Assembly (NCBI RefSeq): GCF_023330685.1
Contig: NZ_CP097128.1
Coordinates: forward strand, 558,001-622,000
DNA from: Conexibacter sp. DBS9H8
GTDB lineage: Bacteria > Actinomycetota > Thermoleophilia > Solirubrobacterales > Solirubrobacteraceae
Direction: 5' to 3'
Length of the DNA stretch: 64,000 nucleotides
The notes beneath the pieces are model-generated. The model ran no database searches. It saw nothing but the letters and a program-made list of their open reading frames with translations, and was not told where the DNA came from. Positions 1 through 64,000 of this stretch are shown piece after piece (position 1 is the first letter of the stretch; every line of letters starts with the position of its first letter). A program made the translations under genes and the position numbers.

Positions 1-50
1 CCGTGCGTGCGGGCGCGCTTGCGCTTCTTCGGTTGATAGGTGCGTTTCAT
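1..50 (-). CDS. rpmH: 50S ribosomal protein L34, 5' part only
   Basis: The reverse strand from position 50 reads MKRTYQPKKRKRARTHG, the conserved N-terminus of ribosomal protein L34, and runs off the window start, so only about 17 of the usual 44-46 residues are visible. L34 is a small basic protein of the large ribosomal subunit. A GGAGA Shine-Dalgarno lies 3 bases upstream of the ATG. It is divergent from dnaA, the classic rpmH-dnaA arrangement beside the replication origin. Confidence 0.95.
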   Translation of the reverse strand, partial: MKRTYQPKKRKRARTH

Positions 51-88
51 CGTTCTCCAGAACCTACCCAGGGGGAATCGGCGACCGA

Positions 89-94
89 GTATAC
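89..94 (-). promoter_or_regulatory. Putative -10 element of the rpmH promoter
   Basis: The minus strand carries TATACT about 39 bases before the rpmH start codon. No strong -35 hexamer is seen at 17 bases (the best match is TTCGGC). In such a GC-rich sequence a near-consensus -10 in the divergent rpmH/dnaA gap is a reasonable promoter call, made by inspection only. Confidence 0.45.
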
Positions 95-198
95 GCAGGC
101 GCTGACGGCGGCCGAAAACCTCCGGTGGACCGGCCGCGCGATTTTTCCGCGCATTGCGTGATGGGTCCTACCAGACCGCCCGGACGGCGAGAGTGCGC

Positions 199-207
199 TG
201 TTATATT
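199..207 (+). promoter_or_regulatory. Extended -10 promoter of dnaA
   Basis: TGTTATATT matches the extended -10 pattern TGnTATAAT with one mismatch. There is no convincing -35 upstream, as is usual for extended -10 promoters. Transcription would start near 214, giving a leader of about 60 bases before the dnaA start at 276. Confidence 0.5.
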
Positions 208-275
208 CGCCCCCCCGGCCGGACCTTCCGGCCCACCTCGATACGTACGGTCCCCCGACCGAGGAGCCGCCGGAG

Positions 276-1649
276 TTGCCTGTGCACCTCGAGATGACGC
301 ATGCCTGGCAGCGAGCCCGCGCAGAGTTGCGCCGCCTCGTCGGGGACTCGACCTTCGAGATCTGGCTCGCAGGGCTCGAGTGCGCCGACTGGGACGGGAC
401 GACCGTCACCCTCAGCGCCCCCGTGGCCACCCAGGCGTGGGTGGCCAGCCGGTTCGCCCGCGCCCTTCAGCGCAGCGTGCACAGCGCGTTCGGCCCCCAC
501 GCCCGACTCGCCTTCACCACCACCAGCACCCCCGGCCACTCGACAGTCCAGCGGCCGCCCCGACCCGACGGCGTCACCGACCCGCGGGCCGACCTGGAGC
601 GCTTCATCCCGCGCTACACCTTCGACCAATTCATCATCGGCGACGCCAACCGACTCGCACACGCCGCCGCCCTCGCCGTGGCCGAGCACCCCGGACACGC
701 CTACAACCCACTCTTCCTCTATGCGCCTCCCGGACTTGGCAAGACCCACCTCCTGCATGCAATCGCGAACTACATCTCGACCTACGACCCGCATACGCGC
801 GTGCGCTACACGACGGTCGAGTCGTTCACCAACCGTTTCCTTGCCGCCCTCCAACAGCGGTCGACAGCGGCGTTCAAAGCCCTCCACCGTGACGCAGACG
901 TCCTCCTGATCGACGACGTGCAGTTCCTCGCCGCCAAGGCGAAGACGGAGGAGGAGTTCTTTCACACCTTCAACGCCCTCTATGACAACGGCCACCAGGT
1001 CGTCATCACCGCCGACCGGCTCCCGCGCCAGATGGCCGGCCTCGAGGATCGGCTGCGGGCCCGTTTTGAGGCCGGCCTCGTCACTGAGATCGCGCCACCG
1101 ACCCGGGCGACCCGAATCGCCATTCTGCGCAAGCGCGCCGCGTTGGACGAGATCACCGTGCCCGACGAGACCGTTCTGGAGTTGATCGCGGACCGAATCC
1201 AGGACAACGTGCGGGCTCTGGAAGGCGCACTCATCCGCGTCGTCGCCCACCACTCGCTCACAGGCCGGCCGCTCGACGCCGCCCTGGCCGCCGACGTCCT
1301 CGAGCCGCTGCACCCGGGACCCTCACACCCGGCGGGAGCAAGTCTCTCGCTCGAGCGCATCCAAACCCTCGTTGCCGGACACTTCGGAGTCTCCGTCGCC
1401 GACCTCTGCTCCAGCCGACGGACCGCCGTCCTCACCTGGCCCCGCCAACTCGCGGTCTTCCTCAGCCGGGAGCTCACCGGGGCATCCCTGCAGGCCATCG
1501 GCGACGCTTACGGAGGCCGCAACCACGCGACCGTCCTGCACGCCTGCCAGCGCGTCAGCGAACGGACGCAAGCGAGCAGCGAGGACGCGGCGGAGTTGAC
1601 ATCTCTGCGTTCGCTGTTGACAGCCGCCGGCGCCGACCGCAGTTGCTGA
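276..1649 (+). CDS. dnaA: Chromosomal replication initiator protein DnaA
   Basis: This 457-residue protein is the AAA+ initiator that binds DnaA boxes, melts oriC and helps load the replicative helicase. Domain I is at about 1-80, followed by a short linker. The AAA+ core has a Walker A (GLGKTH, about 153-158) and a Walker B LLIDDVQFLA. Domain IV carries the DNA-binding signature GRNHATVLHAC near 415-430. The TTG start at 276 is preferred because GAGGAG lies 9 bases upstream; GTG 282 and ATG 294 are in frame and possible. Domain II is short for an actinobacterium, where long acidic linkers are common. dnaN follows after 111 bases. Confidence 0.97.
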   Translation: MPVHLEMTHAWQRARAELRRLVGDSTFEIWLAGLECADWDGTTVTLSAPVATQAWVASRFARALQRSVHSAFGPHARLAFTTTSTPGHSTVQRPPRPDGVTDPRADLERFIPRYTFDQFIIGDANRLAHAAALAVAEHPGHAYNPLFLYAPPGLGKTHLLHAIANYISTYDPHTRVRYTTVESFTNRFLAALQQRSTAAFKALHRDADVLLIDDVQFLAAKAKTEEEFFHTFNALYDNGHQVVITADRLPRQMAGLEDRLRARFEAGLVTEIAPPTRATRIAILRKRAALDEITVPDETVLELIADRIQDNVRALEGALIRVVAHHSLTGRPLDAALAADVLEPLHPGPSHPAGASLSLERIQTLVAGHFGVSVADLCSSRRTAVLTWPRQLAVFLSRELTGASLQAIGDAYGGRNHATVLHACQRVSERTQASSEDAAELTSLRSLLTAAGADRSC

Positions 1650-1680
1650 CAGACTCCGCCTCGGCGGTCGACACAACTCC

Positions 1681-1700
1681 CGCCCAAACTGGCGTTTTTT
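1681..1700 (+). terminator. Possible Rho-independent terminator after dnaA
   Basis: CGCC and GGCG form a short GC stem around a six-base loop, followed directly by six T residues. The stem has only four strong pairs, so termination may be partial. A second hairpin (CCGCC-tc-GGCGG, about 1656-1667) lies just upstream. The T-rich tract is striking in this GC-rich sequence and may instead be part of an origin-type AT-rich element. Confidence 0.4.
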
Positions 1701-1760
1701 CTCGCGTTTCCATCATTTCCACATCTCTATGACTTCTTCCTTCTGCTTGAGGTATTCACC

Positions 1761-2873
1761 GTGAAGATCTCCCTCGACCGCGAACTGTTCCTCAGCCACC
1801 TCCAGACCGTCGCGCGGGTCGCTTCGACCCGGAGCGCGATCTCCGCGCTGTCGGGCGTCCAACTGCTCGCCGAGTCTGGGCGCTGCGAACTGCGGGCCAC
1901 CGACACCGACGTCAGCCTTCGGGTGCCTCTGCCCGCCGAGGTGAGCCGGGAGGGAATGGCCGTCCTTCCAGCCCGGCTCCTCCTAGACGTCGTCCGCTCA
2001 CTTCCAGCCGCGACCGTCGGCCTTGAGGTCCGCCCCGCCGAGCAGGACGTCGAGCTCGTCTCGGGCAACGCGACATTTCACATCCGCACACTCCACGCCG
2101 AGGATTTCCCACCGTTCCCCGAACCCGATCCGGCTGCCACGGTGCTGCTCTCGGCAGCCGCTTTCGTCGAAACGGCAACTCGCGTCGCCGGGTCGGCCTC
2201 ACGAGATGAGACGCGCCCGGTCCTGACGGGCATCCACGTGATCGCCGAGGGGTCCGAGTTACGGATGGTCGCGACCGACTCCTACCGTCTGAGCGTGAAG
2301 GAGACGACGCTTCCCGCGTCCCTGAGCGCCGGCTTTGAAGTCAACGTCCCCGCGCGCGCCCTCCAGGAGCTCACCCGGATCGTCGGCCGTCCCGAGGGCG
2401 AGGTCGAGCTCGCCATCAGCGTCCGCCAAAACCAGGTCGTCTTCCGGTTCGGTGACATCGTCCTCTCCTCTCGCCTGATCGACGGTCAGTTCCCCAACGA
2501 CCGCCAGTTGATCCCTGAGACCTTCGAGCATCAGGTACGCGTCGCAGCCGCCGAGCTCCGTGATGTCGTGCGTCGGATCAGCCTGCTGGCCCAGAAGAAC
2601 GCTCCACTGCGCCTCGCCTTCAGCCCCGGGGAGCTGATCGTCTCGGCCCAGACACCGGACATCGGCGAAGCGTCTGAGGCGTTGCCGGTGCCGTTTCAAG
2701 GGGACGGCTTCGAGATCGGATTCAACCCCGAGTTCCTCCGGGACGGCTTGGAGGCGATCGCAGATGGTGACGTCCTGCTCAGGCTGATCAGCCCCCTGCG
2801 GCCCGGACTCCTCGAGTCCACCGATGACGCTCGCTTCCGCTATCTGATCATGCCGATCCGGCTCAACGTGTAG
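1761..2873 (+). CDS. dnaN: DNA polymerase III sliding clamp, beta subunit
   Basis: This 370-residue protein has the length and sequence character of the beta clamp, the homodimeric ring that tethers polymerase III to DNA and docks other replication and repair proteins. It starts at GTG with TGAGG about 7 bases upstream. The C-terminus ends LIMPIRLNV, matching the conserved end of the family (usually MPMRL). The stop codon directly abuts the GTG start of recF, so the two are probably translated from one message. It lies in the standard dnaA-dnaN-recF order. Confidence 0.97.
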   Translation: MKISLDRELFLSHLQTVARVASTRSAISALSGVQLLAESGRCELRATDTDVSLRVPLPAEVSREGMAVLPARLLLDVVRSLPAATVGLEVRPAEQDVELVSGNATFHIRTLHAEDFPPFPEPDPAATVLLSAAAFVETATRVAGSASRDETRPVLTGIHVIAEGSELRMVATDSYRLSVKETTLPASLSAGFEVNVPARALQELTRIVGRPEGEVELAISVRQNQVVFRFGDIVLSSRLIDGQFPNDRQLIPETFEHQVRVAAAELRDVVRRISLLAQKNAPLRLAFSPGELIVSAQTPDIGEASEALPVPFQGDGFEIGFNPEFLRDGLEAIADGDVLLRLISPLRPGLLESTDDARFRYLIMPIRLNV

Positions 2874-4004
2874 GTGCAGGTCCGCTCCGTCTCGGCTCGC
2901 GATTTTCGCAGCTACGATCGGCTTGAGACCGATCTGGGGAGTTCCCTCACCGTCCTCACCGGGGAGAACGGCGCGGGCAAGACGAACCTCCTGGAGGCCG
3001 TCTACTTCGGCTGTACCGGACGGTCCTGTCGCACCCACCACGACGCGGAGCTCCACCGGTTCGGGACCGCGACCCTGCGGGTGAGTGTCGCCGTCATCGC
3101 GCCCGACGGCCGCCACGAGCTTGCAGTTGGGCTGACCCGAGGTGAGGCCAAGCGGATGTGGGTCGACACGGCCCCGGTCGAGCGCCTGCTCGACACGCCC
3201 CACCGTCCGCTCGTCAGCGTGTTCCTTCCCGATCGTCTCGACCTGATCAAGGGGGTGCCCGCCGGCCGGCGGGCCCACCTCGATCAGCTCCTCGGGGCGC
3301 TCTGGCCCAGTCGCGCCCAGACACGCCGGGCTTACGCTCAGATTCTCGCCCAACGAAACGCCCTCGTCGCCCGGCTGCGGGGCGTCGCTCCCGCTCGTTG
3401 GCCCGACCACCTCGAGGCGTGGGACACCCAGCTCGTGCGGGCGGGATTGGCCCTGATGGCCGATCGCGCGGCCGCGGCAGCCGCAGTCGCGCCGCACTTT
3501 GGCCGAATCGCCGCTGCGCTCGGCCTCGAGGATGCCCCGACCGTCAGCTACCGTCCCCGCGTCGCGACGGACTCTGAGGACGTCTTCCTCAACGAGTTGC
3601 GAGCCCGTTGGGAGCGCGACGTCGAGCGAGGCCACACGGGCTACGGTCCCCATCGGGACGACCTCGTCCTCCGCCGGGCCGACCATGACCTGCGCACCTA
3701 CGGATCCCAGGGCCAGCAGCGACTCGGCCTGCTCGCGCTCCTGCTCGCCGAGCGGGCGGTACTTGCCGAGCAGCGTGACCGGGCGCCACTGATGCTCCTT
3801 GACGACGTGATGAGCGAACTGGACCGCACACGCCGGCGTCGCCTCGTCGACCTGCTCCTCAGCACGCCCGGACAGGCGCTGATCACCGCGACGGACTCCG
3901 AGCACGTGCCGGTACCCCGCGCGTCGGCCGCGGTCCAGCTGGTGGTGGCGGGGGGTGCGCTCACCGGCGCGCCCCCCGACGGAGGCGATCGGGCAGACTG
4001 CTGA
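2874..4004 (+). CDS. recF: DNA replication and repair protein RecF
   Basis: RecF is an SMC-like ATPase that, with RecO and RecR, loads RecA at single-strand gaps and stalled forks. The 376-residue sequence has a Walker A GENGAGKTNLLEAV near residue 30, an ABC-type signature QGQQRLGLLALLLAE near 280, and a Walker B LMLLDDVMSELD near 303. The GTG start immediately follows the dnaN stop with no spacer, indicating coupled translation. A DUF721 gene follows after two bases. Confidence 0.96.
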   Translation: MQVRSVSARDFRSYDRLETDLGSSLTVLTGENGAGKTNLLEAVYFGCTGRSCRTHHDAELHRFGTATLRVSVAVIAPDGRHELAVGLTRGEAKRMWVDTAPVERLLDTPHRPLVSVFLPDRLDLIKGVPAGRRAHLDQLLGALWPSRAQTRRAYAQILAQRNALVARLRGVAPARWPDHLEAWDTQLVRAGLALMADRAAAAAAVAPHFGRIAAALGLEDAPTVSYRPRVATDSEDVFLNELRARWERDVERGHTGYGPHRDDLVLRRADHDLRTYGSQGQQRLGLLALLLAERAVLAEQRDRAPLMLLDDVMSELDRTRRRRLVDLLLSTPGQALITATDSEHVPVPRASAAVQLVVAGGALTGAPPDGGDRADC

Positions 4005-4006
4005 GG

Positions 4007-4309
4007 ATGGCCCTGCATCGCCGCGCCCCCCGTGATCTCTCTGCGGTGCTGGCCCCGCTGACGGCACAGCTCGCTCCCGCCACCGTGCTCGGAGAGGTCC
4101 AGAGTGCCTGGCGCGGGGTCGTCGGAGCCGGGATCGATGCGGAGTGTCGACCGGTTGCCGAGCGTGCCGGGGTACTGACGGTCGCCTGCAGCGCTGCGGT
4201 CTGGTGCGAGGAACTGGAGCTGATGTCCGCGGTCATTCTCCCGGCCCTCAACGCCACCCTGACCACGGGGAGGCTGACGGCCGTGCGGGGCGTCGCCGAC
4301 GGCCGCTGA
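4007..4309 (+). CDS. DUF721 (DciA-like) protein
   Basis: This 100-residue protein belongs by sequence pattern and position to DUF721, the family that includes the replicative helicase loader/operator DciA. Visible family features are the early WxxVVG segment (AWRGVVGAGI) and the hydrophobic stretch VLTVACSAAVWCEELELM. It starts two bases after the recF stop, in the recF-DUF721-gyrB order typical of actinobacteria. The helicase-loading role is known for DciA in other bacteria and is inferred here. The symbol dciA would be reasonable. Confidence 0.85.
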   Translation: MALHRRAPRDLSAVLAPLTAQLAPATVLGEVQSAWRGVVGAGIDAECRPVAERAGVLTVACSAAVWCEELELMSAVILPALNATLTTGRLTAVRGVADGR

Positions 4310-6895
<2,586 letters not shown>

Positions 6896-6946
6896 GGCCG
6901 GCGACGCGGCTCTCGACGCTTTCCGGACAGGAGACAGGAACTTCAC

Positions 6947-9580
6947 ATGGCAACGATCGACACACTCGGTGGCGGCAACATCGAGCCTCGCGGGCTCGAG
7001 GAGGAGATGCGCTCGGCGTACCTCGACTACGCGATGTCCGTGATCGTCGGGCGGGCCCTCCCCGACGTCCGCGACGGACTCAAGCCCGTGCAGAAGCGTG
7101 TCCTCTACGCGATGAGCGAGATGGGCCTCAACCCGGCCCGCAAGCACGTCAAGTGCGCTCAGATCGTCGGGCGCGTGATGGGCGAGTTCCACCCCCACGG
7201 CGACAGCGCGATCTACGACACGCTCGTGCGGATGGCCCAGAGCTTCTCGATGCGCTACCCGCTCATCGACGGGCACGGGAACTTCGGCAACATCGACGGG
7301 TGGCCGGCGGCGGCGATGCGCTACACGGAGGCCAAGCTCGAGAAGCTCGCCACCGAGATGCTGCGCGACATCGACCAGGACACGGTCGACTTCATCCCCA
7401 CCTACGACGGTAACGCTCAGGAGCCCGTCGTCCTGCCGGCCCGGTTCCCGAACCTGCTCGTCAACGGCTCCTCCGGCATCGCCGTCGGGATGGCGACGAA
7501 CATTCCGCCGCACAACCTGCGCGAGATCATCGGTGCCGTCAACGCGTACATCGACAACCCGGCGATCGACATCGACGGGCTGATGCGCCACGTCCACGGG
7601 CCCGACTTCCCGACCGCCGGGATGATCCTCGGCCGGGACGGGATCCGGGACGCCTACGCGACCGGCCGTGGCCGGGTCCGGGTCCAGGGTCGGGCTCACA
7701 TCGAGCCGATCGGTCAGGGCAAGGAGGCGATCATCATCACCGAGCTCCCCTTCCAGGTCCGCAAGGGCGGGGAGAACGGGCTGCTCGACAAGATCAAGGA
7801 CCTCGTCCTCGACAAGAAGATCCCTGAGATCACCGATCTCAACGACGAGTCGGACCGCAACGGGATGCGGATCGTCGTCGAGCTCAAGCGCGACGCGATC
7901 CCCAAGGTCGTCCTCAACAAGCTCTACAAGCACACGCCACTGCAGACGACGTTCGGCGTGAATATGGTCGCGCTCGTTGACAACGTGCCGCGGACCCTGT
8001 CGCTGAAGGAGATGATCGGCCACTACGTCGACCATCAGCGGGAGGTCGTCGTCCGGCGCAGCAAGTACGAGCTGCGCCGGGCTGAGGAGCGCGCCCACGT
8101 CCTTGAGGGGCTGATCATCGCCCAGGCGAACCTGGATGAGGTGATCGCCCTGATCCGCGCATCCGCGGACCCGGACGCCGCCCGCCGTGGCCTGATCGAG
8201 ACCTTTGAGCTGACCCTGATCCAGGCGGAGGCGATCCTGCAGCTGACCCTCCGCCGGCTGACGGCGCTGGAAGCGGACAAGATCAAGCAGGAGCACGCCG
8301 ACCTGCTCGAGCGGATCGCCGAGCTCCGGGAGATCCTCGGGGACGAGCAGCGGGTGTACGGGATCATCAAGGACGAGTTGAGTGAGATCGCCGCCGCCTA
8401 CGGGGACGAGCGGCGCACCGAGATCACCTACGCCGAGGGTGAGATCGACATCGAGTCGCTGATCGCCGAGCAGCAGATGGTCATCTCGATCACCCACTCC
8501 GGATACATCAAGTCGCTGCCGCTGTCCACCTACCGCCAGCAGCGCCGTGGTGGGGTCGGGATCAACGGGATGGACCTCAAGGACGAGGACTACATCGAGC
8601 ACCTGTTCGTCTCATCGACCCATGACTTCCTCCTCTTCTTCACCAACCGCGGCAAGGTCTACCGTCAGAAGGTCTATGACCTCCCGGAGGCATCCCGGAC
8701 GGCCAAGGGCCGTGCGCTCGTCAACGTCCTACCCCTCCGTGAGGGGGAGCGCGTCCAGTCGGTGCTCTCGACCCGTGACTTCACCGAGGGCCGTTACCTC
8801 GTCTTCGCGACCCGCAACGGGATGGTCAAGAAGACCGAGTTCATCGCCTACAACACGCCGATCAAGGCGGACGGGATCATCGCGATCAACATTCGCGACG
8901 ACGACGAGCTGATCGCGGTGCGCCGCACGAGCGGCGAGGACGACATCATCATGGTCTCCCGCTCCGGGCAGGCCGCCCGTTTCTCCGAGGAACGGGTCCG
9001 TCCGATGGGCCGGGACACCTCCGGGGTGCGGGGGATGAACGTCTCTCACCCCGGCAACGCGCTGTTGGCGATGGACGTCGCCAACGACGATCAGGAGCTG
9101 CTCGTCGTCACCGAGAACGGCTTTGGCAAGCGCACCCCGATCTCCGAGTACCCGGTCAAGGGCCGGGACACGATGGGGGTCAAGACGATCCAGCTGACCG
9201 AGAACAAGGGTGCTCTCGCCGGCGCGCTCGTGGTCCGCGAGCACCAGGAGCTCGTGTTCATCTCCCAGAACGGGATGGTCCAGCGCACCTCGGTGCGCGG
9301 GATCAACCGTTACGGCCGGGCTTCCCAGGGCGTCAAGGTGATGAACATCCGCGACGACGACCAGGTGTCCGCCGTCGCGCTGATCGTCGAGTCCTCCGCC
9401 GATCCGGTCGATCCGGTCGATCCGGTCGATCCGGTCGACCCGGACGATCCCGCCGCTCCTGGCGTGTCCGTCGACCTCGAGCTGGCGTCCCTGCCGGAGG
9501 ACCTCACCGACGGCGACCCGGAGGCCACCGCGGACGGCCCCGAGGACCCGGATTCCGGTCCCGTCGACTCAGAGCAGTGA
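6947..9580 (+). CDS. gyrA: DNA gyrase subunit A
   Basis: GyrA is the DNA breakage-reunion and wrapping subunit of gyrase. The 877-residue protein has the winged-helix/tower region with the catalytic tyrosine context [11 protein letters not shown] (about residues 122-132). The C-terminal beta-pinwheel has the GyrA box as QRRGGVG rather than QRRGGKG. The ATG has AGGAGACAGG upstream. The last 60 or so residues form an acidic tail with a DPV repeat. The gene overlaps the convergent nitronate monooxygenase-like gene by 12 bases at its 3' end. Confidence 0.97.
9401..9445 (+). repeat. Tandem 9-bp repeat in gyrA encoding Asp-Pro-Val
   Basis: GATCCGGTC occurs four times in a row, followed by a diverged fifth unit. 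It encodes (DPV)4-DPD in the acidic C-terminal tail of GyrA. Such a perfect repeat can change copy number by slippage without shifting frame. Confidence 0.9.
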
Positions 9581-10585
9581 GCTGAGGATCCCTGCTGCCG
9601 GTCCGGTGCGGGCGGCGGCGTGGCCGGTTCCCGCCCAGAGGTGGACGCGGTCGGCGTCACCGGCGGCCGCGGCGGCTCGCCGGATCCCGGCGCTGAGATG
9701 GTGGATCGCCGGGTAGCCGAGCGGTGCGTCGGCCTCGTGGCGGCGGATGAACCCGTTGAGCAGGCCGCGCGCCGGGCGGCCGGTGAACGCGCGCGTGATC
9801 ACCGTCTCGCTGAAGCTCGGATCGACGAGAGCCCGCTGGTGGGTCACCGACGCCCCCGACTCGTCACAGCGCAGCAGCAGGGTGCCGATCACGGCCGCGC
9901 TCGCCCCGGCGCTGAGGACGGCGCGGACATCCGCCGGCCCGGCGATCCCGCCGCCGGCGATCACGGGCAACCGGACGGCGGCGGCGATCTCGGCCACCCG
10001 CACCGCGGTCGGTACCGCGGTGATCTCCGCGCCTGGGTCAAAGCTGGCGCTGTGGCCCCCGGCGGCCGGGCCCTGCACGATCAGGAGGTCGATCCCGGCC
10101 CGGCTCGCCTGCTCCGCCTCCGCCACCGTCGTGACGGTGACGGCGAGCCGGCTCCCGGCCGCTCGCAGTTGCGCGAGCTCCCCGGGGGTCGGGAGGCCGA
10201 AGGTGAAGGAGACCCAGGGGACCGGCTCGGTGCAGAGGAGCGCGAGCTTCGCCGCCCAGTGGTCGTCATCACTGGTCGGCGGGATCGCCGACAGGTCGAT
10301 GCCGTAGGGGTCTGCCTCGGCTTGGAGCTCGCTCGCGTAGCGGGCGTAGGCGTCGGGGTCCGGGGCGGTGGGCGCAGCGCAGAAGAGGTTGACGCCGTGG
10401 CGGATGCCGGCGCTCCGAAGCTGGCCGAGGGATTCGGCGAGGGCGGCCGGGGTCTGATAGCCGCCAGGAAGGAACCCGAAGGCTCCGGCGGAACTGGCGG
10501 CCCGGAGCAGCGCGACGGTGGTCGCGCCACCGGCCATCGGGGCGACCACGAGCGAACGCTCAGAGAGGCGGAGATCGTCGTGCAC
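9569..10585 (-). CDS. Nitronate monooxygenase-family FMN protein
   Basis: The 338-residue protein resembles the 2-nitropropane dioxygenase/nitronate monooxygenase family, FMN-dependent TIM barrels that oxidise nitronates. Visible features are the N-terminal APMAGG, the segment [18 protein letters not shown], and the phosphate-binding run [24 protein letters not shown] with a following IGT. The His in GGHSA is at the position of the proposed catalytic base. The start is GTG at 10585 with a weak ribosome site. It is separated from the upstream HNH gene by 412 bases holding an RNA-like element that ends about 50 bases before this start. The physiological substrate cannot be read from sequence. 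Confidence 0.85.
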
Positions 10586-10635
10586 CTGGCGAAGGCTACG
10601 GCCTTAACGTCCGCCCGCCGATGCACACCCCCGGG

Positions 10636-10673
10636 AAAAGCTGAGGGGCGCCGTTCGACGGACGGCGCCCCTC
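10636..10673 (-). terminator. Strong intrinsic terminator of the RNA element
   Basis: GAGGGGCGCCGT and ACGGCGCCCCTC (10643-10654 and 10662-10673) form a perfect 12-bp stem with a 7-base loop. On the minus strand it is followed by AGCTTTTC, a short U tract, while the plus side has none. This fixes the direction as minus and places termination 50 bases before the oxygenase start. Confidence 0.7.
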
Positions 10674-10790
10674 ACCACACTGCTGACTGGAGACCGCGAT
10701 GACCCGTTGATGCCGGTGGGACGAGTCCCGGCAGCCACCGCGGCGGTGTCCCGGTTGGCCTCCGCTAAGGGAAGTCAGCCTGTTCCGGTC

Positions 10791-10835
10791 TTAGCGGCCG
10801 GACACCTCCAGGGTCCCATAACGACTGTCAGACAA
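10791..10835 (-). CDS. 14-codon micro-ORF inside the structured RNA
   Basis: A TTG codon at 10835 opens a frame reading MSDSRYGTLEVSGR and ending at TAA (10793-10791). It is preceded by AAAGGAGG, with GGAGG 10 bases upstream of the TTG, the best Shine-Dalgarno sequence seen in the window. The stop codon lies within the 5' strand of the 8-bp helix, so a translating ribosome would disrupt that helix. Whether the peptide is made, or the GGAGG has another role such as contacting 16S rRNA, is not known. Confidence 0.4.
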   Translation of the reverse strand: MSDSRYGTLEVSGR

Positions 10836-10867
10836 GATTGGACCACCTCCTTTCTCTGGTGAGATCA

Positions 10868-10896
10868 AGAATACAGGAGAGGCTGGACGAGACCAA
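10868..10896 (-). promoter_or_regulatory. Housekeeping-type promoter of the structured RNA
   Basis: On the minus strand TTGGTC (10896-10891) and TATTCT (10873-10868) are separated by exactly 17 bases, a good match to a primary sigma-factor promoter. The predicted start is near 10861. It lies more than 100 bases downstream of the HNH stop codon, so the RNA need not depend on HNH transcription. Confidence 0.6.
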
Positions 10897-10997
10897 ACCC
10901 GTCTCTCCCCCGCGAGGTCCGTCCTCTCCGCTTGAGCTGAACCGGCCGAGCGGGCGGGTGCCGGCAGGGCGCCTCGAGAGCGGACCCGGCGGCGGGC

Positions 10998-11615
10998 TCA
11001 GGCGGCACGCGCCGGAACGGGCGCGTGCGCGCCCTCGACGGCCCCGTGGTACATGTACTGGCGCCAGGCGACCGGGATCGTCGGGCTCGCGACGTGGATG
11101 AACACGTCCGGGCTGGGAGTGCGCGGTGGCCGGGCGAGCTGCATGTTCGCCTGCCGGGGCAGCAGGTCGCCCTTGCGGCGGTTGCATGGCGCGCAACTGG
11201 CGACGATGTTGTCCCAGCCCGACCCTCCCCCCTTGCTGCGCGGAATGACGTGATCGACGGTCAGTTGGCTGCGGGCGCCGCAGTACTGACACGTCCAGTT
11301 GTCCCGGGCGAACACGGCTCGGCGGGTGATCTTGCGCCGGTGCGCGTCCCGGGGGATCCGCACGTAGCTGACCAGGCGGATCACCGCCGGCCGCGACATC
11401 GACCCGTTCGCGGAGTGGAGCTCCCGCTCGGACCGCTCGATCACCTCCGCCTTCTCCTTCAGCAGCAGGACGATCGCACGACGGACGGTGCACACGTTGA
11501 CCGGTTCGTACGTGGCATTGAGGACGAGCACCCGACCCACATCAGATCCGTGCCGCTGGTGCTCAGAGAGCGGCCCGGACCCACCTGGTGCAGGTATCTC
11601 TGAGCCTGACCTCAT
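10998..11615 (-). CDS. HNH endonuclease family protein
   Basis: The 205-residue protein carries a complete HNH/McrA-type nuclease motif. CQYCG and CAPCN form the two zinc-binding CxxC pairs, with the catalytic DHVIPRSKGG and a following N in WDNIVASC. This protein type, with an N-terminal VLVLNATYEPVNV segment, is widespread in actinobacteria as a single gene. Its role is uncertain, though DNA nicking or binding is expected. The start is taken as ATG at 11615, with GAGG 5 bases upstream; an internal GTG at 11540 would begin closer to the conserved region. It follows pheA by 51 bases on the same strand. Confidence 0.9.
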   Translation of the reverse strand: MRSGSEIPAPGGSGPLSEHQRHGSDVGRVLVLNATYEPVNVCTVRRAIVLLLKEKAEVIERSERELHSANGSMSRPAVIRLVSYVRIPRDAHRRKITRRAVFARDNWTCQYCGARSQLTVDHVIPRSKGGGSGWDNIVASCAPCNRRKGDLLPRQANMQLARPPRTPSPDVFIHVASPTIPVAWRQYMYHGAVEGAHAPVPARAA

Positions 11616-11666
11616 CCCATCCTCAGTGTACAGGCGACCCGGGCGGGTACGGGCCCGCCCGGCCGG

Positions 11667-12530
11667 TCACCCGGCCGCGTAGGAGCCGAGGATCCGGAGG
11701 ACCTCGGTGTGGGCGGCGAGCGCGCGGAGCCCGTCGGCGACGTCCGGATCCTCGCGATCTCCCTCACAGTCGACGAAGAACATGTAGAGCCCGAGTTCGA
11801 GCTTGCGGGGCCGGGACTCGATCCGCGTGAGGTTGACCCCGCGCTCAGACAGCTCCGAGAGGCAGCGCACGAGCCAGCCCGGCCGGCCGGTTCCGTCGCC
11901 CCAGAAGACGATCGAGGTCTTCGCGGCGCCGGTCGGCCCCGGGGTCGGTGAGGGGCCCGGTTCTGCCGCGATCCACACGAACCGCGTCTCGTTGTGCGCG
12001 CGGTCCTCCACACCGGCCGCGAGCACGGTCGCCCCGTAGCGCTCGGCCGCACCGCGGGGTCCGAGGGCGGCCCAGCCGGCCCCCCGCTCGGTCACCTGGC
12101 GGACGGCGTCAGCGGTCGAGCTCGCGCTGAGGACATGGGCGTGGCCGAGCCGGTCGTGGAGGAAGTGCGCGCACTGGGCGGTCGGCTGGGGGTGGGAGAG
12201 GACCGTGTGGATCGCCTCGAGCGGCTGGTCGGCGGCGGCGATCAGGCACTGCTCGATCACCTCCACGTGCTCCCCGATGATCTGCACGTCCGGCGCGTCG
12301 ATGGCGAGCGCGTCGAGGGTCATCGACACGGACCCCTCGATTGAGTTCTCGACCGGGACGACCCCCCGCTGGACGCGCCCGTTCTGCACGGCGACGATCA
12401 CGTCGTAGATCGTGGCCAGGCTCACGAGTTCGGCCGCCGGCCAGGCGCGGCGGGCCCGCAGGGCGGCGGCGTGTGAGAAGGTTCCCTCCGGCCCGAGAAA
12501 GCCGACCCGCAGCTCGGCGGCCGCGCGCAT
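11667..12530 (-). CDS. pheA: Prephenate dehydratase
   Basis: PheA converts prephenate to phenylpyruvate in phenylalanine biosynthesis. The 287-residue protein has the N-terminal GFLGPEGTFSH, the motif VENSIEGSV (about 60-68), and the catalytic ETRF segment (HNETRFVWIA). A C-terminal ACT domain carries GVNLTRIESRP, the ESRP motif that binds phenylalanine for feedback inhibition. It is a monofunctional enzyme without chorismate mutase. It begins 6 bases after the stop of the DUF4446 gene, so the two are probably co-transcribed. Confidence 0.96.
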   Translation of the reverse strand: MRAAAELRVGFLGPEGTFSHAAALRARRAWPAAELVSLATIYDVIVAVQNGRVQRGVVPVENSIEGSVSMTLDALAIDAPDVQIIGEHVEVIEQCLIAAADQPLEAIHTVLSHPQPTAQCAHFLHDRLGHAHVLSASSTADAVRQVTERGAGWAALGPRGAAERYGATVLAAGVEDRAHNETRFVWIAAEPGPSPTPGPTGAAKTSIVFWGDGTGRPGWLVRCLSELSERGVNLTRIESRPRKLELGLYMFFVDCEGDREDPDVADGLRALAAHTEVLRILGSYAAG

Positions 12531-12536
12531 CGGGTC

Positions 12537-13100
12537 CTAGCCGCGCGGGCGGCGGACCCGCACCCGCGCTCCGTCGTCGCCGGGCTCCTCTGCGCTGGAT
12601 TGGCGCTCGCCGCTCAGTGCGAGCCGGACCGCGTCCGCCTCCTCCGGGGAGAGCTCGAGGTCCGGACGGCCCGCGTGGATCTGCTTGACATACAGGCGGG
12701 CCTGGTCCCGGTGGTGGATCGAGGAGAGGACGATTCCCGAGCGGGTCGCGTCGAGCAGGGCGATCGAGGTCGACTGGTGGCCGGACATCTCCCCGTAGGC
12801 GTCGTAGCGGACGAGCGAGCGGTAGGCGATCGCCCCGTCGAGCCTCGCCTCGGTCGCGAGGATCCGCGACTCGAAGCGGGTGAGACCGTCCCGCACTGCG
12901 GCATCGAGGTCGTGGAACTCCCGGGCGAGCGCTGCGGCGTGGCTGACGAGGTCGGTGGACCGGTCACCGAGCACCATCCGCTGAGCTGCCCGCAGTCGCC
13001 TGAGCGCGACGGTCAGCGAGAGGGCCCAGAGGAGGGCGATGACCGCGACGGCGCCGGCGGCGATCGCGACGATCTGCGTCGTGTTGGCGGACCCACTCAC
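12537..13100 (-). CDS. DUF4446 family membrane-anchored protein
   Basis: This 187-residue protein matches the DUF4446 pattern: one N-terminal membrane helix (about 9-31, IVAIAAGAVAVIALLWALSL), a short coiled region with many R and L residues, then a conserved cytoplasmic part around VRYDAYGEMSGHQSTSIALLD and LSSIHHRDQARLYVKQI. The function of the family is unknown. It probably forms one transcript with pheA, 6 bases downstream. The C-terminus is a charged, low-complexity tail. Confidence 0.85.
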   Translation of the reverse strand: MSGSANTTQIVAIAAGAVAVIALLWALSLTVALRRLRAAQRMVLGDRSTDLVSHAAALAREFHDLDAAVRDGLTRFESRILATEARLDGAIAYRSLVRYDAYGEMSGHQSTSIALLDATRSGIVLSSIHHRDQARLYVKQIHAGRPDLELSPEEADAVRLALSGERQSSAEEPGDDGARVRVRRPRG

Positions 13101-13163
13101 CCGGGGGAGGATAGGTCTCCGGCCTCCGCGGCGGCAGCGTGAGGGCCGCCGGCCCGTATCGGA

Positions 13164-14345
13164 CTACTGAAACTGAATCGTGTACGTCGCGCTGTTGTTG
13201 GCGAGATTGGTCTCACCGGGCACCTTCGCGACCGACGCGGTCACCTGGTAGGTGCCGGGACTCACCGTCGAGGGGAGCGTGACGTTGCACGTGCTCGTGT
13301 TGCCCGGCGTCGTCTCGGGAACGGTCGCGTGCCCGGTCGGCCCGCCACTCACCGTCACCGTGCAGCCGACGTTGTACTCGTTGAACTGCCCGCCGTTGGA
13401 GACCGACAGCACGAAGGTCGGCGCCGGCGAGCCAGGGACCGTGTTGGTCACGCCCGGTTGCAGCGTCGTCGACCCGACCGCGGCCGAAACGAGGGCGTCT
13501 CCGTGGACACCGGGCTGGTCGGTGTTCTTCGGTGACCCGGTCACGGCGGCCGGGTTCGCCCCGAGCTTCGTCGCGATGAAGCTCGTCTGGAGCCAGCCGA
13601 GGTCGGTGAGGAACTGCCCGCCGTTGATCTGGATGTTCGACGTCGCGCCGACGCTGATGTTGTCGCCGTGGAGGGCACCGGCGATCGCCGGTGCCGCGTA
13701 GGCCTTGTAGATGACGTCGGAGGCGTAGAAGCGCGCGGTCCCGAGCGCGATTGCGGTGAGGGCGGCTTTCTGGGCGGCGACCGAGCCGCTCAACTGCCCG
13801 GCGTTACGAGCGATCTGTCCGATCCCGTCCGCCCGCATCCGCAGTGCGAGCAGGAGGTCGGTCTGTGCGGTCTGCATCTGGCCGGGCACCGCCAGTCCCT
13901 GCGCGGCGGTCAGCTCACCCTCCGCGGCCTGCAGCGGGCCGGCGAGGTTGGAGGCGATCGTCGATCCGCCCTTGCCGGAGGAGAGGATCGAGAACACGGT
14001 CCGCCCGGTCGCGTCCGAGCGGCTGATCAGGCTCGACACCGCGTTGTTGTAGTTCTCGAGCGAGCTGCGTGTGTTCGCCGCCTGACAGCTCGAGATGAGC
14101 AGGATCATCAGGATGACGACGACGATCAGCACCCCGATCGCGATCAGTCGCCGCCGCTCGACCGCCGCGTTCGGCGTCGACACCCGCCGTCGGGCCGGCA
14201 CGGAGCGCGCGGCCGAGCCCGCACGGCCACCGGTCGGGCCGGCGCCGGACCCGCGCGGCGAACCGCGTCGCGGGCCCGCAGACACGGCCGGCCGAGCCGG
14301 GTGGGTGGTCTCCTCGATTGGGTCGTCGTCGTCGAAGAACGACAC
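13164..14345 (-). CDS. Membrane-anchored protein with a C-terminal CARDB/Ig-like domain
   Basis: Not assignable to a named gene. The 393-residue protein has a basic, Gly/Arg/Pro-rich cytoplasmic N-terminus (about 1-65), one membrane helix (about 66-87, LIAIGVLIVVVILMILLI) followed by SCQ, then an extracellular alanine-rich helical region. The last 100 residues resemble a CARDB-type beta sandwich (VTVSGGPTGHATVPE, GTYQVTASVAKVPGETNLANN). This looks like an exposed envelope protein. The start is GTG at 14345, with AAGGAG 7 bases upstream; a TTG or ATG start is not needed. It is divergent from the kinase gene at 14552. Confidence 0.7.
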   Translation of the reverse strand: MSFFDDDDPIEETTHPARPAVSAGPRRGSPRGSGAGPTGGRAGSAARSVPARRRVSTPNAAVERRRLIAIGVLIVVVILMILLISSCQAANTRSSLENYNNAVSSLISRSDATGRTVFSILSSGKGGSTIASNLAGPLQAAEGELTAAQGLAVPGQMQTAQTDLLLALRMRADGIGQIARNAGQLSGSVAAQKAALTAIALGTARFYASDVIYKAYAAPAIAGALHGDNISVGATSNIQINGGQFLTDLGWLQTSFIATKLGANPAAVTGSPKNTDQPGVHGDALVSAAVGSTTLQPGVTNTVPGSPAPTFVLSVSNGGQFNEYNVGCTVTVSGGPTGHATVPETTPGNTSTCNVTLPSTVSPGTYQVTASVAKVPGETNLANNSATYTIQFQ

Positions 14346-14374
14346 GGGTGGTCTCCTTGATCGGACCTTCCAGC

Positions 14375-14380
14375 AGTATC
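14375..14380 (-). promoter_or_regulatory. Possible -10 element for the anchored surface protein
   Basis: GATACT lies on the minus strand 30 bases before the GTG start at 14345. No clear -35 is seen. On the opposite strand GATAAT at 14444-14449 could similarly serve the kinase gene. Both are weak calls within the divergent gap. Confidence 0.25.
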
Positions 14381-14551
14381 CCCCGGCCCGCCGCCCGCCG
14401 ACGCAGCGACCGCGGGCGTCCCGGACGGATTCGCGCCGCCCGCGATAATCCCTCTCTCCATGGCCGCTCCCTGCTCACAGTCGGGTCAGCTCCCTGCAGC
14501 TCACCGCCCCCCGGCAGGAGCATGAGCGCCCGCCGCGAAAGGAGTTCCGTC

Positions 14552-16165
14552 GTGCGCCGGAACTCGGAGATCCTCACTGTCGCCGTCCCCGAGGACGTCA
14601 CGCTCGCCCTCCGCTCCACCGCCGACACCGCCCGCACGGCGGAGGCGCTCCCGGGAGAGATCGGCGCCACAGCGGGCCCGCGGTCGACCGCGGGCTCCGG
14701 CGACGGCAGCGCGCTGACGCTCGGGCGCTACCGTCTTGGACGCCGCCTCGGGACCGGCGGCTTCGGGACCGTCTACGCCGCCCATGACGAGCGGCTCGAC
14801 CGTCCCGTCGCGATCAAGATCCTCCCACGTGAGCGGGTGATCGAGAGCCGGTTTGCCCGCGAGGCACGGGCGGCCGCGCGCCTGTCGCATCCGGGGATCG
14901 TCACCCTGTTTGAGGCCGCCATCGACGATGACGGCGCCTACCTCGTCTCCGAGCTCGTCCGCGGCGGCACCCTCGCCCAGGGCCTCGCGCGCGGTGATCT
15001 GTCTGACCGGGACATCCTCGGCGTCGGGATCGCGCTCACCGACGCGCTCGAGCACGCCCACGCCCACGGCGTCGTTCACCGCGACGTGAAACCCGAAAAC
15101 GTCCTCGTCCCGTCCCGCCGGGGCACGCCGGCGGCCGGCCCGGTCCTCGCCAAGCTGACCGACTTCGGGGTCGCCCGCGTCGTCGGCGGGGACACCCTCA
15201 CCCGGACCGGCGATGTCATCGGCACCGTCGCGTACATGTCCCCCGAGCAGGCCGAGGGTCGCGACACGGGCCCGGAGGCGGACCTCTACAGCCTCGCCCT
15301 CGTCCTCTATGAGGCGCTCACCGGCGTCAACCCGGTGCGTGACCGGCTCCGTTCGGGGGCGAGCCGCCGCCTCGGCACCTACCTCCCGCCGGTCCGTCGC
15401 CAGCGCGCCGACCTCCCACGTCCGCTCGGGGCCGCGATCGACCGGGCCCTGCGCCCGCGCCCATGTGAGCGCGGCACCCTCGGGGACCTCCGGGAGACCC
15501 TGAGTGACGCGATCACGCTCGCCAGCGACCGGGCCGGGGTCGTCGCCCCCGCCCGGGCGATCGCGCTCACGCGCCGCCTCGACCGTCCCGCCCCGCCGCT
15601 CGCCTTCACCGCTCCGCCCGCCGCCCCCCGTCCCGATCTCACCGCTCCTGCCGCCCCTGCACGTTCCCGTCAGGGCGGAGGGTTCGCGCCCAGCGGGCTG
15701 TTGCTGCTCGCCTTCGCCCTGCTCGCCCTCGGCGCCGGGGCGGTCGGGCTCGCCGGCGTCTGGCCCGGACTCGTGGCCCGGAGCATCCGCGGCCCGTGGC
15801 GGCGGGCGCTGCTGGGTGCGCTCGGGCTCCTCTGGATCGCCGCCGGGGACCTGCTCAGCCCACGCAACTTCGGGGTCGGCCCGATCACCAGCTCGCCGCG
15901 GACCCTCACCGCGCTCGGGGTGTGTGCCCTCCTGTGGACCGTCGCGGCGGTGATCGGCCCGTGGCTGGCGGGCCTGCGGCGACCCTGGCGCAGCGTCAGC
16001 GCGCTGGGGGTTTGGACGCTCGCGCTCGCGCTCGGCCCGCGGCTCGCCGGCCTCACCCACACCACCGGTCTCACCGTCGGCGCCCTCCTCGGGGGGCTTC
16101 TGCTCGGCGCCCTTCCACTGCTCGCCGGGCTCCGCTACGCGATCGCCGCACGCGCCCTCGCGTAG
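14552..16165 (+). CDS. Ser/Thr protein kinase with a polytopic C-terminal membrane domain
   Basis: The start is GTG at 14552, because AAAGGAG lies 7 bases upstream; earlier in-frame starts lack this. The 537-residue protein has a bacterial PknB-type kinase domain (about 58-310) with the glycine loop GTGGFG (67-72), lysine in VAIK (89), the catalytic HRDVKPEN (176-183), DFG (204-206) and an activation segment with several threonines before AYMSPEQ. After a Pro/Ala linker the C-terminus has four or five hydrophobic helices (from about 375), instead of the single helix plus PASTA or sensor domain usual for the class. It lies 57 bases upstream of fhaA and probably heads the cell-wall operon. Confidence 0.88.
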   Translation: MRRNSEILTVAVPEDVTLALRSTADTARTAEALPGEIGATAGPRSTAGSGDGSALTLGRYRLGRRLGTGGFGTVYAAHDERLDRPVAIKILPRERVIESRFAREARAAARLSHPGIVTLFEAAIDDDGAYLVSELVRGGTLAQGLARGDLSDRDILGVGIALTDALEHAHAHGVVHRDVKPENVLVPSRRGTPAAGPVLAKLTDFGVARVVGGDTLTRTGDVIGTVAYMSPEQAEGRDTGPEADLYSLALVLYEALTGVNPVRDRLRSGASRRLGTYLPPVRRQRADLPRPLGAAIDRALRPRPCERGTLGDLRETLSDAITLASDRAGVVAPARAIALTRRLDRPAPPLAFTAPPAAPRPDLTAPAAPARSRQGGGFAPSGLLLLAFALLALGAGAVGLAGVWPGLVARSIRGPWRRALLGALGLLWIAAGDLLSPRNFGVGPITSSPRTLTALGVCALLWTVAAVIGPWLAGLRRPWRSVSALGVWTLALALGPRLAGLTHTTGLTVGALLGGLLLGALPLLAGLRYAIAARALA

Positions 16166-16207
16166 CATGCGTGTGTCAGAAGGCGTTCACGCCCTTCTGC
16201 CGACCCT

Positions 16208-16220
16208 GTGGGGTCCCCAC
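16208..16220 (+). promoter_or_regulatory. Perfect palindrome overlapping the fhaA ribosome-binding region
   Basis: GTGGGGTCCCCAC is a perfect 13-base palindrome ending two bases before the fhaA ATG. A second imperfect hairpin (AGAAGGCG with CGCCCTTCT) lies at about 16179-16199. These could modulate read-through from the kinase gene or occlude the fhaA start. No other Shine-Dalgarno is seen. Confidence 0.35.
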
Positions 16221-16222
16221 CC

Positions 16223-17008
16223 ATGAGCCTTCTGGACAGCCTCGAGAGCAAGATCGCCAGCCTCGTCGAGGGGACGTTCAACCGTGTCTTCAAGTCCGAG
16301 GTCCGGCCGGTCGAGATCGCCCGCAAACTCGCCCGGGAGATGGAGGAGCACCGCACCTACAGTCTCTCCCACACCTACGTGCCCAACGACTATCGCGTTC
16401 ACCTCAGCCCCCGGGACCACGAGCGGTTCCTCGACTTCGAGGACGCGCTCGCCGCCGAGCTCGCCGGCTATCTGCTCGAGCACGCGCGCCGGGAGGGGTT
16501 TTCCCTGCTCTCGACCCCGAAGATCAGTTTCGCCACCGATCCCCACCTCGGCCTCGGGGAGTTCGGGATCGAGACCCGCACCGTCAGCGCCGAGGACGCG
16601 GAGGGCCACGATCCGGCGCCGCCGTCGACGGTCTACCCCGCCGCGGAGGAGCCGGCCGGGGCGACGATGATCTACTCGACCGCCGCCCGCGTCGCCGAGC
16701 CGCTCGCCGAGATCGCCGTCGCCCGCGCGCGTCGGGCGACGCTCCTCCACGACGGGCGTCGCCTCGCCATCCCCGCCTCCGGTGTGACGATCGGCCGCTC
16801 CCGCCAGTGTGAGATCGTCATCGACGATCCCAACGTCTCCCGCCGCCACGCCGAGGTCCGCCCCCGCGGCGGGGCCTGGGTGCTCACCGACCTCGAGTCG
16901 ACGAACGGCTCGCTGCTCAACGGACGCCGGATCCGCCAGCCCGAGAGCCTGTCCGCCGGCGATGAGATCGAGATCGGCACCTCCCTGATCCGCTTCGAAC
17001 TCGAGTGA
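16223..17008 (+). CDS. fhaA: FHA-domain protein with N-terminal DUF3662 (FhaA-like)
   Basis: This 261-residue protein has the FhaA layout: an N-terminal DUF3662 domain (about 1-115, starting MSLLDSLESKIASLVEG) and a C-terminal FHA domain (about 175-258) with GRSRQCEI, SRRHAEV and STNGSLLNG, the residues that bind phosphothreonine. In Mycobacterium FhaA is a PknB substrate that binds phosphorylated MviN/MurJ and controls lipid II export. That role is inferred here from homology and context. The ATG at 16223 is chosen over the upstream GTG because DUF3662 proteins begin here. The stop overlaps the fhaB start by 4 bases. Confidence 0.92.
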   Translation: MSLLDSLESKIASLVEGTFNRVFKSEVRPVEIARKLAREMEEHRTYSLSHTYVPNDYRVHLSPRDHERFLDFEDALAAELAGYLLEHARREGFSLLSTPKISFATDPHLGLGEFGIETRTVSAEDAEGHDPAPPSTVYPAAEEPAGATMIYSTAARVAEPLAEIAVARARRATLLHDGRRLAIPASGVTIGRSRQCEIVIDDPNVSRRHAEVRPRGGAWVLTDLESTNGSLLNGRRIRQPESLSAGDEIEIGTSLIRFELE

Positions 17009-17535
17009 CGTTGGCGATGACCCTCCAGCCCGTCTCCGTCGGCCTCAAGTTCGGATTCCTCATCGTCCTCTACCTGTTCCTGTTCTGGATCGCCACGAGC
17101 TCGCTGTTCGACCTCCGCGTCCGCGGCCGCTCGCGCGACTCGCGGCCCGCGGGCGGCGCCGGTCCGGAGCCGTGGGCGGGGACGGCGACCGACCTGTACG
17201 CGACCGTCGACCCCCGCGCGGCGCTCGACCCGGCGGCCGGGGAGTTCGAGCCGCGACTGCTGATCGAGCACGCCGCCGGGCATGAGTCGGGCGTCGCCTA
17301 TGACCTGCTCAACGGCGCGACGCTCGGCCGCGGGGACGTCGAGATCCAGCTCGATGACCCGTTCGCCTCCTCCCGGCATGCCTCGATCACCCGCCAGGGC
17401 CGTACCCTCGTGCTGACCGACCTCGGATCGACGAACGGCACCTACCTCAACGACGAGCCCCTCAGCGGCCCCCAGCCGCTGCACAGCGGCGACCGGATCC
17501 GGATCGGCGATTCCCGTTTCACCTACCTGCAGTGA
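17005..17535 (+). CDS. fhaB: FHA-domain membrane protein (FhaB/FipA-like)
   Basis: The 176-residue protein has one N-terminal membrane helix (about 14-35, FGFLIVLYLFLFWIATSSLF) and a C-terminal FHA domain (about 95-172) with LGRGDVEIQLDDPFASSRHASI and STNGTYLN. It matches FhaB/FipA, which links Ser/Thr kinase signalling to cell-division proteins in mycobacteria. GTG at 17005 overlaps the fhaA stop by 4 bases, and ATG at 17017 is an alternative start. pstP follows after 24 bases. Confidence 0.9.
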   Translation: MTLAMTLQPVSVGLKFGFLIVLYLFLFWIATSSLFDLRVRGRSRDSRPAGGAGPEPWAGTATDLYATVDPRAALDPAAGEFEPRLLIEHAAGHESGVAYDLLNGATLGRGDVEIQLDDPFASSRHASITRQGRTLVLTDLGSTNGTYLNDEPLSGPQPLHSGDRIRIGDSRFTYLQ

Positions 17536-17559
17536 GCTCACCGTGAGCCCCCGCCCCTG

Positions 17560-18822
17560 ATGCTTCGCGCCTCCGACACCATTCAACGCACCGACACCGG
17601 CCGTCAGCGCCGTGGCAACGAGGACTGCTCCTACGCCCGGGCGCCGCTGTTCGTGCTCGCCGACGGGATGGGTGGCGCGGCCGCCGGGGAGGTCGCCTCC
17701 CAGATCGCGATCGAGGCCTTCCGCGCCGGCCTGCCCGCCAAGGGCGGCAGCGAGGAGCGCCTCGCCGTCGTCGCCCAGCGCGCGAACCGGGAGATCTATG
17801 ACCGTGCCCGCGCGGACCCGCGCCTCGACGGGATGGGGACGACCCTCACCGCCGTTTACCTCGACGCCGACCGCCGGGTGCTCGCCCTCGCCCACGTCGG
17901 TGACAGTCGTGCCTACCGGTTGCGTGACGGCGAGCTGACCCGCCTCACCGAGGACCACTCCCTCGTCGAGGAGCTCGTCAAGGACGGCCGCCTCACCGAG
18001 GAGGAGGCGTTCGAGCACCCGCAACGCTCGATCATCACCCGTGCGCTCGGTCAGGAGCCGATCGTCGAGGTCGATACGCTCAGCTACCCGGCGGGCCCCG
18101 ACGACGTGATCATGCTCTGCTCCGACGGGCTCACCGACATGCTGCCCGAGCGGACCGTCGCCGAGCTGCTCGCCGCCGCGCCCGATCTCGACACGGCCGC
18201 CAGCCGCCTGATCGACGCCGCCAACGAGGCCGGCGGTCGCGACAACATCACCGTCGTCCTGTTCCGCGTCGAGGACGTCAGCGCAGGAGCCGAGCCGAGC
18301 GAGGAGACGCTCGCCCTCGGTGGCGCGCAGGCGGCCGCTGCCGGCTACCGGGCCGGCAGCGCCGAGGGGCGGCCCGGCGGTTCGGCGTACGTGACCCCGC
18401 GCCCCGAGGCCCTCCGTGACCTCGCTCGGGCCGGCAAGGCCCGGGTGAGCGCCCGCCTCCCGCTCGCCCGCACCCAGGGACCGCCCCGGGCCCCCCAGCG
18501 CGAGTTCAACTGGGTCGGCAAGCTCGTCGCCGGGGCGGTCACCCTCGCGATCCTCCTGTTCCTGTTCGGCGGGGGCGGCTACCTCGCCAGCCGCCAGCTG
18601 TACTTCCTCGCCACCGACAACCAGGGCACCGTCGTCGTCGACCGCGGTTTCCCCTACCGGGTACTCGGGGTCAACATGTACGAGACCTACTACGTCTCCG
18701 GGGTTCCCGCCTCGCTCATCCCCGCGGACCGGCGGGCCGCTCTGCTCAACCACGAGCTGCACTCCGAGACCGCCGCCTTCAAGCTGATCAACGACCTGGA
18801 GCTCGGCAAGATCTCCGGATGA
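17560..18822 (+). CDS. pstP: PP2C-family Ser/Thr phosphatase (PstP-like)
   Basis: This is the phosphatase that reverses PknB-type phosphorylation. The 420-residue protein shows the PP2C metal-binding motifs RRGNEDC, LADGMGG, GDSRAY, CSDGLTD and GGRDNITVV within residues 1-240. A linker leads to one membrane helix (about 325-345, VAGAVTLAILLFLFGGGGYL) and a short extracellular tail of about 75 residues. The catalytic domain is cytoplasmic. The stop overlaps the rodA/ftsW start by 4 bases (ATGA), giving the fhaB-pstP-rodA order known from actinobacteria. Confidence 0.94.
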   Translation: MLRASDTIQRTDTGRQRRGNEDCSYARAPLFVLADGMGGAAAGEVASQIAIEAFRAGLPAKGGSEERLAVVAQRANREIYDRARADPRLDGMGTTLTAVYLDADRRVLALAHVGDSRAYRLRDGELTRLTEDHSLVEELVKDGRLTEEEAFEHPQRSIITRALGQEPIVEVDTLSYPAGPDDVIMLCSDGLTDMLPERTVAELLAAAPDLDTAASRLIDAANEAGGRDNITVVLFRVEDVSAGAEPSEETLALGGAQAAAAGYRAGSAEGRPGGSAYVTPRPEALRDLARAGKARVSARLPLARTQGPPRAPQREFNWVGKLVAGAVTLAILLFLFGGGGYLASRQLYFLATDNQGTVVVDRGFPYRVLGVNMYETYYVSGVPASLIPADRRAALLNHELHSETAAFKLINDLELGKISG

Positions 18823-20144
18823 GGGCGCGCAACCGAGAGCTGTTCGGCCTGATCCCCGCCGCCCTGCTGATGACCGCCGGGCTCGCCGCGGTGCTCGTTC
18901 AGGAGTCCAACCGGCTTTCCAACACGAGCTTGATCTACGGCGGGGTGTTCCTCGGCCTCTGCCTGGTCGGGAACATCTTCATCCGGATCACCCTTCCGCA
19001 CGCCGACCCGTACCTGTTTCCGCTCGTCTCGGTCCTCGCCTGCTTCGGGCTCGTGATGGTGCTGCGCATCTACGGGGTCACCTACGCGCGCCAGCAGGCG
19101 CAGTGGTTCGTCCTCGGCCTCATCCTCGTCGCCGTCGCCGTGCTCGTCTTCCGCGACTACCGCAAGCTCGAGCGCTACCGCTATCTGATCGCGGTCGGTT
19201 CGATCCTGTTCATGGTCCTCCCCCGCGTCCCAGGTCTTGAGGACCCTGTCAACGGCGCGTACCTGGCGATCAAGCTCGGGCCCTTCACCTTCCAGCCGAC
19301 GGAGTTCGGGAAGGTCGGGCTGATCGTCTTCCTCGCCTCCTACCTGCGCGATCACCGGCAGGTGCTCGCGCAGGGGACGACCGTGCTCGGGGTCCGGGTC
19401 GGCCTGCCGCCGTTGCGGCACCTCGGCCCGATGCTGCTGCTGTGGGGGATCGCGATGCTGATCCTCATCTTCCTCCACGACGTCGGGACCTCGCTGATGT
19501 TCTACGGGGCGCTGCTGGCGATGCTGTATGTGGGCACCGGTCGGGTCTCCTTCGTCGTCCTCGGCCTGCTCGCCTTCGCCGTCGGCTCCTGGTACCTGGC
19601 GACCCACATCGCCCACATCGACGCACGCGTGCTCGACTGGGAGCACCCGTTCCGTCCCGCCCTCTATGACGCCTACGGCGGCAGCCAGCAGCTCGCCGAC
19701 GCGCAGTTCAACATGGCCGCCGGCGGCCTGTTCGGGCAGGGGTTCGGCCAGTCGATCATCACGATCCCGGGCACCCAGGACTTCTGGCTGCCGGCCCCGG
19801 GGACGGACATGATCTACGCGGTGATCGTCTCCGAGCTCGGGCTGTTCGGCGGGGTCGGGCTGCTCGCCGTCTACATCCTCATCTGCTGGCGGGGGTTCAA
19901 GGCGGCGACGCTTGCCCGCGACAGCTTCTCCAAGCTGCTGGCGACCGGACTGTCGGCCGTGCTCGCGCTGCAGGTGTTCGTGATCGTCGGCGGGGTCACC
20001 CGGGTGATCCCGCTCACCGGCGTCACCCTCCCGTTCGTCTCCTACGGCGGCTCCTCGATCCTCGCCAACTTCATCCTCGTTGCGCTGCTGCTGCTCGTCT
20101 CAGATCGCGCCCGCCGCCAGGCTCTCGGGGCGATGACTCCGTGA
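18819..20144 (+). CDS. rodA: SEDS-family peptidoglycan glycosyltransferase (FtsW/RodA)
   Basis: This 441-residue polytopic protein belongs to the SEDS family, which polymerises lipid II into glycan strands together with a class B PBP. It has about ten hydrophobic helices and the signature PLTGVTLPFVSYGGSS near the C-terminus. The conserved catalytic-region segment is represented by TFQPTEFGKVGLI. Its partner, the transpeptidase gene pbpA, starts within its stop codon (GTGA overlap). Calling it RodA rather than FtsW rests on the fhaA-fhaB-pstP-rodA-pbpA order. Confidence 0.93.
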   Translation: MRARNRELFGLIPAALLMTAGLAAVLVQESNRLSNTSLIYGGVFLGLCLVGNIFIRITLPHADPYLFPLVSVLACFGLVMVLRIYGVTYARQQAQWFVLGLILVAVAVLVFRDYRKLERYRYLIAVGSILFMVLPRVPGLEDPVNGAYLAIKLGPFTFQPTEFGKVGLIVFLASYLRDHRQVLAQGTTVLGVRVGLPPLRHLGPMLLLWGIAMLILIFLHDVGTSLMFYGALLAMLYVGTGRVSFVVLGLLAFAVGSWYLATHIAHIDARVLDWEHPFRPALYDAYGGSQQLADAQFNMAAGGLFGQGFGQSIITIPGTQDFWLPAPGTDMIYAVIVSELGLFGGVGLLAVYILICWRGFKAATLARDSFSKLLATGLSAVLALQVFVIVGGVTRVIPLTGVTLPFVSYGGSSILANFILVALLLLVSDRARRQALGAMTP

Positions 20145-21616
20145 ACCGGTCGATCTCCCGGCTCTATGTCGTCGTCCTGGTGCTGTTCGCGCTGCTGATC
20201 GTGTGGACGAGCCGATGGACTGTGTTCAGCGCCAATGCGCTCAACGCGAACCCGCTCAACCGGCTCGGCTACTTCGCGGAGCTGAAGGTCAAGCGCGGCC
20301 GGATCCTCGCCGCCGACGGGACGGTGCTCGCCCGCTCAGTGCCCGCGCCGGGTGGCACGTTCACCCGCACCTATCCGCTCGGGCCGCTGTTTGCCCAGAC
20401 GGTCGGGTTCTCCGACATCCAGCAGGGCCAGGAGACGGGCCTGGAGAGCGAGTACTCCCGGGCCCTGTCGGCCCGCCAGCAGACGACCCTCAACTCGGTG
20501 TTCGGACCGATCTCGACCTCCAATGTCGGCGACGATGTCGACACGACGCTCGACCCACGCGCCCAGACGCTCGCGCGCAGCCTGCTGGCCGGACGGGTCG
20601 GCGCGGTCGTCGCGATCGTCCCCCAAACGGGGGCGATCCCGGTCCTCTATGCGAACCCGACCTACAACGACAACAACCTCGCCCACCCGTGCGCGCAGAC
20701 CCAGATCACCGACTCCTACACGAACCCGGGCCTGCAGAACGAGTGTGAGTTCAACCTCGCCCTCCAGGGTCAGTATGCGCCCGGGTCGACGTTCAAGATC
20801 GTCACGTCGACGGCGGCGATCAACAGCGGGCTCTACACCCCCAACTCGCTCATCAACGGCCATTCGCCGCTGCTCGTCTCCGGCACTCCGCTGCACAACG
20901 ACGCGAACCAGAGCTTCGGTGAGGTGACTCTCACCGAAGCTCTCACCCTGTCGATCGACACCGTCTATGCCCAGGTCGGCCAGGCCGTCGGCGCCACTCG
21001 CCTCGAGGACTACATGCGCCGGTTCGGGTTCTATTCCCCGCCGCCGATCGACCTGCCCGCGGGGTCGGTGACCGCGAGCGGGGAGCGCTCCCCGACCACC
21101 GGCAAGCTGATCCCTGTCAGCTCACCCCAGGTCGACCTCGGCCGCAGCTCGATCGGCCAGTCCGACCTGGAGGTCTCCCCGCTGCAGATGGCGATGGTCG
21201 TCGCCACCGTCGCCAACGGCGGCACCCTGATGAAGCCGCGACTCGTCACGAGGGTCGTCAATCCGGAGGGCCAGGTCGTGCAGAGCTTCCCGCCTCAGGT
21301 CTACCACCACGTGATGTCGGCCAAGACGGCGGCGGAGGTCGGGCAGATGATGCGCAGCGTCGTCCTCTCCGGGACGGGGACGGCGGCGGACCTCCCGGGC
21401 CTCGATGCGGCCGGTAAGACCGGCACGGCGAGCGTGATCAAGAACTTCCACGGCGTCGAGCTCGATGAGGCGTGGTTTGTCAGCTTCGCGCCGGTGACCA
21501 ACCCGAAGATCGCCGTCGCGGTGATGCTCCGCAACGTCCCCAACGGCTACGGTGGCACGTATGCGGCACCGATCGCCGCCCAGATGATGAAGACACTGCT
21601 CGGAGAGGGATATTGA
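20141..21616 (+). CDS. pbpA: Class B penicillin-binding protein (transpeptidase), PbpA-like
   Basis: The 491-residue protein cross-links peptidoglycan stem peptides outside the membrane. It has an N-terminal signal-anchor (about 7-25) and a transpeptidase domain with the catalytic serine motif STFK (PGSTFKIV) and the KTGTAS motif. The middle SxN motif appears as SID (TLSIDTVYAQVG), where asparagine is usual. It overlaps rodA by 4 bases upstream and pknB by 4 bases downstream. In mycobacteria PbpA needs the PknA/PknB system for proper septal growth, consistent with this arrangement. Confidence 0.92.
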   Translation: MNRSISRLYVVVLVLFALLIVWTSRWTVFSANALNANPLNRLGYFAELKVKRGRILAADGTVLARSVPAPGGTFTRTYPLGPLFAQTVGFSDIQQGQETGLESEYSRALSARQQTTLNSVFGPISTSNVGDDVDTTLDPRAQTLARSLLAGRVGAVVAIVPQTGAIPVLYANPTYNDNNLAHPCAQTQITDSYTNPGLQNECEFNLALQGQYAPGSTFKIVTSTAAINSGLYTPNSLINGHSPLLVSGTPLHNDANQSFGEVTLTEALTLSIDTVYAQVGQAVGATRLEDYMRRFGFYSPPPIDLPAGSVTASGERSPTTGKLIPVSSPQVDLGRSSIGQSDLEVSPLQMAMVVATVANGGTLMKPRLVTRVVNPEGQVVQSFPPQVYHHVMSAKTAAEVGQMMRSVVLSGTGTAADLPGLDAAGKTGTASVIKNFHGVELDEAWFVSFAPVTNPKIAVAVMLRNVPNGYGGTYAAPIAAQMMKTLLGEGY

Positions 21617-23715
21617 GCGCGACCGACCCCGACGGCCTGGTGGACAACCGCTACCGGATCCTGCGTCGGCTCGGGACCGGCGGGATGGCCGACGTCTTCC
21701 TCGCGCAGGACACCCAGCTCGAACGTGAGGTCGCCCTCAAGCTCCTGCACCGCCGCTTCGCCGAGGACCCCGGCTTTGTCGAGCGGTTCCGTCGCGAGGC
21801 CCAGGCGGCGGCGAATCTCCAGCACCCCAACGTCGTCGCCGTCTATGACCGCGGCACCTGGGACGGCACCTACTACATCGCGATGGAGTACCTGCAGGGC
21901 CGCACGCTCAAGCAGGTGATCCGGACCGACGCGCCGCTCGATCCGCTGCGGGCGATCGACATCTGCGTCCAGATCCTCAAGGCGACCCGGTTCGCCCACC
22001 GCCGCGGGGTGATCCACCGTGACCTCAAGCCCCACAACGTGATGGTCGACGACCAGGACCACGCGAAGGTGACCGACTTCGGGATCGCCCGCGCGGGCGC
22101 ATCGGACATGACCGAGACCGGGTCGATCATGGGGACCGCCCAGTATCTCTCCCCCGAGCAGGCCCAGGGCCTCGCGGTCGCGGAGGCGTCTGACCTCTAC
22201 TCGATCGGGGTGATCCTGTTCGAGATGCTCACCGGGCAGGTGCCCTTTGACGCCGAGTCGGCGGTGACGATCGCGCTCAAGCACGTCTCCGAGCCGCCGC
22301 CGCCGCCCCGTCGCCTCAACCCGGACATCCCGCCCGCGCTGGAGCAGACGGTGCTGTGGGCGCTCAACAAGGATCCCGCCGACCGTCCCCAGGACGCGGA
22401 TGAGTTCATCAGCATCCTCGAGGGGGTGCGGGAGGCCGTCGCCGCCGGCGGCGGCGCCCAGCCGACGGCGAGCATGACCGCCCTCGGCGGCGGAGTGCTC
22501 GCCGGCGCGGCCGGTGCCGCCGCGGCGACGGGCCCGTTCCCTCGCGTTGCCCTCGGGGAGCGGCCGCTGACCGAGCCGGCCACCGTCGTCGCCCCCGTGA
22601 CCGGCCAGTACGCGCCGCTGCCGCCACCGCCACCTCCCCCGTACGGGGATGAGGAGCGTTCGGGGTGGTCACGGGCGTGGCCGTGGCTGCTCGCCCTGCT
22701 CGTGCTCGCGCTGATCGCCGGCGGGGTCGTCGCCTTTCTGCTCACCCGTCCGGTGAAGGTGACCGTCCCGATCGTCGTCAACGACACCCAGGCGGTGGCG
22801 ACCTCCAAGCTCGAGGCCGACGGGCTCAGCCCGAATCCGATCCAGCAGGCCTCGACCGAACGGGCCGGGACGGTGATCTACCAGAGTCCGCTCGGTGGCA
22901 CCCGCGTCAACTCGGGCGCGACGATCGACCTCACCGTCTCGAGCGGGCCGGGTTCGACGACCGTTCCCGCCGTGGTCGACCTCTCCCAGACCCAGGCGGT
23001 CGCCCAGTTGCACCTGGCGGGGCTGAAGGTCTCGCGGGTGCTGACCGAGCCCTCCAGCGCGGTCCCCTCGGGCAAGGCGACCCGGACCGACCCGGCGGCG
23101 GGCACCGACCTCCAGACCGGCCAGGGTGTCGTCCTGTACCTCTCCAGCGGTGTCGCGCCCGTGCCGGTCCCGAGCGTGACCGGGGACAGCCTCGGCACCG
23201 CCCAGGCGGCGCTGTCGAACTTCCACGTGCAGGTGACCAACCAGGTGAGCACCAGCCAGGCCCCGGGGACGGTGATGAGCCAGACACCGGCGGGCGGGCA
23301 CAACGCGCTGCCCAACAGCACCGTCAGCCTCGTCGTCGCCCAGCGGCCGCCGACTGTGACCGTCCCCAACGTCGTCGGCGACTCCCCGACCGCGGCGGAG
23401 TCGGCGATCACCTCCGCCGGGCTCACCTACGTGCGGACGTTCCAGCGCACAGCTGTCGCCTCCCTCTCGAACCAGGTCCTCTCCCAGAGCCCGGTTCAGA
23501 GCACCAAGGTCAAGCGCGGCAGTTCCGTCACGATCGTGATCGGTCGTTACCGGCCCACCAATACGCAGACGAACACGACGAGCAATCCCTCGACGACGAA
23601 CACGACGACCGGGCCCGGCCCGATCCCGACGGGCACGGGAACGGGCACGACGACCGGCACCGGCACGAGCACGACCGCACAGGGGACCGGCACAACGCCG
23701 GGGTCTGGCCTGTGA
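21613..23715 (+). CDS. pknB: Ser/Thr protein kinase with four PASTA domains (PknB-like)
   Basis: The start is TTG at 21613 overlapping the pbpA stop, with GGAG 7 bases upstream. The 700-residue protein has a kinase domain (about 14-275) with GTGGMA (21-26), K43, HRDLKPHN (135-142), DFG (155-157) and GTAQYLSPEQ. A membrane helix lies at about 356-378. Outside are four PASTA repeats of about 65 residues each (about 381-645), which in this family bind muropeptides or lipid II, and a Thr/Gly-rich tail of about 55 residues. Its likely substrates and its phosphatase are encoded in the same operon. ddl overlaps its stop by 4 bases. Confidence 0.95.
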   Translation: MSATDPDGLVDNRYRILRRLGTGGMADVFLAQDTQLEREVALKLLHRRFAEDPGFVERFRREAQAAANLQHPNVVAVYDRGTWDGTYYIAMEYLQGRTLKQVIRTDAPLDPLRAIDICVQILKATRFAHRRGVIHRDLKPHNVMVDDQDHAKVTDFGIARAGASDMTETGSIMGTAQYLSPEQAQGLAVAEASDLYSIGVILFEMLTGQVPFDAESAVTIALKHVSEPPPPPRRLNPDIPPALEQTVLWALNKDPADRPQDADEFISILEGVREAVAAGGGAQPTASMTALGGGVLAGAAGAAAATGPFPRVALGERPLTEPATVVAPVTGQYAPLPPPPPPPYGDEERSGWSRAWPWLLALLVLALIAGGVVAFLLTRPVKVTVPIVVNDTQAVATSKLEADGLSPNPIQQASTERAGTVIYQSPLGGTRVNSGATIDLTVSSGPGSTTVPAVVDLSQTQAVAQLHLAGLKVSRVLTEPSSAVPSGKATRTDPAAGTDLQTGQGVVLYLSSGVAPVPVPSVTGDSLGTAQAALSNFHVQVTNQVSTSQAPGTVMSQTPAGGHNALPNSTVSLVVAQRPPTVTVPNVVGDSPTAAESAITSAGLTYVRTFQRTAVASLSNQVLSQSPVQSTKVKRGSSVTIVIGRYRPTNTQTNTTSNPSTTNTTTGPGPIPTGTGTGTTTGTGTSTTAQGTGTTPGSGL

Positions 23716-24713
23716 GCGGCCTGTCGACCGTCGTGCTCGGGGGCGGCCGCTCCTCCGAGCACGAGGTCTCCCTCGCCTCCGCCGCCTCCGTTGCCGCCGG
23801 GCTGCGCGCCGCCGGCCACCACGTCCGGGAGATCACCATCGCCCGCGACGGTGCCTGGCCGGAGGGGATCGCCCTCGTCCCGGGTGCGGGCCTCGACGGC
23901 GCCGACGTCGTCTTCCCCGCCCTGCACGGTCCATACGGGGAGGACGGCATCATCCAGGGCCTGCTCGAGTGTCTCGCCGTCCCCTACGTCGGATCGGGCG
24001 TGGCCGCCTCCGCCCTCTGTCTCGACAAGGTCCTGTTCAAGGACGTGATGGCCGCCGCCGGGGTTCCCCAGGTCGCCTACCGCGCCGTTGACGCCGCCGC
24101 CTTTGCCGCAGACCCGGCGGGCGCCGTGGACTCCCTTGCTCCCCTCGGGCTGCCCGTGTTCGTCAAGCCGGTACGGATGGGCTCGTCGGTCGGCATCGCC
24201 CGCGTGAACCGTCCTGACGGCCTCGCCGATGCCCTCACCGCAGCGTTCACCTACGACGACCGGGCGATCGTGGAAGCGGCCGCCCCCGGCCTCGAGGTCG
24301 AGTGCAGCGTCCTCGGCAACCGGGCCGGAGAGGTGCGCGCGTCCGCCCCCGGGGAGATCCTCCTCGCCGCGGGCGAGTCGGCCTGGTATGACTACGCGGC
24401 CAAGTACACCGCCGGCGGGATGCGCCTGATCGTCCCCGCTCGCATCTCCCCGGCTGCGACAGACCGGGTTCGCGCCCTCGCCGTCGAGGCGTTCATCCGC
24501 GCCGGCTGTGACGGTCTCGCCCGGGCGGACTTCTTCGTCGCCGGGGAGGATGTCCTCCTCAACGAGCTCAACACGATGCCGGGGTTCACGCAGACGAGCG
24601 TGTACGGCGCGCTGTGGGCGGCCGAGGCGCTCGCCTACCCGGACCTGCTGGATCGGCTCGTGCACCTGGCGCTTGAGCGCCACCGGCCCAGCTCACCCCC
24701 GCTTCAGGAGTAG
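23712..24713 (+). CDS. ddl: D-alanine--D-alanine ligase
   Basis: Ddl joins two D-alanines for the peptidoglycan stem peptide using ATP. The 333-residue protein is an ATP-grasp enzyme with GGRSSEHEVSLAS near the start, ALHGPYGEDG, FVKPVRMGSSVGI, and the metal-binding end LLNELNTMPGFTQTS. The GTG start overlaps the pknB stop (GTGA), so a precursor enzyme is co-translated with the kinase that senses cell-wall material. The 3' end overlaps the convergent second kinase gene by 10 bases. Confidence 0.95.
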   Translation: MSGLSTVVLGGGRSSEHEVSLASAASVAAGLRAAGHHVREITIARDGAWPEGIALVPGAGLDGADVVFPALHGPYGEDGIIQGLLECLAVPYVGSGVAASALCLDKVLFKDVMAAAGVPQVAYRAVDAAAFAADPAGAVDSLAPLGLPVFVKPVRMGSSVGIARVNRPDGLADALTAAFTYDDRAIVEAAAPGLEVECSVLGNRAGEVRASAPGEILLAAGESAWYDYAAKYTAGGMRLIVPARISPAATDRVRALAVEAFIRAGCDGLARADFFVAGEDVLLNELNTMPGFTQTSVYGALWAAEALAYPDLLDRLVHLALERHRPSSPPLQE

Positions 24714-26215
24714 AGCAGCACCTCATTGAGGGACACGTAGTCCTGATGGGGCGGGAGGGAGGTGATCCACACGAGGTAGTAGGTGTAGCGGACCGTCGGC
24801 CGGTCCAGCAGGAAGGTCTGGTGGGCGGAGACGGAGTGCACGGTGTCGAGCGGCACCCAGTCACTCGCGGAGAAGCTCGTCGGGTTTGGTGACCGATTCG
24901 TCGCATAGATGGTCGCCGAGAACCCGGGGGTGGCGGTGTCGACGATCAGCCGAGACGCGGTCGTCCCGGGGGCCGCGTCGACGTAGAGGCCGACCCCGGG
25001 CTTGCCGAGCGAACCGGTGTAGTACTGCTGGGTGTCCCAGGCGGTGGACGGGTCGCCGTCGATCGCCAGGCCGGCGGTCTGGTTGTTCTGGGCGATGCTC
25101 GAGCCGATCGCGTCCGGGTTGTAGGCCGAAGCGCACTGGGTGCACAGGTGGATGAGGTTGGCGTGGGGGGCGACGACCGCCCGGGTCCCGGGCGGGGCGG
25201 CGGTGCCGAGGTGGGAGCGCAGCGCCAGCCACGCTCCGGCGGCGACGAGGAGGAGGGAGACGAGCGCGGCGAGCGGGATGAGGTGGCGGCGGTGCAGGAT
25301 GCTGAAGGGCACCCGCCGGCGCGCCCGGGGTGGCAGGGTGCGCAGCACCGTCGTCGCCTCAGCACTCGTACCGCCGGCGCGGGAGGCCTCGATCGCGAGC
25401 ACGTCCTCCAGGTCGGCGACCATCTCCTGGTCGTCGGCGTACCGCTCCTCCGGCCGCTTCGCGGTCGCCGCGTCAAGGACCGCCGCGAGGGTGGCCGACA
25501 CCTCCGGGCGCAGTTCGCGCACGTCCGGCATCGCCTCGCGGACGTGCTTCATCGCGACCGCCACCTGGTTGTCCCCCTTGAACGGCACGTCCCCGGTCAG
25601 CATCTCGAACAGGACGATGCCGAGGGAGTACAGGTCCGACTGACCGTTGACCCGGCGTCCGAGCGCCTGCTCGGGGGAGACGTAATCGGTCGTGCCGAGC
25701 ACGCGCCCGTCGGCGGTGAGACCGTCCTCATCCAGGGTCCTGGCGATCCCGAAGTCGGTCACCTTCGCGGACCCCTCGTCGTCGATCAGCACGTTCTGGG
25801 GCTTGACGTCACGGTGGATGATGTGCCGGGCGTGGGCGGCGCCAAGTGCCCGGGCGATCTCAATCGCGTAGGCGACCGCTTCTGGGATCGGCAGGCGGCC
25901 GAGCCGGCGGATCCGCTCCTTCAGCGTCTCCCCCTCGACGTACTCGAAGACGATGTAGGGACGCCCCTCATCCTCACCGGCGTCGATCACCCCGACGATG
26001 TGGGGGTGTGAGAGCTGGGCGACCGCCCGGGCCTCACGGCGGAACCGCTCGAGCTGATCGGAGTCCGAGCTCATCTCCCGGTGCATCAGCTTGATCGCGA
26101 CGTGGCGCTGAAGGGTCTCGTCGAGGGCCCGGTAGACCGTCGACATCCCGCCGCTGCCGATCCGCGCCTCCAGCCGATAGCGGCCGCTCAGGGTCGTGCC
26201 GAGCAGCGTGCTCAT
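24704..26215 (-). CDS. Receptor-like Ser/Thr kinase with a discoidin-like extracellular domain
   Basis: The 503-residue protein has a kinase domain (about 12-275) with GSGGMS (20-25), K42, HRDVKPQN (134-141), DFG (154-156) and GTTDYVSPEQ. A membrane helix lies at about 308-328. The extracellular part (330-503) contains AIDGDPSTAWDTQQYY and ends in a run ending SLNEVLLYS, resembling a galactose-binding/discoidin (F5/8 type C) fold; such a fold is also found on actinobacterial MviN/MurJ. This suggests a glycan or envelope ligand. It converges on ddl, overlapping by 10 bases. No PASTA domains are present. Confidence 0.87.
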   Translation of the reverse strand: MSTLLGTTLSGRYRLEARIGSGGMSTVYRALDETLQRHVAIKLMHREMSSDSDQLERFRREARAVAQLSHPHIVGVIDAGEDEGRPYIVFEYVEGETLKERIRRLGRLPIPEAVAYAIEIARALGAAHARHIIHRDVKPQNVLIDDEGSAKVTDFGIARTLDEDGLTADGRVLGTTDYVSPEQALGRRVNGQSDLYSLGIVLFEMLTGDVPFKGDNQVAVAMKHVREAMPDVRELRPEVSATLAAVLDAATAKRPEERYADDQEMVADLEDVLAIEASRAGGTSAEATTVLRTLPPRARRRVPFSILHRRHLIPLAALVSLLLVAAGAWLALRSHLGTAAPPGTRAVVAPHANLIHLCTQCASAYNPDAIGSSIAQNNQTAGLAIDGDPSTAWDTQQYYTGSLGKPGVGLYVDAAPGTTASRLIVDTATPGFSATIYATNRSPNPTSFSASDWVPLDTVHSVSAHQTFLLDRPTVRYTYYLVWITSLPPHQDYVSLNEVLLYS

Positions 26216-26340
26216 CTCAAACCGGGGGGTAGCGGCGCGCAGCGGTGGGCGTCCCGGTCAGTCGGTGACCTGAGGCCGTTCACGGGCCCTTCATTGTGAG
26301 GGATCGACGGTCTGGGCACCATCCGCGCAACGCCCCTGTC

Positions 26341-27456
26341 CTAACCGGCGCCGACGAGCTTTCCCGAGCTGGGATCGTTGTGGATACCGAGGCTGGGGAT
26401 CTCGACCCGGCCGGCCTGATCGGTCACCGTCCCGATCACCCGCGCCCCGGGGTGCAAGGACGCGAGCAGGTCCGCCGCGGCACCCGCCGAGACCGCCGGA
26501 ACGGTCGCGATCAGGCCGGTGCCCATGTTGAAGACCTCCCACATCTCCGCGACCGGGACGTGGCCGAGCTCGGCGATCAGTGCGAACACGGGCGGGGCCG
26601 TGAGCGGGTCGAGGATCGTGTAGCCGACCCCGTCACCGAGCCGCAGCAGGTTGAGCAATCCGCCGCCGGTGATGTGGGCGAGGCCGTGCACGGGGATCCC
26701 GGAGTCGAGCAGGGCCCGGACCGCGCGGACGTAGATGACCGTCGGCTCGAGCAGCACGTCCGCGACGGAGGCGCCGCCGAGCGCGGCGGGCCGCTCCGTC
26801 AGCCCGAGCCCGCCGTCGGACAGCAGGGCGCGCCGGGCGAGGGTGAGCCCGTTGGCATGCACGCCGGAGGCGGGCAGGCCGATCAGCGCGTCCCCGGGGG
26901 CGATCGCCGCCCCGGTGATGACGGCGTCGAGGGCGACGGTCCCGAACGCCGAGCCGACGAGGTCGAAGCCGTAGGGGGACGGGTGGCCGCGCAGCACCTC
27001 GGGGACCTGGCAGACCTCACCGCCGGGGATCTCCACTCCGGCGAGCTCCGCCCCGGCCGCGAGGCCGCGGGCAAGGCTGGCCAACAGGTCCGGGTCGGCC
27101 GCCTCAACCGCGACGTAGTCGAGCAGGGCGAGCGGTTCGGCCCCGACGCAGATGAGGTCGTTGACGTTCATCGCGACGCAGTCGATCCCGATCGTGTCAA
27201 AGCGTCCGGTCTCCTCGGCGACGATCACCTTCGACCCGACGCTGTCAGTCGCGAGCGCGATCCCGAGCGCCCTCCCGGCCGCGTCGGTCGCGCCCGGGAG
27301 GGCGAGCACGGAGGCGTAGTGGGCGCCGAGGCCGACGGCAAGCCGAGCCCGGCCCGGGTTGATCGCGGCGAGGATCTCAACGATCGCGGCGACCCCGCGG
27401 TCGGCCTGAGAGGTGTCGACTCCCGCGGCGGCGTATGCGTCGCTCATGAGCCCCAT
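26341..27456 (-). CDS. purM: Phosphoribosylformylglycinamidine cyclo-ligase (AIR synthetase)
   Basis: PurM makes aminoimidazole ribotide from FGAM and ATP in purine synthesis. The 371-residue protein shows the family segments YAAAGVDTSQADR, GIDCVAMNVNDLICVGAEPLALLDY, GEVCQVPEVL and the later GLPASGVHANGLTLAR and HITGGGLLNLLRL. Its ATG lies inside the end of the upstream uppP gene (13-base overlap), so purM is co-transcribed with uppP and the DedA gene. A gap of 125 bases separates it from the kinase start downstream, with no clear feature there. Confidence 0.95.
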   Translation of the reverse strand: MGLMSDAYAAAGVDTSQADRGVAAIVEILAAINPGRARLAVGLGAHYASVLALPGATDAAGRALGIALATDSVGSKVIVAEETGRFDTIGIDCVAMNVNDLICVGAEPLALLDYVAVEAADPDLLASLARGLAAGAELAGVEIPGGEVCQVPEVLRGHPSPYGFDLVGSAFGTVALDAVITGAAIAPGDALIGLPASGVHANGLTLARRALLSDGGLGLTERPAALGGASVADVLLEPTVIYVRAVRALLDSGIPVHGLAHITGGGLLNLLRLGDGVGYTILDPLTAPPVFALIAELGHVPVAEMWEVFNMGTGLIATVPAVSAGAAADLLASLHPGARVIGTVTDQAGRVEIPSLGIHNDPSSGKLVGAG

Positions 27457-28370
27457 TGTGCGCGATCGAGCGGACCGGCTGTCGCGGCCGCGCCGGCGGG
27501 CCGATCCGACGGTCGTCCCTTGTCCTTGGTGGGGGCAGCGGAAGCGGTGGGGACGGGACGGGCGAGGCGGCGGAGCACCGCGCTGCCGAGCACGATCCGG
27601 TAGATCCCGAACGGCGCGAGGGTGCGGTCGCGCTCGACCTGGCCGAGCATCCAGGTCGACCCGAGCGTCGAGACGAAGCTCGCGCCCGCTCCGGCGAGGA
27701 ACGGAACGAGCGCGCCGGGCGGCAGGCCCCGGCGAGCGAGCCGGGCGAGCTTGAGCCCGGTCGCTCCGCCGATCACCGGCAGCGCGACGTGCCGGGAGAG
27801 AACGTTCGCGTCGACCCGGCGGAACCGGCGCAGCCGGGCGGCGGTGAGGGTCGCGCCGTTGCGGGAGACGCCCGGCATCAGCGCGCAGGCCTGGGCGACC
27901 CCGAGTGAGAGCGCGTCGGCGATACCGGCATCCGTTCGCGCCCGCTCCTGGGGGGCGCGGTCAGCCCAGATCAGCAGTGCGCCGCCGGCGATGAGGCCAA
28001 CGGCGATCGATCCGGGGGTGCCGAGCCGCCGCTCGATTGGGCCTTCGAGCCCGTACCCGATGATCGCCGGGGGGAGGAACGAGCAGAGGAGGTGGCCGGC
28101 GAGCCGGGGGGTGAGGCCGAGGACCGCCTCGCTCACCTCCTCCCGCAGGCCGATCAGCAGCGCCGCGGCGGTTCCGGCGTGCAGGGCGACCTCAAAGGCC
28201 TTGCGCAGGTCGGGCTCGAGGTTGAGGTAGTCCCAGCCGGCGAGGAATGGGACGACGGTGAGATGGCCGGAGGAAGAGACGGGCGCGAGTTCCGCCGGAC
28301 CGTGCAGCAGTCCGAGCAGCACCGCCTGTGAGAGCGCGAGGCGCCCGGAACCCTCCGCGGTCGCGGACAT
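27444..28370 (-). CDS. uppP: Undecaprenyl-diphosphate phosphatase
   Basis: UppP (BacA) removes one phosphate from undecaprenyl diphosphate to recycle the carrier lipid for peptidoglycan and other glycans. The 308-residue polytopic protein has the two family motifs: GLLHGPAELAPVSSSGHL (usual form EFLPVSSSGH) near residue 19 and MPGVSRNGAT (usual form PGxSRSGxT). The last 35 residues are a polar Ala/Pro/Arg tail. It follows the DedA gene by 10 bases and overlaps purM by 13 bases. Confidence 0.92.
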   Translation of the reverse strand: MSATAEGSGRLALSQAVLLGLLHGPAELAPVSSSGHLTVVPFLAGWDYLNLEPDLRKAFEVALHAGTAAALLIGLREEVSEAVLGLTPRLAGHLLCSFLPPAIIGYGLEGPIERRLGTPGSIAVGLIAGGALLIWADRAPQERARTDAGIADALSLGVAQACALMPGVSRNGATLTAARLRRFRRVDANVLSRHVALPVIGGATGLKLARLARRGLPPGALVPFLAGAGASFVSTLGSTWMLGQVERDRTLAPFGIYRIVLGSAVLRRLARPVPTASAAPTKDKGRPSDRPAGAAATAGPLDRAQWGS

Positions 28371-28380
28371 ATCGTCGAGA

Positions 28381-29034
28381 TCAGAGGTCGACGCCGGCGT
28401 GGCTGCGAGCCGCTGCTCGCGGCTTGTACACCCGCGCGTACAGCAGCCAGACGATCCCGGCGACGATCAGCACGACCGCCGCGTAGTCGACGTAGCCGAG
28501 ATGGGACTTCCACTGTGACCACTGCGAACCGACCGCTTCACCGAGCAGGCCGAGCCCGAGCATCCACACGATTGTCCCGGCCGCCATCGCGGCGAAGTAG
28601 CGCCAGAACGGCATGTGGGCGACGCCGGCCGCCCACGGGCCGCCGGCCCGGACGGTCGGGACGACCCGGGAGAGGGCGACGGCCGGGATCCCCCACCGTT
28701 CGAACCAGGCGTGGGCGCGGTCGAGGCCGTGGGAGCTGACGTTCAGCGGCCCGGGCAGTCGGTTGAGCACCTCGTGGAGGCCGAAGTAACCGATCCAGTA
28801 GACGCAGACGGCGCCGAGGATGTCCGCGATGGAGGCGAAGACGACGATTCCGAGGAGCGTGAGGTGGTGCTCGTCCACGTTGAACCCGCCGAACAGCATC
28901 GTCACCTCCGTCCCCGGGAGAATGAAGAAGGCGGAGAACAGGGTGAGGCCGAAGATGCCGGCCTCTCCGAGGTGGGTGATGAGGTGCGTGGCGAAGGTCG
29001 CGAGCGCTTCGGTCACGGAGGCGGCGAGGAGCAT
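28381..29034 (-). CDS. DedA-family membrane protein
   Basis: The 217-residue protein has the DedA/SNARE-associated pattern: reentrant hydrophobic segments near FILPGTEVTMLFGGF, a central YWIGYFGLHEVL, and WFERWGIPAVALSRVVPTVRAGGPWAAGVAHM, with the essential arginine and proline residues of the family. Some DedA members translocate undecaprenyl phosphate across the membrane. Its position 10 bases upstream of uppP makes a C55-phosphate recycling role attractive here, though that is inference. The gene heads the dedA-uppP-purM transcript. Confidence 0.88.
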   Translation of the reverse strand: MLLAASVTEALATFATHLITHLGEAGIFGLTLFSAFFILPGTEVTMLFGGFNVDEHHLTLLGIVVFASIADILGAVCVYWIGYFGLHEVLNRLPGPLNVSSHGLDRAHAWFERWGIPAVALSRVVPTVRAGGPWAAGVAHMPFWRYFAAMAAGTIVWMLGLGLLGEAVGSQWSQWKSHLGYVDYAAVVLIVAGIVWLLYARVYKPRAAARSHAGVDL

Positions 29035-29072
29035 GGCCCGAGAGTATGGCGCCGGTACCTTCGGCCCAGCTC

Positions 29073-29100
29073 AAGCTAAGCCGCATCTCACCGTTGTCAA
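29073..29100 (-). promoter_or_regulatory. Putative promoter of the dedA-uppP-purM operon
   Basis: The minus strand has a perfect -35 TTGACA (29100-29095) and, 16 bases on, TAGCTT (29078-29073) as a moderate -10. The start codon of the DedA gene lies about 40 bases further on. The divergent aminotransferase gene begins at 29194. Confidence 0.45.
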
Positions 29101-29193
29101 GCGCGTGTCATCCGGGGGATTCCGGCGCGGTCCGGCCGGTGCGGTCCGGCCCGGCCGGGGAGGACGTCACGGCCGGTCGCTAGCGTTGCCGCG

Positions 29194-30369
29194 GTGGCCG
29201 TCCCCCTGTTTGATGCCGACACCCCCCTCGCCCCCCTGCGGGAGGAGATCCTCGCGCGCGTGAGCGCGGTGATCGCCGCCGGCCGGTTCGTGCTCGGGCC
29301 GGAGGTCGCCGCCTTCGAGGCCGAGCTCGCCGCCTTCCTTGGCGTCTCCCACGCCGTCGGGGTCGCCAACGGCACGGACGCGCTCGCGATCGCCCTCCGC
29401 GCCGTCGGGGTGGCTCCGGGGGACGACGTGGTCGTGCCCGCCTTCACCTTCTACGCCTCCGCGGAGGCGATCGCGGCGATCGGCGCCCGCCCGGTGTTCG
29501 CCGACGTCGACGCCGCCACCCGCAACCTCACCCCGGAGACGGTCGCCGCCGCCCGCACCGAGAACTGCCGGGCGGTCGTCGCCGTCGACCTGTTCGGCCT
29601 GCCCGCCCCCGTCGCCGAGATCCGCGCCGCAACCGGCCTGCCGGTGATCGAGGACGCCGCCCAGGCGCTCGGCGCCCGCTGTGGCAAGCGGGCGGCCGGG
29701 ACGCTCGGGGACATCGCCACCGTCTCCTTCTACCCGTCCAAGAACCTCGGCGCCTTCGGTGACGGCGGGGCGGTGCTCACCGACGACCCCGCCCTCGCCG
29801 AGACGGTCCGGGCGCTGCGCTTCCACGGCTCCCGGGACAAGCAGACCTTCGACCTCGTCGGCTACAACAGCCGCCTCGACGAGCTGCAGGCGGCGATCCT
29901 GCGGGTGCTCCTGCCCCACCTCGCGGAGTGGTCGGCCGCGCGCCGGGCCGCCGCGGCCGCCTACGTAGCCGCCGGAGCCGGGGCGTACGTGAACCTCCCG
30001 GAGGTTCCGGCGCAGCTCACCCCCGCCTGGCACCTCTACGTCGTCACCCACCCCGCGGCGGACGCCCTGATCGCTGCGCTCAACGGCGCCGGGGTCGGCG
30101 CGCGGGGCTACTACCGCCGGCCGCTGCACCGCCAGCCCGCGATGGCCCCCTACGTTCCCGCCGGCCTCGAGCTGCCGGTCACCGACTGGCTCGCCGCGCA
30201 CAACCTCGCCCTTCCGATCAGCCCGGTGCTGTCGGCCGCCCAGGCTCAGGAGGTGGTGACCGCGCTCGCCGCGGCTGCCGAGCCCACAGCCGGCAGCCGC
30301 GCCACCCCCGCCGGCGTCGAGAACCCGGACCCCGCCGCGGCCGTAGCCGCCGGCCCGGGCGGCGCCTGA
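29194..30369 (+). CDS. DegT/DnrJ/EryC1 PLP-dependent sugar aminotransferase
   Basis: The 391-residue protein is a fold-type I aminotransferase acting on NDP-keto-sugars. The PLP lysine is in FYPSKNLGAFGDGG (K183), with EDAAQALGA and GVANGTDALAIAL also typical. Such enzymes (PglE, WecE and others) aminate the 4-keto product of a dehydratase like the one at 33044. The last 25-30 residues form an Ala/Pro-rich extension not needed for the fold. The start is GTG at 29194, and it opens the plus-strand glycan cluster. Exact sugar substrate unknown. Confidence 0.92.
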   Translation: MAVPLFDADTPLAPLREEILARVSAVIAAGRFVLGPEVAAFEAELAAFLGVSHAVGVANGTDALAIALRAVGVAPGDDVVVPAFTFYASAEAIAAIGARPVFADVDAATRNLTPETVAAARTENCRAVVAVDLFGLPAPVAEIRAATGLPVIEDAAQALGARCGKRAAGTLGDIATVSFYPSKNLGAFGDGGAVLTDDPALAETVRALRFHGSRDKQTFDLVGYNSRLDELQAAILRVLLPHLAEWSAARRAAAAAYVAAGAGAYVNLPEVPAQLTPAWHLYVVTHPAADALIAALNGAGVGARGYYRRPLHRQPAMAPYVPAGLELPVTDWLAAHNLALPISPVLSAAQAQEVVTALAAAAEPTAGSRATPAGVENPDPAAAVAAGPGGA

Positions 30370-30384
30370 CCTCGGGGCGGTCGC

Positions 30385-31398
30385 GTGCGCGTCTGGGTCG
30401 ATCTCACCAACTCCCCGCACGTGCTCGTACTCGCGCCCGTCATCGGCCGCCTCGAGGCGGCCGGGCATGAGGTCGAGGTGACCGCGCGTGATTTCGCCCA
30501 GACCCTCGGGCTGTGTGAGCGCCTCGGCGTCGCCCACACGGCGATCGGTGCCCACCGCGGCGGGGCGCTCACCGCCAAGGCGGCTGGGCTGCTCGACCGG
30601 TCGCGGGCGCTCGTCCGCTATGCCCGCGGCCGCCGCTTCGACCTCGCGATCGGACACGGCTCCAACGACATCACCGTCGCCGCCCGCCGGCTGTCGATCC
30701 CGTGCACGACGACGTTCGACTATGAGTGGGCGACCGTGCAGCACACCGTCAACTGCCGTCTCGCCCAGGCCGTCGTCGTGCCCGAGGTGATCCCGCCCGC
30801 CCGCCTGCGCCGGTACGGGGCGGCGCACAAGCGGATCACCTACCCGGGGCTGAAGGAGGAGTACTACCTCGCCGACTTCCAGCCCGACCCGGCCGTCCTC
30901 ACCCGGCTCGGCCTCGATGCGGCCGCGCCGATCGCGGTCGTCCGCACCCCGCCGGCGGTCAGCCTCTACCACCGCTTCGAGAACGACACGTTCGCCGCCG
31001 TGCTCGCCCGCCTCCAGGGCGCCCAGACCGTCGTCCTGCCCCGCACCGACGCCCAGCGCGAGGAGCTGGCCGCCGCGGGCGGGTACATCATCCCGGCCGC
31101 CGCGATCGACGCCCAGTCGCTGATCGCCTACGCCGATCTCGTCATCTCCGCCGGCGGGACGATGAACCGGGAGGCGGTCGCCCTCGGCACCCCCGTCTAC
31201 ACCGTGTTCGAGGGCCGGCTCGGCGCCGTCGACGCCGAGCTGATCGCCCAGGGTCGGCTGCGCCGCCTCACCGACCCTGCGGATGTGGATCTCGTTAAGC
31301 GACCGCGCGGTGCCGGGTCCGGGGCTGACCGGGTCCGTCGCGATCCTGCTTTACTCACCGACCTGCTCGCCGCGCCCGCTCGAGAGCCCTGGCGCTGA
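30385..31398 (+). CDS. DUF354 family protein (glycosyltransferase-like fold)
   Basis: The 337-residue protein begins MRVWVDLTNSPHVLVLAPVI, the hallmark of DUF354, a family with a GT-B-like fold and no established reaction. A second Rossmann-like half contains VVRTPPAVSLYH, and SAGGTMNREAVALGTPVYTVFEG, which resembles the donor-binding region of UDP-sugar enzymes such as MurG and WecB. It lies 15 bases after the aminotransferase and is often found in surface polysaccharide clusters. Glycosyltransferase or epimerase-like activity is a guess. Confidence 0.85.
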   Translation: MRVWVDLTNSPHVLVLAPVIGRLEAAGHEVEVTARDFAQTLGLCERLGVAHTAIGAHRGGALTAKAAGLLDRSRALVRYARGRRFDLAIGHGSNDITVAARRLSIPCTTTFDYEWATVQHTVNCRLAQAVVVPEVIPPARLRRYGAAHKRITYPGLKEEYYLADFQPDPAVLTRLGLDAAAPIAVVRTPPAVSLYHRFENDTFAAVLARLQGAQTVVLPRTDAQREELAAAGGYIIPAAAIDAQSLIAYADLVISAGGTMNREAVALGTPVYTVFEGRLGAVDAELIAQGRLRRLTDPADVDLVKRPRGAGSGADRVRRDPALLTDLLAAPAREPWR

Positions 31399-31415
31399 CC
31401 CGACCCGCGTTCGCG

Positions 31416-32969
31416 ATGTCCCTCACCAGCTCCCACTCCGCCGCCCTCGCGGCTCCCGACACCGACTCGGCCCGCGGCGTTCTCCGCCGCGCGGTCAACA
31501 ACCCGTGGGTGTGGGCGTGGATCGCGCTGCCGCTCCTCTCCTATCTCATTCTCCGCTGGGCCCAGACGAGCCCCGGTTATGACCCCTACGGCTGGCTCGA
31601 CTGGGGCTACCAGGCGCTGCGGGGTCATCTCAACCTGCACGGAGCGCCCTCCTGGAAGCCCGTCACCTTCATCTTCACCCTGCCCTACTCGATCTTCGGC
31701 CACTACTCGTGGTGGCTGTGGCGGATCACCGCGCTCAGCTTCGCGATCGTCGGCCCGGTCACCGGCGGGCGGATCGCCTACCGGCTCGTCCGGCGTGAGG
31801 ACGAGCCGATCTGGCCGGCGCTCATCGCCGCCCTGTTCGCCGGGATCGGGATCGTGATGATCGTCCAGTACTGGCACTACATCCTCTCCAGCCAGTCAGA
31901 CCCGATGCTCGTCAGCTTCGTCCTGCTCGGCTTCGACGCGCTGCTGTCGCGGCGCTGGCGCCTCACCCTGTTCTGCCTGTTCATCGCCGGGCTCGGCCGG
32001 CCCGAGGTGTGGGCGCTGATGGGCCTCTACTGGCTGTGGTGCTGGTTCAAGGTGCCGGTGCCGGGGATCCGCCGCTGGCTGATCGCCGCCCTCATCATCA
32101 CCCCGTTCCTGTGGTTCGGGATCCCGGTGATCACCGGCGCCTACTGGGACATCGCCGGCCGCCTCGCCCAGCACTCGGTCCGCGAGCTGCACTCGAACAA
32201 GTTCACCGGCACGCTCACGCGCTTCTTCGACCTCACCTACTGGCCGGTGCTCGTCTCCGCCGCGGTCACCTTCCTGTGGTCGCTTCTGCGCCGGGACTGG
32301 TGGGTCGCCGGGGTCGGGGCCGTGGCGATCATCTGGATGGGGGTCGAGGAGTGGTTCGTCCTCTCCAACGGTTTCCCCGGGGTCGCCCGTTACATGTTCG
32401 AGGCGGGCGCCTTCACGATCGTCCTCGGCGGCATCGGCGTCGGTTGGCTCGCGCGGATCGCCTTTGGCAGCACCGCCGCCCTATGGGGCCGCGGTGCTGT
32501 GAGCGGTGGCGGCGGCCGGCTCCCGGCCCGGCTCGGCGCGGGGGTGCTCGCGCTCGTCCTGGTCGGCTTCATGGCCCCCTACGCCAAGAGCGCCTGGGAC
32601 TGGGAGCACGTCGACATCGTCGGTCAGCGTGCGCGGACCCACAGCATCTACATGCTCGACCGGACGATCGCCCGGGCCGGCGGGGCGGCGTTCGTCCGCT
32701 CCTGCGGGGTTCCGACCGTCGATGTCGGCGCCGCGTCGATCCTCGCCTGGGACACGCACCTCAACACCGCCCAGGTCGGCTACATCCCCGTCCGTCAGAT
32801 CCACATGGGCGGCCCGGTCGTGCTGTTCACCGGCCTCTTCAATGGCTGGGTGATGCACACCTACAACGAGCATGGGGCGGCGGTCTCCCGCTGTCGGGTG
32901 CTCAACGACGCCTACTACCTGGAGACCGCCGGGCACCCGACCGGTGAGTTCTTCCATCTCAACCATTAG
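31416..32969 (+). CDS. Polytopic membrane protein, possible GT-C glycosyltransferase
   Basis: Not firmly recognised. The 517-residue protein has about ten hydrophobic helices, with a large loop after the first containing YDPYGWLDWGYQALRG. A periplasm-side acidic loop after helix 1 and this overall shape are typical of GT-C lipid-linked sugar transferases, but a clear catalytic DxD is not obvious. A C-terminal domain of about 120 residues (from about 390) is non-membrane and contains two cysteines (RSCGVP, SRCRVL) that could form a disulfide outside the cell. It follows the DUF354 gene by 17 bases. Confidence 0.7.
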   Translation: MSLTSSHSAALAAPDTDSARGVLRRAVNNPWVWAWIALPLLSYLILRWAQTSPGYDPYGWLDWGYQALRGHLNLHGAPSWKPVTFIFTLPYSIFGHYSWWLWRITALSFAIVGPVTGGRIAYRLVRREDEPIWPALIAALFAGIGIVMIVQYWHYILSSQSDPMLVSFVLLGFDALLSRRWRLTLFCLFIAGLGRPEVWALMGLYWLWCWFKVPVPGIRRWLIAALIITPFLWFGIPVITGAYWDIAGRLAQHSVRELHSNKFTGTLTRFFDLTYWPVLVSAAVTFLWSLLRRDWWVAGVGAVAIIWMGVEEWFVLSNGFPGVARYMFEAGAFTIVLGGIGVGWLARIAFGSTAALWGRGAVSGGGGRLPARLGAGVLALVLVGFMAPYAKSAWDWEHVDIVGQRARTHSIYMLDRTIARAGGAAFVRSCGVPTVDVGAASILAWDTHLNTAQVGYIPVRQIHMGGPVVLFTGLFNGWVMHTYNEHGAAVSRCRVLNDAYYLETAGHPTGEFFHLNH

Positions 32970-33029
32970 CGCCGTTCTCCCAACCGAGTTCTCACACGGC
33001 GTTTAATCCCCGCAAAGGGGGGCGGAGAC

Positions 33030-33035
33030 TAAAAT
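33030..33035 (+). promoter_or_regulatory. -10 element suggesting a leaderless transcript
   Basis: TAAAAT ends 8 bases before the ATG at 33044, and no Shine-Dalgarno lies between. A start site 6-8 bases after the hexamer would coincide with the ATG, as in the leaderless mRNAs common in actinobacteria. No canonical -35 is visible. The preceding hairpin CCCC-gcaaa-GGGG at about 33008-33020 may mark the end of the upstream unit. Confidence 0.4.
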
Positions 33036-33043
33036 CGCGGCGC

Positions 33044-35092
33044 ATGCGCTGGCGGATTCGCCCCGGTGCCCTCCCCGTCCACCGCCACTCGCTCCCTCAG
33101 CTTGTCGCGGACGGGCTGCTGGTCGCCTTCAGTTACCTCATCGCCTTCGAGCTGCGCTTCGACGGGCACCTGCACGGGCAGTTCGCTCGCTACGGCCATC
33201 TGCTCGCGGACACGATCTGGTGGGTCGTTCCGCTCCTGCTCGTCGTCCTCGCCGGGTTCTCGGCCTATGAGCGTGGCTGGAGTTACATCACCCAGCGCGA
33301 CTATGAGGCGGTCGTCAAGGCGACCGTCGTCGGGGTGCTGCTCGTCGTCGGCGGCGTCGACATCTTCCGGCCGGTCGCGTACGTGCCGGAGCACGGTCTC
33401 TTCAGCTCCCCCGTCGAGCTGCCCCTGTCGGTGATCGCCCTGTTCCTGCTGATCACCCTCGTGCTGCTGATCGGGGTGCGGTTCGGCGTCCACCTCGTCC
33501 GGGAGGGCCGGGTCGGCGGGATCCGCTCGGTCAAGGGGGCACGGGAGGTGCTGATCGTCGGCGCCGGTGACGGCGGTCACCTCGTCGTGCGCGAGCTGGC
33601 CCGCAATCCGGAGCTGCGGCTGCGCCCGATCGGGTTCATCGACGACGACCCGCGCAAGCAGCGGTTCAAGGACGAGCACGGGCTGCGGGTGCTCGGCCGC
33701 ACCGAACCGACCGAGCTCGCCCGTGTCCTCGACGACGTCGAGCCGGATGAGGTGATCATCGCGATCCCGTCCGCGCCCGGGCAGGTGCGGGCCAACGTCG
33801 TCACCGCCTGCCGCCGGCGGGGGATCCCCGTCCGCACCCTGCCGACCGTGTTCGAGCTGCTCCAGCACGCGCCCGGGCGCGGCGGGTATGCGCGTCAGCT
33901 CCGTGAGGTGCAGGTCGAGGACATCCTCGGCCGCGAATCGGTGGTGATGAACGTTGAGCGGGTCGGTCGCTACCTCGCTGGCAAGGTCGTGATGGTGACC
34001 GGCGCGGGCGGATCGATCGGCTCCGAGCTGTGTCGCCAGATCAGCCTCGTCAACCCGAGCCGCCTGATCCTCGTCGACCACGCCGAGGACAACCTGTTCC
34101 AGATCGCCCGTGAGCTGGAGGAGGAACGTCACGTCAACGTGTGTGTCCCCGTGCTGGCCGACTGCAAGGAGGAGGAGCGGATGCGTGAGGTGCTCGCCGA
34201 GCACCGGCCCGCGGTGATCTTTCACGCCGCCGCCTACAAGCACGTCGCGATGATGGAGCTCAACCCGGTTGAGGCGGTCCGCAACAACGCGCTCGCGACC
34301 CGGCTGATGACGGTCGCCGCCGGCGAGTTCGACGTTGAGACATTCGTCCTCATCTCGACCGACAAGGCGGTCAAGCCGGCGACGGTGATGGGCGCCTCCA
34401 AGGCGCTGGCTGAGTGGGCGGTCGAGGCCGCGGCGGTCCGCTTTCCGGCGACGCACTACGCGTCGGTCCGGTTCGGAAACGTGCTCGGCTCCTCCGGCTC
34501 GGTCGTGCCGATCTTCCGCCGCCAGATCGCCGCCGGTGGTCCGGTCACCGTCACCGATCCGCGGATGCAGCGCTATTTCATGACGATCCCCGAGGCCGTC
34601 CAGCTCGTCATCCGCGCCGGCTCGATGCGCGCCGGGGCGCCGTTCGCCGGGATCGCCGGGCCGGGGACCGCGCCGGTCGCCGCCGCGCCGGGGTCCGACG
34701 TCGAGCTGCGACGGGACGAGCCCGGACCGGCCGACGTGTTCGTCCTCGAGATGGGGGAGCCCGTCCGCATCCTCGAGCTCGCGGAGACGATGATCCGCCT
34801 CTCCGGGTTCGAGCCGGGTCGCGACATCGCGATCGAGATCGTCGGCGCCCGGCCGGGCGAGAAGTACGACGAGGAGCTCTTCAACGTCTATGAGACGCCG
34901 CAGCCGACCGCGGCGCAGAAGATCCTCCGCGCCGACCGCCACCCCCTCGACCCGGCGACCGTCGAGGCGATCTTCGACACCGTCAACCTGCTCGTGCTCG
35001 AGGGGGACGCCGCCGCCCTTGCCGCCCACGTCTCCCGGCTCGATACGCTCCGCGCCGCGGCCGTCCCCGGCTCGGTCGCGCCCTCCCCGTAG
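33044..35092 (+). CDS. Membrane-bound NDP-sugar 4,6-dehydratase (PglF/WbpM/CapD family)
   Basis: The 682-residue protein has an N-terminal membrane domain with four helices (about 20-155), a first Rossmann domain (VLIVGAGDGGHLVVREL, about 168-184) and a second, catalytic SDR domain starting VVMVTGAGGSIGSELCRQIS (about 316-335). STDKAVKPATVMGASKALAE supplies the active site, with Met replacing the usual Tyr as in this subgroup. These enzymes convert UDP-GlcNAc to its 4-keto-6-deoxy form, the first step to bacillosamine-type sugars. With the DegT, acetyltransferase and phosphoglycosyltransferase genes it forms a plausible pathway. Confidence 0.92.
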   Translation: MRWRIRPGALPVHRHSLPQLVADGLLVAFSYLIAFELRFDGHLHGQFARYGHLLADTIWWVVPLLLVVLAGFSAYERGWSYITQRDYEAVVKATVVGVLLVVGGVDIFRPVAYVPEHGLFSSPVELPLSVIALFLLITLVLLIGVRFGVHLVREGRVGGIRSVKGAREVLIVGAGDGGHLVVRELARNPELRLRPIGFIDDDPRKQRFKDEHGLRVLGRTEPTELARVLDDVEPDEVIIAIPSAPGQVRANVVTACRRRGIPVRTLPTVFELLQHAPGRGGYARQLREVQVEDILGRESVVMNVERVGRYLAGKVVMVTGAGGSIGSELCRQISLVNPSRLILVDHAEDNLFQIARELEEERHVNVCVPVLADCKEEERMREVLAEHRPAVIFHAAAYKHVAMMELNPVEAVRNNALATRLMTVAAGEFDVETFVLISTDKAVKPATVMGASKALAEWAVEAAAVRFPATHYASVRFGNVLGSSGSVVPIFRRQIAAGGPVTVTDPRMQRYFMTIPEAVQLVIRAGSMRAGAPFAGIAGPGTAPVAAAPGSDVELRRDEPGPADVFVLEMGEPVRILELAETMIRLSGFEPGRDIAIEIVGARPGEKYDEELFNVYETPQPTAAQKILRADRHPLDPATVEAIFDTVNLLVLEGDAAALAAHVSRLDTLRAAAVPGSVAPSP

Positions 35093-35104
35093 ACTCGCTC
35101 GCCG

Positions 35105-36448
35105 ATGTCGATCCCGTTTGCCCTCTCCCTGACCAAGTACCTCCATTCGGCGGGGACCGATATCGGCTTCGGCTCGCTGATCGCCGTCGCCCTCCTGGTC
35201 GTCCTCTACTTCGCCGGCGCCCGCGAGAGCCGGATCCTCCGGGAGGAGCTCGAGGACGCCGACGACCGCCTCGCTGAACTCGAGACGCGCGTCGGTGAGA
35301 CGATCGCCGCCGCGTCCGCCCGGGGCCCCGTCAGCGCCGGGCCGGGTCCGCGGCCCGGAGTCGTGCCCGCTCCCCGCGTCGCCGCCCAGATGATCGGCTC
35401 GACGGTTGCGCGTGTGAGCGCGGAGGCGACCGCGTCCGCCGCCGCCCCGCCCCGCGGTGTGCTGCTCGGCTCGCCGGCCGGGTCGGGCGCACCTGCGCTC
35501 GGATCGGCGACGAAGCTGATCGCCTCCCCGGCGTTGCGTCCCCGCCCGGTTGAGTCCGATCCGGTGGCCCCGGCCCGGCCGGTCAGCGTCCAGGACGCCG
35601 TCGGCGCGATCCCGGTCGTGCCCTCCCCGATGGGGTCCGCTGGGCGCCGCCAGGCCACCGCCGGGGCTGATGCCGCCATGCCGCCCGCTGCTGCGCCGTC
35701 CGCCCCGGAGTTCGTCGGGGCCGACGCCGTTCCCGCCCGCGACGACACGCTGTTCGTTCCCGCGTCCACCGCCGCGGCGAGCAACGGTCGCTCCGGCCGT
35801 CGCACCGGCTCGCCCGCCCCCGCCCGCGTCGACTTTCACGACGAGCTCCCGCCCGTCGCTGGGGACCGGCGTCTGCTGCCCCCCTTTGATGAGATCCCGC
35901 TCCGCCGCGGGCCGAGCCGCGTCGCCCTCACCGTCGGCGGGGCCGCGGCCGCCGTCGTCCTCGTCGTTCTCCTGCTCGCGCTCACCGGCAGCCCGCGGAC
36001 GGCCCGTTCGGCGTCTGCCAGTACCCCCGCGGCTGCGCCGGCGCACCATCACGCCGCGTCGACGGCGCAGATCAGCCCGGCGACGATCACCGTCTCGGTT
36101 CTCAACGGCACCGCTGTCAACGGCCTCGCCGCCGCGGTCGGTCAGAAGCTCAGTGCCGCCGGGTACACCGTGCCCGCGACGGCGATCACCAACGCGGCGA
36201 TCCAGACGGCGGCGACGACGACCGTCGCCTACCTGCCCGGCGCCCGGGCCGCTGCGGCCCAAGTCGCCGCCGCACTCACCCGCGCCAGCGGCGTCACCGT
36301 CACCACGCTCACCCCGGCGAGTCAGGCGACGATCACGAGCTGTGCGACCCCCGCCGCAGGCGGGCAGCCGGGGACCTGCCCGGCCAAGGTGATCATCACC
36401 GTCGGCAGCGATCTCGCCGCCGTTGCGAACACGACCACCACCGGCTGA
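35105..36448 (+). CDS. Membrane protein with C-terminal LytR_C domain
   Basis: The 447-residue protein has a hydrophobic segment at about 18-37, a helical charged stretch (EELEDADDRLAELE), a long Ala/Pro/Gly-rich linker, a second membrane helix (about 277-298, VALTVGGAAAAVVLVVLLLAL) and a LytR_C domain (about 325-445) beginning ITVSVLNGTAVNGLAAAVG. LytR_C occurs on LCP-type ligases that attach glycopolymers to peptidoglycan; here the catalytic LCP domain is absent. It may bind or help organise cell-wall glycopolymers. It follows the dehydratase by 12 bases. Confidence 0.8.
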   Translation: MSIPFALSLTKYLHSAGTDIGFGSLIAVALLVVLYFAGARESRILREELEDADDRLAELETRVGETIAAASARGPVSAGPGPRPGVVPAPRVAAQMIGSTVARVSAEATASAAAPPRGVLLGSPAGSGAPALGSATKLIASPALRPRPVESDPVAPARPVSVQDAVGAIPVVPSPMGSAGRRQATAGADAAMPPAAAPSAPEFVGADAVPARDDTLFVPASTAAASNGRSGRRTGSPAPARVDFHDELPPVAGDRRLLPPFDEIPLRRGPSRVALTVGGAAAAVVLVVLLLALTGSPRTARSASASTPAAAPAHHHAASTAQISPATITVSVLNGTAVNGLAAAVGQKLSAAGYTVPATAITNAAIQTAATTTVAYLPGARAAAAQVAAALTRASGVTVTTLTPASQATITSCATPAAGGQPGTCPAKVIITVGSDLAAVANTTTTG

Positions 36449-36486
36449 CCCGACCGTCGGGCCGGCGCAGGAGAGGAGACGGTGCG

Positions 36487-37071
36487 GTGACGGCGTTGAG
36501 CTCCGGGCGAGCCCCGGCCCGGCTGTGGCTCGCCCGGCACGGGGAGACCGCCGACAACCGGGCGGGTGACCGCTTCCAGGGCTTCCGCGACACGCCGCTG
36601 AACGACCGTGGCCGTGCTCAGGCTGACGCGCTCGGCCGGCGGCTCGCCGCCGACCCCGACCGGCGCTTTGCGTCGCTGTGGTGCTCGGATCTTGCGCGGG
36701 CCCGGGAGACGGCGGAGATCGTCAGCGCCCACATCGGCCTGCATCCGGTCCTCGAGCCACGGTTGCGGGAGGGGAACCGGGGGGAGTGGGAGGGCCGCCG
36801 GTTCAGGGAGGTTGCCGTTGAGGCGCCACAGCGCTATGCCGCCTGGCTGGCGGCCGACCCGGACTTCCGTTTCCCCGGCGGGGAGTCGCTTGGGGAGCAT
36901 CAGCAACGGGTGCTCGCCGCCCTCGACGACATCCGCCGGGCCGGTTCCGGCCCCGCCCTCGTCGTCTGCCACCGCGGGTCGATCCGCCTCGTGCTGTGTG
37001 CGGCGGATCCGCGCGGAATCGCGGCCTTCCACGACCATGACGTCGCCAACGCCGGGCTGGTGGAGGTGTGA
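36487..37071 (+). CDS. Histidine phosphatase family protein
   Basis: The 194-residue protein has the phosphoglycerate-mutase-like active site LARHGETADN (about 16-25), an ERW-type region represented by EGNRGEWEGRRF, and the second histidine in VVCHRGSIRL. Family members act on phosphosugars, nucleotides, cobalamin precursors and other substrates; none is indicated here. GGAGAGGAG precedes the GTG start. It overlaps the next gene by 4 bases, so its partner is probably the anchored protein downstream. Confidence 0.9.
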   Translation: MTALSSGRAPARLWLARHGETADNRAGDRFQGFRDTPLNDRGRAQADALGRRLAADPDRRFASLWCSDLARARETAEIVSAHIGLHPVLEPRLREGNRGEWEGRRFREVAVEAPQRYAAWLAADPDFRFPGGESLGEHQQRVLAALDDIRRAGSGPALVVCHRGSIRLVLCAADPRGIAAFHDHDVANAGLVEV

Positions 37072-38933
37072 AGCTCCCCGACCGGCTGTCGCCGCGGGTC
37101 CCCGCGACCCTGTTCGGCCTGCTCGTCCTCGCGACGGTCGGTGCCTTCTACCTCACCCAGCACCTCAAGGTCCAGAATCCGCTCATCAACGGCAACCCGC
37201 GGGCGGATCCGGCCGTGATCAATCCGGTCGCCGCCGGGGTCTGCGCCGACGCGGCGGGCAAGCGGGTGAGCTTCCGTCACACCCGGCTGGGCTTCTACCT
37301 CCAGACGCACTCCGACGTCGTCACCGTGCAGGTGCTCAACGGGGAGGGGCAGGTCGTGGCGACGATGGGCGGCTCGGGCCGCTACATCCGTGCCGGCTTT
37401 GACCGCTACGCCTTCTTCACCTGGGACGGACGGCTCGCGGACGGGGCGCGCGCGCCGGCGGGTGTCTACACCTTCCTCGTCTCCCTCGCCCACCAGGACC
37501 GGACCGTGCCGGTCACCGGCGCCTCCGTCCGCGTCCAGTACGGCCGGCCCCGTCCGCAGGTGACCGCCGTGACGGTTTCCGGGCGCGGTGCCCTCACCGG
37601 TCCGCCCGGCAGTACCCCGACCTTCACGCCCGGCCGGGCGACGGCCACCGTCCACCTCGACACCCGCCACGACCTCGGGGTCCGGATCCTCGTCTACCGC
37701 GCTGGCGCGAACGGATCCCACCCGCTCCAACTCGTCCAGAGCTTCGGGGTCAACCCGCGGCTGCCGGCTGTCTGGAACGGTCTCATCAACGGGCGTCCCG
37801 CCCCGGCGGGCAGCTACCTGCTCGGAGCCGCGGTGACCGACGCCTCCTGCACCACCGGGCAGTTTCCGCCCGTCACCGACCCGGCGCCCGGCAGCACCCC
37901 CGGGGCCGGGGTCAACGTCAGCTACCTCAGCGCCACGCCGCCGCTCGAACCGGTGGCCGCCGGAGCGCTCGCCGCCGTCGACGTCAACTCCGGCGGCGCA
38001 CCCTACCGGTGGTTGCTGCGCCGCGCCGGCGCTGCCGCCGTCATCTTCCGCGGAACGAACCCGGGAGCGGCGACGATGCACGTGCGCCTGCCGCGCCTCG
38101 GCCTCTACACGCTCACCGTCACCGCGGGGAGGCAGGCGACGAGCGTGCCGCTCGTCGCCTCCGGAACCGGTGCGGCGGCGAGCGCCCCGGTGCTTGTCGT
38201 TCTCCCCGCCCTCAGCTGGCAGGGGGCGAACCCGATCGACGACAACGCCGGCGGTCTCATCGACACGCTCGCGGACGGCGCCCAGGTGAGCCTCGAGCGG
38301 CCGCTCGTCAACGGCCTCCCCGCCGGGCTCGCGGATGAGGCGGCGCTCCTGTCGAGCCTCGACGCCGCGCACCGCGTCTATGACCTGACGACCGACGTCG
38401 CCCTCGCCGAGGGGGTCGGACCGACCCTGAGGGGCCGCCACGGCGTCCTCCTTGACGGCGCCTTCACCTGGTTGCCGACCCAGCTCGCCGGGCGCCTGGG
38501 CGCCTTCGTCCGCGGTGGCGGTGCCGTCTTCAACGCCGCGGTGCACTCTCTGACCCAGACCGCCGCACTCGTCGACGGACAGTCGGGTCCGGCGGCCGGT
38601 CCGGCCCGCGGTCTCGCCGCCGACCCGTTCGGCGTGCGCCACGGGGCGCTGTCGGCGACGGCGGGCGCGCTGATCACCCCGTTCACGGACGGCCTCGGGA
38701 TCTTCTCGACCGCGGCGGTGTTCCCGTTCTCGACCTACCAGGCCCTCGAGCCCCCCGGCGGCCGCGTGTCCGCCCTCGCCGGCGTCGCCCCGAGCGCACC
38801 GGCGGTGATCGGCTTCCACCTCGGAGCCGGCACGGTCGTGGAGGCGGGCCTGCCGAACTTCGGCCTCAGTCTGATCCGCAGCGTCGACTCCCAGGAGCTG
38901 CTCGCCCGCGTCTGGCAGGTCGTGCTGCGCTGA
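37068..38933 (+). CDS. Exported protein with FlgD-like and dimethylformamidase-like C-terminal domains
   Basis: The 621-residue protein begins with an uncleaved signal-anchor (about 11-30) and continues outside the membrane. Two Ig-like modules with the FlgD pattern (FFTWDGRLADGARAPAGVYTF and VWNGLINGRPAPAGSYLL) lie at about 55-150 and 185-265. The C-terminal half (about 350-621), with LPALSWQGANPIDDN and AFVRGGGAVF, resembles the glutamine amidotransferase-like domain of N,N-dimethylformamidase large subunits. The function is unknown. It overlaps the phosphatase by 4 bases. Confidence 0.65.
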   Translation: MKLPDRLSPRVPATLFGLLVLATVGAFYLTQHLKVQNPLINGNPRADPAVINPVAAGVCADAAGKRVSFRHTRLGFYLQTHSDVVTVQVLNGEGQVVATMGGSGRYIRAGFDRYAFFTWDGRLADGARAPAGVYTFLVSLAHQDRTVPVTGASVRVQYGRPRPQVTAVTVSGRGALTGPPGSTPTFTPGRATATVHLDTRHDLGVRILVYRAGANGSHPLQLVQSFGVNPRLPAVWNGLINGRPAPAGSYLLGAAVTDASCTTGQFPPVTDPAPGSTPGAGVNVSYLSATPPLEPVAAGALAAVDVNSGGAPYRWLLRRAGAAAVIFRGTNPGAATMHVRLPRLGLYTLTVTAGRQATSVPLVASGTGAAASAPVLVVLPALSWQGANPIDDNAGGLIDTLADGAQVSLERPLVNGLPAGLADEAALLSSLDAAHRVYDLTTDVALAEGVGPTLRGRHGVLLDGAFTWLPTQLAGRLGAFVRGGGAVFNAAVHSLTQTAALVDGQSGPAAGPARGLAADPFGVRHGALSATAGALITPFTDGLGIFSTAAVFPFSTYQALEPPGGRVSALAGVAPSAPAVIGFHLGAGTVVEAGLPNFGLSLIRSVDSQELLARVWQVVLR

Positions 38934-39001
38934 GGCGGCGCGGTCGGCGGGCTGCCGCTGCCCCACGCTCTGCGGGGGCTCCGGCAATGGGTGCGCATCT
39001 C

Positions 39002-39025
39002 AGGGTGGCTCACGGTTCCCACCCG
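39002..39025 (+). other. Hairpin between the exported protein and the flippase
   Basis: GGGTGG and CCACCC form a six-pair stem with a 10-base loop in the 130-base gap before the flippase gene. There is no U tract, so it is not a standard intrinsic terminator. It may be a Rho-dependent pause or mRNA-stability hairpin. Confidence 0.25.
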
Positions 39026-39063
39026 GGTGACGTAGCGCGGTGTGCGACGTTCGCGGGTCCGCG

Positions 39064-40548
39064 ATGACCATTTACTCTCCCTCGGCCATGGGCGGCTATC
39101 TCAAGCGGCTGGCGAGCTCCCTCGGCGCCTACCAGGTCGCCAACATCGTCGGCAAGCTGTTCGGGATCGTCCTGATCCCGGTCTACACGGGCCGGATCGA
39201 CCCTGGCGGCTACGGGATCGCCGAGACCCTGATGACCTTCGTGATCCTCGTCTCGATCGTCGTGCGCCTCGGGATCATCGAGGCGTTCCTGCGCTTTCAC
39301 TACAGCGACGCCGACCCTGATCGCCGGGCCGCGCTCGCCCGGCGCGCCGTCGGGTTCCTGCTGCTCACCACGACCGCCGCCTGCACGGTTCTGATCATCC
39401 CCGCCGACCCGCTCGCCCGCCTGATCACGTCCGTGCCGGCGGCGGGCCCGTACCGCGTCGCCGTACTCGGGATCTGGGCGTTCACCAACCTCGAGCTCGG
39501 CCAGGCCCTGCTGCGTGTTGACGAGCGCCTCCGCGCCTACGCGACGGTGACGCTCGTCAACGTGGTCGGGACGATCGCCGCCTCCGTCCTGCTCGTCCTC
39601 GTCCTCCACCGCGGCTATGAGGGCCTGTTGCTCGGCAACTACGGGATCTCGACGCTCGTGCTCCTCGGCCTGTGGTGGAGCGAGCGGGGACGGCTATGGC
39701 CGCGCCGGCCGGTGCCGGGCGTCGAGTCCTTGCGCACCCTGTTCCGGTTCGGACTGCCGACCGTCCCGGCAGAGGCGTCCGTTTACGCTCTCAGCGTCGT
39801 GGATCGCCAGTACCTCGTTCACCAGCAGGGGATCGCGGCGGCGGGGCGATACGCGATTGCCGTCAAGGTCGCCGGGGCGATCGTGTTCGTCGTCACCGCC
39901 TTCCAGTACGCCTGGCCGCCGCTCGCCTACTCGGTCGCCGATGACGGGGACGCCGCCCGCCTGTACGGTCTCGTCGCCACCTACTACGTCCTCGTCACCG
40001 GCACGATCGTCTGTGGCCTCACTCTCGAGGCGCGCTACATCATCGCCTTCCTCGCTCCCCACCCGGGCTACCTGGCCGCCTACACCGCGGTTCCGTGGCT
40101 GTCGCTCGGCTGGGCTCTCTACGGACTGTGGGTGATCTTCCTCGTCATCGCCGGCCGGGCGCAGGTGACCCGGCGCAACGCGCTCGCCGCCGCCGCCGGG
40201 GTGCTCGTCAACCTCGGCCTGCTCGTCGTGCTCGTCCCGGTGCTCGGGATCGCCGGGGCGGGTATCGCCCTCTGCGGCGCGTACCTGGCGATGCTCGCGG
40301 TGATGTATGCGCTCCTGCGCCGGGTCTTCCCGGTCGCCTTCGAGTGGCGCCGGCTCGCCCAGTCCGTCCTTGTCTGCTCCGCCCTTGCCGTCGCCGGCAG
40401 CCTCACCCTGCCGGCCACCGGTCCGGCCGGGCTGCTCCTCCGTGCCGTGGCGTTCGTGTTGATCCTCCCCGTCCTCGCGCTCAGTCGCTTCTTCACTCCC
40501 GTCGAGCTCGCCGGGGGCCGCCGTCTCCTCGCCCGCCTTCGCCGATGA
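39064..40548 (+). CDS. Lipid-linked oligosaccharide flippase (Wzx/MATE-like)
   Basis: The protein (494 residues from ATG 39064; GTG 39040 and ATG 39088 are also in frame) has about 12-14 hydrophobic helices and the polysaccharide-exporter N-terminus GAYQVANIVGKLFGIVLIPVYTGRI. It should move undecaprenyl-linked glycan units across the membrane for polymerisation or transfer. Three glycosyltransferases follow with 4-bp overlaps. No Wzy polymerase is certain, although the polytopic protein at 31416 could be considered. Confidence 0.88.
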   Translation: MTIYSPSAMGGYLKRLASSLGAYQVANIVGKLFGIVLIPVYTGRIDPGGYGIAETLMTFVILVSIVVRLGIIEAFLRFHYSDADPDRRAALARRAVGFLLLTTTAACTVLIIPADPLARLITSVPAAGPYRVAVLGIWAFTNLELGQALLRVDERLRAYATVTLVNVVGTIAASVLLVLVLHRGYEGLLLGNYGISTLVLLGLWWSERGRLWPRRPVPGVESLRTLFRFGLPTVPAEASVYALSVVDRQYLVHQQGIAAAGRYAIAVKVAGAIVFVVTAFQYAWPPLAYSVADDGDAARLYGLVATYYVLVTGTIVCGLTLEARYIIAFLAPHPGYLAAYTAVPWLSLGWALYGLWVIFLVIAGRAQVTRRNALAAAAGVLVNLGLLVVLVPVLGIAGAGIALCGAYLAMLAVMYALLRRVFPVAFEWRRLAQSVLVCSALAVAGSLTLPATGPAGLLLRAVAFVLILPVLALSRFFTPVELAGGRRLLARLRR

Positions 40549-41531
40549 GCCCGGCCGAGCCCCCCACGCTCGAGAGCCTGCCGGCGCGCCCGGCCGTGTC
40601 GGTCGTCGTTCCCTTCGCGGGGGAGGGGGCGGCGGCTGCCGCCGCGCTCGCGCTGCTCGATGGACTTGACGTCGAGGCCGGAGACGAGCGGATTCTCGCC
40701 GACAACTGCGGGATCGTCACCGAGGCGCCTGCGGGCGTGCGCGTGATCGCCGCCGCAGGGGAGCGCTCGCCCGCTCACGCCCGGAACGTCGGTGCCCGCG
40801 CCGCCCACAACGACTGGATCCTCTTCCTTGACGCCGACACCCGGCCCCCCGCCGACCTGCTCGCCCGGTTCTTCGCCGCGCCGATCCCGTCCCGGATCGG
40901 CGCGGTCGCCGGCGAGCTCGCCGGGGTCGTGACGGTCGACACGCTCGCCGCTCGCTACGGCGCTCACGCGAACTTCCTCAGCCAGCGGGCCCACCTGAGC
41001 CACTACTACCGACCGCGCGCGGCGAGCGCGAACCTGCTCGTCCGCCGCCGTGCCTTCCTCACCGTCGGCGGCTTCTGTGAGGGGGTCCGCGCCGCTGAGG
41101 ACACCGACTTCTGCTGGCGCCTGCAGGAGGCCGGGTGGACCCTCGGCTACTGCCCGGGGGCGGTCGTCGGCCACCGCTACCGGGAACGGCTGTCTGACCT
41201 GCGCCGCCAGTGGCGCGCTTATGCGGCCGGGTCGGCCTGGCTGGAAACCCGCTGGCCCGGCTACCACCCCGATCCCGCCCTGCACCGGCTCGTCCGGCTC
41301 GTCCGCTCCCGACTGCGCGGCGGCCCGGGCCTCCCGGACCGGCCACACCGTGCCAGCGGCCCGACGGCGCGCCTGCCCTGGGCTGACCGGCTCGCCTTCC
41401 TCGCCGTTCAGTGCCTGCTCGGGGTCGAGGAGCAGATCGGCCTGCGCCAATCCAACCGCGTCCGCCCCGTGCGGTCGGGGATCGCCCGGCGGCTCCGTCC
41501 CGCTGACCTCCGAGCCGACCGGAGGCCGTGA
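40545..41531 (+). CDS. Family 2 glycosyltransferase
   Basis: The start is ATG at 40545, overlapping the flippase stop (ATGA). The 328-residue protein has the GT-A nucleotide-binding start SVVVPFAGEG, the DxD motif in LFLDADTRPP, and the acceptor-side motif AEDTDFCWRLQEAGW. It resembles mycofactocin or polysaccharide-type GT2 enzymes with a KR/R-rich C-terminus. The initial segment after the VVPF is shorter than usual. It would add a sugar to a lipid-linked intermediate on the cytoplasmic side. Confidence 0.9.
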   Translation: MSPAEPPTLESLPARPAVSVVVPFAGEGAAAAAALALLDGLDVEAGDERILADNCGIVTEAPAGVRVIAAAGERSPAHARNVGARAAHNDWILFLDADTRPPADLLARFFAAPIPSRIGAVAGELAGVVTVDTLAARYGAHANFLSQRAHLSHYYRPRAASANLLVRRRAFLTVGGFCEGVRAAEDTDFCWRLQEAGWTLGYCPGAVVGHRYRERLSDLRRQWRAYAAGSAWLETRWPGYHPDPALHRLVRLVRSRLRGGPGLPDRPHRASGPTARLPWADRLAFLAVQCLLGVEEQIGLRQSNRVRPVRSGIARRLRPADLRADRRP

Positions 41532-42721
41532 CGTCGATGCGCGTCGATCTGCTCGATCCGCCCGCCTATCTGCCCAGCTACGACCACGAGCTCGCGCGGG
41601 CGCTCGCTCGCACCGGCGTGTCGGTCCGGCTGCTCACGGGCCCGTTCGTGTACGGGCCCGTGCCCGCTCCCGACGGGTACGACCGGAAGGTCGTCTTCTA
41701 CCGCCGGGCGGTGTCGGGCGCGCACCCACGCCGCCGCCGGGTCCACAAGCTCGCCGCCCACCTTCCCGGCCTCGTCTCCTACCGCCGGCATGCCGCCGGC
41801 GACCTCTGCCACGTCCAGTGGCTCACTCTGCCGGCGCTCGACCTCGCTCTCCTCCCCCGCCGCCCGCTCGTCCTCACCCTGCATGACCCGTTCACCCGAG
41901 GGCGTCCCGACCAGTGGATCCCCGCTGCGGCGTTGCGTCGGGTCGGGGCGATCATCGTCCACTCCGGCTTTGCCCGCGAGCAGCTCCTGCTCCGGGTGCC
42001 GGGCCTGGCACCCGGTCGCGTCCACGTCGTCCCGATCGGCATGAGCGCAGCGCCCGCCCCCGGCGCCCCCGGTCCGGCTGCGGTCGATGCGCCAGGCGCT
42101 CCCGCTCCCCGCTCCGCCGGCGCTCCCGCCCCGACGGAGACCGAGGCCGCGTCTGGCGCGCCGGAGCTCCCTCCCGAACTCGTGCCGAGCGGCCGGCCGG
42201 TCGTGCTCCTCTACGGACTGATCCGCCCTTACAAGGGCCTCGAGGCGTTGCTGGCGGCCTGGCGACAGGTGCACGGGGCCGACCTGTGGGTCGTCGGACG
42301 GCCGATGTATGACATCGCCGAGGAGATCGCCGGTGCCCCCGCCGGGGTCCAGTTCGTCCCCCGCTATGTCGACGGCCTGGAGGAGCGGGCCCTCCTCCAG
42401 GCCGCCGACGTCCTCGTTGTGCCGTACCTCCCGGCCGGTCAGTTCAGCTCTTCCGCGGTGCTCGCAACCGCGATGGCGGCCGCCAAGCCGGTCGTCGCCT
42501 CCGCCCTCGGCAGCTTCACCGAGCTGATCGCCGCCGGCGGCGTGCGCGGGGTTCCTCCGGCTGACCCGGCCGCGCTCGCGGCGGGCCTGCAGGAGCTGAT
42601 CGACGACCCCGGCGCCCGTGCGGCCCTCGGCGCCCGCGCGGCCGCGCTCGCGACGGGCCCGTTCTCATGGGCGGCGGCTGCCGAGGCGACCGTCGACGTC
42701 TACCGAACGGTGTTGGGGTGA
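41528..42721 (+). CDS. Family 4 (GT-B) glycosyltransferase
   Basis: The 397-residue protein has a GT-B layout: an N-terminal acceptor half with LARTGVSVRLLTGPFVYG, and a C-terminal donor half with VLLYGLIRPYKGLEALLAAW, VVPYLPAGQFSSSAVLATAMAAAKPVVAS and a weak EX7E region. An unusual Ala/Pro-rich insert of about 50 residues (around 175-220) separates the halves. GTG at 41528 overlaps the previous stop; ATG at 41537 is an alternative start. It probably adds a sugar during assembly of the surface glycan. Confidence 0.9.
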   Translation: MTSMRVDLLDPPAYLPSYDHELARALARTGVSVRLLTGPFVYGPVPAPDGYDRKVVFYRRAVSGAHPRRRRVHKLAAHLPGLVSYRRHAAGDLCHVQWLTLPALDLALLPRRPLVLTLHDPFTRGRPDQWIPAAALRRVGAIIVHSGFAREQLLLRVPGLAPGRVHVVPIGMSAAPAPGAPGPAAVDAPGAPAPRSAGAPAPTETEAASGAPELPPELVPSGRPVVLLYGLIRPYKGLEALLAAWRQVHGADLWVVGRPMYDIAEEIAGAPAGVQFVPRYVDGLEERALLQAADVLVVPYLPAGQFSSSAVLATAMAAAKPVVASALGSFTELIAAGGVRGVPPADPAALAAGLQELIDDPGARAALGARAAALATGPFSWAAAAEATVDVYRTVLG

Positions 42722-43926
42722 CGGTGGCCGTCATCGTCGTCTGGCTCGCCCTCGCCCTGCTGGTCTACACCCAGGTCGGTTACGGGCTCCTCCTTGCCCT
42801 GCTCGCTCACCTCGGGGTGGCTCGGGCCGATGCCCGCCGCGCGGGGGGCGGCAGCCCGGCCGGGGGCGCTGTCGAGGTGGACGCCGAGCTGGGGGCCGAC
42901 CGGCCCGTGCCACCGGTGTCGGTGATCGTCGCCGCCTACCACGAACAGGACGTCATCACCGGTCGGGTCGCCAACCTCCGCGCGAGCCGCTTCCCCGCCG
43001 GCCGGCTCGAGATCATCGTCGCCGTCGACGGGGGTGCGGACCCCGATCGCGACCTCACCGCCGACCGGGCCCGGGCGGCGGGGGCCGACCTCGTGCTCGA
43101 GCTGCCCCGCTCGGGCAAGGTCGCCGCCCAGAACGCGGCGGTGCGCGCCGCGGGTGGGGAGATCCTCGCCTTCACTGACGCGAACGCCCGGTGGGAGCCG
43201 GACGCGCTCGCGACCCTTGTCGACGCCTTCAGGGATGCGCGCGTCGGCTACGCCTGCGGTGAGGTGAGCTTCCTCAACCCGGCGGGTGGCACGAACCAGG
43301 AGGGGATCTACTGGCGCTATGAGCTGTTCCTGCGCCGGCTCGAATCGGAGCTGGCGTCGATCACCGCCGGCAACGGCGCCATCTACGCGACCCGGGCGGC
43401 CACCTACCTCCACCTCGACCCGCGGATGGGACACGACATCTCCTTCCCGTTCCGGCTCGTCAAGGCGGGCTGGCGGGCGATCTCGGTCCCGGCGGCCAGG
43501 GCGACGGAGAAGATGGCGCCGAGTATCGAGGGCGAGTTCGCCCGCAAGCGGCGGATGGCGCGCCAGGAGACGTGGCCGAGCGTGATCCTCGGCGGCATGT
43601 TCGACCCGCGTGGCTATCCGCCCCTGTACGCCCTGATGGTGTTCTCTCACCGGACCCTGCGCTATACCTCCCCGCTGCTGCACCTCATCCTGTTCGGCGC
43701 GAGCCTCGCCGCCGTCGGAGCCGGAGCCGGCCTCGTTTACGAGATCGCGCTCGCGCTCCAGGTCGCCCTGATCCTCGGCGCCCTGCTCGCCCCGCGGTGG
43801 CCCAATAGACTGCTGCTGCTGGCCCGCTACTACGTGTTCACCACCGCGTCCCTCGCCGTCGGGCTGTGGGACTGGATGCGCGGCACGCAGACCGTCGGCT
43901 GGGAGCCGGCGGAAGGTACACGGTGA
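42718..43926 (+). CDS. Membrane family 2 glycosyltransferase
   Basis: The start is GTG at 42718, overlapping the previous stop. The 402-residue protein has an N-terminal helix (about 3-26), a GT-A domain starting VSVIVAAYHEQDVI, with VAVDGGADPD, AFTDANARWEPDAL and RKRRMARQETW (the Q/RxxRW-type acceptor motif), and two or three C-terminal membrane helices. This is the ICA/BcsA-like arrangement of processive or dolichol-type GT2 enzymes. It is followed by the phosphoglycosyltransferase with a 4-bp overlap. Confidence 0.9.
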   Translation: MTVAVIVVWLALALLVYTQVGYGLLLALLAHLGVARADARRAGGGSPAGGAVEVDAELGADRPVPPVSVIVAAYHEQDVITGRVANLRASRFPAGRLEIIVAVDGGADPDRDLTADRARAAGADLVLELPRSGKVAAQNAAVRAAGGEILAFTDANARWEPDALATLVDAFRDARVGYACGEVSFLNPAGGTNQEGIYWRYELFLRRLESELASITAGNGAIYATRAATYLHLDPRMGHDISFPFRLVKAGWRAISVPAARATEKMAPSIEGEFARKRRMARQETWPSVILGGMFDPRGYPPLYALMVFSHRTLRYTSPLLHLILFGASLAAVGAGAGLVYEIALALQVALILGALLAPRWPNRLLLLARYYVFTTASLAVGLWDWMRGTQTVGWEPAEGTR

Positions 43927-44516
43927 AACGGACATTCGATCTTCTCCTCGCGGTTCCCGCAGCGGTCCTCACCGCTCCGCTGATCGCCGTCCTGTGCCTG
44001 CTGATCCGGCTCGGGTCACCGGGTGACCCGATCTTCACCCAGGTTCGCGCCGGTCGGGACGGCGAGCCCTTTCGGATCTTCAAGCTGCGCACGATGGTCG
44101 CCGGGGCCCAATCCTTCGGGGCGGGTGACGCCGTTCTCCCCGACGATGCGCGCATCACCCGGATCGGACGTTGGCTACGCCGCACGAGCCTCGACGAGAT
44201 CCCCAACCTGTGGAACGTCGTGCGGGGCGAGATGTCGATCGTCGGACCCCGCCCGACCCTGCCGGGACAGGTCACCCAGTACACGCCGCGCCAGTGGACC
44301 CGCCTGAACGTCCGGCCCGGGATGACCGGCTGGGCGCAGGTCAACGGCCGCGCGGCGCTCAGCTGGCCAGAACGGATCGAACTCGACATCTACTACGTGG
44401 AGCACCACTCACTGTGGCTGGATCTGCAAATCCTCGCCCGGACCGTCGTGACCCTGCTCGGCGGACATGGGCTCTACCACGAGGGTGAGGGCGGCGGGTG
44501 GGTCACCCCCTCCTGA
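43923..44516 (+). CDS. Phosphoglycosyltransferase (PglC-like monotopic PGT)
   Basis: The 197-residue protein starts at GTG 43923 within the previous stop. It begins KRTFDLLLAVPAAVLTAPL (reentrant membrane helix) and shows the PGT motifs PIFTQVRAGRDGEPFRIFKLRTM, SLDEIPNLWNVVRGEMSIVGPRP and RPGMTGWAQVNGR. It transfers a sugar phosphate from UDP-sugar to undecaprenyl phosphate, starting glycan assembly. The size equals the minimal PglC type rather than the larger WbaP or WcaJ type. The acetyltransferase gene overlaps it by 19 bases. Confidence 0.94.
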   Translation: MKRTFDLLLAVPAAVLTAPLIAVLCLLIRLGSPGDPIFTQVRAGRDGEPFRIFKLRTMVAGAQSFGAGDAVLPDDARITRIGRWLRRTSLDEIPNLWNVVRGEMSIVGPRPTLPGQVTQYTPRQWTRLNVRPGMTGWAQVNGRAALSWPERIELDIYYVEHHSLWLDLQILARTVVTLLGGHGLYHEGEGGGWVTPS

Positions 44517-45172
44517 TCTACGGGGCCGGGGGTTCGGGGCGGGAGATCGCCGCGTGGGCCTCCCGGGCGTGTTGGGCGGAGGTCGCCCACGACCTGATCG
44601 GCTTCATCGACGACCGCGCCGCGGGGGATGAGACGGTGCACGGTCTCCCCGTCTGGCCGCTCGCCGTCGCGGCTGCGCGTCATCCCGGGGCGGGGGTGAT
44701 CGCCGCCGTCGGCGATTCGCGGCTGCGAGCGGCGCTCATCGCCGCCGCGGAGGCGACCGGGCTGATCAGCGCCGCGCCGCTCGTCCACCCCGGGGTCGAG
44801 ATCGACGCCGACTATGTCCGCCTCGGCGCCGGCGTCGTGATCTGCCCCCGGACGGTCATCACCACGGACATCGAGGTCGGTGCCCACACCCAGATCAACG
44901 TCAGCTGCACCGTCATGCACGACACGGTGATCGGCGCGTTCGCGACGCTCTCTCCCGGCACCTGCCTGTCGGGCACCAACCGGATCGACGACCACGCGTT
45001 CCTCGGAACCGGGTCGGTCACCGTCAACGGCGCCCCGGGCCGACCGCTGCGCATCGGCGCCGGCGCGATCATCGGCGCGGGGGCGGTCGTCACCGCCGAC
45101 GTGGCGCCCGGAACGACGGTCGCTGGGGTTCCAGCCCGGGTTATCTCGCCCGGATCCACCAACAATCGGTAA
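44498..45172 (+). CDS. PglD-like sugar O/N-acetyltransferase
   Basis: The 224-residue protein has the NeuD/PglD layout: an N-terminal Rossmann half binding the UDP-sugar (LIYGAGGSGREIAAWAS) and a C-terminal left-handed beta-helix of hexapeptide repeats (VVICPRTVITTDIEVGAHTQIN and later IGAGAIIGAGAVVTADVAPGTTVAGVPAR). PglD acetylates the 4-amino group of the sugar made by PglF and PglE in Campylobacter. The GTG start at 44498 is preceded by GAGGG and overlaps the phosphoglycosyltransferase by 19 bases. Confidence 0.92.
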   Translation: MGHPLLIYGAGGSGREIAAWASRACWAEVAHDLIGFIDDRAAGDETVHGLPVWPLAVAAARHPGAGVIAAVGDSRLRAALIAAAEATGLISAAPLVHPGVEIDADYVRLGAGVVICPRTVITTDIEVGAHTQINVSCTVMHDTVIGAFATLSPGTCLSGTNRIDDHAFLGTGSVTVNGAPGRPLRIGAGAIIGAGAVVTADVAPGTTVAGVPARVISPGSTNNR

Positions 45173-45225
45173 CACAGTCTCATGGAGCTGCCGCAAACCC
45201 GCTGGCGCAGACCGAAACGTGGCGC

Positions 45226-45231
45226 TATAAC
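45226..45231 (+). promoter_or_regulatory. Possible -10 element upstream of the sigma-factor gene
   Basis: TATAAC lies about 70 bases before the ATG at 45299, in the 126-base gap after the acetyltransferase gene. The -35 position is poor. GAAACG at 45213-45218 could instead be part of an ECF-type -35, but the spacing to CGTC is short. This shows a possible new transcription start only. Confidence 0.3.
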
Positions 45232-45298
45232 ACGTCTCAGGCGGGCGTGGCCAGGTCGTCCGCCGACCTGAACTCGGGACTGAAGGCGGTGAGGCGGA

Positions 45299-47056
45299 AT
45301 GGAAGCGGGGACACTCCCACGCCCGGCGGCGGTGGTCGTCGGGCCGCCGCCGGTGCGGCGACTGAGTCCGGATGCCCGTCTGGTGAGCCTCATCCGGGAG
45401 GGGGAGACGGCTGCATTTGAGGCCCTCTATGACCGCCATCATCGCGCGATCCTCTCGTTCTGCCGGCACCTGCTCGGCGACGCCCATGAGGCCGAGGACG
45501 CCGTTCAGCACACCTTCATGGCCGCCTACCGTGAGCTCGTCTCCACCTCCAAGGAGATCAGCGTCCGGCCGTGGCTGTTCACGATCGCCCGCAACCGCTG
45601 TTACTCGATCCTGCGGGCCCGCCGTGATTCGCCGACCGATGACGTGGACCAGGTATCGACGGAGAACCTCAGCGCCGAGGTACAGCGGCGCGAGGACCTG
45701 CGCGCGCTCCTCTCCGATATCGCCGCCCTGCCCCAGGACCAGCGGGCCGCGCTCGTCCTGTCGGAGATCGACGCGCTCAGCCACACCGAGATCGCCGGAG
45801 TGCTCGGCGTCCGTTCCGAGAAGGTCAAGGCGCTCGTCTTCCAGGCCCGGTCAAGCCTGATCGCCGACCGCACGGCACGGGAGACGCCCTGTCAGGAGAT
45901 TCGCGAACTGCTCTCCACCGCGCGTGGGCCGGCGCTTCGGCGGGCCAACCTGCGCCGGCATCTGCGCGACTGTGACGGCTGTCGGGATTTCCAGACCCAA
46001 ATTGAGCGCCAGCGCCGCCGCCTGCGCCTGCTGCTGCCCGTCGCACCGTCCTTGGCGCTCAAGGAGGTTGCGCTCGGGGCGGCGCTGCTCGGCGGCGGGA
46101 GCGCCGGTGGCGGCCTCGTGCTCGGTGGCGCGCTCAAGGGCGGCGTCCTCAAGGGGTTGCTCGCCACCCTGGCGGTCAGTGCCGGCACCGCCGGGACCGC
46201 GGTGATCGTCGCCACTGGCGCCCTGCCCTTCAGCCATTTCATCGGCGCTGCCCGCTCGTCGAGGCCGCTCGGTTACCCCCACCGTGACGGACACCTCCGC
46301 TCGCCCGCGGCCCCGCGTTCACTTGCGAGCGCGGCCAGCCTCACCGGCCGTGGCGCGGTCGGGGCGGGCGGTGCTCCCAACGCGACCGCCCTCGGTGTCG
46401 GGCGGCTCGCGCGGAGTGCCCACTCCACCACCGGGTCCGTTGTCCGGTTCGCGGAGATCGCTCCCCGGTCAGCCGGTGACCACCGCGGCGACGCTCGTGG
46501 TGGTGTACGGGTCGGCTCGCCGCGTGCGGCCGCCCGTCGCGGCCTTGCCCCGGTCGCTCCTGCAGGCGGAGCGGGGGCGGCCCTGCCGCCGTCTGCGACC
46601 TCGACCGCCTCGCCCTCCGGAACGGGCTCCATCGTCTCCGGCTCGGCTTTGAGCACGGGTTTCGCATCCAGTCCGGCTGCTTCACCTGCGCCGACCCGCG
46701 TCCCGGCGGCCCCGACGGCAGCGGCGACGCATCCGGTCCGCCCGCGGCCATCGCCCGCCGCCGGCTCGAGGCGCCACGGGGACACCCCCGGATCGGCGGC
46801 GTCAGCGGCGCAGGGCCGGCACGGTGGTGTGTCTCCCGATTCCGGCGCTGCCGACGGGCGGCACGCCCACGCGGTGACCTCGGTGACGCCCACGCCGGGT
46901 GGCAACCCCGCCGGTCCCGCGGCCGGCTCGACAGGTACCGGTGGGCCCACTCCCGGCGGCAACCGGCACGGGGGACACGGCCCCGGCGGCAACCCCGGCG
47001 GCAACCCCGGCGGTGACAACCGCCCCGGCGGCAACCCCGGCGGCGGGGGCCAGTGA
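45299..47056 (+). CDS. ECF-type sigma factor fused to a zinc-finger, membrane and low-complexity region
   Basis: The 585-residue protein has sigma region 2 (about 25-110, EDAVQHTFMAAYREL) and region 4 (about 135-192, LPQDQRAALVLSEIDALSHTEIAGVLG). It then continues into C198, H221, C225 and C228 (HLRDCDGC), the HxxxCxxC pattern of zinc-binding anti-sigma (ZAS) domains. A hydrophobic stretch at about 277-301 follows, and the last 280 residues are a Pro/Ala/Ser/Gly-rich tail ending in GGNPGG repeats. Ordinary ECF sigmas are about 170-200 residues with a separate anti-sigma. It may be a self-inhibited, membrane-linked regulator of the glycan genes, by inference. Confidence 0.88.
   Translation: MEAGTLPRPAAVVVGPPPVRRLSPDARLVSLIREGETAAFEALYDRHHRAILSFCRHLLGDAHEAEDAVQHTFMAAYRELVSTSKEISVRPWLFTIARNRCYSILRARRDSPTDDVDQVSTENLSAEVQRREDLRALLSDIAALPQDQRAALVLSEIDALSHTEIAGVLGVRSEKVKALVFQARSSLIADRTARETPCQEIRELLSTARGPALRRANLRRHLRDCDGCRDFQTQIERQRRRLRLLLPVAPSLALKEVALGAALLGGGSAGGGLVLGGALKGGVLKGLLATLAVSAGTAGTAVIVATGALPFSHFIGAARSSRPLGYPHRDGHLRSPAAPRSLASAASLTGRGAVGAGGAPNATALGVGRLARSAHSTTGSVVRFAEIAPRSAGDHRGDARGGVRVGSPRAAARRGLAPVAPAGGAGAALPPSATSTASPSGTGSIVSGSALSTGFASSPAASPAPTRVPAAPTAAATHPVRPRPSPAAGSRRHGDTPGSAASAAQGRHGGVSPDSGAADGRHAHAVTSVTPTPGGNPAGPAAGSTGTGGPTPGGNRHGGHGPGGNPGGNPGGDNRPGGNPGGGGQ
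46955..47053 (+). repeat. Tandem repeat encoding Gly-Gly-Asn-Pro units
   Basis: The 12-base unit GGCGGCAACCCC recurs several times with minor variants, encoding GGNPGGNPGG at the C-terminus of the sigma-factor fusion. It is a low-complexity, slippage-prone segment. Confidence 0.85.
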
Positions 47057-47089
47057 CCTGCCCAACTCGCGCGGGCTTCAGCGGCTACC

Positions 47090-47986
47090 GTGCGCGGGGT
47101 GGACGGCCGCTTCGGACGCTGTGATGTCTGCGGCTCCCCGCGGGCCCGTCTCTTTCTCCGCTCACCGCGCCTCGACGGGCCGCTCGTCCGCTGCGCCGAG
47201 TGCGGCCACCTGTTCGTCGCCGTCCGTTCCCGCGGTTTCACCTTCACCGGGGCCGATCCGGCCCGGACCGCCGCCCTCGCCGACCGGATCCGCGCGCTCG
47301 GCATCGTCGACGTCGGCGTCGAGGAGGGCGAGGCCCCGTCGTTGCGGGAGGCGGCCCAGCGCGAGCGCCTCGAGCGTCTCCTCCGCCACGTCTCCGGTGG
47401 CCGGCTGCTTGACGTCGGGGCGGCGCTCGGGGACTTCCTCGCTGTCGCCGGCGAGCGCTTCGACGCCGAGGGGGTCGAGCCGGATCCGGCGACCGCCGGG
47501 CAGGCGGTCGCCCGTGGCCTCCGCGTGCAGAACACGGCACTGGACCGGCTCAGCGCCCCGCCCGGCGGGTACCGGGCAGTGACGATGTTCCATGTGCTCG
47601 AGCATCTCGATTCGCCGCGAGCGGGTCTCGATGTCGTCCGCGAGCTGATCGCCCCGGACGGGGTGCTCATGATCGAGACCCCGACGGTCGACAGCGTCTT
47701 CTTCCGGATCGCGCCCGGGCGCTGGCGCCAGCTCATCCCCGACCACTACCACTTCTTCTCCTGCGCCACGCTCACACGGCTGCTCGGCGACACCGGGTTC
47801 ACCGTCATCACCCATCAGAAGGTCGGTCGCCGCGTCAGCCTTCGTTTCGCCGCCGACCGCTGGCGTCGGGCCGGGTTGCCCGCCGCCGGCCCGCTGCGTC
47901 ACCTCCTCACGGCCACCGGGACCGCTGAGCGGACCGTCCGCATCGTCCCCGGTGACATCATGGAGGTCACCGCCCGGCCGCGCTGA
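47090..47986 (+). CDS. Zinc-ribbon class I SAM methyltransferase
   Basis: The 298-residue protein begins with a CxxC...CxxC zinc ribbon (CDVCGSPRARLF and CAECGHLF, about residues 11-41), as in C-methyltransferase-like enzymes for deoxysugars. A Methyltransf_23-type SAM domain follows, with LLDVGAALGDFL (motif I), EHLD as the post-IV segment in FHVLEHLDSPRAGL, and IETPTVDS. The substrate is unknown; the glycan context suggests a sugar or lipid-linked glycan. GTG at 47090 is used, and GTG at 47099 is possible. Confidence 0.87.
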   Translation: MRGVDGRFGRCDVCGSPRARLFLRSPRLDGPLVRCAECGHLFVAVRSRGFTFTGADPARTAALADRIRALGIVDVGVEEGEAPSLREAAQRERLERLLRHVSGGRLLDVGAALGDFLAVAGERFDAEGVEPDPATAGQAVARGLRVQNTALDRLSAPPGGYRAVTMFHVLEHLDSPRAGLDVVRELIAPDGVLMIETPTVDSVFFRIAPGRWRQLIPDHYHFFSCATLTRLLGDTGFTVITHQKVGRRVSLRFAADRWRRAGLPAAGPLRHLLTATGTAERTVRIVPGDIMEVTARPR

Positions 47987-48141
47987 ACCGTGCTGGGCGG
48001 CGTCCAACTTCGGCGTGCCCCACGGTGTCGGCTATCCTCCCCCGCTCGCGCCCCGGGCGGCCCACCCCATCCTCTTTCGCTCCGGGCGGTGATCGTGCGG
48101 CCGCTGACGTCCGCCGAGCGAGTGATCGGAACCGACATCAC

Positions 48142-48198
48142 ATGACCATCTCAGTGCTTGTTCCCCAGCCGGCCGCGTCACGGCAGGACCGGCCGTGA
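48142..48198 (+). CDS. Possible 18-codon leader ORF overlapping the epimerase start
   Basis: ATG at 48142 opens MTISVLVPQPAASRQDRP, which ends in TGA sharing 4 bases with the GTG start of the epimerase (GTGA). There is no strong Shine-Dalgarno sequence. The exact overlap suggests that its translation could be coupled to that of the epimerase, but chance is possible. The remainder of the 208-base gap holds a TATCCT -10-like element at about 48042-48047. Confidence 0.25.
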   Translation: MTISVLVPQPAASRQDRP

Positions 48199-49130
48199 AC
48201 CTGGCCGGCAGCACCGTCCTCGTCACCGGCGGGTCCGGGTTCATCGGTCGCCAGGTCGTCCGCTCCCTCACTGAGGCGGGCGCGCGCATTCGCGTCGTCG
48301 ACCTCGTCGCCCACCCTGACCCGGGCGTCGACGTGATCATCGGTGACATCGCCGACCCGGCGACGATCGAGCGGTGCTTCGAGGACCTCACGATCGACGG
48401 GGTCGTTCACCTTGCGGCGGTGACCTCGGTGCTCAAGTCAATCGAGCAGCCTGAGCTCACCTATCAGACGAACGTCGCGGGCACCCACCGACTCCTCGAG
48501 GGAGCCCGCGAAGCCGGGGTGGGCGCGCTTGCCTTCGCCTCGACGAACGCGGTGACCGGGCCGATGACCGCCCCGAAGATCACCGAGGGCCAGCGACTCG
48601 CCCCGATGACCCCTTACGGTGCGACCAAAGCGGCCGGGGAGATGCTGATGTCGGCCTACACCGAGGTGTACGGGCTGCGCTGCACGGCGATCCGGTTGAC
48701 GAACGTGTACGGGCCCGGCATGCAGGCAAAGGACAGCATCGTCGCCCGGCTGATGCGTTGCATCCGCCTGGGTCGGTCCTTTGAGATCTACGGTGACGGC
48801 AGCCAGGTTCGGGACTACGTCCACTCCCTCGACGTCGTTGCCGCGGTGACGGCCGCGCTTACCGACGAGCGCTGGTCCGGGCCGGTCGTGATCGGGTCGG
48901 GAACCTCGCTGTCGGTGCTCGATGTCGTCGCGCAGGTCAAGGCGATCACCGGGGCGGAGTTCCCCGTCGGACACGGTCCCGCCAAGGCCGGGGAGATGCC
49001 GGCGGTGATCGTCGACAACGGGCACGCCCGCGTCCTCGGCTGGACGCCACGCTATGACTTTCGGACCGGGGTCCAGGGTGTCTGGGACGAGTGGCGGGAC
49101 CTCGACCTCGGCGGCGCGTGCGCACCGTGA
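48195..49130 (+). CDS. NAD-dependent epimerase/dehydratase (extended SDR)
   Basis: The 311-residue protein has the NAD-binding GxxGxxG motif in VLVTGGSGFIGRQVV (about 8-22), and the catalytic YxxxK as YGATKAAGEML near residue 143. RLTNVYGPGM is typical of sugar-nucleotide epimerases of the GalE/WbpP type. The likely role is 4-epimerisation or dehydration of an NDP-sugar for the surrounding glycan genes. Its GTG start at 48195 shares bases with a possible leader ORF. Its stop overlaps the next glycosyltransferase start by 4 bases. Confidence 0.9.
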   Translation: MNLAGSTVLVTGGSGFIGRQVVRSLTEAGARIRVVDLVAHPDPGVDVIIGDIADPATIERCFEDLTIDGVVHLAAVTSVLKSIEQPELTYQTNVAGTHRLLEGAREAGVGALAFASTNAVTGPMTAPKITEGQRLAPMTPYGATKAAGEMLMSAYTEVYGLRCTAIRLTNVYGPGMQAKDSIVARLMRCIRLGRSFEIYGDGSQVRDYVHSLDVVAAVTAALTDERWSGPVVIGSGTSLSVLDVVAQVKAITGAEFPVGHGPAKAGEMPAVIVDNGHARVLGWTPRYDFRTGVQGVWDEWRDLDLGGACAP

Positions 49131-49969
49131 CCCCCGAACCCTTCGAGCTCGAGCGCGAGCTCGCCCGGCTCGAACCGGCCGAACGGGACGCCGCCCGCGC
49201 GTTCCTGCTTGCCCATCCGGCCGGCGCGGGTGCGCCCCTTGCCGTCGTCATCCCCGCCTTCAATGAGGAGCCGACCGTGGCTGAGGTGGTGGCCGAGGTG
49301 CCCCGGGAGGCGGCCGGGCTCGCCCTCGAGGTGATCGTCGTCGTCGACGGTGCCAGCGACGACACGGCCGGCCAGGCGCGCGGCGCCGGCGCACTCGTCT
49401 GTGACGTGCCGGTCAATCGCGGACAGGGGGCGGCGCTCCGCCTGGGCTACTGGCTCGCTCGCGCCCGGGGCGCTCAGATCATCGCGACGATCGACGCCGA
49501 CGGCCAGTATGAGACCGCGGAGATCGCCGCGGTCGTCGCGCCGATCCTCGCCGGCCAGGCCGACTTCGTGTCCGGGTCACGCCGGCTCGGGACCGAGCTG
49601 ACGACCGACTTCACCCGGCACCTGGGGGTGATCGTGTTCGGGGCGATCCTCACCCTGTTCACCCGCCACCGGATCACCGACCCGGCCTGCGGCCTGCGGG
49701 CGATGCGCGCGGAGGTGACCGCCGCGGTCACTCTCGAGCAGCGCCAGTATCAGGCCTCAGAGCTCCAGATCTCTGCGGCCCTCAACGGTTTCCGCCTCAC
49801 CGAGGTCCCGACGACGATGCGCGACCGCGGCACCCACGCGACGGGCACGAAGAAGGGCAACAACCTCGGCTATGGGGTGCGGTTCGCCCGCGCTGCCTTC
49901 AGGACCTGGCGCCGGGACCGCCACGCCGCCCGGAACCGGCTCTCCCCGGTGAACACCCAGCGGTCGTAG
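49127..49969 (+). CDS. Family 2 glycosyltransferase (dolichol-phosphate-mannose-synthase-like)
   Basis: The start is GTG at 49127, overlapping the previous stop. The 280-residue protein has a GT-A domain with VVIPAFNEEPTVAEVV, IIVVVDGASDDT-like donor binding, the DxD in ATIDADGQYE and the acceptor region DPACGLRAMRAE. It probably loads a sugar onto polyprenyl phosphate. The convergent GtrA gene is a membrane partner typical of such loading systems. The 3' coding region overlaps gtrA by 100 bases, with both frames open. Confidence 0.9.
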   Translation: MTPEPFELERELARLEPAERDAARAFLLAHPAGAGAPLAVVIPAFNEEPTVAEVVAEVPREAAGLALEVIVVVDGASDDTAGQARGAGALVCDVPVNRGQGAALRLGYWLARARGAQIIATIDADGQYETAEIAAVVAPILAGQADFVSGSRRLGTELTTDFTRHLGVIVFGAILTLFTRHRITDPACGLRAMRAEVTAAVTLEQRQYQASELQISAALNGFRLTEVPTTMRDRGTHATGTKKGNNLGYGVRFARAAFRTWRRDRHAARNRLSPVNTQRS

Positions 49970-50436
49970 ATCACGAACTTCACGACGAAGAGCAGCGCTT
50001 GTACAAGCACGTAGGCGCCGGTGACGAGCAGCGACCGCAGCCCGCTGTTGGCCGCGACGTGACCCTGGACGTAATCCTGCATCAGTCCGGTTCCGAGCGA
50101 GGAGGCGGCGAGCGCGATCACCGACACGATCGTGTAGCCGACGATCTCCCGCAGCACGTCCATGTCGCCGGTCTGCTGCCAGGCCCAGCGACGGTTGAGG
50201 ATCCAGTTGGGCACCGCGCCCGCTACGAACGCGGCGATCGAGTCGATCGTCGTGTTGTTCGACCCCACGAGCAACAGCAGCTCGAAGACGACCGTGCTCG
50301 TGCCGAGCGCGATCACCGAGCCGATCGAGTATTTGGCGATCTTGCCGAAGAACCGGGAGGACGTCAGTCGCTCATAGAGGGTCTCCGAGCTCACCGGCTG
50401 GTGTGGGCCTTGAGTCACTGCCCTCAGGGTATCCAC
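49870..50436 (-). CDS. GtrA-family membrane protein
   Basis: The 188-residue protein has four hydrophobic helices and the GtrA motifs KYSIGSVIALGTSTVVFELL, VPNWILNRRWAW and a final YDRWVFTGE. GtrA proteins are proposed flippases for polyprenyl-phosphate-linked sugars, acting with a GT2 enzyme like the convergent neighbour. The 24 residues after RWVF are an extension beyond the usual end and lie in the 100-base overlap with that gene. It starts at ATG 50436, three bases from the divergent DNA methyltransferase start. Confidence 0.9.
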   Translation of the reverse strand: MDTLRAVTQGPHQPVSSETLYERLTSSRFFGKIAKYSIGSVIALGTSTVVFELLLLVGSNNTTIDSIAAFVAGAVPNWILNRRWAWQQTGDMDVLREIVGYTIVSVIALAASSLGTGLMQDYVQGHVAANSGLRSLLVTGAYVLVQALLFVVKFVIYDRWVFTGESRFRAAWRSRRQVLKAARANRTP

Positions 50437-50438
50437 CG

Positions 50439-51343
50439 GTGAGAACGATCGCCAGCGCCGATCTCGCGACCCTGTTGGAGGACCGGTTGCTGTGGGGTGA
50501 CAACCTGCCGGCGCTGGCGGCCCTCCCGTCCGGCGGGTTCGACCTCATCTACCTCGACCCGCCGTTCAACACCGGTCATGCCCAGGCCCGCCAGAGCATC
50601 AGGGTGCGTCCGGTGGAGTCGGCGCCCGAGGCCGGCGCCGCGGCGGGGGAGCGCACCGGCTTCGGGGGCCGCCGCTACCGCTCGACGCTGTTGTCGCAGC
50701 TGAGCTACGAGGATCGCTTCAGCGACTACCTCAGCTTCCTCGAGCCGCGCCTGCGTCGCTGCCGGGAGCTGCTCGCCCCCCACGGCAGCCTGTACTTCCA
50801 CATCGACTACCGCGAGGCGCACTACTGCAAGTTGCTCCTCGACGAGATCTTCGGCCGTGAGGCGTTCCTCAACGAGCTGATCTGGGCCTACGACTACGGC
50901 GCCAAGCCGCGACGGCGCTGGCCGGCCAAGCACGACACGATCCTCGTCTACGTCCGCACGCCCGGCGCGCACCACTTCGACGCCGACGCGGTCGAGCGCG
51001 AGCCCTACATGGCCCCAGGCCTCGTCACCCCGGAGAAGGCGGCGCGCGGCAAACGTCCGACCGACGTCTGGTTCCACACGATCGTCCCGACCAACGGCCG
51101 GGAGAAGACCGGCTACCCGACCCAGAAGCCCGAGGGGGTGCTGCGGCGCATCGTCGCGGCGTCCTCCTGCCCGGGCGGGTGGTGCCTGGACCCGTTCAGC
51201 GGGTCGGGCACCCTCGGAGCGGTCGCCGCCGCCCTCGGGCGCCACTTCGTCCTCATCGACGCCAACCCGGTCGCGATCGAGATCGCCGCCGCCCGTCTGG
51301 GTCTCGACCCGCAGGCGCTCGCGCCCCCGGACGGTCCGCCGTC

Positions 51344-51356
<13 letters not shown>
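50439..51356 (+). CDS. Site-specific DNA methyltransferase (beta-class N4/N6 type), orphan
   Basis: The 305-residue protein has motif IV as LIYLDPPFNTG (about 36-46), a central target-recognition region with HIDYREAHYCK and WAYDYGAKPRRRW, and motif I at the C-terminus as DPFSGSGTLGAVA (from about 251). The IV-to-I order marks the beta class of adenine-N6 or cytosine-N4 methyltransferases. No restriction endonuclease is adjacent, so it may be a solitary regulatory or chromosome-marking methylase. GTG 50439 is chosen over GTG 50403 to avoid overlap with the divergent GtrA start. Confidence 0.88.
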
Positions 51357-52599
<1,243 letters not shown>

Positions 52600-52603
<4 letters not shown>

Positions 52604-53325
52604 GTGCCCGCCACCTCCTCCGCCACGGCGGCGAGAAACCGGCCGGCATCGGACGACTGCACGATCCGGTGGTCGACCGCGAGGGTGAGCGTGATCTCGT
52701 GACCGGGGACCACGGCGCCGTCGCGCACGACGGGCACCGCCCGGATCGCGCCGATCCCGAGCGCCCCGGCCTGGCCGCCGACGACGAGCGGGGTACCGGC
52801 GGTGAGACCGTCGGCACCGAAGTCGGCGACGGTGAAGGTGCCCCCCGCCAGCTCCGCGGACTCGAGCCGGTCCGCGAGCGCGCGGGCCCGGTAGTCGGCC
52901 AGTTCGGCGGCGATCAGGTTCGCGGGTTTTGTCTCGCAGTTGAACAGGGTCGGCACCACGTACACCCCTTCAGCGGCGATGGTCACGCCGAGGTTCACGC
53001 GAGAGTACAGCTCCCCGCGGCCGTCGCGATAGCCGGCGTTGAGACGCGGCACCCGCGTGAGGGCGCGGGCGACCGCGGCGATCAGCAGCGCCACCGCCGG
53101 AACATCCTCCGCCGCGGCGGCTTCGACGAGTCCGTCGGCGGGCACGGTCAGGCTGTAGTCCGCGTCGGGGACCGTCGCCCGGATTTCCGCGCTGCGACGG
53201 GCGACGGTCCGCTCGAGGCGGCTCGGGGTGAGGAGGGTCGGGATCCCCCGCAGCGGAGCGGTCTCGGGGTCGACCACGGGCTCGGGCCCCGCGGGCTCGG
53301 TCCCGCTCACCCGTGGATCAGCCAT
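52600..53325 (-). CDS. Stand-alone 2-oxoacid dehydrogenase acyltransferase catalytic domain (E2-like)
   Basis: The 241-residue protein aligns by motif with the E2 catalytic domain (LTPSRLERTVARRS at the start, later PGHEITLTLAVDHRIV). It lacks the N-terminal lipoyl domain and the peripheral-subunit-binding domain of full E2 proteins. The active-site run is DHRIVQSSD, where DHRxxDG is usual: the catalytic histidine is kept, but the aspartate four residues on is glutamine. It overlaps lpdA upstream by 19 bases. It may be a structural or altered acyltransferase; no E1 gene is in the window. Confidence 0.82.
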
Positions 53326-54677
53326 CCGTCCGCGGCCCGGGCCGCCTCAGCGAGCGCCTCGGACATGGTCGGGTGTCCGTGGACGATCCGTGCCACCTCG
53401 GGGTAGCCGCCCTCGAGCGCCTTGGTGTTGACGAGCTCCTGGATCAGGTCGGTCGCCTTGGCGCCGACGATGTGGGCCCCGAGCAGCTCACCGTAGGTCC
53501 GGTCCCCGACGATCTTCACCTGGCCGGTGCGGTCGCCGTAGACGGTGCCGGCACCGACCGCCCCGTAGGGGACCTTGCCGACGACGACGTCATGGCCCTG
53601 CTCCCGGGCCTGTGCCTCGGTGAGGCCGAAGCTGGCGACGTTCGGTGTGCAGAAGGTCGCCCGCGGAACGTCCTGGTAGCTGATCGGGTGCGTCGCCAGC
53701 CCGGCGGCGTCCTCGATCGCGATGATCCCCTCGTCTGAGGCCTTGTGAGCGAGCGCCGGGCCGGGAACGATGTCCCCGATCGCGTAGATCCCGGGCACGC
53801 TCGTCTTCATCGTCGCGTCGACGCGGATCAGACCACGATCGTCGAGGGCGATCCCGGCGGCCTCGAGCCCGAGGGCGTCGACGTCCGGGCCCCGCCCGGC
53901 GGCGATCACGACCCAGTCGGCCTCCCCGGTCGCCTCCCCGTAGCGGAAGCTCACGGAGGTCTCCCCCGATGCGACGTCAGCGACGAGCACGCCGGTGTGA
54001 ACGTCGATCCCCTGCTTCTTGAAGCCGCGCTCGGCGATCCGCGAGATGTCTGCGTCCTCGGTCGGCAGGACCCGGTCGAGGGCCTCGAACAGCTGCACCT
54101 CGGAGCCGAGCCGGGCGTAGGCGGAGGCGATCTCCGACCCGGAGGCCCCCGAGCCGATCACCGCCAGGCGGCGCGGCAACTCTGGCAGCGCCCACGCCTC
54201 CTCGGTTCCGATCACGCGGCCGCCGAACGACGTTCCCGGGATCGGGCGCTTGACCGATCCGGTCGCGAGGATGACCACGCGCGCGGCGTACTCATGACCA
54301 CCGACGGTGACCGCCGGGCCAGGGGCGAGGGCGGCGACACCCTCGATCACGTCGACGGCGTTCTTCTTCAGCAGGCTTGAGACGCCGCCGGTGAGGGTGG
54401 AGACGACGCGGTTGCGTCGCTCGATCACCGCGGAGAAGTCGATCGTCGGCGCGGAGGTGGTGATCCCGTAATCGGCGGCCTCGGCGATCTCCGCGGCGAC
54501 GTCAGCGACCCGCAGGACCGCCTTGGCCGGAATACATGCGTAGTTGAGACAGCGTCCGCCGATCTTGTCCTTCTCGACCACGGCCGTTCGGAATCCCAGC
54601 TGGGCGGCCCTGATCGCGGTGACGTAACCGCCCGGGCCAGAGCCGATCACGATGCAGTCGTATGTGGAGTCAGACAC
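53307..54677 (-). CDS. lpdA: Dihydrolipoyl dehydrogenase (E3)
   Basis: The 456-residue flavoprotein reoxidises dihydrolipoamide for pyruvate, 2-oxoglutarate or branched-chain dehydrogenases and the glycine cleavage system. It has the FAD motif VIGSGPGGYVTAI, the redox disulfide CLNYAC (C43 and C48), the NAD-binding LAVIGSGASGSEIASAYARLG, and the C-terminal HxxxxE active-site region HGHPTMSEAL. The usual sequence around the disulfide, CLNxGCIPSK, is CLNYACIPAK here. It heads an operon with the E2-like domain and the proline-rich protein. Confidence 0.94.
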   Translation of the reverse strand: MSDSTYDCIVIGSGPGGYVTAIRAAQLGFRTAVVEKDKIGGRCLNYACIPAKAVLRVADVAAEIAEAADYGITTSAPTIDFSAVIERRNRVVSTLTGGVSSLLKKNAVDVIEGVAALAPGPAVTVGGHEYAARVVILATGSVKRPIPGTSFGGRVIGTEEAWALPELPRRLAVIGSGASGSEIASAYARLGSEVQLFEALDRVLPTEDADISRIAERGFKKQGIDVHTGVLVADVASGETSVSFRYGEATGEADWVVIAAGRGPDVDALGLEAAGIALDDRGLIRVDATMKTSVPGIYAIGDIVPGPALAHKASDEGIIAIEDAAGLATHPISYQDVPRATFCTPNVASFGLTEAQAREQGHDVVVGKVPYGAVGAGTVYGDRTGQVKIVGDRTYGELLGAHIVGAKATDLIQELVNTKALEGGYPEVARIVHGHPTMSEALAEAARAADGWLIHG

Positions 54678-54755
54678 GGGACCAGCCTATAAGACGGCCG
54701 CCTACGGCGTCTGAGGCGGGCGGCCGTTGACGGTCGCCCGCCCCTCTCCGCCGGG

Positions 54756-55433
54756 TCAGCCCTTGGCCGAGGGGGACGGTCGCTGTGGCATCTGGATCCG
54801 CCCGAGGACCCCGACCAGCTTCCAGAACAGGGTTCCGCCGAGGGTGATCAGCACCAGCGGGACGATCAGACCGAGCAGATTGGAGAAGCGCAGCAGGAGG
54901 GCGGAGAGGATGACGAGGGCGATCGCGAGCAGGCACATGAACGCGAGCACCGCCTGGAACCAGTGCTTCCACATCCCGACCGCGCAGGCGAACATCACCA
55001 CGACGTAGAGGATCCAGCTCGCCGACGGCGAGCGGTGGTCGACCTTGACCCCGGCGACCATCAGCACGAGGGTGCCAAGGGAGAAGACGAGCGCGAGGCC
55101 GATCGCGATCCGCAGCGGCCAGGGCTGCTCGCCCCTGCCGAGCGGGACGATCCGCGCCCGCGCCTCGGCGTTGCGCGCCTCCGCGCGGGCGGCATAGCGC
55201 GCGACCCAGTCCCCGTCCGCGGGCACGGGGGGGATCGGGGACCCCACCGGCACGGGGGGGCGGGATGGGTGTCCTGGCGCGGTGGGGGGTGCCGGGCGCG
55301 CCGGCGCGGGCGTGGATGGCATGCGGGGGCCGGGCCCCCCGGGCGGGGCCGGGATCGCCGTCGGGTTCGCGGATCGGGAGGCGGTTGGGGCGCCCGCCCG
55401 GCGCCCGCCGGGCCTGCGCTTACGCTGGCTCAT
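54756..55433 (-). CDS. Membrane protein with a proline-rich N-terminus
   Basis: The 225-residue protein has a basic and Pro/Ala/Gly-rich cytoplasmic N-terminus (about 1-100) followed by four hydrophobic helices (from about 108, IAIGLALVFSLGTLVLMVAGV, then VVVMFACAVGMW, AVLAFMCLLAIALVILSALLL and LIVPLVLITLGGTLFWKLVGV). No family was recognised. Its start overlaps the thiE 3' end by 14 bases, so it is probably transcribed with thiE, and it ends 79 bases before lpdA begins on the same strand. Confidence 0.75.
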   Translation of the reverse strand: MSQRKRRPGGRRAGAPTASRSANPTAIPAPPGGPGPRMPSTPAPARPAPPTAPGHPSRPPVPVGSPIPPVPADGDWVARYAARAEARNAEARARIVPLGRGEQPWPLRIAIGLALVFSLGTLVLMVAGVKVDHRSPSASWILYVVVMFACAVGMWKHWFQAVLAFMCLLAIALVILSALLLRFSNLLGLIVPLVLITLGGTLFWKLVGVLGRIQMPQRPSPSAKG

Positions 55434-56037
55434 CCCCGGCCTCCAGTGCGGCTCTCAGCGCGGCTGCAGCCGCCGTCGGGTCGGACGCGTCGGTGATCGC
55501 CCGCACCACCGCGACCGCGTGTGCCCCCGCGGCCCGCGCGGCGATGACCGTCGAGGTGTCGATTCCGCCGATGGCGAAGAACGGGGTCACCGCCCGTGAC
55601 GCGGCATAGCGAATGAGCGCCTCTCCGACGGCCGGGCGCCCCGGCTTGGTCGGGGTTGCGTGGATCGGGCCGACGGCGAAGTAGTCGATCGCCAGCGCCT
55701 CCGCGGCGTCGACCTGGGCCGGGGTGTGCGTCGACAGCCCGATGATCGCGTCGGGACCGAGCAGGGCCCGGGCCTCGGCGACGGGCATGTCCTCCTGGCC
55801 GAGATGGACCCCGTCGGCCCCGGCGGCGCGGGCGAGATCGGGACGGTCGTTGAGCAGAAACGGAACTCGATACCGGCGACAGACCGCCTGGACCCGGGCG
55901 GCCTGGGCGAGGATCGCGTCGTCATCGGCGTCCTTGAGCCGTAGCTGCACGATGTCGACGCCACCGGCGAGGGCGGCGGTGAGGCGGTCGTCGGAGATCG
56001 CGCCGGTGACGAGGTAGAGGCGGGCGCGCAGAGGCAC
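55420..56037 (-). CDS. thiE: Thiamine-phosphate synthase
   Basis: ThiE joins HMP diphosphate and thiazole phosphate to form thiamine phosphate. The 205-residue TIM barrel starts at GTG 56037 (MPLRARLYLVTG). It contains VQLRLKDADD, LLNDRPDLARAAGADGVHLGQEDMP, YFAVGPIHATPTKP and FAIGGIDTSTV, the substrate and phosphate-binding segments. This start leaves the divergent thiO gene free; the frame opens earlier but would overlap it. No TPP riboswitch sequence is recognisable in the 81-base divergent gap. Confidence 0.94.
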   Translation of the reverse strand: MPLRARLYLVTGAISDDRLTAALAGGVDIVQLRLKDADDDAILAQAARVQAVCRRYRVPFLLNDRPDLARAAGADGVHLGQEDMPVAEARALLGPDAIIGLSTHTPAQVDAAEALAIDYFAVGPIHATPTKPGRPAVGEALIRYAASRAVTPFFAIGGIDTSTVIAARAAGAHAVAVVRAITDASDPTAAAAALRAALEAGDEPA

Positions 56038-56118
56038 CTGACCAGTGTGCCACTCCCTCCCGGCCGGTGGGCGGCACCGTCGGCCCGGAGGGATCACTAG
56101 CCTTGCCGGAAGCTGGCG

Positions 56119-57338
56119 ATGAGTGAGACGAGCCCACATGATGTCCTGATCGTCGGCGGCGGAGTCATCGGCCTCGCCGTCGGTTGGCGCCTGCGCCAGC
56201 GCGGACTCAGCGTCTGCGTGCTCGAGCGGGACGCCGCGCCGGCGCGGCAGACCTCACGGGTCGCCGCCGGCATGATCGCCCCGGTCAGTGAGGCCTCCCC
56301 GACTGAACCGGCGCTCCTCACGCTCGGCCTCGCGAGCGCGGACATGTATCCGGCGTTCACCGGGGAGCTCGAGTCCGAGACGGGCCTCAGCGTCGGCTTC
56401 CGGCGCTGCGGATCCCTGTTCCTCGCTCGCGACGGGGATGAGGCGGCGGTGCTTGACCGGGACCTCGCCTTCCGTGAGCGGCTCGGCCGTCCCGTCACCC
56501 GGCTGCTCCCCTCCGAGGCGCGCCGGCTCGAGCCGGCGCTCGCCCCGACCCTCCGTCTCGCCCTCGACATTCCCGACGATCACGCGGTGGACCCCCGCGC
56601 CCTCACCGTTGCTCTCACGCGCGCCTTCACCCGAGCCGGCGGCGAGCTGCGGACCGCCGTGGAGGTCGCCGCCCTCAGCGTCTCCCATGAGACCGTCCAC
56701 GGTGTCCGCCTCGACACCGGCGAGAGCCTCGCCGCCGGCCAGGTCGTCGTCGCCGCCGGGCCGTGGTCGGGCCAGATCGCCGGCCTGCCCCCCACCGCTC
56801 GTGTCGCCCTGCGGCCGGTCAAGGGCCAGATCGTCACGCTCAGTGACCCGGCCGGGCCCGGGCTGATCGATCGGGTCCTGCGGATGCAGCCGGGCTACCT
56901 CGTCCCCCGGGGGGACGGCCGCTACATCCTCGGAGCCAGCGTCGAGGAACGCGGGTTCGATACGTCGATCACCGCCGGAGCGATCTTCGCTCTGCTGTCG
57001 GATGCGATCGAGCTCGTGCCCGGTGCGGCAGAGTGGCGGATCGACGAGCTCAACGCCGGGATCCGGCCGGGAACGGCCGACAACCTGCCGATCATCGGTC
57101 CCTCTCCGGTGCTCGACCGGCTGCTCTGGGCGACCGGCCACCACCGCCACGGCGTGCTGCTCACTCCGCTGACGGCGGCGATCGTCGTTGCAGCGATCCT
57201 CGGCGAGACCCCGCCCGAGGGGGCCGAGGCTGCGACGCCCGGGCGCGCGAGCGTCAGCGCAGCCGCGCCCGCCGGCGGGGCCGCCGAAGCGGCGGAGACC
57301 GCCGCGGCCCTCGCCGCAGGGCCGGGAGTCGAGGGCTG

Positions 57339-57339
<1 letters not shown>
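56119..57339 (+). CDS. thiO: Glycine oxidase ThiO
   Basis: ThiO is an FAD-dependent oxidase making dehydroglycine for the thiazole ring of thiamine. The 406-residue protein has the FAD motif DVLIVGGGVIGLAVGWRL (about 9-26), RVAAGMIAPVSEA, LRPVKGQIVTL and the C-terminal ATGHHRHGVLLTP segment. Its 3' end has an Ala-rich extension of about 40 residues. thiS begins one base inside the stop codon (TGATG). In actinobacteria thiO-thiS-thiG is a standard operon order. Confidence 0.94.
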
Positions 57340-58850
<1,511 letters not shown>

Positions 58851-58858
58851 GGCCGACC

Positions 58859-59749
58859 TCACGCCGGCGGGCCGCTGATCAGCCGTTCCAGCAGCGCCTT
58901 CTGGGCGTGGCGGCGGTTCTCGGCCTGATTCCAGATCCGCTGGCGCTCGCCGTAGAGCACCTCCTCGGTGATCTCCTCGCCGGGGTGAGCGGGCAGGCAG
59001 TGCAGCGCGATCGCGCCGGGGGCCGCGGCGGCGAGCAGCCGGCCGTCGAGGCGGTAAGGGGCGAGCGCCTCCCGCCGGGCCGCGGCGGTCTCGGGAGCGT
59101 CGTTCATCGACACCCACACGTCCGTGTAGACGGCGTTGGCCCCGGCGACGGCCTCATAGGGATCGTCGGTGAGGATCGCCCCGGCGACGGGGTCGAGCTG
59201 ATGGCCGGGCGGCGCGGCGACGGCGACGGTCACCCCGACCCGGGCACCGACGATCGCCAGTGACCGGGCGACGTTGTTGCCGTCCCCGACGTAGGCGAGC
59301 TTGAGCCCGTCGAGGTGTCCGAACTCCTCATCGAGAGTGAGCAGGTCCGCGAGCGCCTGACAGGGGTGGTGGTCGCGGGTGAGCAGGTTGATCACCGGGA
59401 CGCTCGCGTGGGCGGCGAGCTCCTCCACGGTCTCGTCCGGGCCGGTCCGGATTCCGATCGCCGCGACGTGGCGGGAGAGGACGAGCGCGGTGTCGCGGAG
59501 TGATTCGCCCCGTGACAGCTGCATCTCCTCCCCGCGGAGGATCACCGGATGGCCGCCGAGCTCGCTGACGCCAACCTCAAAGCTCACCCGCGTCCGCGTC
59601 GACGGCCGCTCGAAGATGAGCGCGACGCTCGCGCCCGCCAGGGCCCGCGAGTGCAGCGGCGCCGCCTTCAGCTCCCGGGCCCGGCGCAGCAGCGCGGCGG
59701 TCTCGGTGCCCGTCAGCTCCGCCCCGGTCAGGTAGTGGGTGAGACGCAC
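58859..59749 (-). CDS. argF: Ornithine carbamoyltransferase
   Basis: ArgF makes citrulline from ornithine and carbamoyl phosphate in arginine synthesis. The start is GTG at 59749 (MRLTHYLTGAEL), giving 296 residues, the usual length for the family. It has the carbamoyl-phosphate motif RPSTRTRVSFE (about 45-55), NLLTRDHHPCQALADLLT and the ornithine-binding HCLPAHPGEEI near the C-terminus. An upstream extension of 70 residues is open but not conserved-looking. It is divergent from the RNA methyltransferase at 59790. Confidence 0.93.
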   Translation of the reverse strand: MRLTHYLTGAELTGTETAALLRRARELKAAPLHSRALAGASVALIFERPSTRTRVSFEVGVSELGGHPVILRGEEMQLSRGESLRDTALVLSRHVAAIGIRTGPDETVEELAAHASVPVINLLTRDHHPCQALADLLTLDEEFGHLDGLKLAYVGDGNNVARSLAIVGARVGVTVAVAAPPGHQLDPVAGAILTDDPYEAVAGANAVYTDVWVSMNDAPETAAARREALAPYRLDGRLLAAAAPGAIALHCLPAHPGEEITEEVLYGERQRIWNQAENRRHAQKALLERLISGPPA

Positions 59750-59789
59750 CGGGCCAGAGTACCGGCTCGACAGCTCTACCCTGCCTCGC

Positions 59790-61181
59790 ATGGAACCGCC
59801 ACGCAGTGCCACTCGACCCCAGCGCGGCGAGCGTCTCGAGCTGCGCATCGACTCACTCGCCCACGGTGGCGCCGGGGTCGCCCGCAGCGACGGGTACGTG
59901 CTGTTCGTCGCCGGTGGTCTGCCCGGCGACCGCGTGCTCGCGGAGGTGACGAAGGCCAAACGGGCCTACGCGGAGGCGCGGGCCGTCGAGGTGCTCGAGC
60001 CCAGCCCGGACCGGGTCGCCCCCGTGGCCGACCACCCCGGGGCGCCCTGGCAGGTCCTCCCCTACGAGCGTCAGCTGGCGATCAAACAGGAACAGGTGGA
60101 GGACGCGCTGCGCCGGATCGGCCGCCTCGACGGGTTCGTGATCGAGCCGATCGTGCCCGCGCTCGAGCCCTGGCGCTACCGCAACAAGCTCGAGTACTCC
60201 TTCGGCGATGACCCGACCGGCGCCCCGGGCGACGGTCCTGGGCGCCTCATCTGCGGCTTCCACGCCCCCGGACGATGGGAGGAGATCGTCGAGGTGCGTG
60301 ACTGCCTGCTCGCCTCTGAGGCCTCCAACCGGGCTCGGGAGGAGGTCGTCGACTTCTGTCGCGCCCGCGGCCTGGCCGCCTATGACCGCCGCCGCGGCAC
60401 CGGCTTCCTGCGCAACCTCGTCATCCGGGAGGGGCGCCGAAGCGGACAGTTGCAGGTGCGGCTCGTCACCGGCCCGACGACTCCGGGACAGCTCGACCGG
60501 GCCGAGCTGTGTGCGGCGACCCCGTCCGCGGACACGCTCCTGTGGACCCGTACGGAGGCGCTCGCCGAAACGACCCAGGGCGGGATCACCGACCTGCTCA
60601 AGGGTTCGCCCAAGCTCCCCGAAGCACTCGGCGGCCTCGAGCTGGCGATCTCCCCGGAGGCGTTCTTTCAGACGAACACCGAGATGGCCGAGCGCCTCTA
60701 CGGACTCGCGATCGAGTACGCCCAGCTGACCGGCTTTGAGCGGGTCTATGACCTCTACTGCGGGATCGGCACGATTGGGCTGATGATGGCCCCACGGGCG
60801 GCCGAGGTCTGGGGCCTGGAGATCATCCCCGCCGCGGTGGAAGACGCCGCCGCGGCGGCGCTCGCCAATGAGATCGACAACGCCCGCTTCAGCGCCGGGG
60901 ACGTGCGCCTCGTCCTCCGCGACCTCAACGAGCGGGCCGGCCGTCCTGACGTACTCGTCGTCGACCCACCGCGCGCGGGGCTGTCCCCCAAGATCGTCCG
61001 CCGGATCATCGAGACCGCCCCGCGGCGCATCGTCTACGTCTCCTGCAACCCGACGACGCTCGCCCCGAATGCTGCTCAGCTCGTGGAGGCCGGCTACACC
61101 CTGACCAAGGTCCGTCCCGTCGACATGTTCCCCCAGACCCCGCACGTCGAGTGCGTGGCCCAGCTCGAACGCCGCGGCTGA
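59790..61181 (+). CDS. RlmD/TrmA-type uracil-C5 RNA methyltransferase
   Basis: The start is ATG at 59790, giving 463 residues. The N-terminal TRAM domain (about 13-70) has LAHGGAGVARSDGYVLFVAGGLPGD, followed by a methyltransferase domain with VYDLYCGIGTIGLMMA, DPPRAGLSPK and the nucleophile in SCNPTTLA (C419). The four-cysteine iron-sulfur site between TRAM and the methyltransferase domain in RlmD is missing: PVADHPGAPWQVLPYERQ stands where C-x5-CGGC is usual. It should make m5U in 23S rRNA or tRNA; which one is unclear. Confidence 0.9.
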   Translation: MEPPRSATRPQRGERLELRIDSLAHGGAGVARSDGYVLFVAGGLPGDRVLAEVTKAKRAYAEARAVEVLEPSPDRVAPVADHPGAPWQVLPYERQLAIKQEQVEDALRRIGRLDGFVIEPIVPALEPWRYRNKLEYSFGDDPTGAPGDGPGRLICGFHAPGRWEEIVEVRDCLLASEASNRAREEVVDFCRARGLAAYDRRRGTGFLRNLVIREGRRSGQLQVRLVTGPTTPGQLDRAELCAATPSADTLLWTRTEALAETTQGGITDLLKGSPKLPEALGGLELAISPEAFFQTNTEMAERLYGLAIEYAQLTGFERVYDLYCGIGTIGLMMAPRAAEVWGLEIIPAAVEDAAAAALANEIDNARFSAGDVRLVLRDLNERAGRPDVLVVDPPRAGLSPKIVRRIIETAPRRIVYVSCNPTTLAPNAAQLVEAGYTLTKVRPVDMFPQTPHVECVAQLERRG

Positions 61182-61206
61182 GCCCCAGCTCGAGCACACT
61201 CACGCG

Positions 61207-62166
61207 ATGCGTGCCGTCACTCTCCATCCCGACCACTCGATCACCGTCAGCGAGCATCCCGACCCTCGGCCCGGGGCCGGTGAGATCCTCGTGCAGGTGC
61301 GGGCCGCCGGGCTCAACGGGGCGGACATGGCCCAGCGCCAGGGCCGCTACCCTGCCCCGCCCGGCTTTCCGCCGGACATTCCCGGGCTCGAGTTCTCCGG
61401 TGAGGTGCTCGAGTGCGGGCCGGGCGCCGCGCGCTTCGGGCCCGGCGACCGGGTCTGTGCGATCACGGGAGGCGGGGCCCAGGCCGAGCTCGTGACGATC
61501 CATGAGCGGCTCGTGATGCCCGTCCCCGGCCAACTCGCCTGGGTCGCCGCCGGCGGCGCCCCGGAGGCCTACAGCACCGCCTATGACGCGCTCTGCGGTC
61601 AGGCGGGGCTCCAGGCCGGGGAGCGGGTGCTCATCCACGGCGCCGCCGGCGGCGTCGGCACCGCGGCGGTCCAGCTCGCCGCCGCCTTCCGGGCCGAGGT
61701 GCACGCCACGGTCCGCAACCCCGACCACCGGGACGCGGTCGCCAAGCTCGGGGCGACCGTCCACGCCCCCGACGACTTCTCCGCGCACGGTCCCTTCGAC
61801 GTCATCCTCGAGCTCGTCGGCGCTCCGAATCTGCCCGCCGACGTCGCTTCCCTCGCCCCGTGGGGCCGGATCGTCGTGATCGGGATCGGCGCCGGGGCGG
61901 AGGCGACTCTCAACCTCGGCGTGCTGATGTACCGGCGCGGGCGGATCCTCGCGAGCACGTTGCGCGCCCGCCCGCTCGAGGAGAAAGCCCTCCTCGCCCG
62001 CGCCCTCGAGCGCAGCGTGATGCCGCTCCTCGGCGACGGGGTCCTCACGGTCCCCGTCGCCGCCACCTACCCGCTCGACCGGGTCGCAGACGCCTACGAC
62101 CGTTTCAGCGCGGGCGGGAAGCTCGGCAAGGTCGTCCTGCTTCCCGCCGGCGATCAGCCCCGCTGA
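61207..62166 (+). CDS. Quinone oxidoreductase (zinc-independent MDR family)
   Basis: The 319-residue protein has the medium-chain dehydrogenase layout: a GroES-like N-terminal half (GLNGADMAQRQGRYPAPPG, PGLEFSGEVLECG) and a Rossmann half with VLIHGAAGGVGTAAVQLA. The zinc-ligand cysteines are absent, so it belongs to the NADPH:quinone oxidoreductase (QorA/PIG3-like) group. Exact substrate unknown. It follows the RNA methyltransferase by 25 bases. Confidence 0.9.
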   Translation: MRAVTLHPDHSITVSEHPDPRPGAGEILVQVRAAGLNGADMAQRQGRYPAPPGFPPDIPGLEFSGEVLECGPGAARFGPGDRVCAITGGGAQAELVTIHERLVMPVPGQLAWVAAGGAPEAYSTAYDALCGQAGLQAGERVLIHGAAGGVGTAAVQLAAAFRAEVHATVRNPDHRDAVAKLGATVHAPDDFSAHGPFDVILELVGAPNLPADVASLAPWGRIVVIGIGAGAEATLNLGVLMYRRGRILASTLRARPLEEKALLARALERSVMPLLGDGVLTVPVAATYPLDRVADAYDRFSAGGKLGKVVLLPAGDQPR

Positions 62167-62207
62167 CGGCGTCGGCCGACGGCCCGGGTGGCCGGCGCGG
62201 GGATCGC

Positions 62208-62603
62208 CTACGGGATCAGGTCGACCCGGTTGGGGAAGGTTCCGGCGAGGGCGCGATCGAAGGTCGCCAGTCGCGCGTCATGGGCGGCGGCCAGTGATGT
62301 GAGGTAGGCGTCGGTGACCTGGCGGTGGCCCAGGACATGGCCGAGATCGGCGGAGGTGTGGGAGATCGAGTCAGGCCAGAACGCGCAGCGGGGCGAGGCG
62401 TACAGCTCCCTGAGGACGGCCGTCGCGGTGGCGTGGCTCTCGCCGACGCGGATGAGGAACCGGATCAGGGCGCCCTCGACGATCGGACACAGAGCGACGC
62501 GATCGACGGTCGCCATCCAGGCCCCCGCCCGCTCGTGGTGCTCGTGGTCGGCGAGCACCAGTGCGATCAGCGCGTTGGCGTCGAGCAGGTGGCTCGCGCT
62601 CAC
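62208..62603 (-). CDS. vapC: VapC-family PIN-domain ribonuclease toxin
   Basis: The 131-residue PIN-domain protein has the acidic metal-binding set: D8 in LLDANALIAL, the glutamate in PIVEGALIRF, the aspartate in VTDAYL and the last in ATFDRAL. VapC toxins cleave specific RNAs, typically tRNAs or rRNA, and are held inactive by VapB. The start overlaps the vapB stop by 4 bases, as in other VapBC operons. The target RNA is unknown. Confidence 0.9.
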   Translation of the reverse strand: MSASHLLDANALIALVLADHEHHERAGAWMATVDRVALCPIVEGALIRFLIRVGESHATATAVLRELYASPRCAFWPDSISHTSADLGHVLGHRQVTDAYLTSLAAAHDARLATFDRALAGTFPNRVDLIP

Positions 62604-62830
62604 GGCTCATCGAGCGCGTCAGCGACGTCGGCCGCGCTCACGCGGTGGCCGAGCCGAAGGAGGGGCAAGCCGCTGTCGGGGTCCGTCGTGATCCGGGGCG
62701 GCTCGCCAAGGGCGGCGAGGCCCCGCACGGTGAGATCGGCGAGGACGGTCGAGAGTGACTGGTGTCGCTGCTGTGCGAGCTCGAGTGCCCGCCGGTGAAC
62801 GGCGGGCGGAAGGTCGACGGTCGTGCGCAC
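62600..62830 (-). CDS. vapB: VapB-like ribbon-helix-helix antitoxin
   Basis: The 76-residue protein opens MRTTVDLPPAVHRRALELAQ, a ribbon-helix-helix DNA-binding motif, and its acidic C-terminus ends DVADALDEP, which would occupy the VapC active site. Such antitoxins also repress their own operon. It overlaps vapC by 4 bases and lies 37 bases downstream of the uracil-DNA glycosylase-like gene stop; a separate promoter is likely but not clear. Confidence 0.87.
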   Translation of the reverse strand: MRTTVDLPPAVHRRALELAQQRHQSLSTVLADLTVRGLAALGEPPRITTDPDSGLPLLRLGHRVSAADVADALDEP

Positions 62831-62867
62831 ATCCGCATCATACCTACATCAGGACTGATGCAGAACG

Positions 62868-63518
62868 TCAGTACGGGGGCAGTTCCTCCCACCACTGCCC
62901 GAGCACCCGGAACGCGTTCCAGAAGCGCCGCTTGGCTCCCTCCTCGTCGAGTGAGTCGTCGATGTTGGGGACATACAGCGCGTCGATCGCGGGCGTGAGC
63001 CGCTGGATCGTCCCGACGGTGTCGGTGAGGTCGTGCCGGGCAGGAAGGTCGAGGTCGTTGAGCACGGCGAGAGCCTCAGGCCCCATCACGACGACGATCC
63101 GCGGGGCGACGATCGTCAACTCCTCGACGAGCCGGTGCACGCAGGCGGGGTCGGCCATCACCGGGTCGAGCACGGGGCACTTGACGCACACGGTCCCGTA
63201 CACGGCGAGCGGGTCGATGTCGAGCCGCTTGAGCGATTTCATCAACGCGGTGCCGCTGCGACCGTAGAAGGCGACGCCCTCCTCGATCTCACTCGGCCGC
63301 GGGGCATGCTTGACCATGAGGATGTCCGCCTGGGGGTGACCGGAGCCGAGCACCGGAAGGAGCTGGCCGCGGGGGCACTCCCGGCACTCCTGTAACTCCT
63401 GAGTGAGGCGGTTGAGCTCACGGATCGCCCGCTCCAGGTACTTCTCACGGATCTCATCGTCGGTCGCCGGCACTGGGGCGGGATTAGACGCCGGCGGGGT
63501 GACTCCCTTGCCCTGCAT
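62868..63518 (-). CDS. Uracil-DNA glycosylase-family protein with altered motifs
   Basis: The 216-residue protein has the family 4/5 UDG fold pattern: CRECP and CVKCP-type cysteines that could ligate an iron-sulfur cluster, a GRSGTALMKSL segment and IVAPRIVVVMGPEAL. The catalytic motif A, usually GEAPGxxED, is KHAPRPSEIEEG, and motif B, usually HP(A/S)xxLR, reads VPNIDDSLDEEG. The normal catalytic and uracil-binding residues are therefore not clearly present. It could be a different glycosylase or a non-catalytic relative. It overlaps the PHP gene stop by 1 base. Confidence 0.8.
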   Translation of the reverse strand: MQGKGVTPPASNPAPVPATDDEIREKYLERAIRELNRLTQELQECRECPRGQLLPVLGSGHPQADILMVKHAPRPSEIEEGVAFYGRSGTALMKSLKRLDIDPLAVYGTVCVKCPVLDPVMADPACVHRLVEELTIVAPRIVVVMGPEALAVLNDLDLPARHDLTDTVGTIQRLTPAIDALYVPNIDDSLDEEGAKRRFWNAFRVLGQWWEELPPY

Positions 63519-64000
63519 CAGGACTTGCGGGCCACCCGGCGCAGCTGGCGCTCGCGGGAGACACGCCGGGCGGGCTCGGGCAATGCCTTCGTTTGCAGGA
63601 ACTTCAACGTCTGAACGTAGATCAGGGAGGCGGGTGTCCGGATCACCTCCGCCCCGCGGAGCGACTCGAGAAATTCCTCCGGCCCGTTGAAGTCGTGCAT
63701 CCGGATCCGCACCGAACCGAGGCCCTGGGGCACGTGCGCGTCCGATCCGGCCCCGGCCGGGATCCGGTACTTGGCGGCAAACCGGACCGCTTCGGCGTTG
63801 AACTCGGGGATCGCCACCCGCGGGTTGAACACCTCGATCAGGTCGACGTCGTCGAGCACCTCGAGCAGGTGGCGGTAGTCGGGAACGGCGTGCATGCGGT
63901 CGAACGGGTGGGGGACGTAAACGAGTCCGCCCTGGCGCTTGATCTCCGCCACCGTCTCCGCGAGGGTCATCCCACGCTCGATCTTCTCGGAGATGAACAG
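63518..64000 (-). CDS. PHP-domain protein, C-terminal part (runs off the window)
   Basis: The frame remains open to the window end, reading LFISEKIERGMTLAE before the internal methionine, so the gene continues beyond 64000 and only about 160 residues are visible. The segment has the PHP metal-binding features YVPHPFDR and AGSDAHVPQGLG. PHP proteins are metal-dependent phosphoesterases acting on nucleotides, histidinol phosphate or polymerase proofreading. Here it is co-transcribed with the UDG-family gene, suggesting nucleic-acid or nucleotide metabolism. Confidence 0.88.
   Translation of the reverse strand: MFISEKIERGMTLAETVAEIKRQGGLVYVPHPFDRMHAVPDYRHLLEVLDDVDLIEVFNPRVAIPEFNAEAVRFAAKYRIPAGAGSDAHVPQGLGSVRIRMHDFNGPEEFLESLRGAEVIRTPASLIYVQTLKFLQTKALPEPARRVSRERQLRRVARKS

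Follow-up and report, generated by a model that had tools for sequence, protein, structure and literature searches.

A divergent relative of the Ms_IGR-5 RNA in Conexibacter complements the full 16S rRNA tail, contains a pseudoknot and a conserved mini-ORF, and may capture or sense ribosomes

The window analyzed here, a 64,000-nucleotide stretch of the genome of Conexibacter sp. DBS9H8, contains an autonomous, structured RNA that forms a single unit from promoter to terminator, and which, judged by profile comparison, is a divergent relative of the known Rfam lineage Ms_IGR-5 (RF02471) and not an orphan. Its anatomy is plain in the sequence (Table 1), and from it we infer a translated RNA that captures or senses ribosomes, an interpretation to which we give about an even chance. 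Four of its features went unseen in an earlier, sequence-only reading of this DNA: a complement of the 16S rRNA 3' tail (SD1), a mini-ORF, a second SD ahead of the stop codon (SD2), and a pseudoknot.

Table 1. Features of the RNA locus, in window coordinates.
Feature	Position	Strand	Basis or remark
Whole RNA, ~225 nt	10636..10860	(-)	Predicted ends: 5' at ~10860, 3' past the terminator
-10 promoter element TATTCT	10868..10873	(-)	TANNNT at 12-13 nt 5' of the conserved end
Helix P1, 5' strand CCAG	10856..10859	(-)	Partner CTGG 10808-10811; 98.9% paired
SD1 AGAAAGGAGGTGGTCC	10840..10855	(-)	Complement of the entire 16S rRNA 3' tail GGATCACCTCCTTTCT, one G:U
Mini-ORF, 14 codons (TTG TCT GAC AGT CGT TAT GGG ACC CTG GAG GTG TCC GGC CGC TAA)	10791..10835	(-)	Conserved layout
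Pseudoknot strand GGGAC, within the ORF	10813..10817	(-)	Pairs with loop GTCCC
Helix P1, 3' strand CTGG	10808..10811	(-)	Covariation
SD2 GGAGGTG, inside the ORF	10803..10809	(-)	Stop 15 nt past its GAGGT
Helix P2 (outer), 5' strand GGTGTCC, overlapping SD2	10800..10806	(-)	Covariation
Inner helix, 5' strand CCGCTAAG, including the stop codon	10790..10797	(-)	Covariation
Inner helix, 3' strand CTTAGCGG	10762..10769	(-)	Covariation
Helix P2 (outer), 3' strand GGACACC	10745..10751	(-)	Covariation
Hairpin P3 GCCGG-loop-CCGGC, bearing the pseudoknot loop	10712..10732	(-)	96.9% paired; double changes in 5/5 pairs
Pseudoknot strand GTCCC, in the P3 loop	10718..10722	(-)	Compensatory pairs
Intrinsic terminator hairpin, 13-bp stem, then GCTTTT	10642..10674	(-)	Sequence and homologues

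The RNA occupies the gap between the HNH-endonuclease and nitronate-monooxygenase ORFs (10586-10997). That a structured intergenic RNA lies here on the minus strand, as the sequence-only reading had proposed, is borne out by comparative evidence, since a 271-base stretch is matched in 54 of 61 related genomes and the helices covary. Conservation sets in abruptly at ACC/ACCAGAG (10860), the predicted transcript start, and stops with the GC-rich terminator hairpin, and together these boundaries predict a transcript from ~10860 to ~10636. A conserved T/A-rich -10 element precedes the start of ACCAGAG conservation by 7-8 nt; among 63 order-level homologues, 43 have TANNNT at 12-13 nt ahead of the conserved 5' end, with a sharp information peak at that point. 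The sigma-70-type promoter suggested earlier holds for its -10 half, but the -35-like TTGGTC (10891-10896, minus strand) is weak, matching three of six consensus bases, and a consensus scan called neither promoter nor terminator. The terminator with its T tract is present as a strong hairpin in the place first assigned to it, and equivalent GC-rich hairpins close most homologues.

Neither neighboring gene offers a general explanation for the RNA. The start of the nitronate-monooxygenase gene lies ~50 nt beyond the terminator, which had raised the possibility of a regulatory leader; among 165 loci searched with tblastn, however, this gene adjoins the RNA in the window's own genome only, and a strong terminator intervenes, so that we regard a leader function as very improbable indeed. 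On the upstream side, the HNH-endonuclease gene (10998-11615) is found beside the RNA in 33 of the first 50 order-level loci, several of which are incomplete, and was not found next to it in loci from other families. A functional link between the two was therefore considered and rejected as not general. The genes gyrA and pheA are often near the HNH gene and RNA pair across much of the order.

The description of the RNA as uncharacterized stands insofar as no Rfam family, including raiA, Ms1/6S and the riboswitch families, reaches its gathering threshold anywhere in the window, and ARAGORN finds neither tRNA nor tmRNA there; it gives way at relaxed thresholds, where only Ms_IGR-5 and CC2171 (RF01867) emerge. 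The match to RF02471 scores 26.6 bits (E = 3.5e-4; gathering threshold 45). Used alone, the RF02471 model finds the RNA locus in 12 of 21 genomes, with none above 45 bits, and the locus is its top genome-wide match in the window's genome and in most of the relatives that match. Conversely, a model (R1) was built from 38 close relatives, and eight of the distant loci it found that were tested reach 50-176 bits with RF02471 at identical coordinates. Profile homology runs in both directions at matching coordinates, and the RNA shares covarying structure with RF02471 members in a joint alignment; it is thus a divergent branch of the Ms_IGR-5 lineage which the Rfam threshold excludes. R1 detects homologues in 63 of 149 genomes of the class and 96 of 297 of the phylum, and a broader model (R2) places the RNA in 156 of 397 sampled genomes of the phylum, nearly always as a single copy; the matches themselves indicate that this phylum is Actinomycetota. 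Some genera of the window's own order lack it, and the RNA is accordingly not essential everywhere. Ms_IGR-5 transcripts have been reported in M. smegmatis, S. lividans and S. avermitilis, and the ribosome footprints seen on its homologues, in M. abscessus as in M. smegmatis, are what translation would give (PMC4974804). The papers searched yielded neither a function for Ms_IGR-5 nor any sRNA that binds the 16S tail.

Evidence for the fold is comparative. Folding energy is unremarkable (z = -1.79) and weak as sole proof of structure; the case that structure exceeds chance comes instead from the joint alignment A2, which unites the window's kin with RF02471 members and in which P1, P2, the inner helix, P3 and the pseudoknot were assessed together across 92 homologues. 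Paired cells amount to 94.9%, against 32-47% when partners are slid, and cells changed on both sides number 344, against 79 in shuffles; double changes occur in 21 of 27 pairs. The outer helix and the perfect 8-bp inner helix, both first picked out from the sequence, lie exactly where they had been placed and are confirmed by double changes, and the second hairpin domain is recovered as the GCCGG/CCGGC hairpin P3. P1 pairs the first bases of the RNA (CCAG) with those directly ahead of SD2 (CUGG), and varies as CACG/CGTG, CGAC/GTCG, GCG/CGC and other double changes. Compensatory pairs in the pseudoknot between the ORF and the P3 loop include GTGAC/GTCAC, GCGAC/GTCGC, AGGAC/GTCCT and GGGAT/ATCCC. 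A further candidate helix, between the conserved UCCAG near the 3' end and CUGGA ahead of SD2, was discarded when its partners failed to co-change in other clades. As a separate observation, in one relative (L077/L039, G043:C1:347493-347745) repeats of GGCGGAACGTTGTCCCGCCGAGCACCGACCC expand the apical portion of the RNA and occur just upstream of it as well, as though the gene for the RNA had received the insertion of a repeat element.

In its RNA form, SD1 (AGAAAGGAGGUGGUCC) complements the whole 16S tail of the same genome, GGAUCACCUCCUUUCU, over 16 nt, and the predicted duplex is worth -27.8 kcal/mol, against -8.7 for plain GGAGG. Only two sites in the genome fall within one mismatch of SD1, namely the RNA itself and the antisense of the 16S end; no other non-rRNA match to the tail complement was found in this genome at that stringency. 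The conserved unpaired columns of the RNA are mostly those of SD1, and since nearly all of its strongly conserved unpaired bases face the ribosome, the partner is more likely to be the ribosome itself. One alternative is a standard sRNA that acts in trans by base pairing, in which the SD-like 5' end and the ORF would be incidental. Its own promoter and terminator, abundant hairpins, and the Rfam annotation as sRNA would all suit such a molecule, but beyond SD1 there is no other conserved, exposed seed, and the ORF is far above chance, which makes this account improbable.

Since the complementarity spans GGATCACCTCCTTTCT and ends at the expected mature 3' end, and 16 nt far exceeds what initiation needs, the RNA could alternatively serve as a monitor or decoy of the 16S 3' end, in which pairing with the complete mature tail would report on, or delay, ribosomes whose 30S subunits are finished, the ORF doing no more than help release. 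The equal length of the complement in alphaproteobacterial kin, described below, is in keeping with this. Further, GGTCC within SD1 can pair with GGACC in the ORF, such that 16S binding could free the pseudoknot strand; we do not retain this pairing, which is possible but nearly devoid of covariation, as its core is invariant. Tail pairing alone also leaves the fixed ORF stop and SD2 spacing unexplained, and we consider this explanation unlikely, if the least so of the alternatives.

The order SD1, mini-ORF, stop is retained in 140 of 141 distinct homologues, where shuffles lead one to expect ~11, and the distance from the GAGGT of SD2 to the stop is 15 nt in 120 of these 140 and 14 nt in the remaining 20. 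In the window, 8 nt separate the GAGG of SD2 from the last sense codon, which is also the commonest spacing between SD1 and the start codon. Start codons in the window's order are weak (61 loci: TTG 24, CTG 22, ATC 14, ATT 1; ATG and GTG never), and those outside the order include ATG and GTG. The stop is TAG in 117 of 140 homologues; incidentally, UAG or UAA, the codons read by release factor 1, together account for 124 of the 140, though with genomes this rich in GC one would expect UGA to be frequent. SD2 was also considered as the SD of a second gene, and rejected in this role as no ORF of at least 20 codons begins there in the 141 loci. SD-like sequences within genes do not always cause ribosome pausing. 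Moreover, helix P2 takes in both SD2 and the stop, and part of their fixed spacing could stem from RNA structure.

It might be argued that the locus is no more than an mRNA encoding a functional micropeptide of 14 amino acids, with RNA structure secondary. Besides the retention of the frame in 140 of 141 homologues, the peptides of the window's own order are nearly constant over GTLEV[x]GR, and a serine-aspartate-serine sequence after the start recurs in many clades, encoded from both serine codon families. The constant residues coincide, however, with nucleotides that P1, P2 and the pseudoknot constrain, and the peptides of distant clades have little in common except EV. Whereas most clades end in ..EVxxx-stop, two families read GGAGGTG in another frame (..SGGGSS and ..TGSGGTSG) and keep the stop in the same place, and the bases of SD2 are shifted in frame in Rhodobacteraceae too. 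Persistence of the ORF and its stop across two reading frames of SD2 means that these, and not the peptide, are what is conserved, and renders a micropeptide unlikely, a shade more so than a monitor of the 16S tail.

Under the capture or sensing model, then, SD1 would recruit a 30S subunit whose 16S end is complete, and the weak start combined with the long SD would make initiation slow or conditional; in S. aureus, extended SDs likewise accompany non-canonical start codons (PMC13009471). As P1, P2 and the pseudoknot are partly built of ORF sequence, they have to unfold when a ribosome occupies the ORF, and ribosome-bound and free RNA would be expected to fold differently. At the stop codon, the P-site codon would follow SD2 at a distance of 8 nt, as in an initiation complex, and SD2 may there grip the terminating ribosome. 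Such an RNA might serve as a trap or store of ribosomes, as a decoy, or as a sensor of ribosome state, all of which are compatible with the anatomy. Against the model, it leaves unexplained a conserved, unpaired UCCA-like motif near 10757-10762. Placed between the inner helix and P2, the motif shows strong conservation at equivalent positions throughout the phylum, with the versions GAAUCCAACC, GAGUCCAACC and GACUCCAACC elsewhere in the phylum and GGCCAACC in the window.

The same layout recurs in Alphaproteobacteria. A scan of genome contigs for AAAGGAGGTGATCCAGTGTC yielded at least 119 stretches, almost all alphaproteobacterial by title, and the RNAs concerned likewise have a short ORF and a terminator. 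Among ten such stretches compared with Rfam, four reach threshold, all with CC2171; others, such as those of Rhodobacteraceae and Bradyrhizobium, match no Rfam family at threshold. In 112 distinct sequences among the matches listed, the 16S tail is predicted to bind best at 12-19 nt ahead of the stop codon, with -6.4 kcal/mol against -3.1 in codon-shuffled controls, and the SD-like bases responsible fall in varying codon frames, including in Rhodobacteraceae. The window RNA, with its extended SD followed by a short ORF, shares this feature of CC2171 and scores 21.3 bits against the CC2171 model (gathering threshold 75); the best alphaproteobacterial score with R1 is 17.7 bits, and common descent, hence homology to the window RNA, is unproven. 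Only tentatively do we group the two as one ribosome-capturing class, in which a full 16S-tail complement would load the ribosome onto the mini-ORF, a second SD at initiation distance ahead of the stop would hold it, and the peptide would be irrelevant; this is possible, though we lean against it. Separately, the Rhodobacteraceae and Bradyrhizobium loci without an Rfam family at threshold (L168-L286, for example L201 and L190) combine an extended SD with a GTG mini-ORF (VSRxxLERGVGT..., VSYLKRCHLAGIAR), and in those of Rhodobacteraceae there is, in addition, CCCCACCTCC, a potential pairing partner of the SD.

Several consequences follow for how these RNAs are viewed. A phylum-wide family classed as 'non-coding' sRNA here carries the only full-length, non-rRNA complement of the 16S tail in its genome, together with a conserved mini-ORF and a pseudoknot, and the reading of Ms_IGR-5, and perhaps of CC2171 too, as non-coding is thereby corrected. 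Ribosome capture or sensing gives a testable hypothesis for mycobacteria and streptomycetes, where tools exist. It is probable that this little-studied family either acts on ribosomes or reports on them. If the RNA and its alphaproteobacterial look-alikes do form one class, its range would take in two phyla, and its role would be to store ribosomes or to sense their state. The RNA lineage itself is already known, and it is the mechanism that would be new, if confirmed: should the two-SD layout truly hold a ribosome at the stop codon, this would amount to a regulatory principle of which we know no prior description.

The RNA can be set beside several known systems. 6S RNA/Ms1, raiA RNA and tmRNA are plentiful, structured RNAs that associate with the machinery of transcription or translation, but in the window no Rfam family is matched at its gathering threshold and no tmRNA was found. 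The extended-SD sites of S. aureus share with it an extended SD beside a weak start and a small ORF, but these are mRNA or uORF sites that control a downstream gene, whereas the window RNA ends at its own terminator (PMC13009471). The Caulobacter sRNA CC2171 begins with GAAAGGAGGUGAUCC, a 16S-tail complement, followed by a short ORF and lastly a terminator, and in many of its relatives the stop is preceded, at 12-19 nt, by an SD-like stretch; the ORFs, however, are 14-33 codons long, and no helix is shown to be shared. The closest likeness is to Ms_IGR-5, which in the joint alignment has the same extended SD, the same ..EVxxx-stop ORF, P1 and P2, and the pseudoknot, although the printed RF02471 consensus marks no ORF, no P1 and no pseudoknot, and its short 5' helix differs from P1. 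Within that lineage, the window's order stands apart from other Ms_IGR-5 RNAs by its weak start codons and its own GTLEVxGR version of the peptide.
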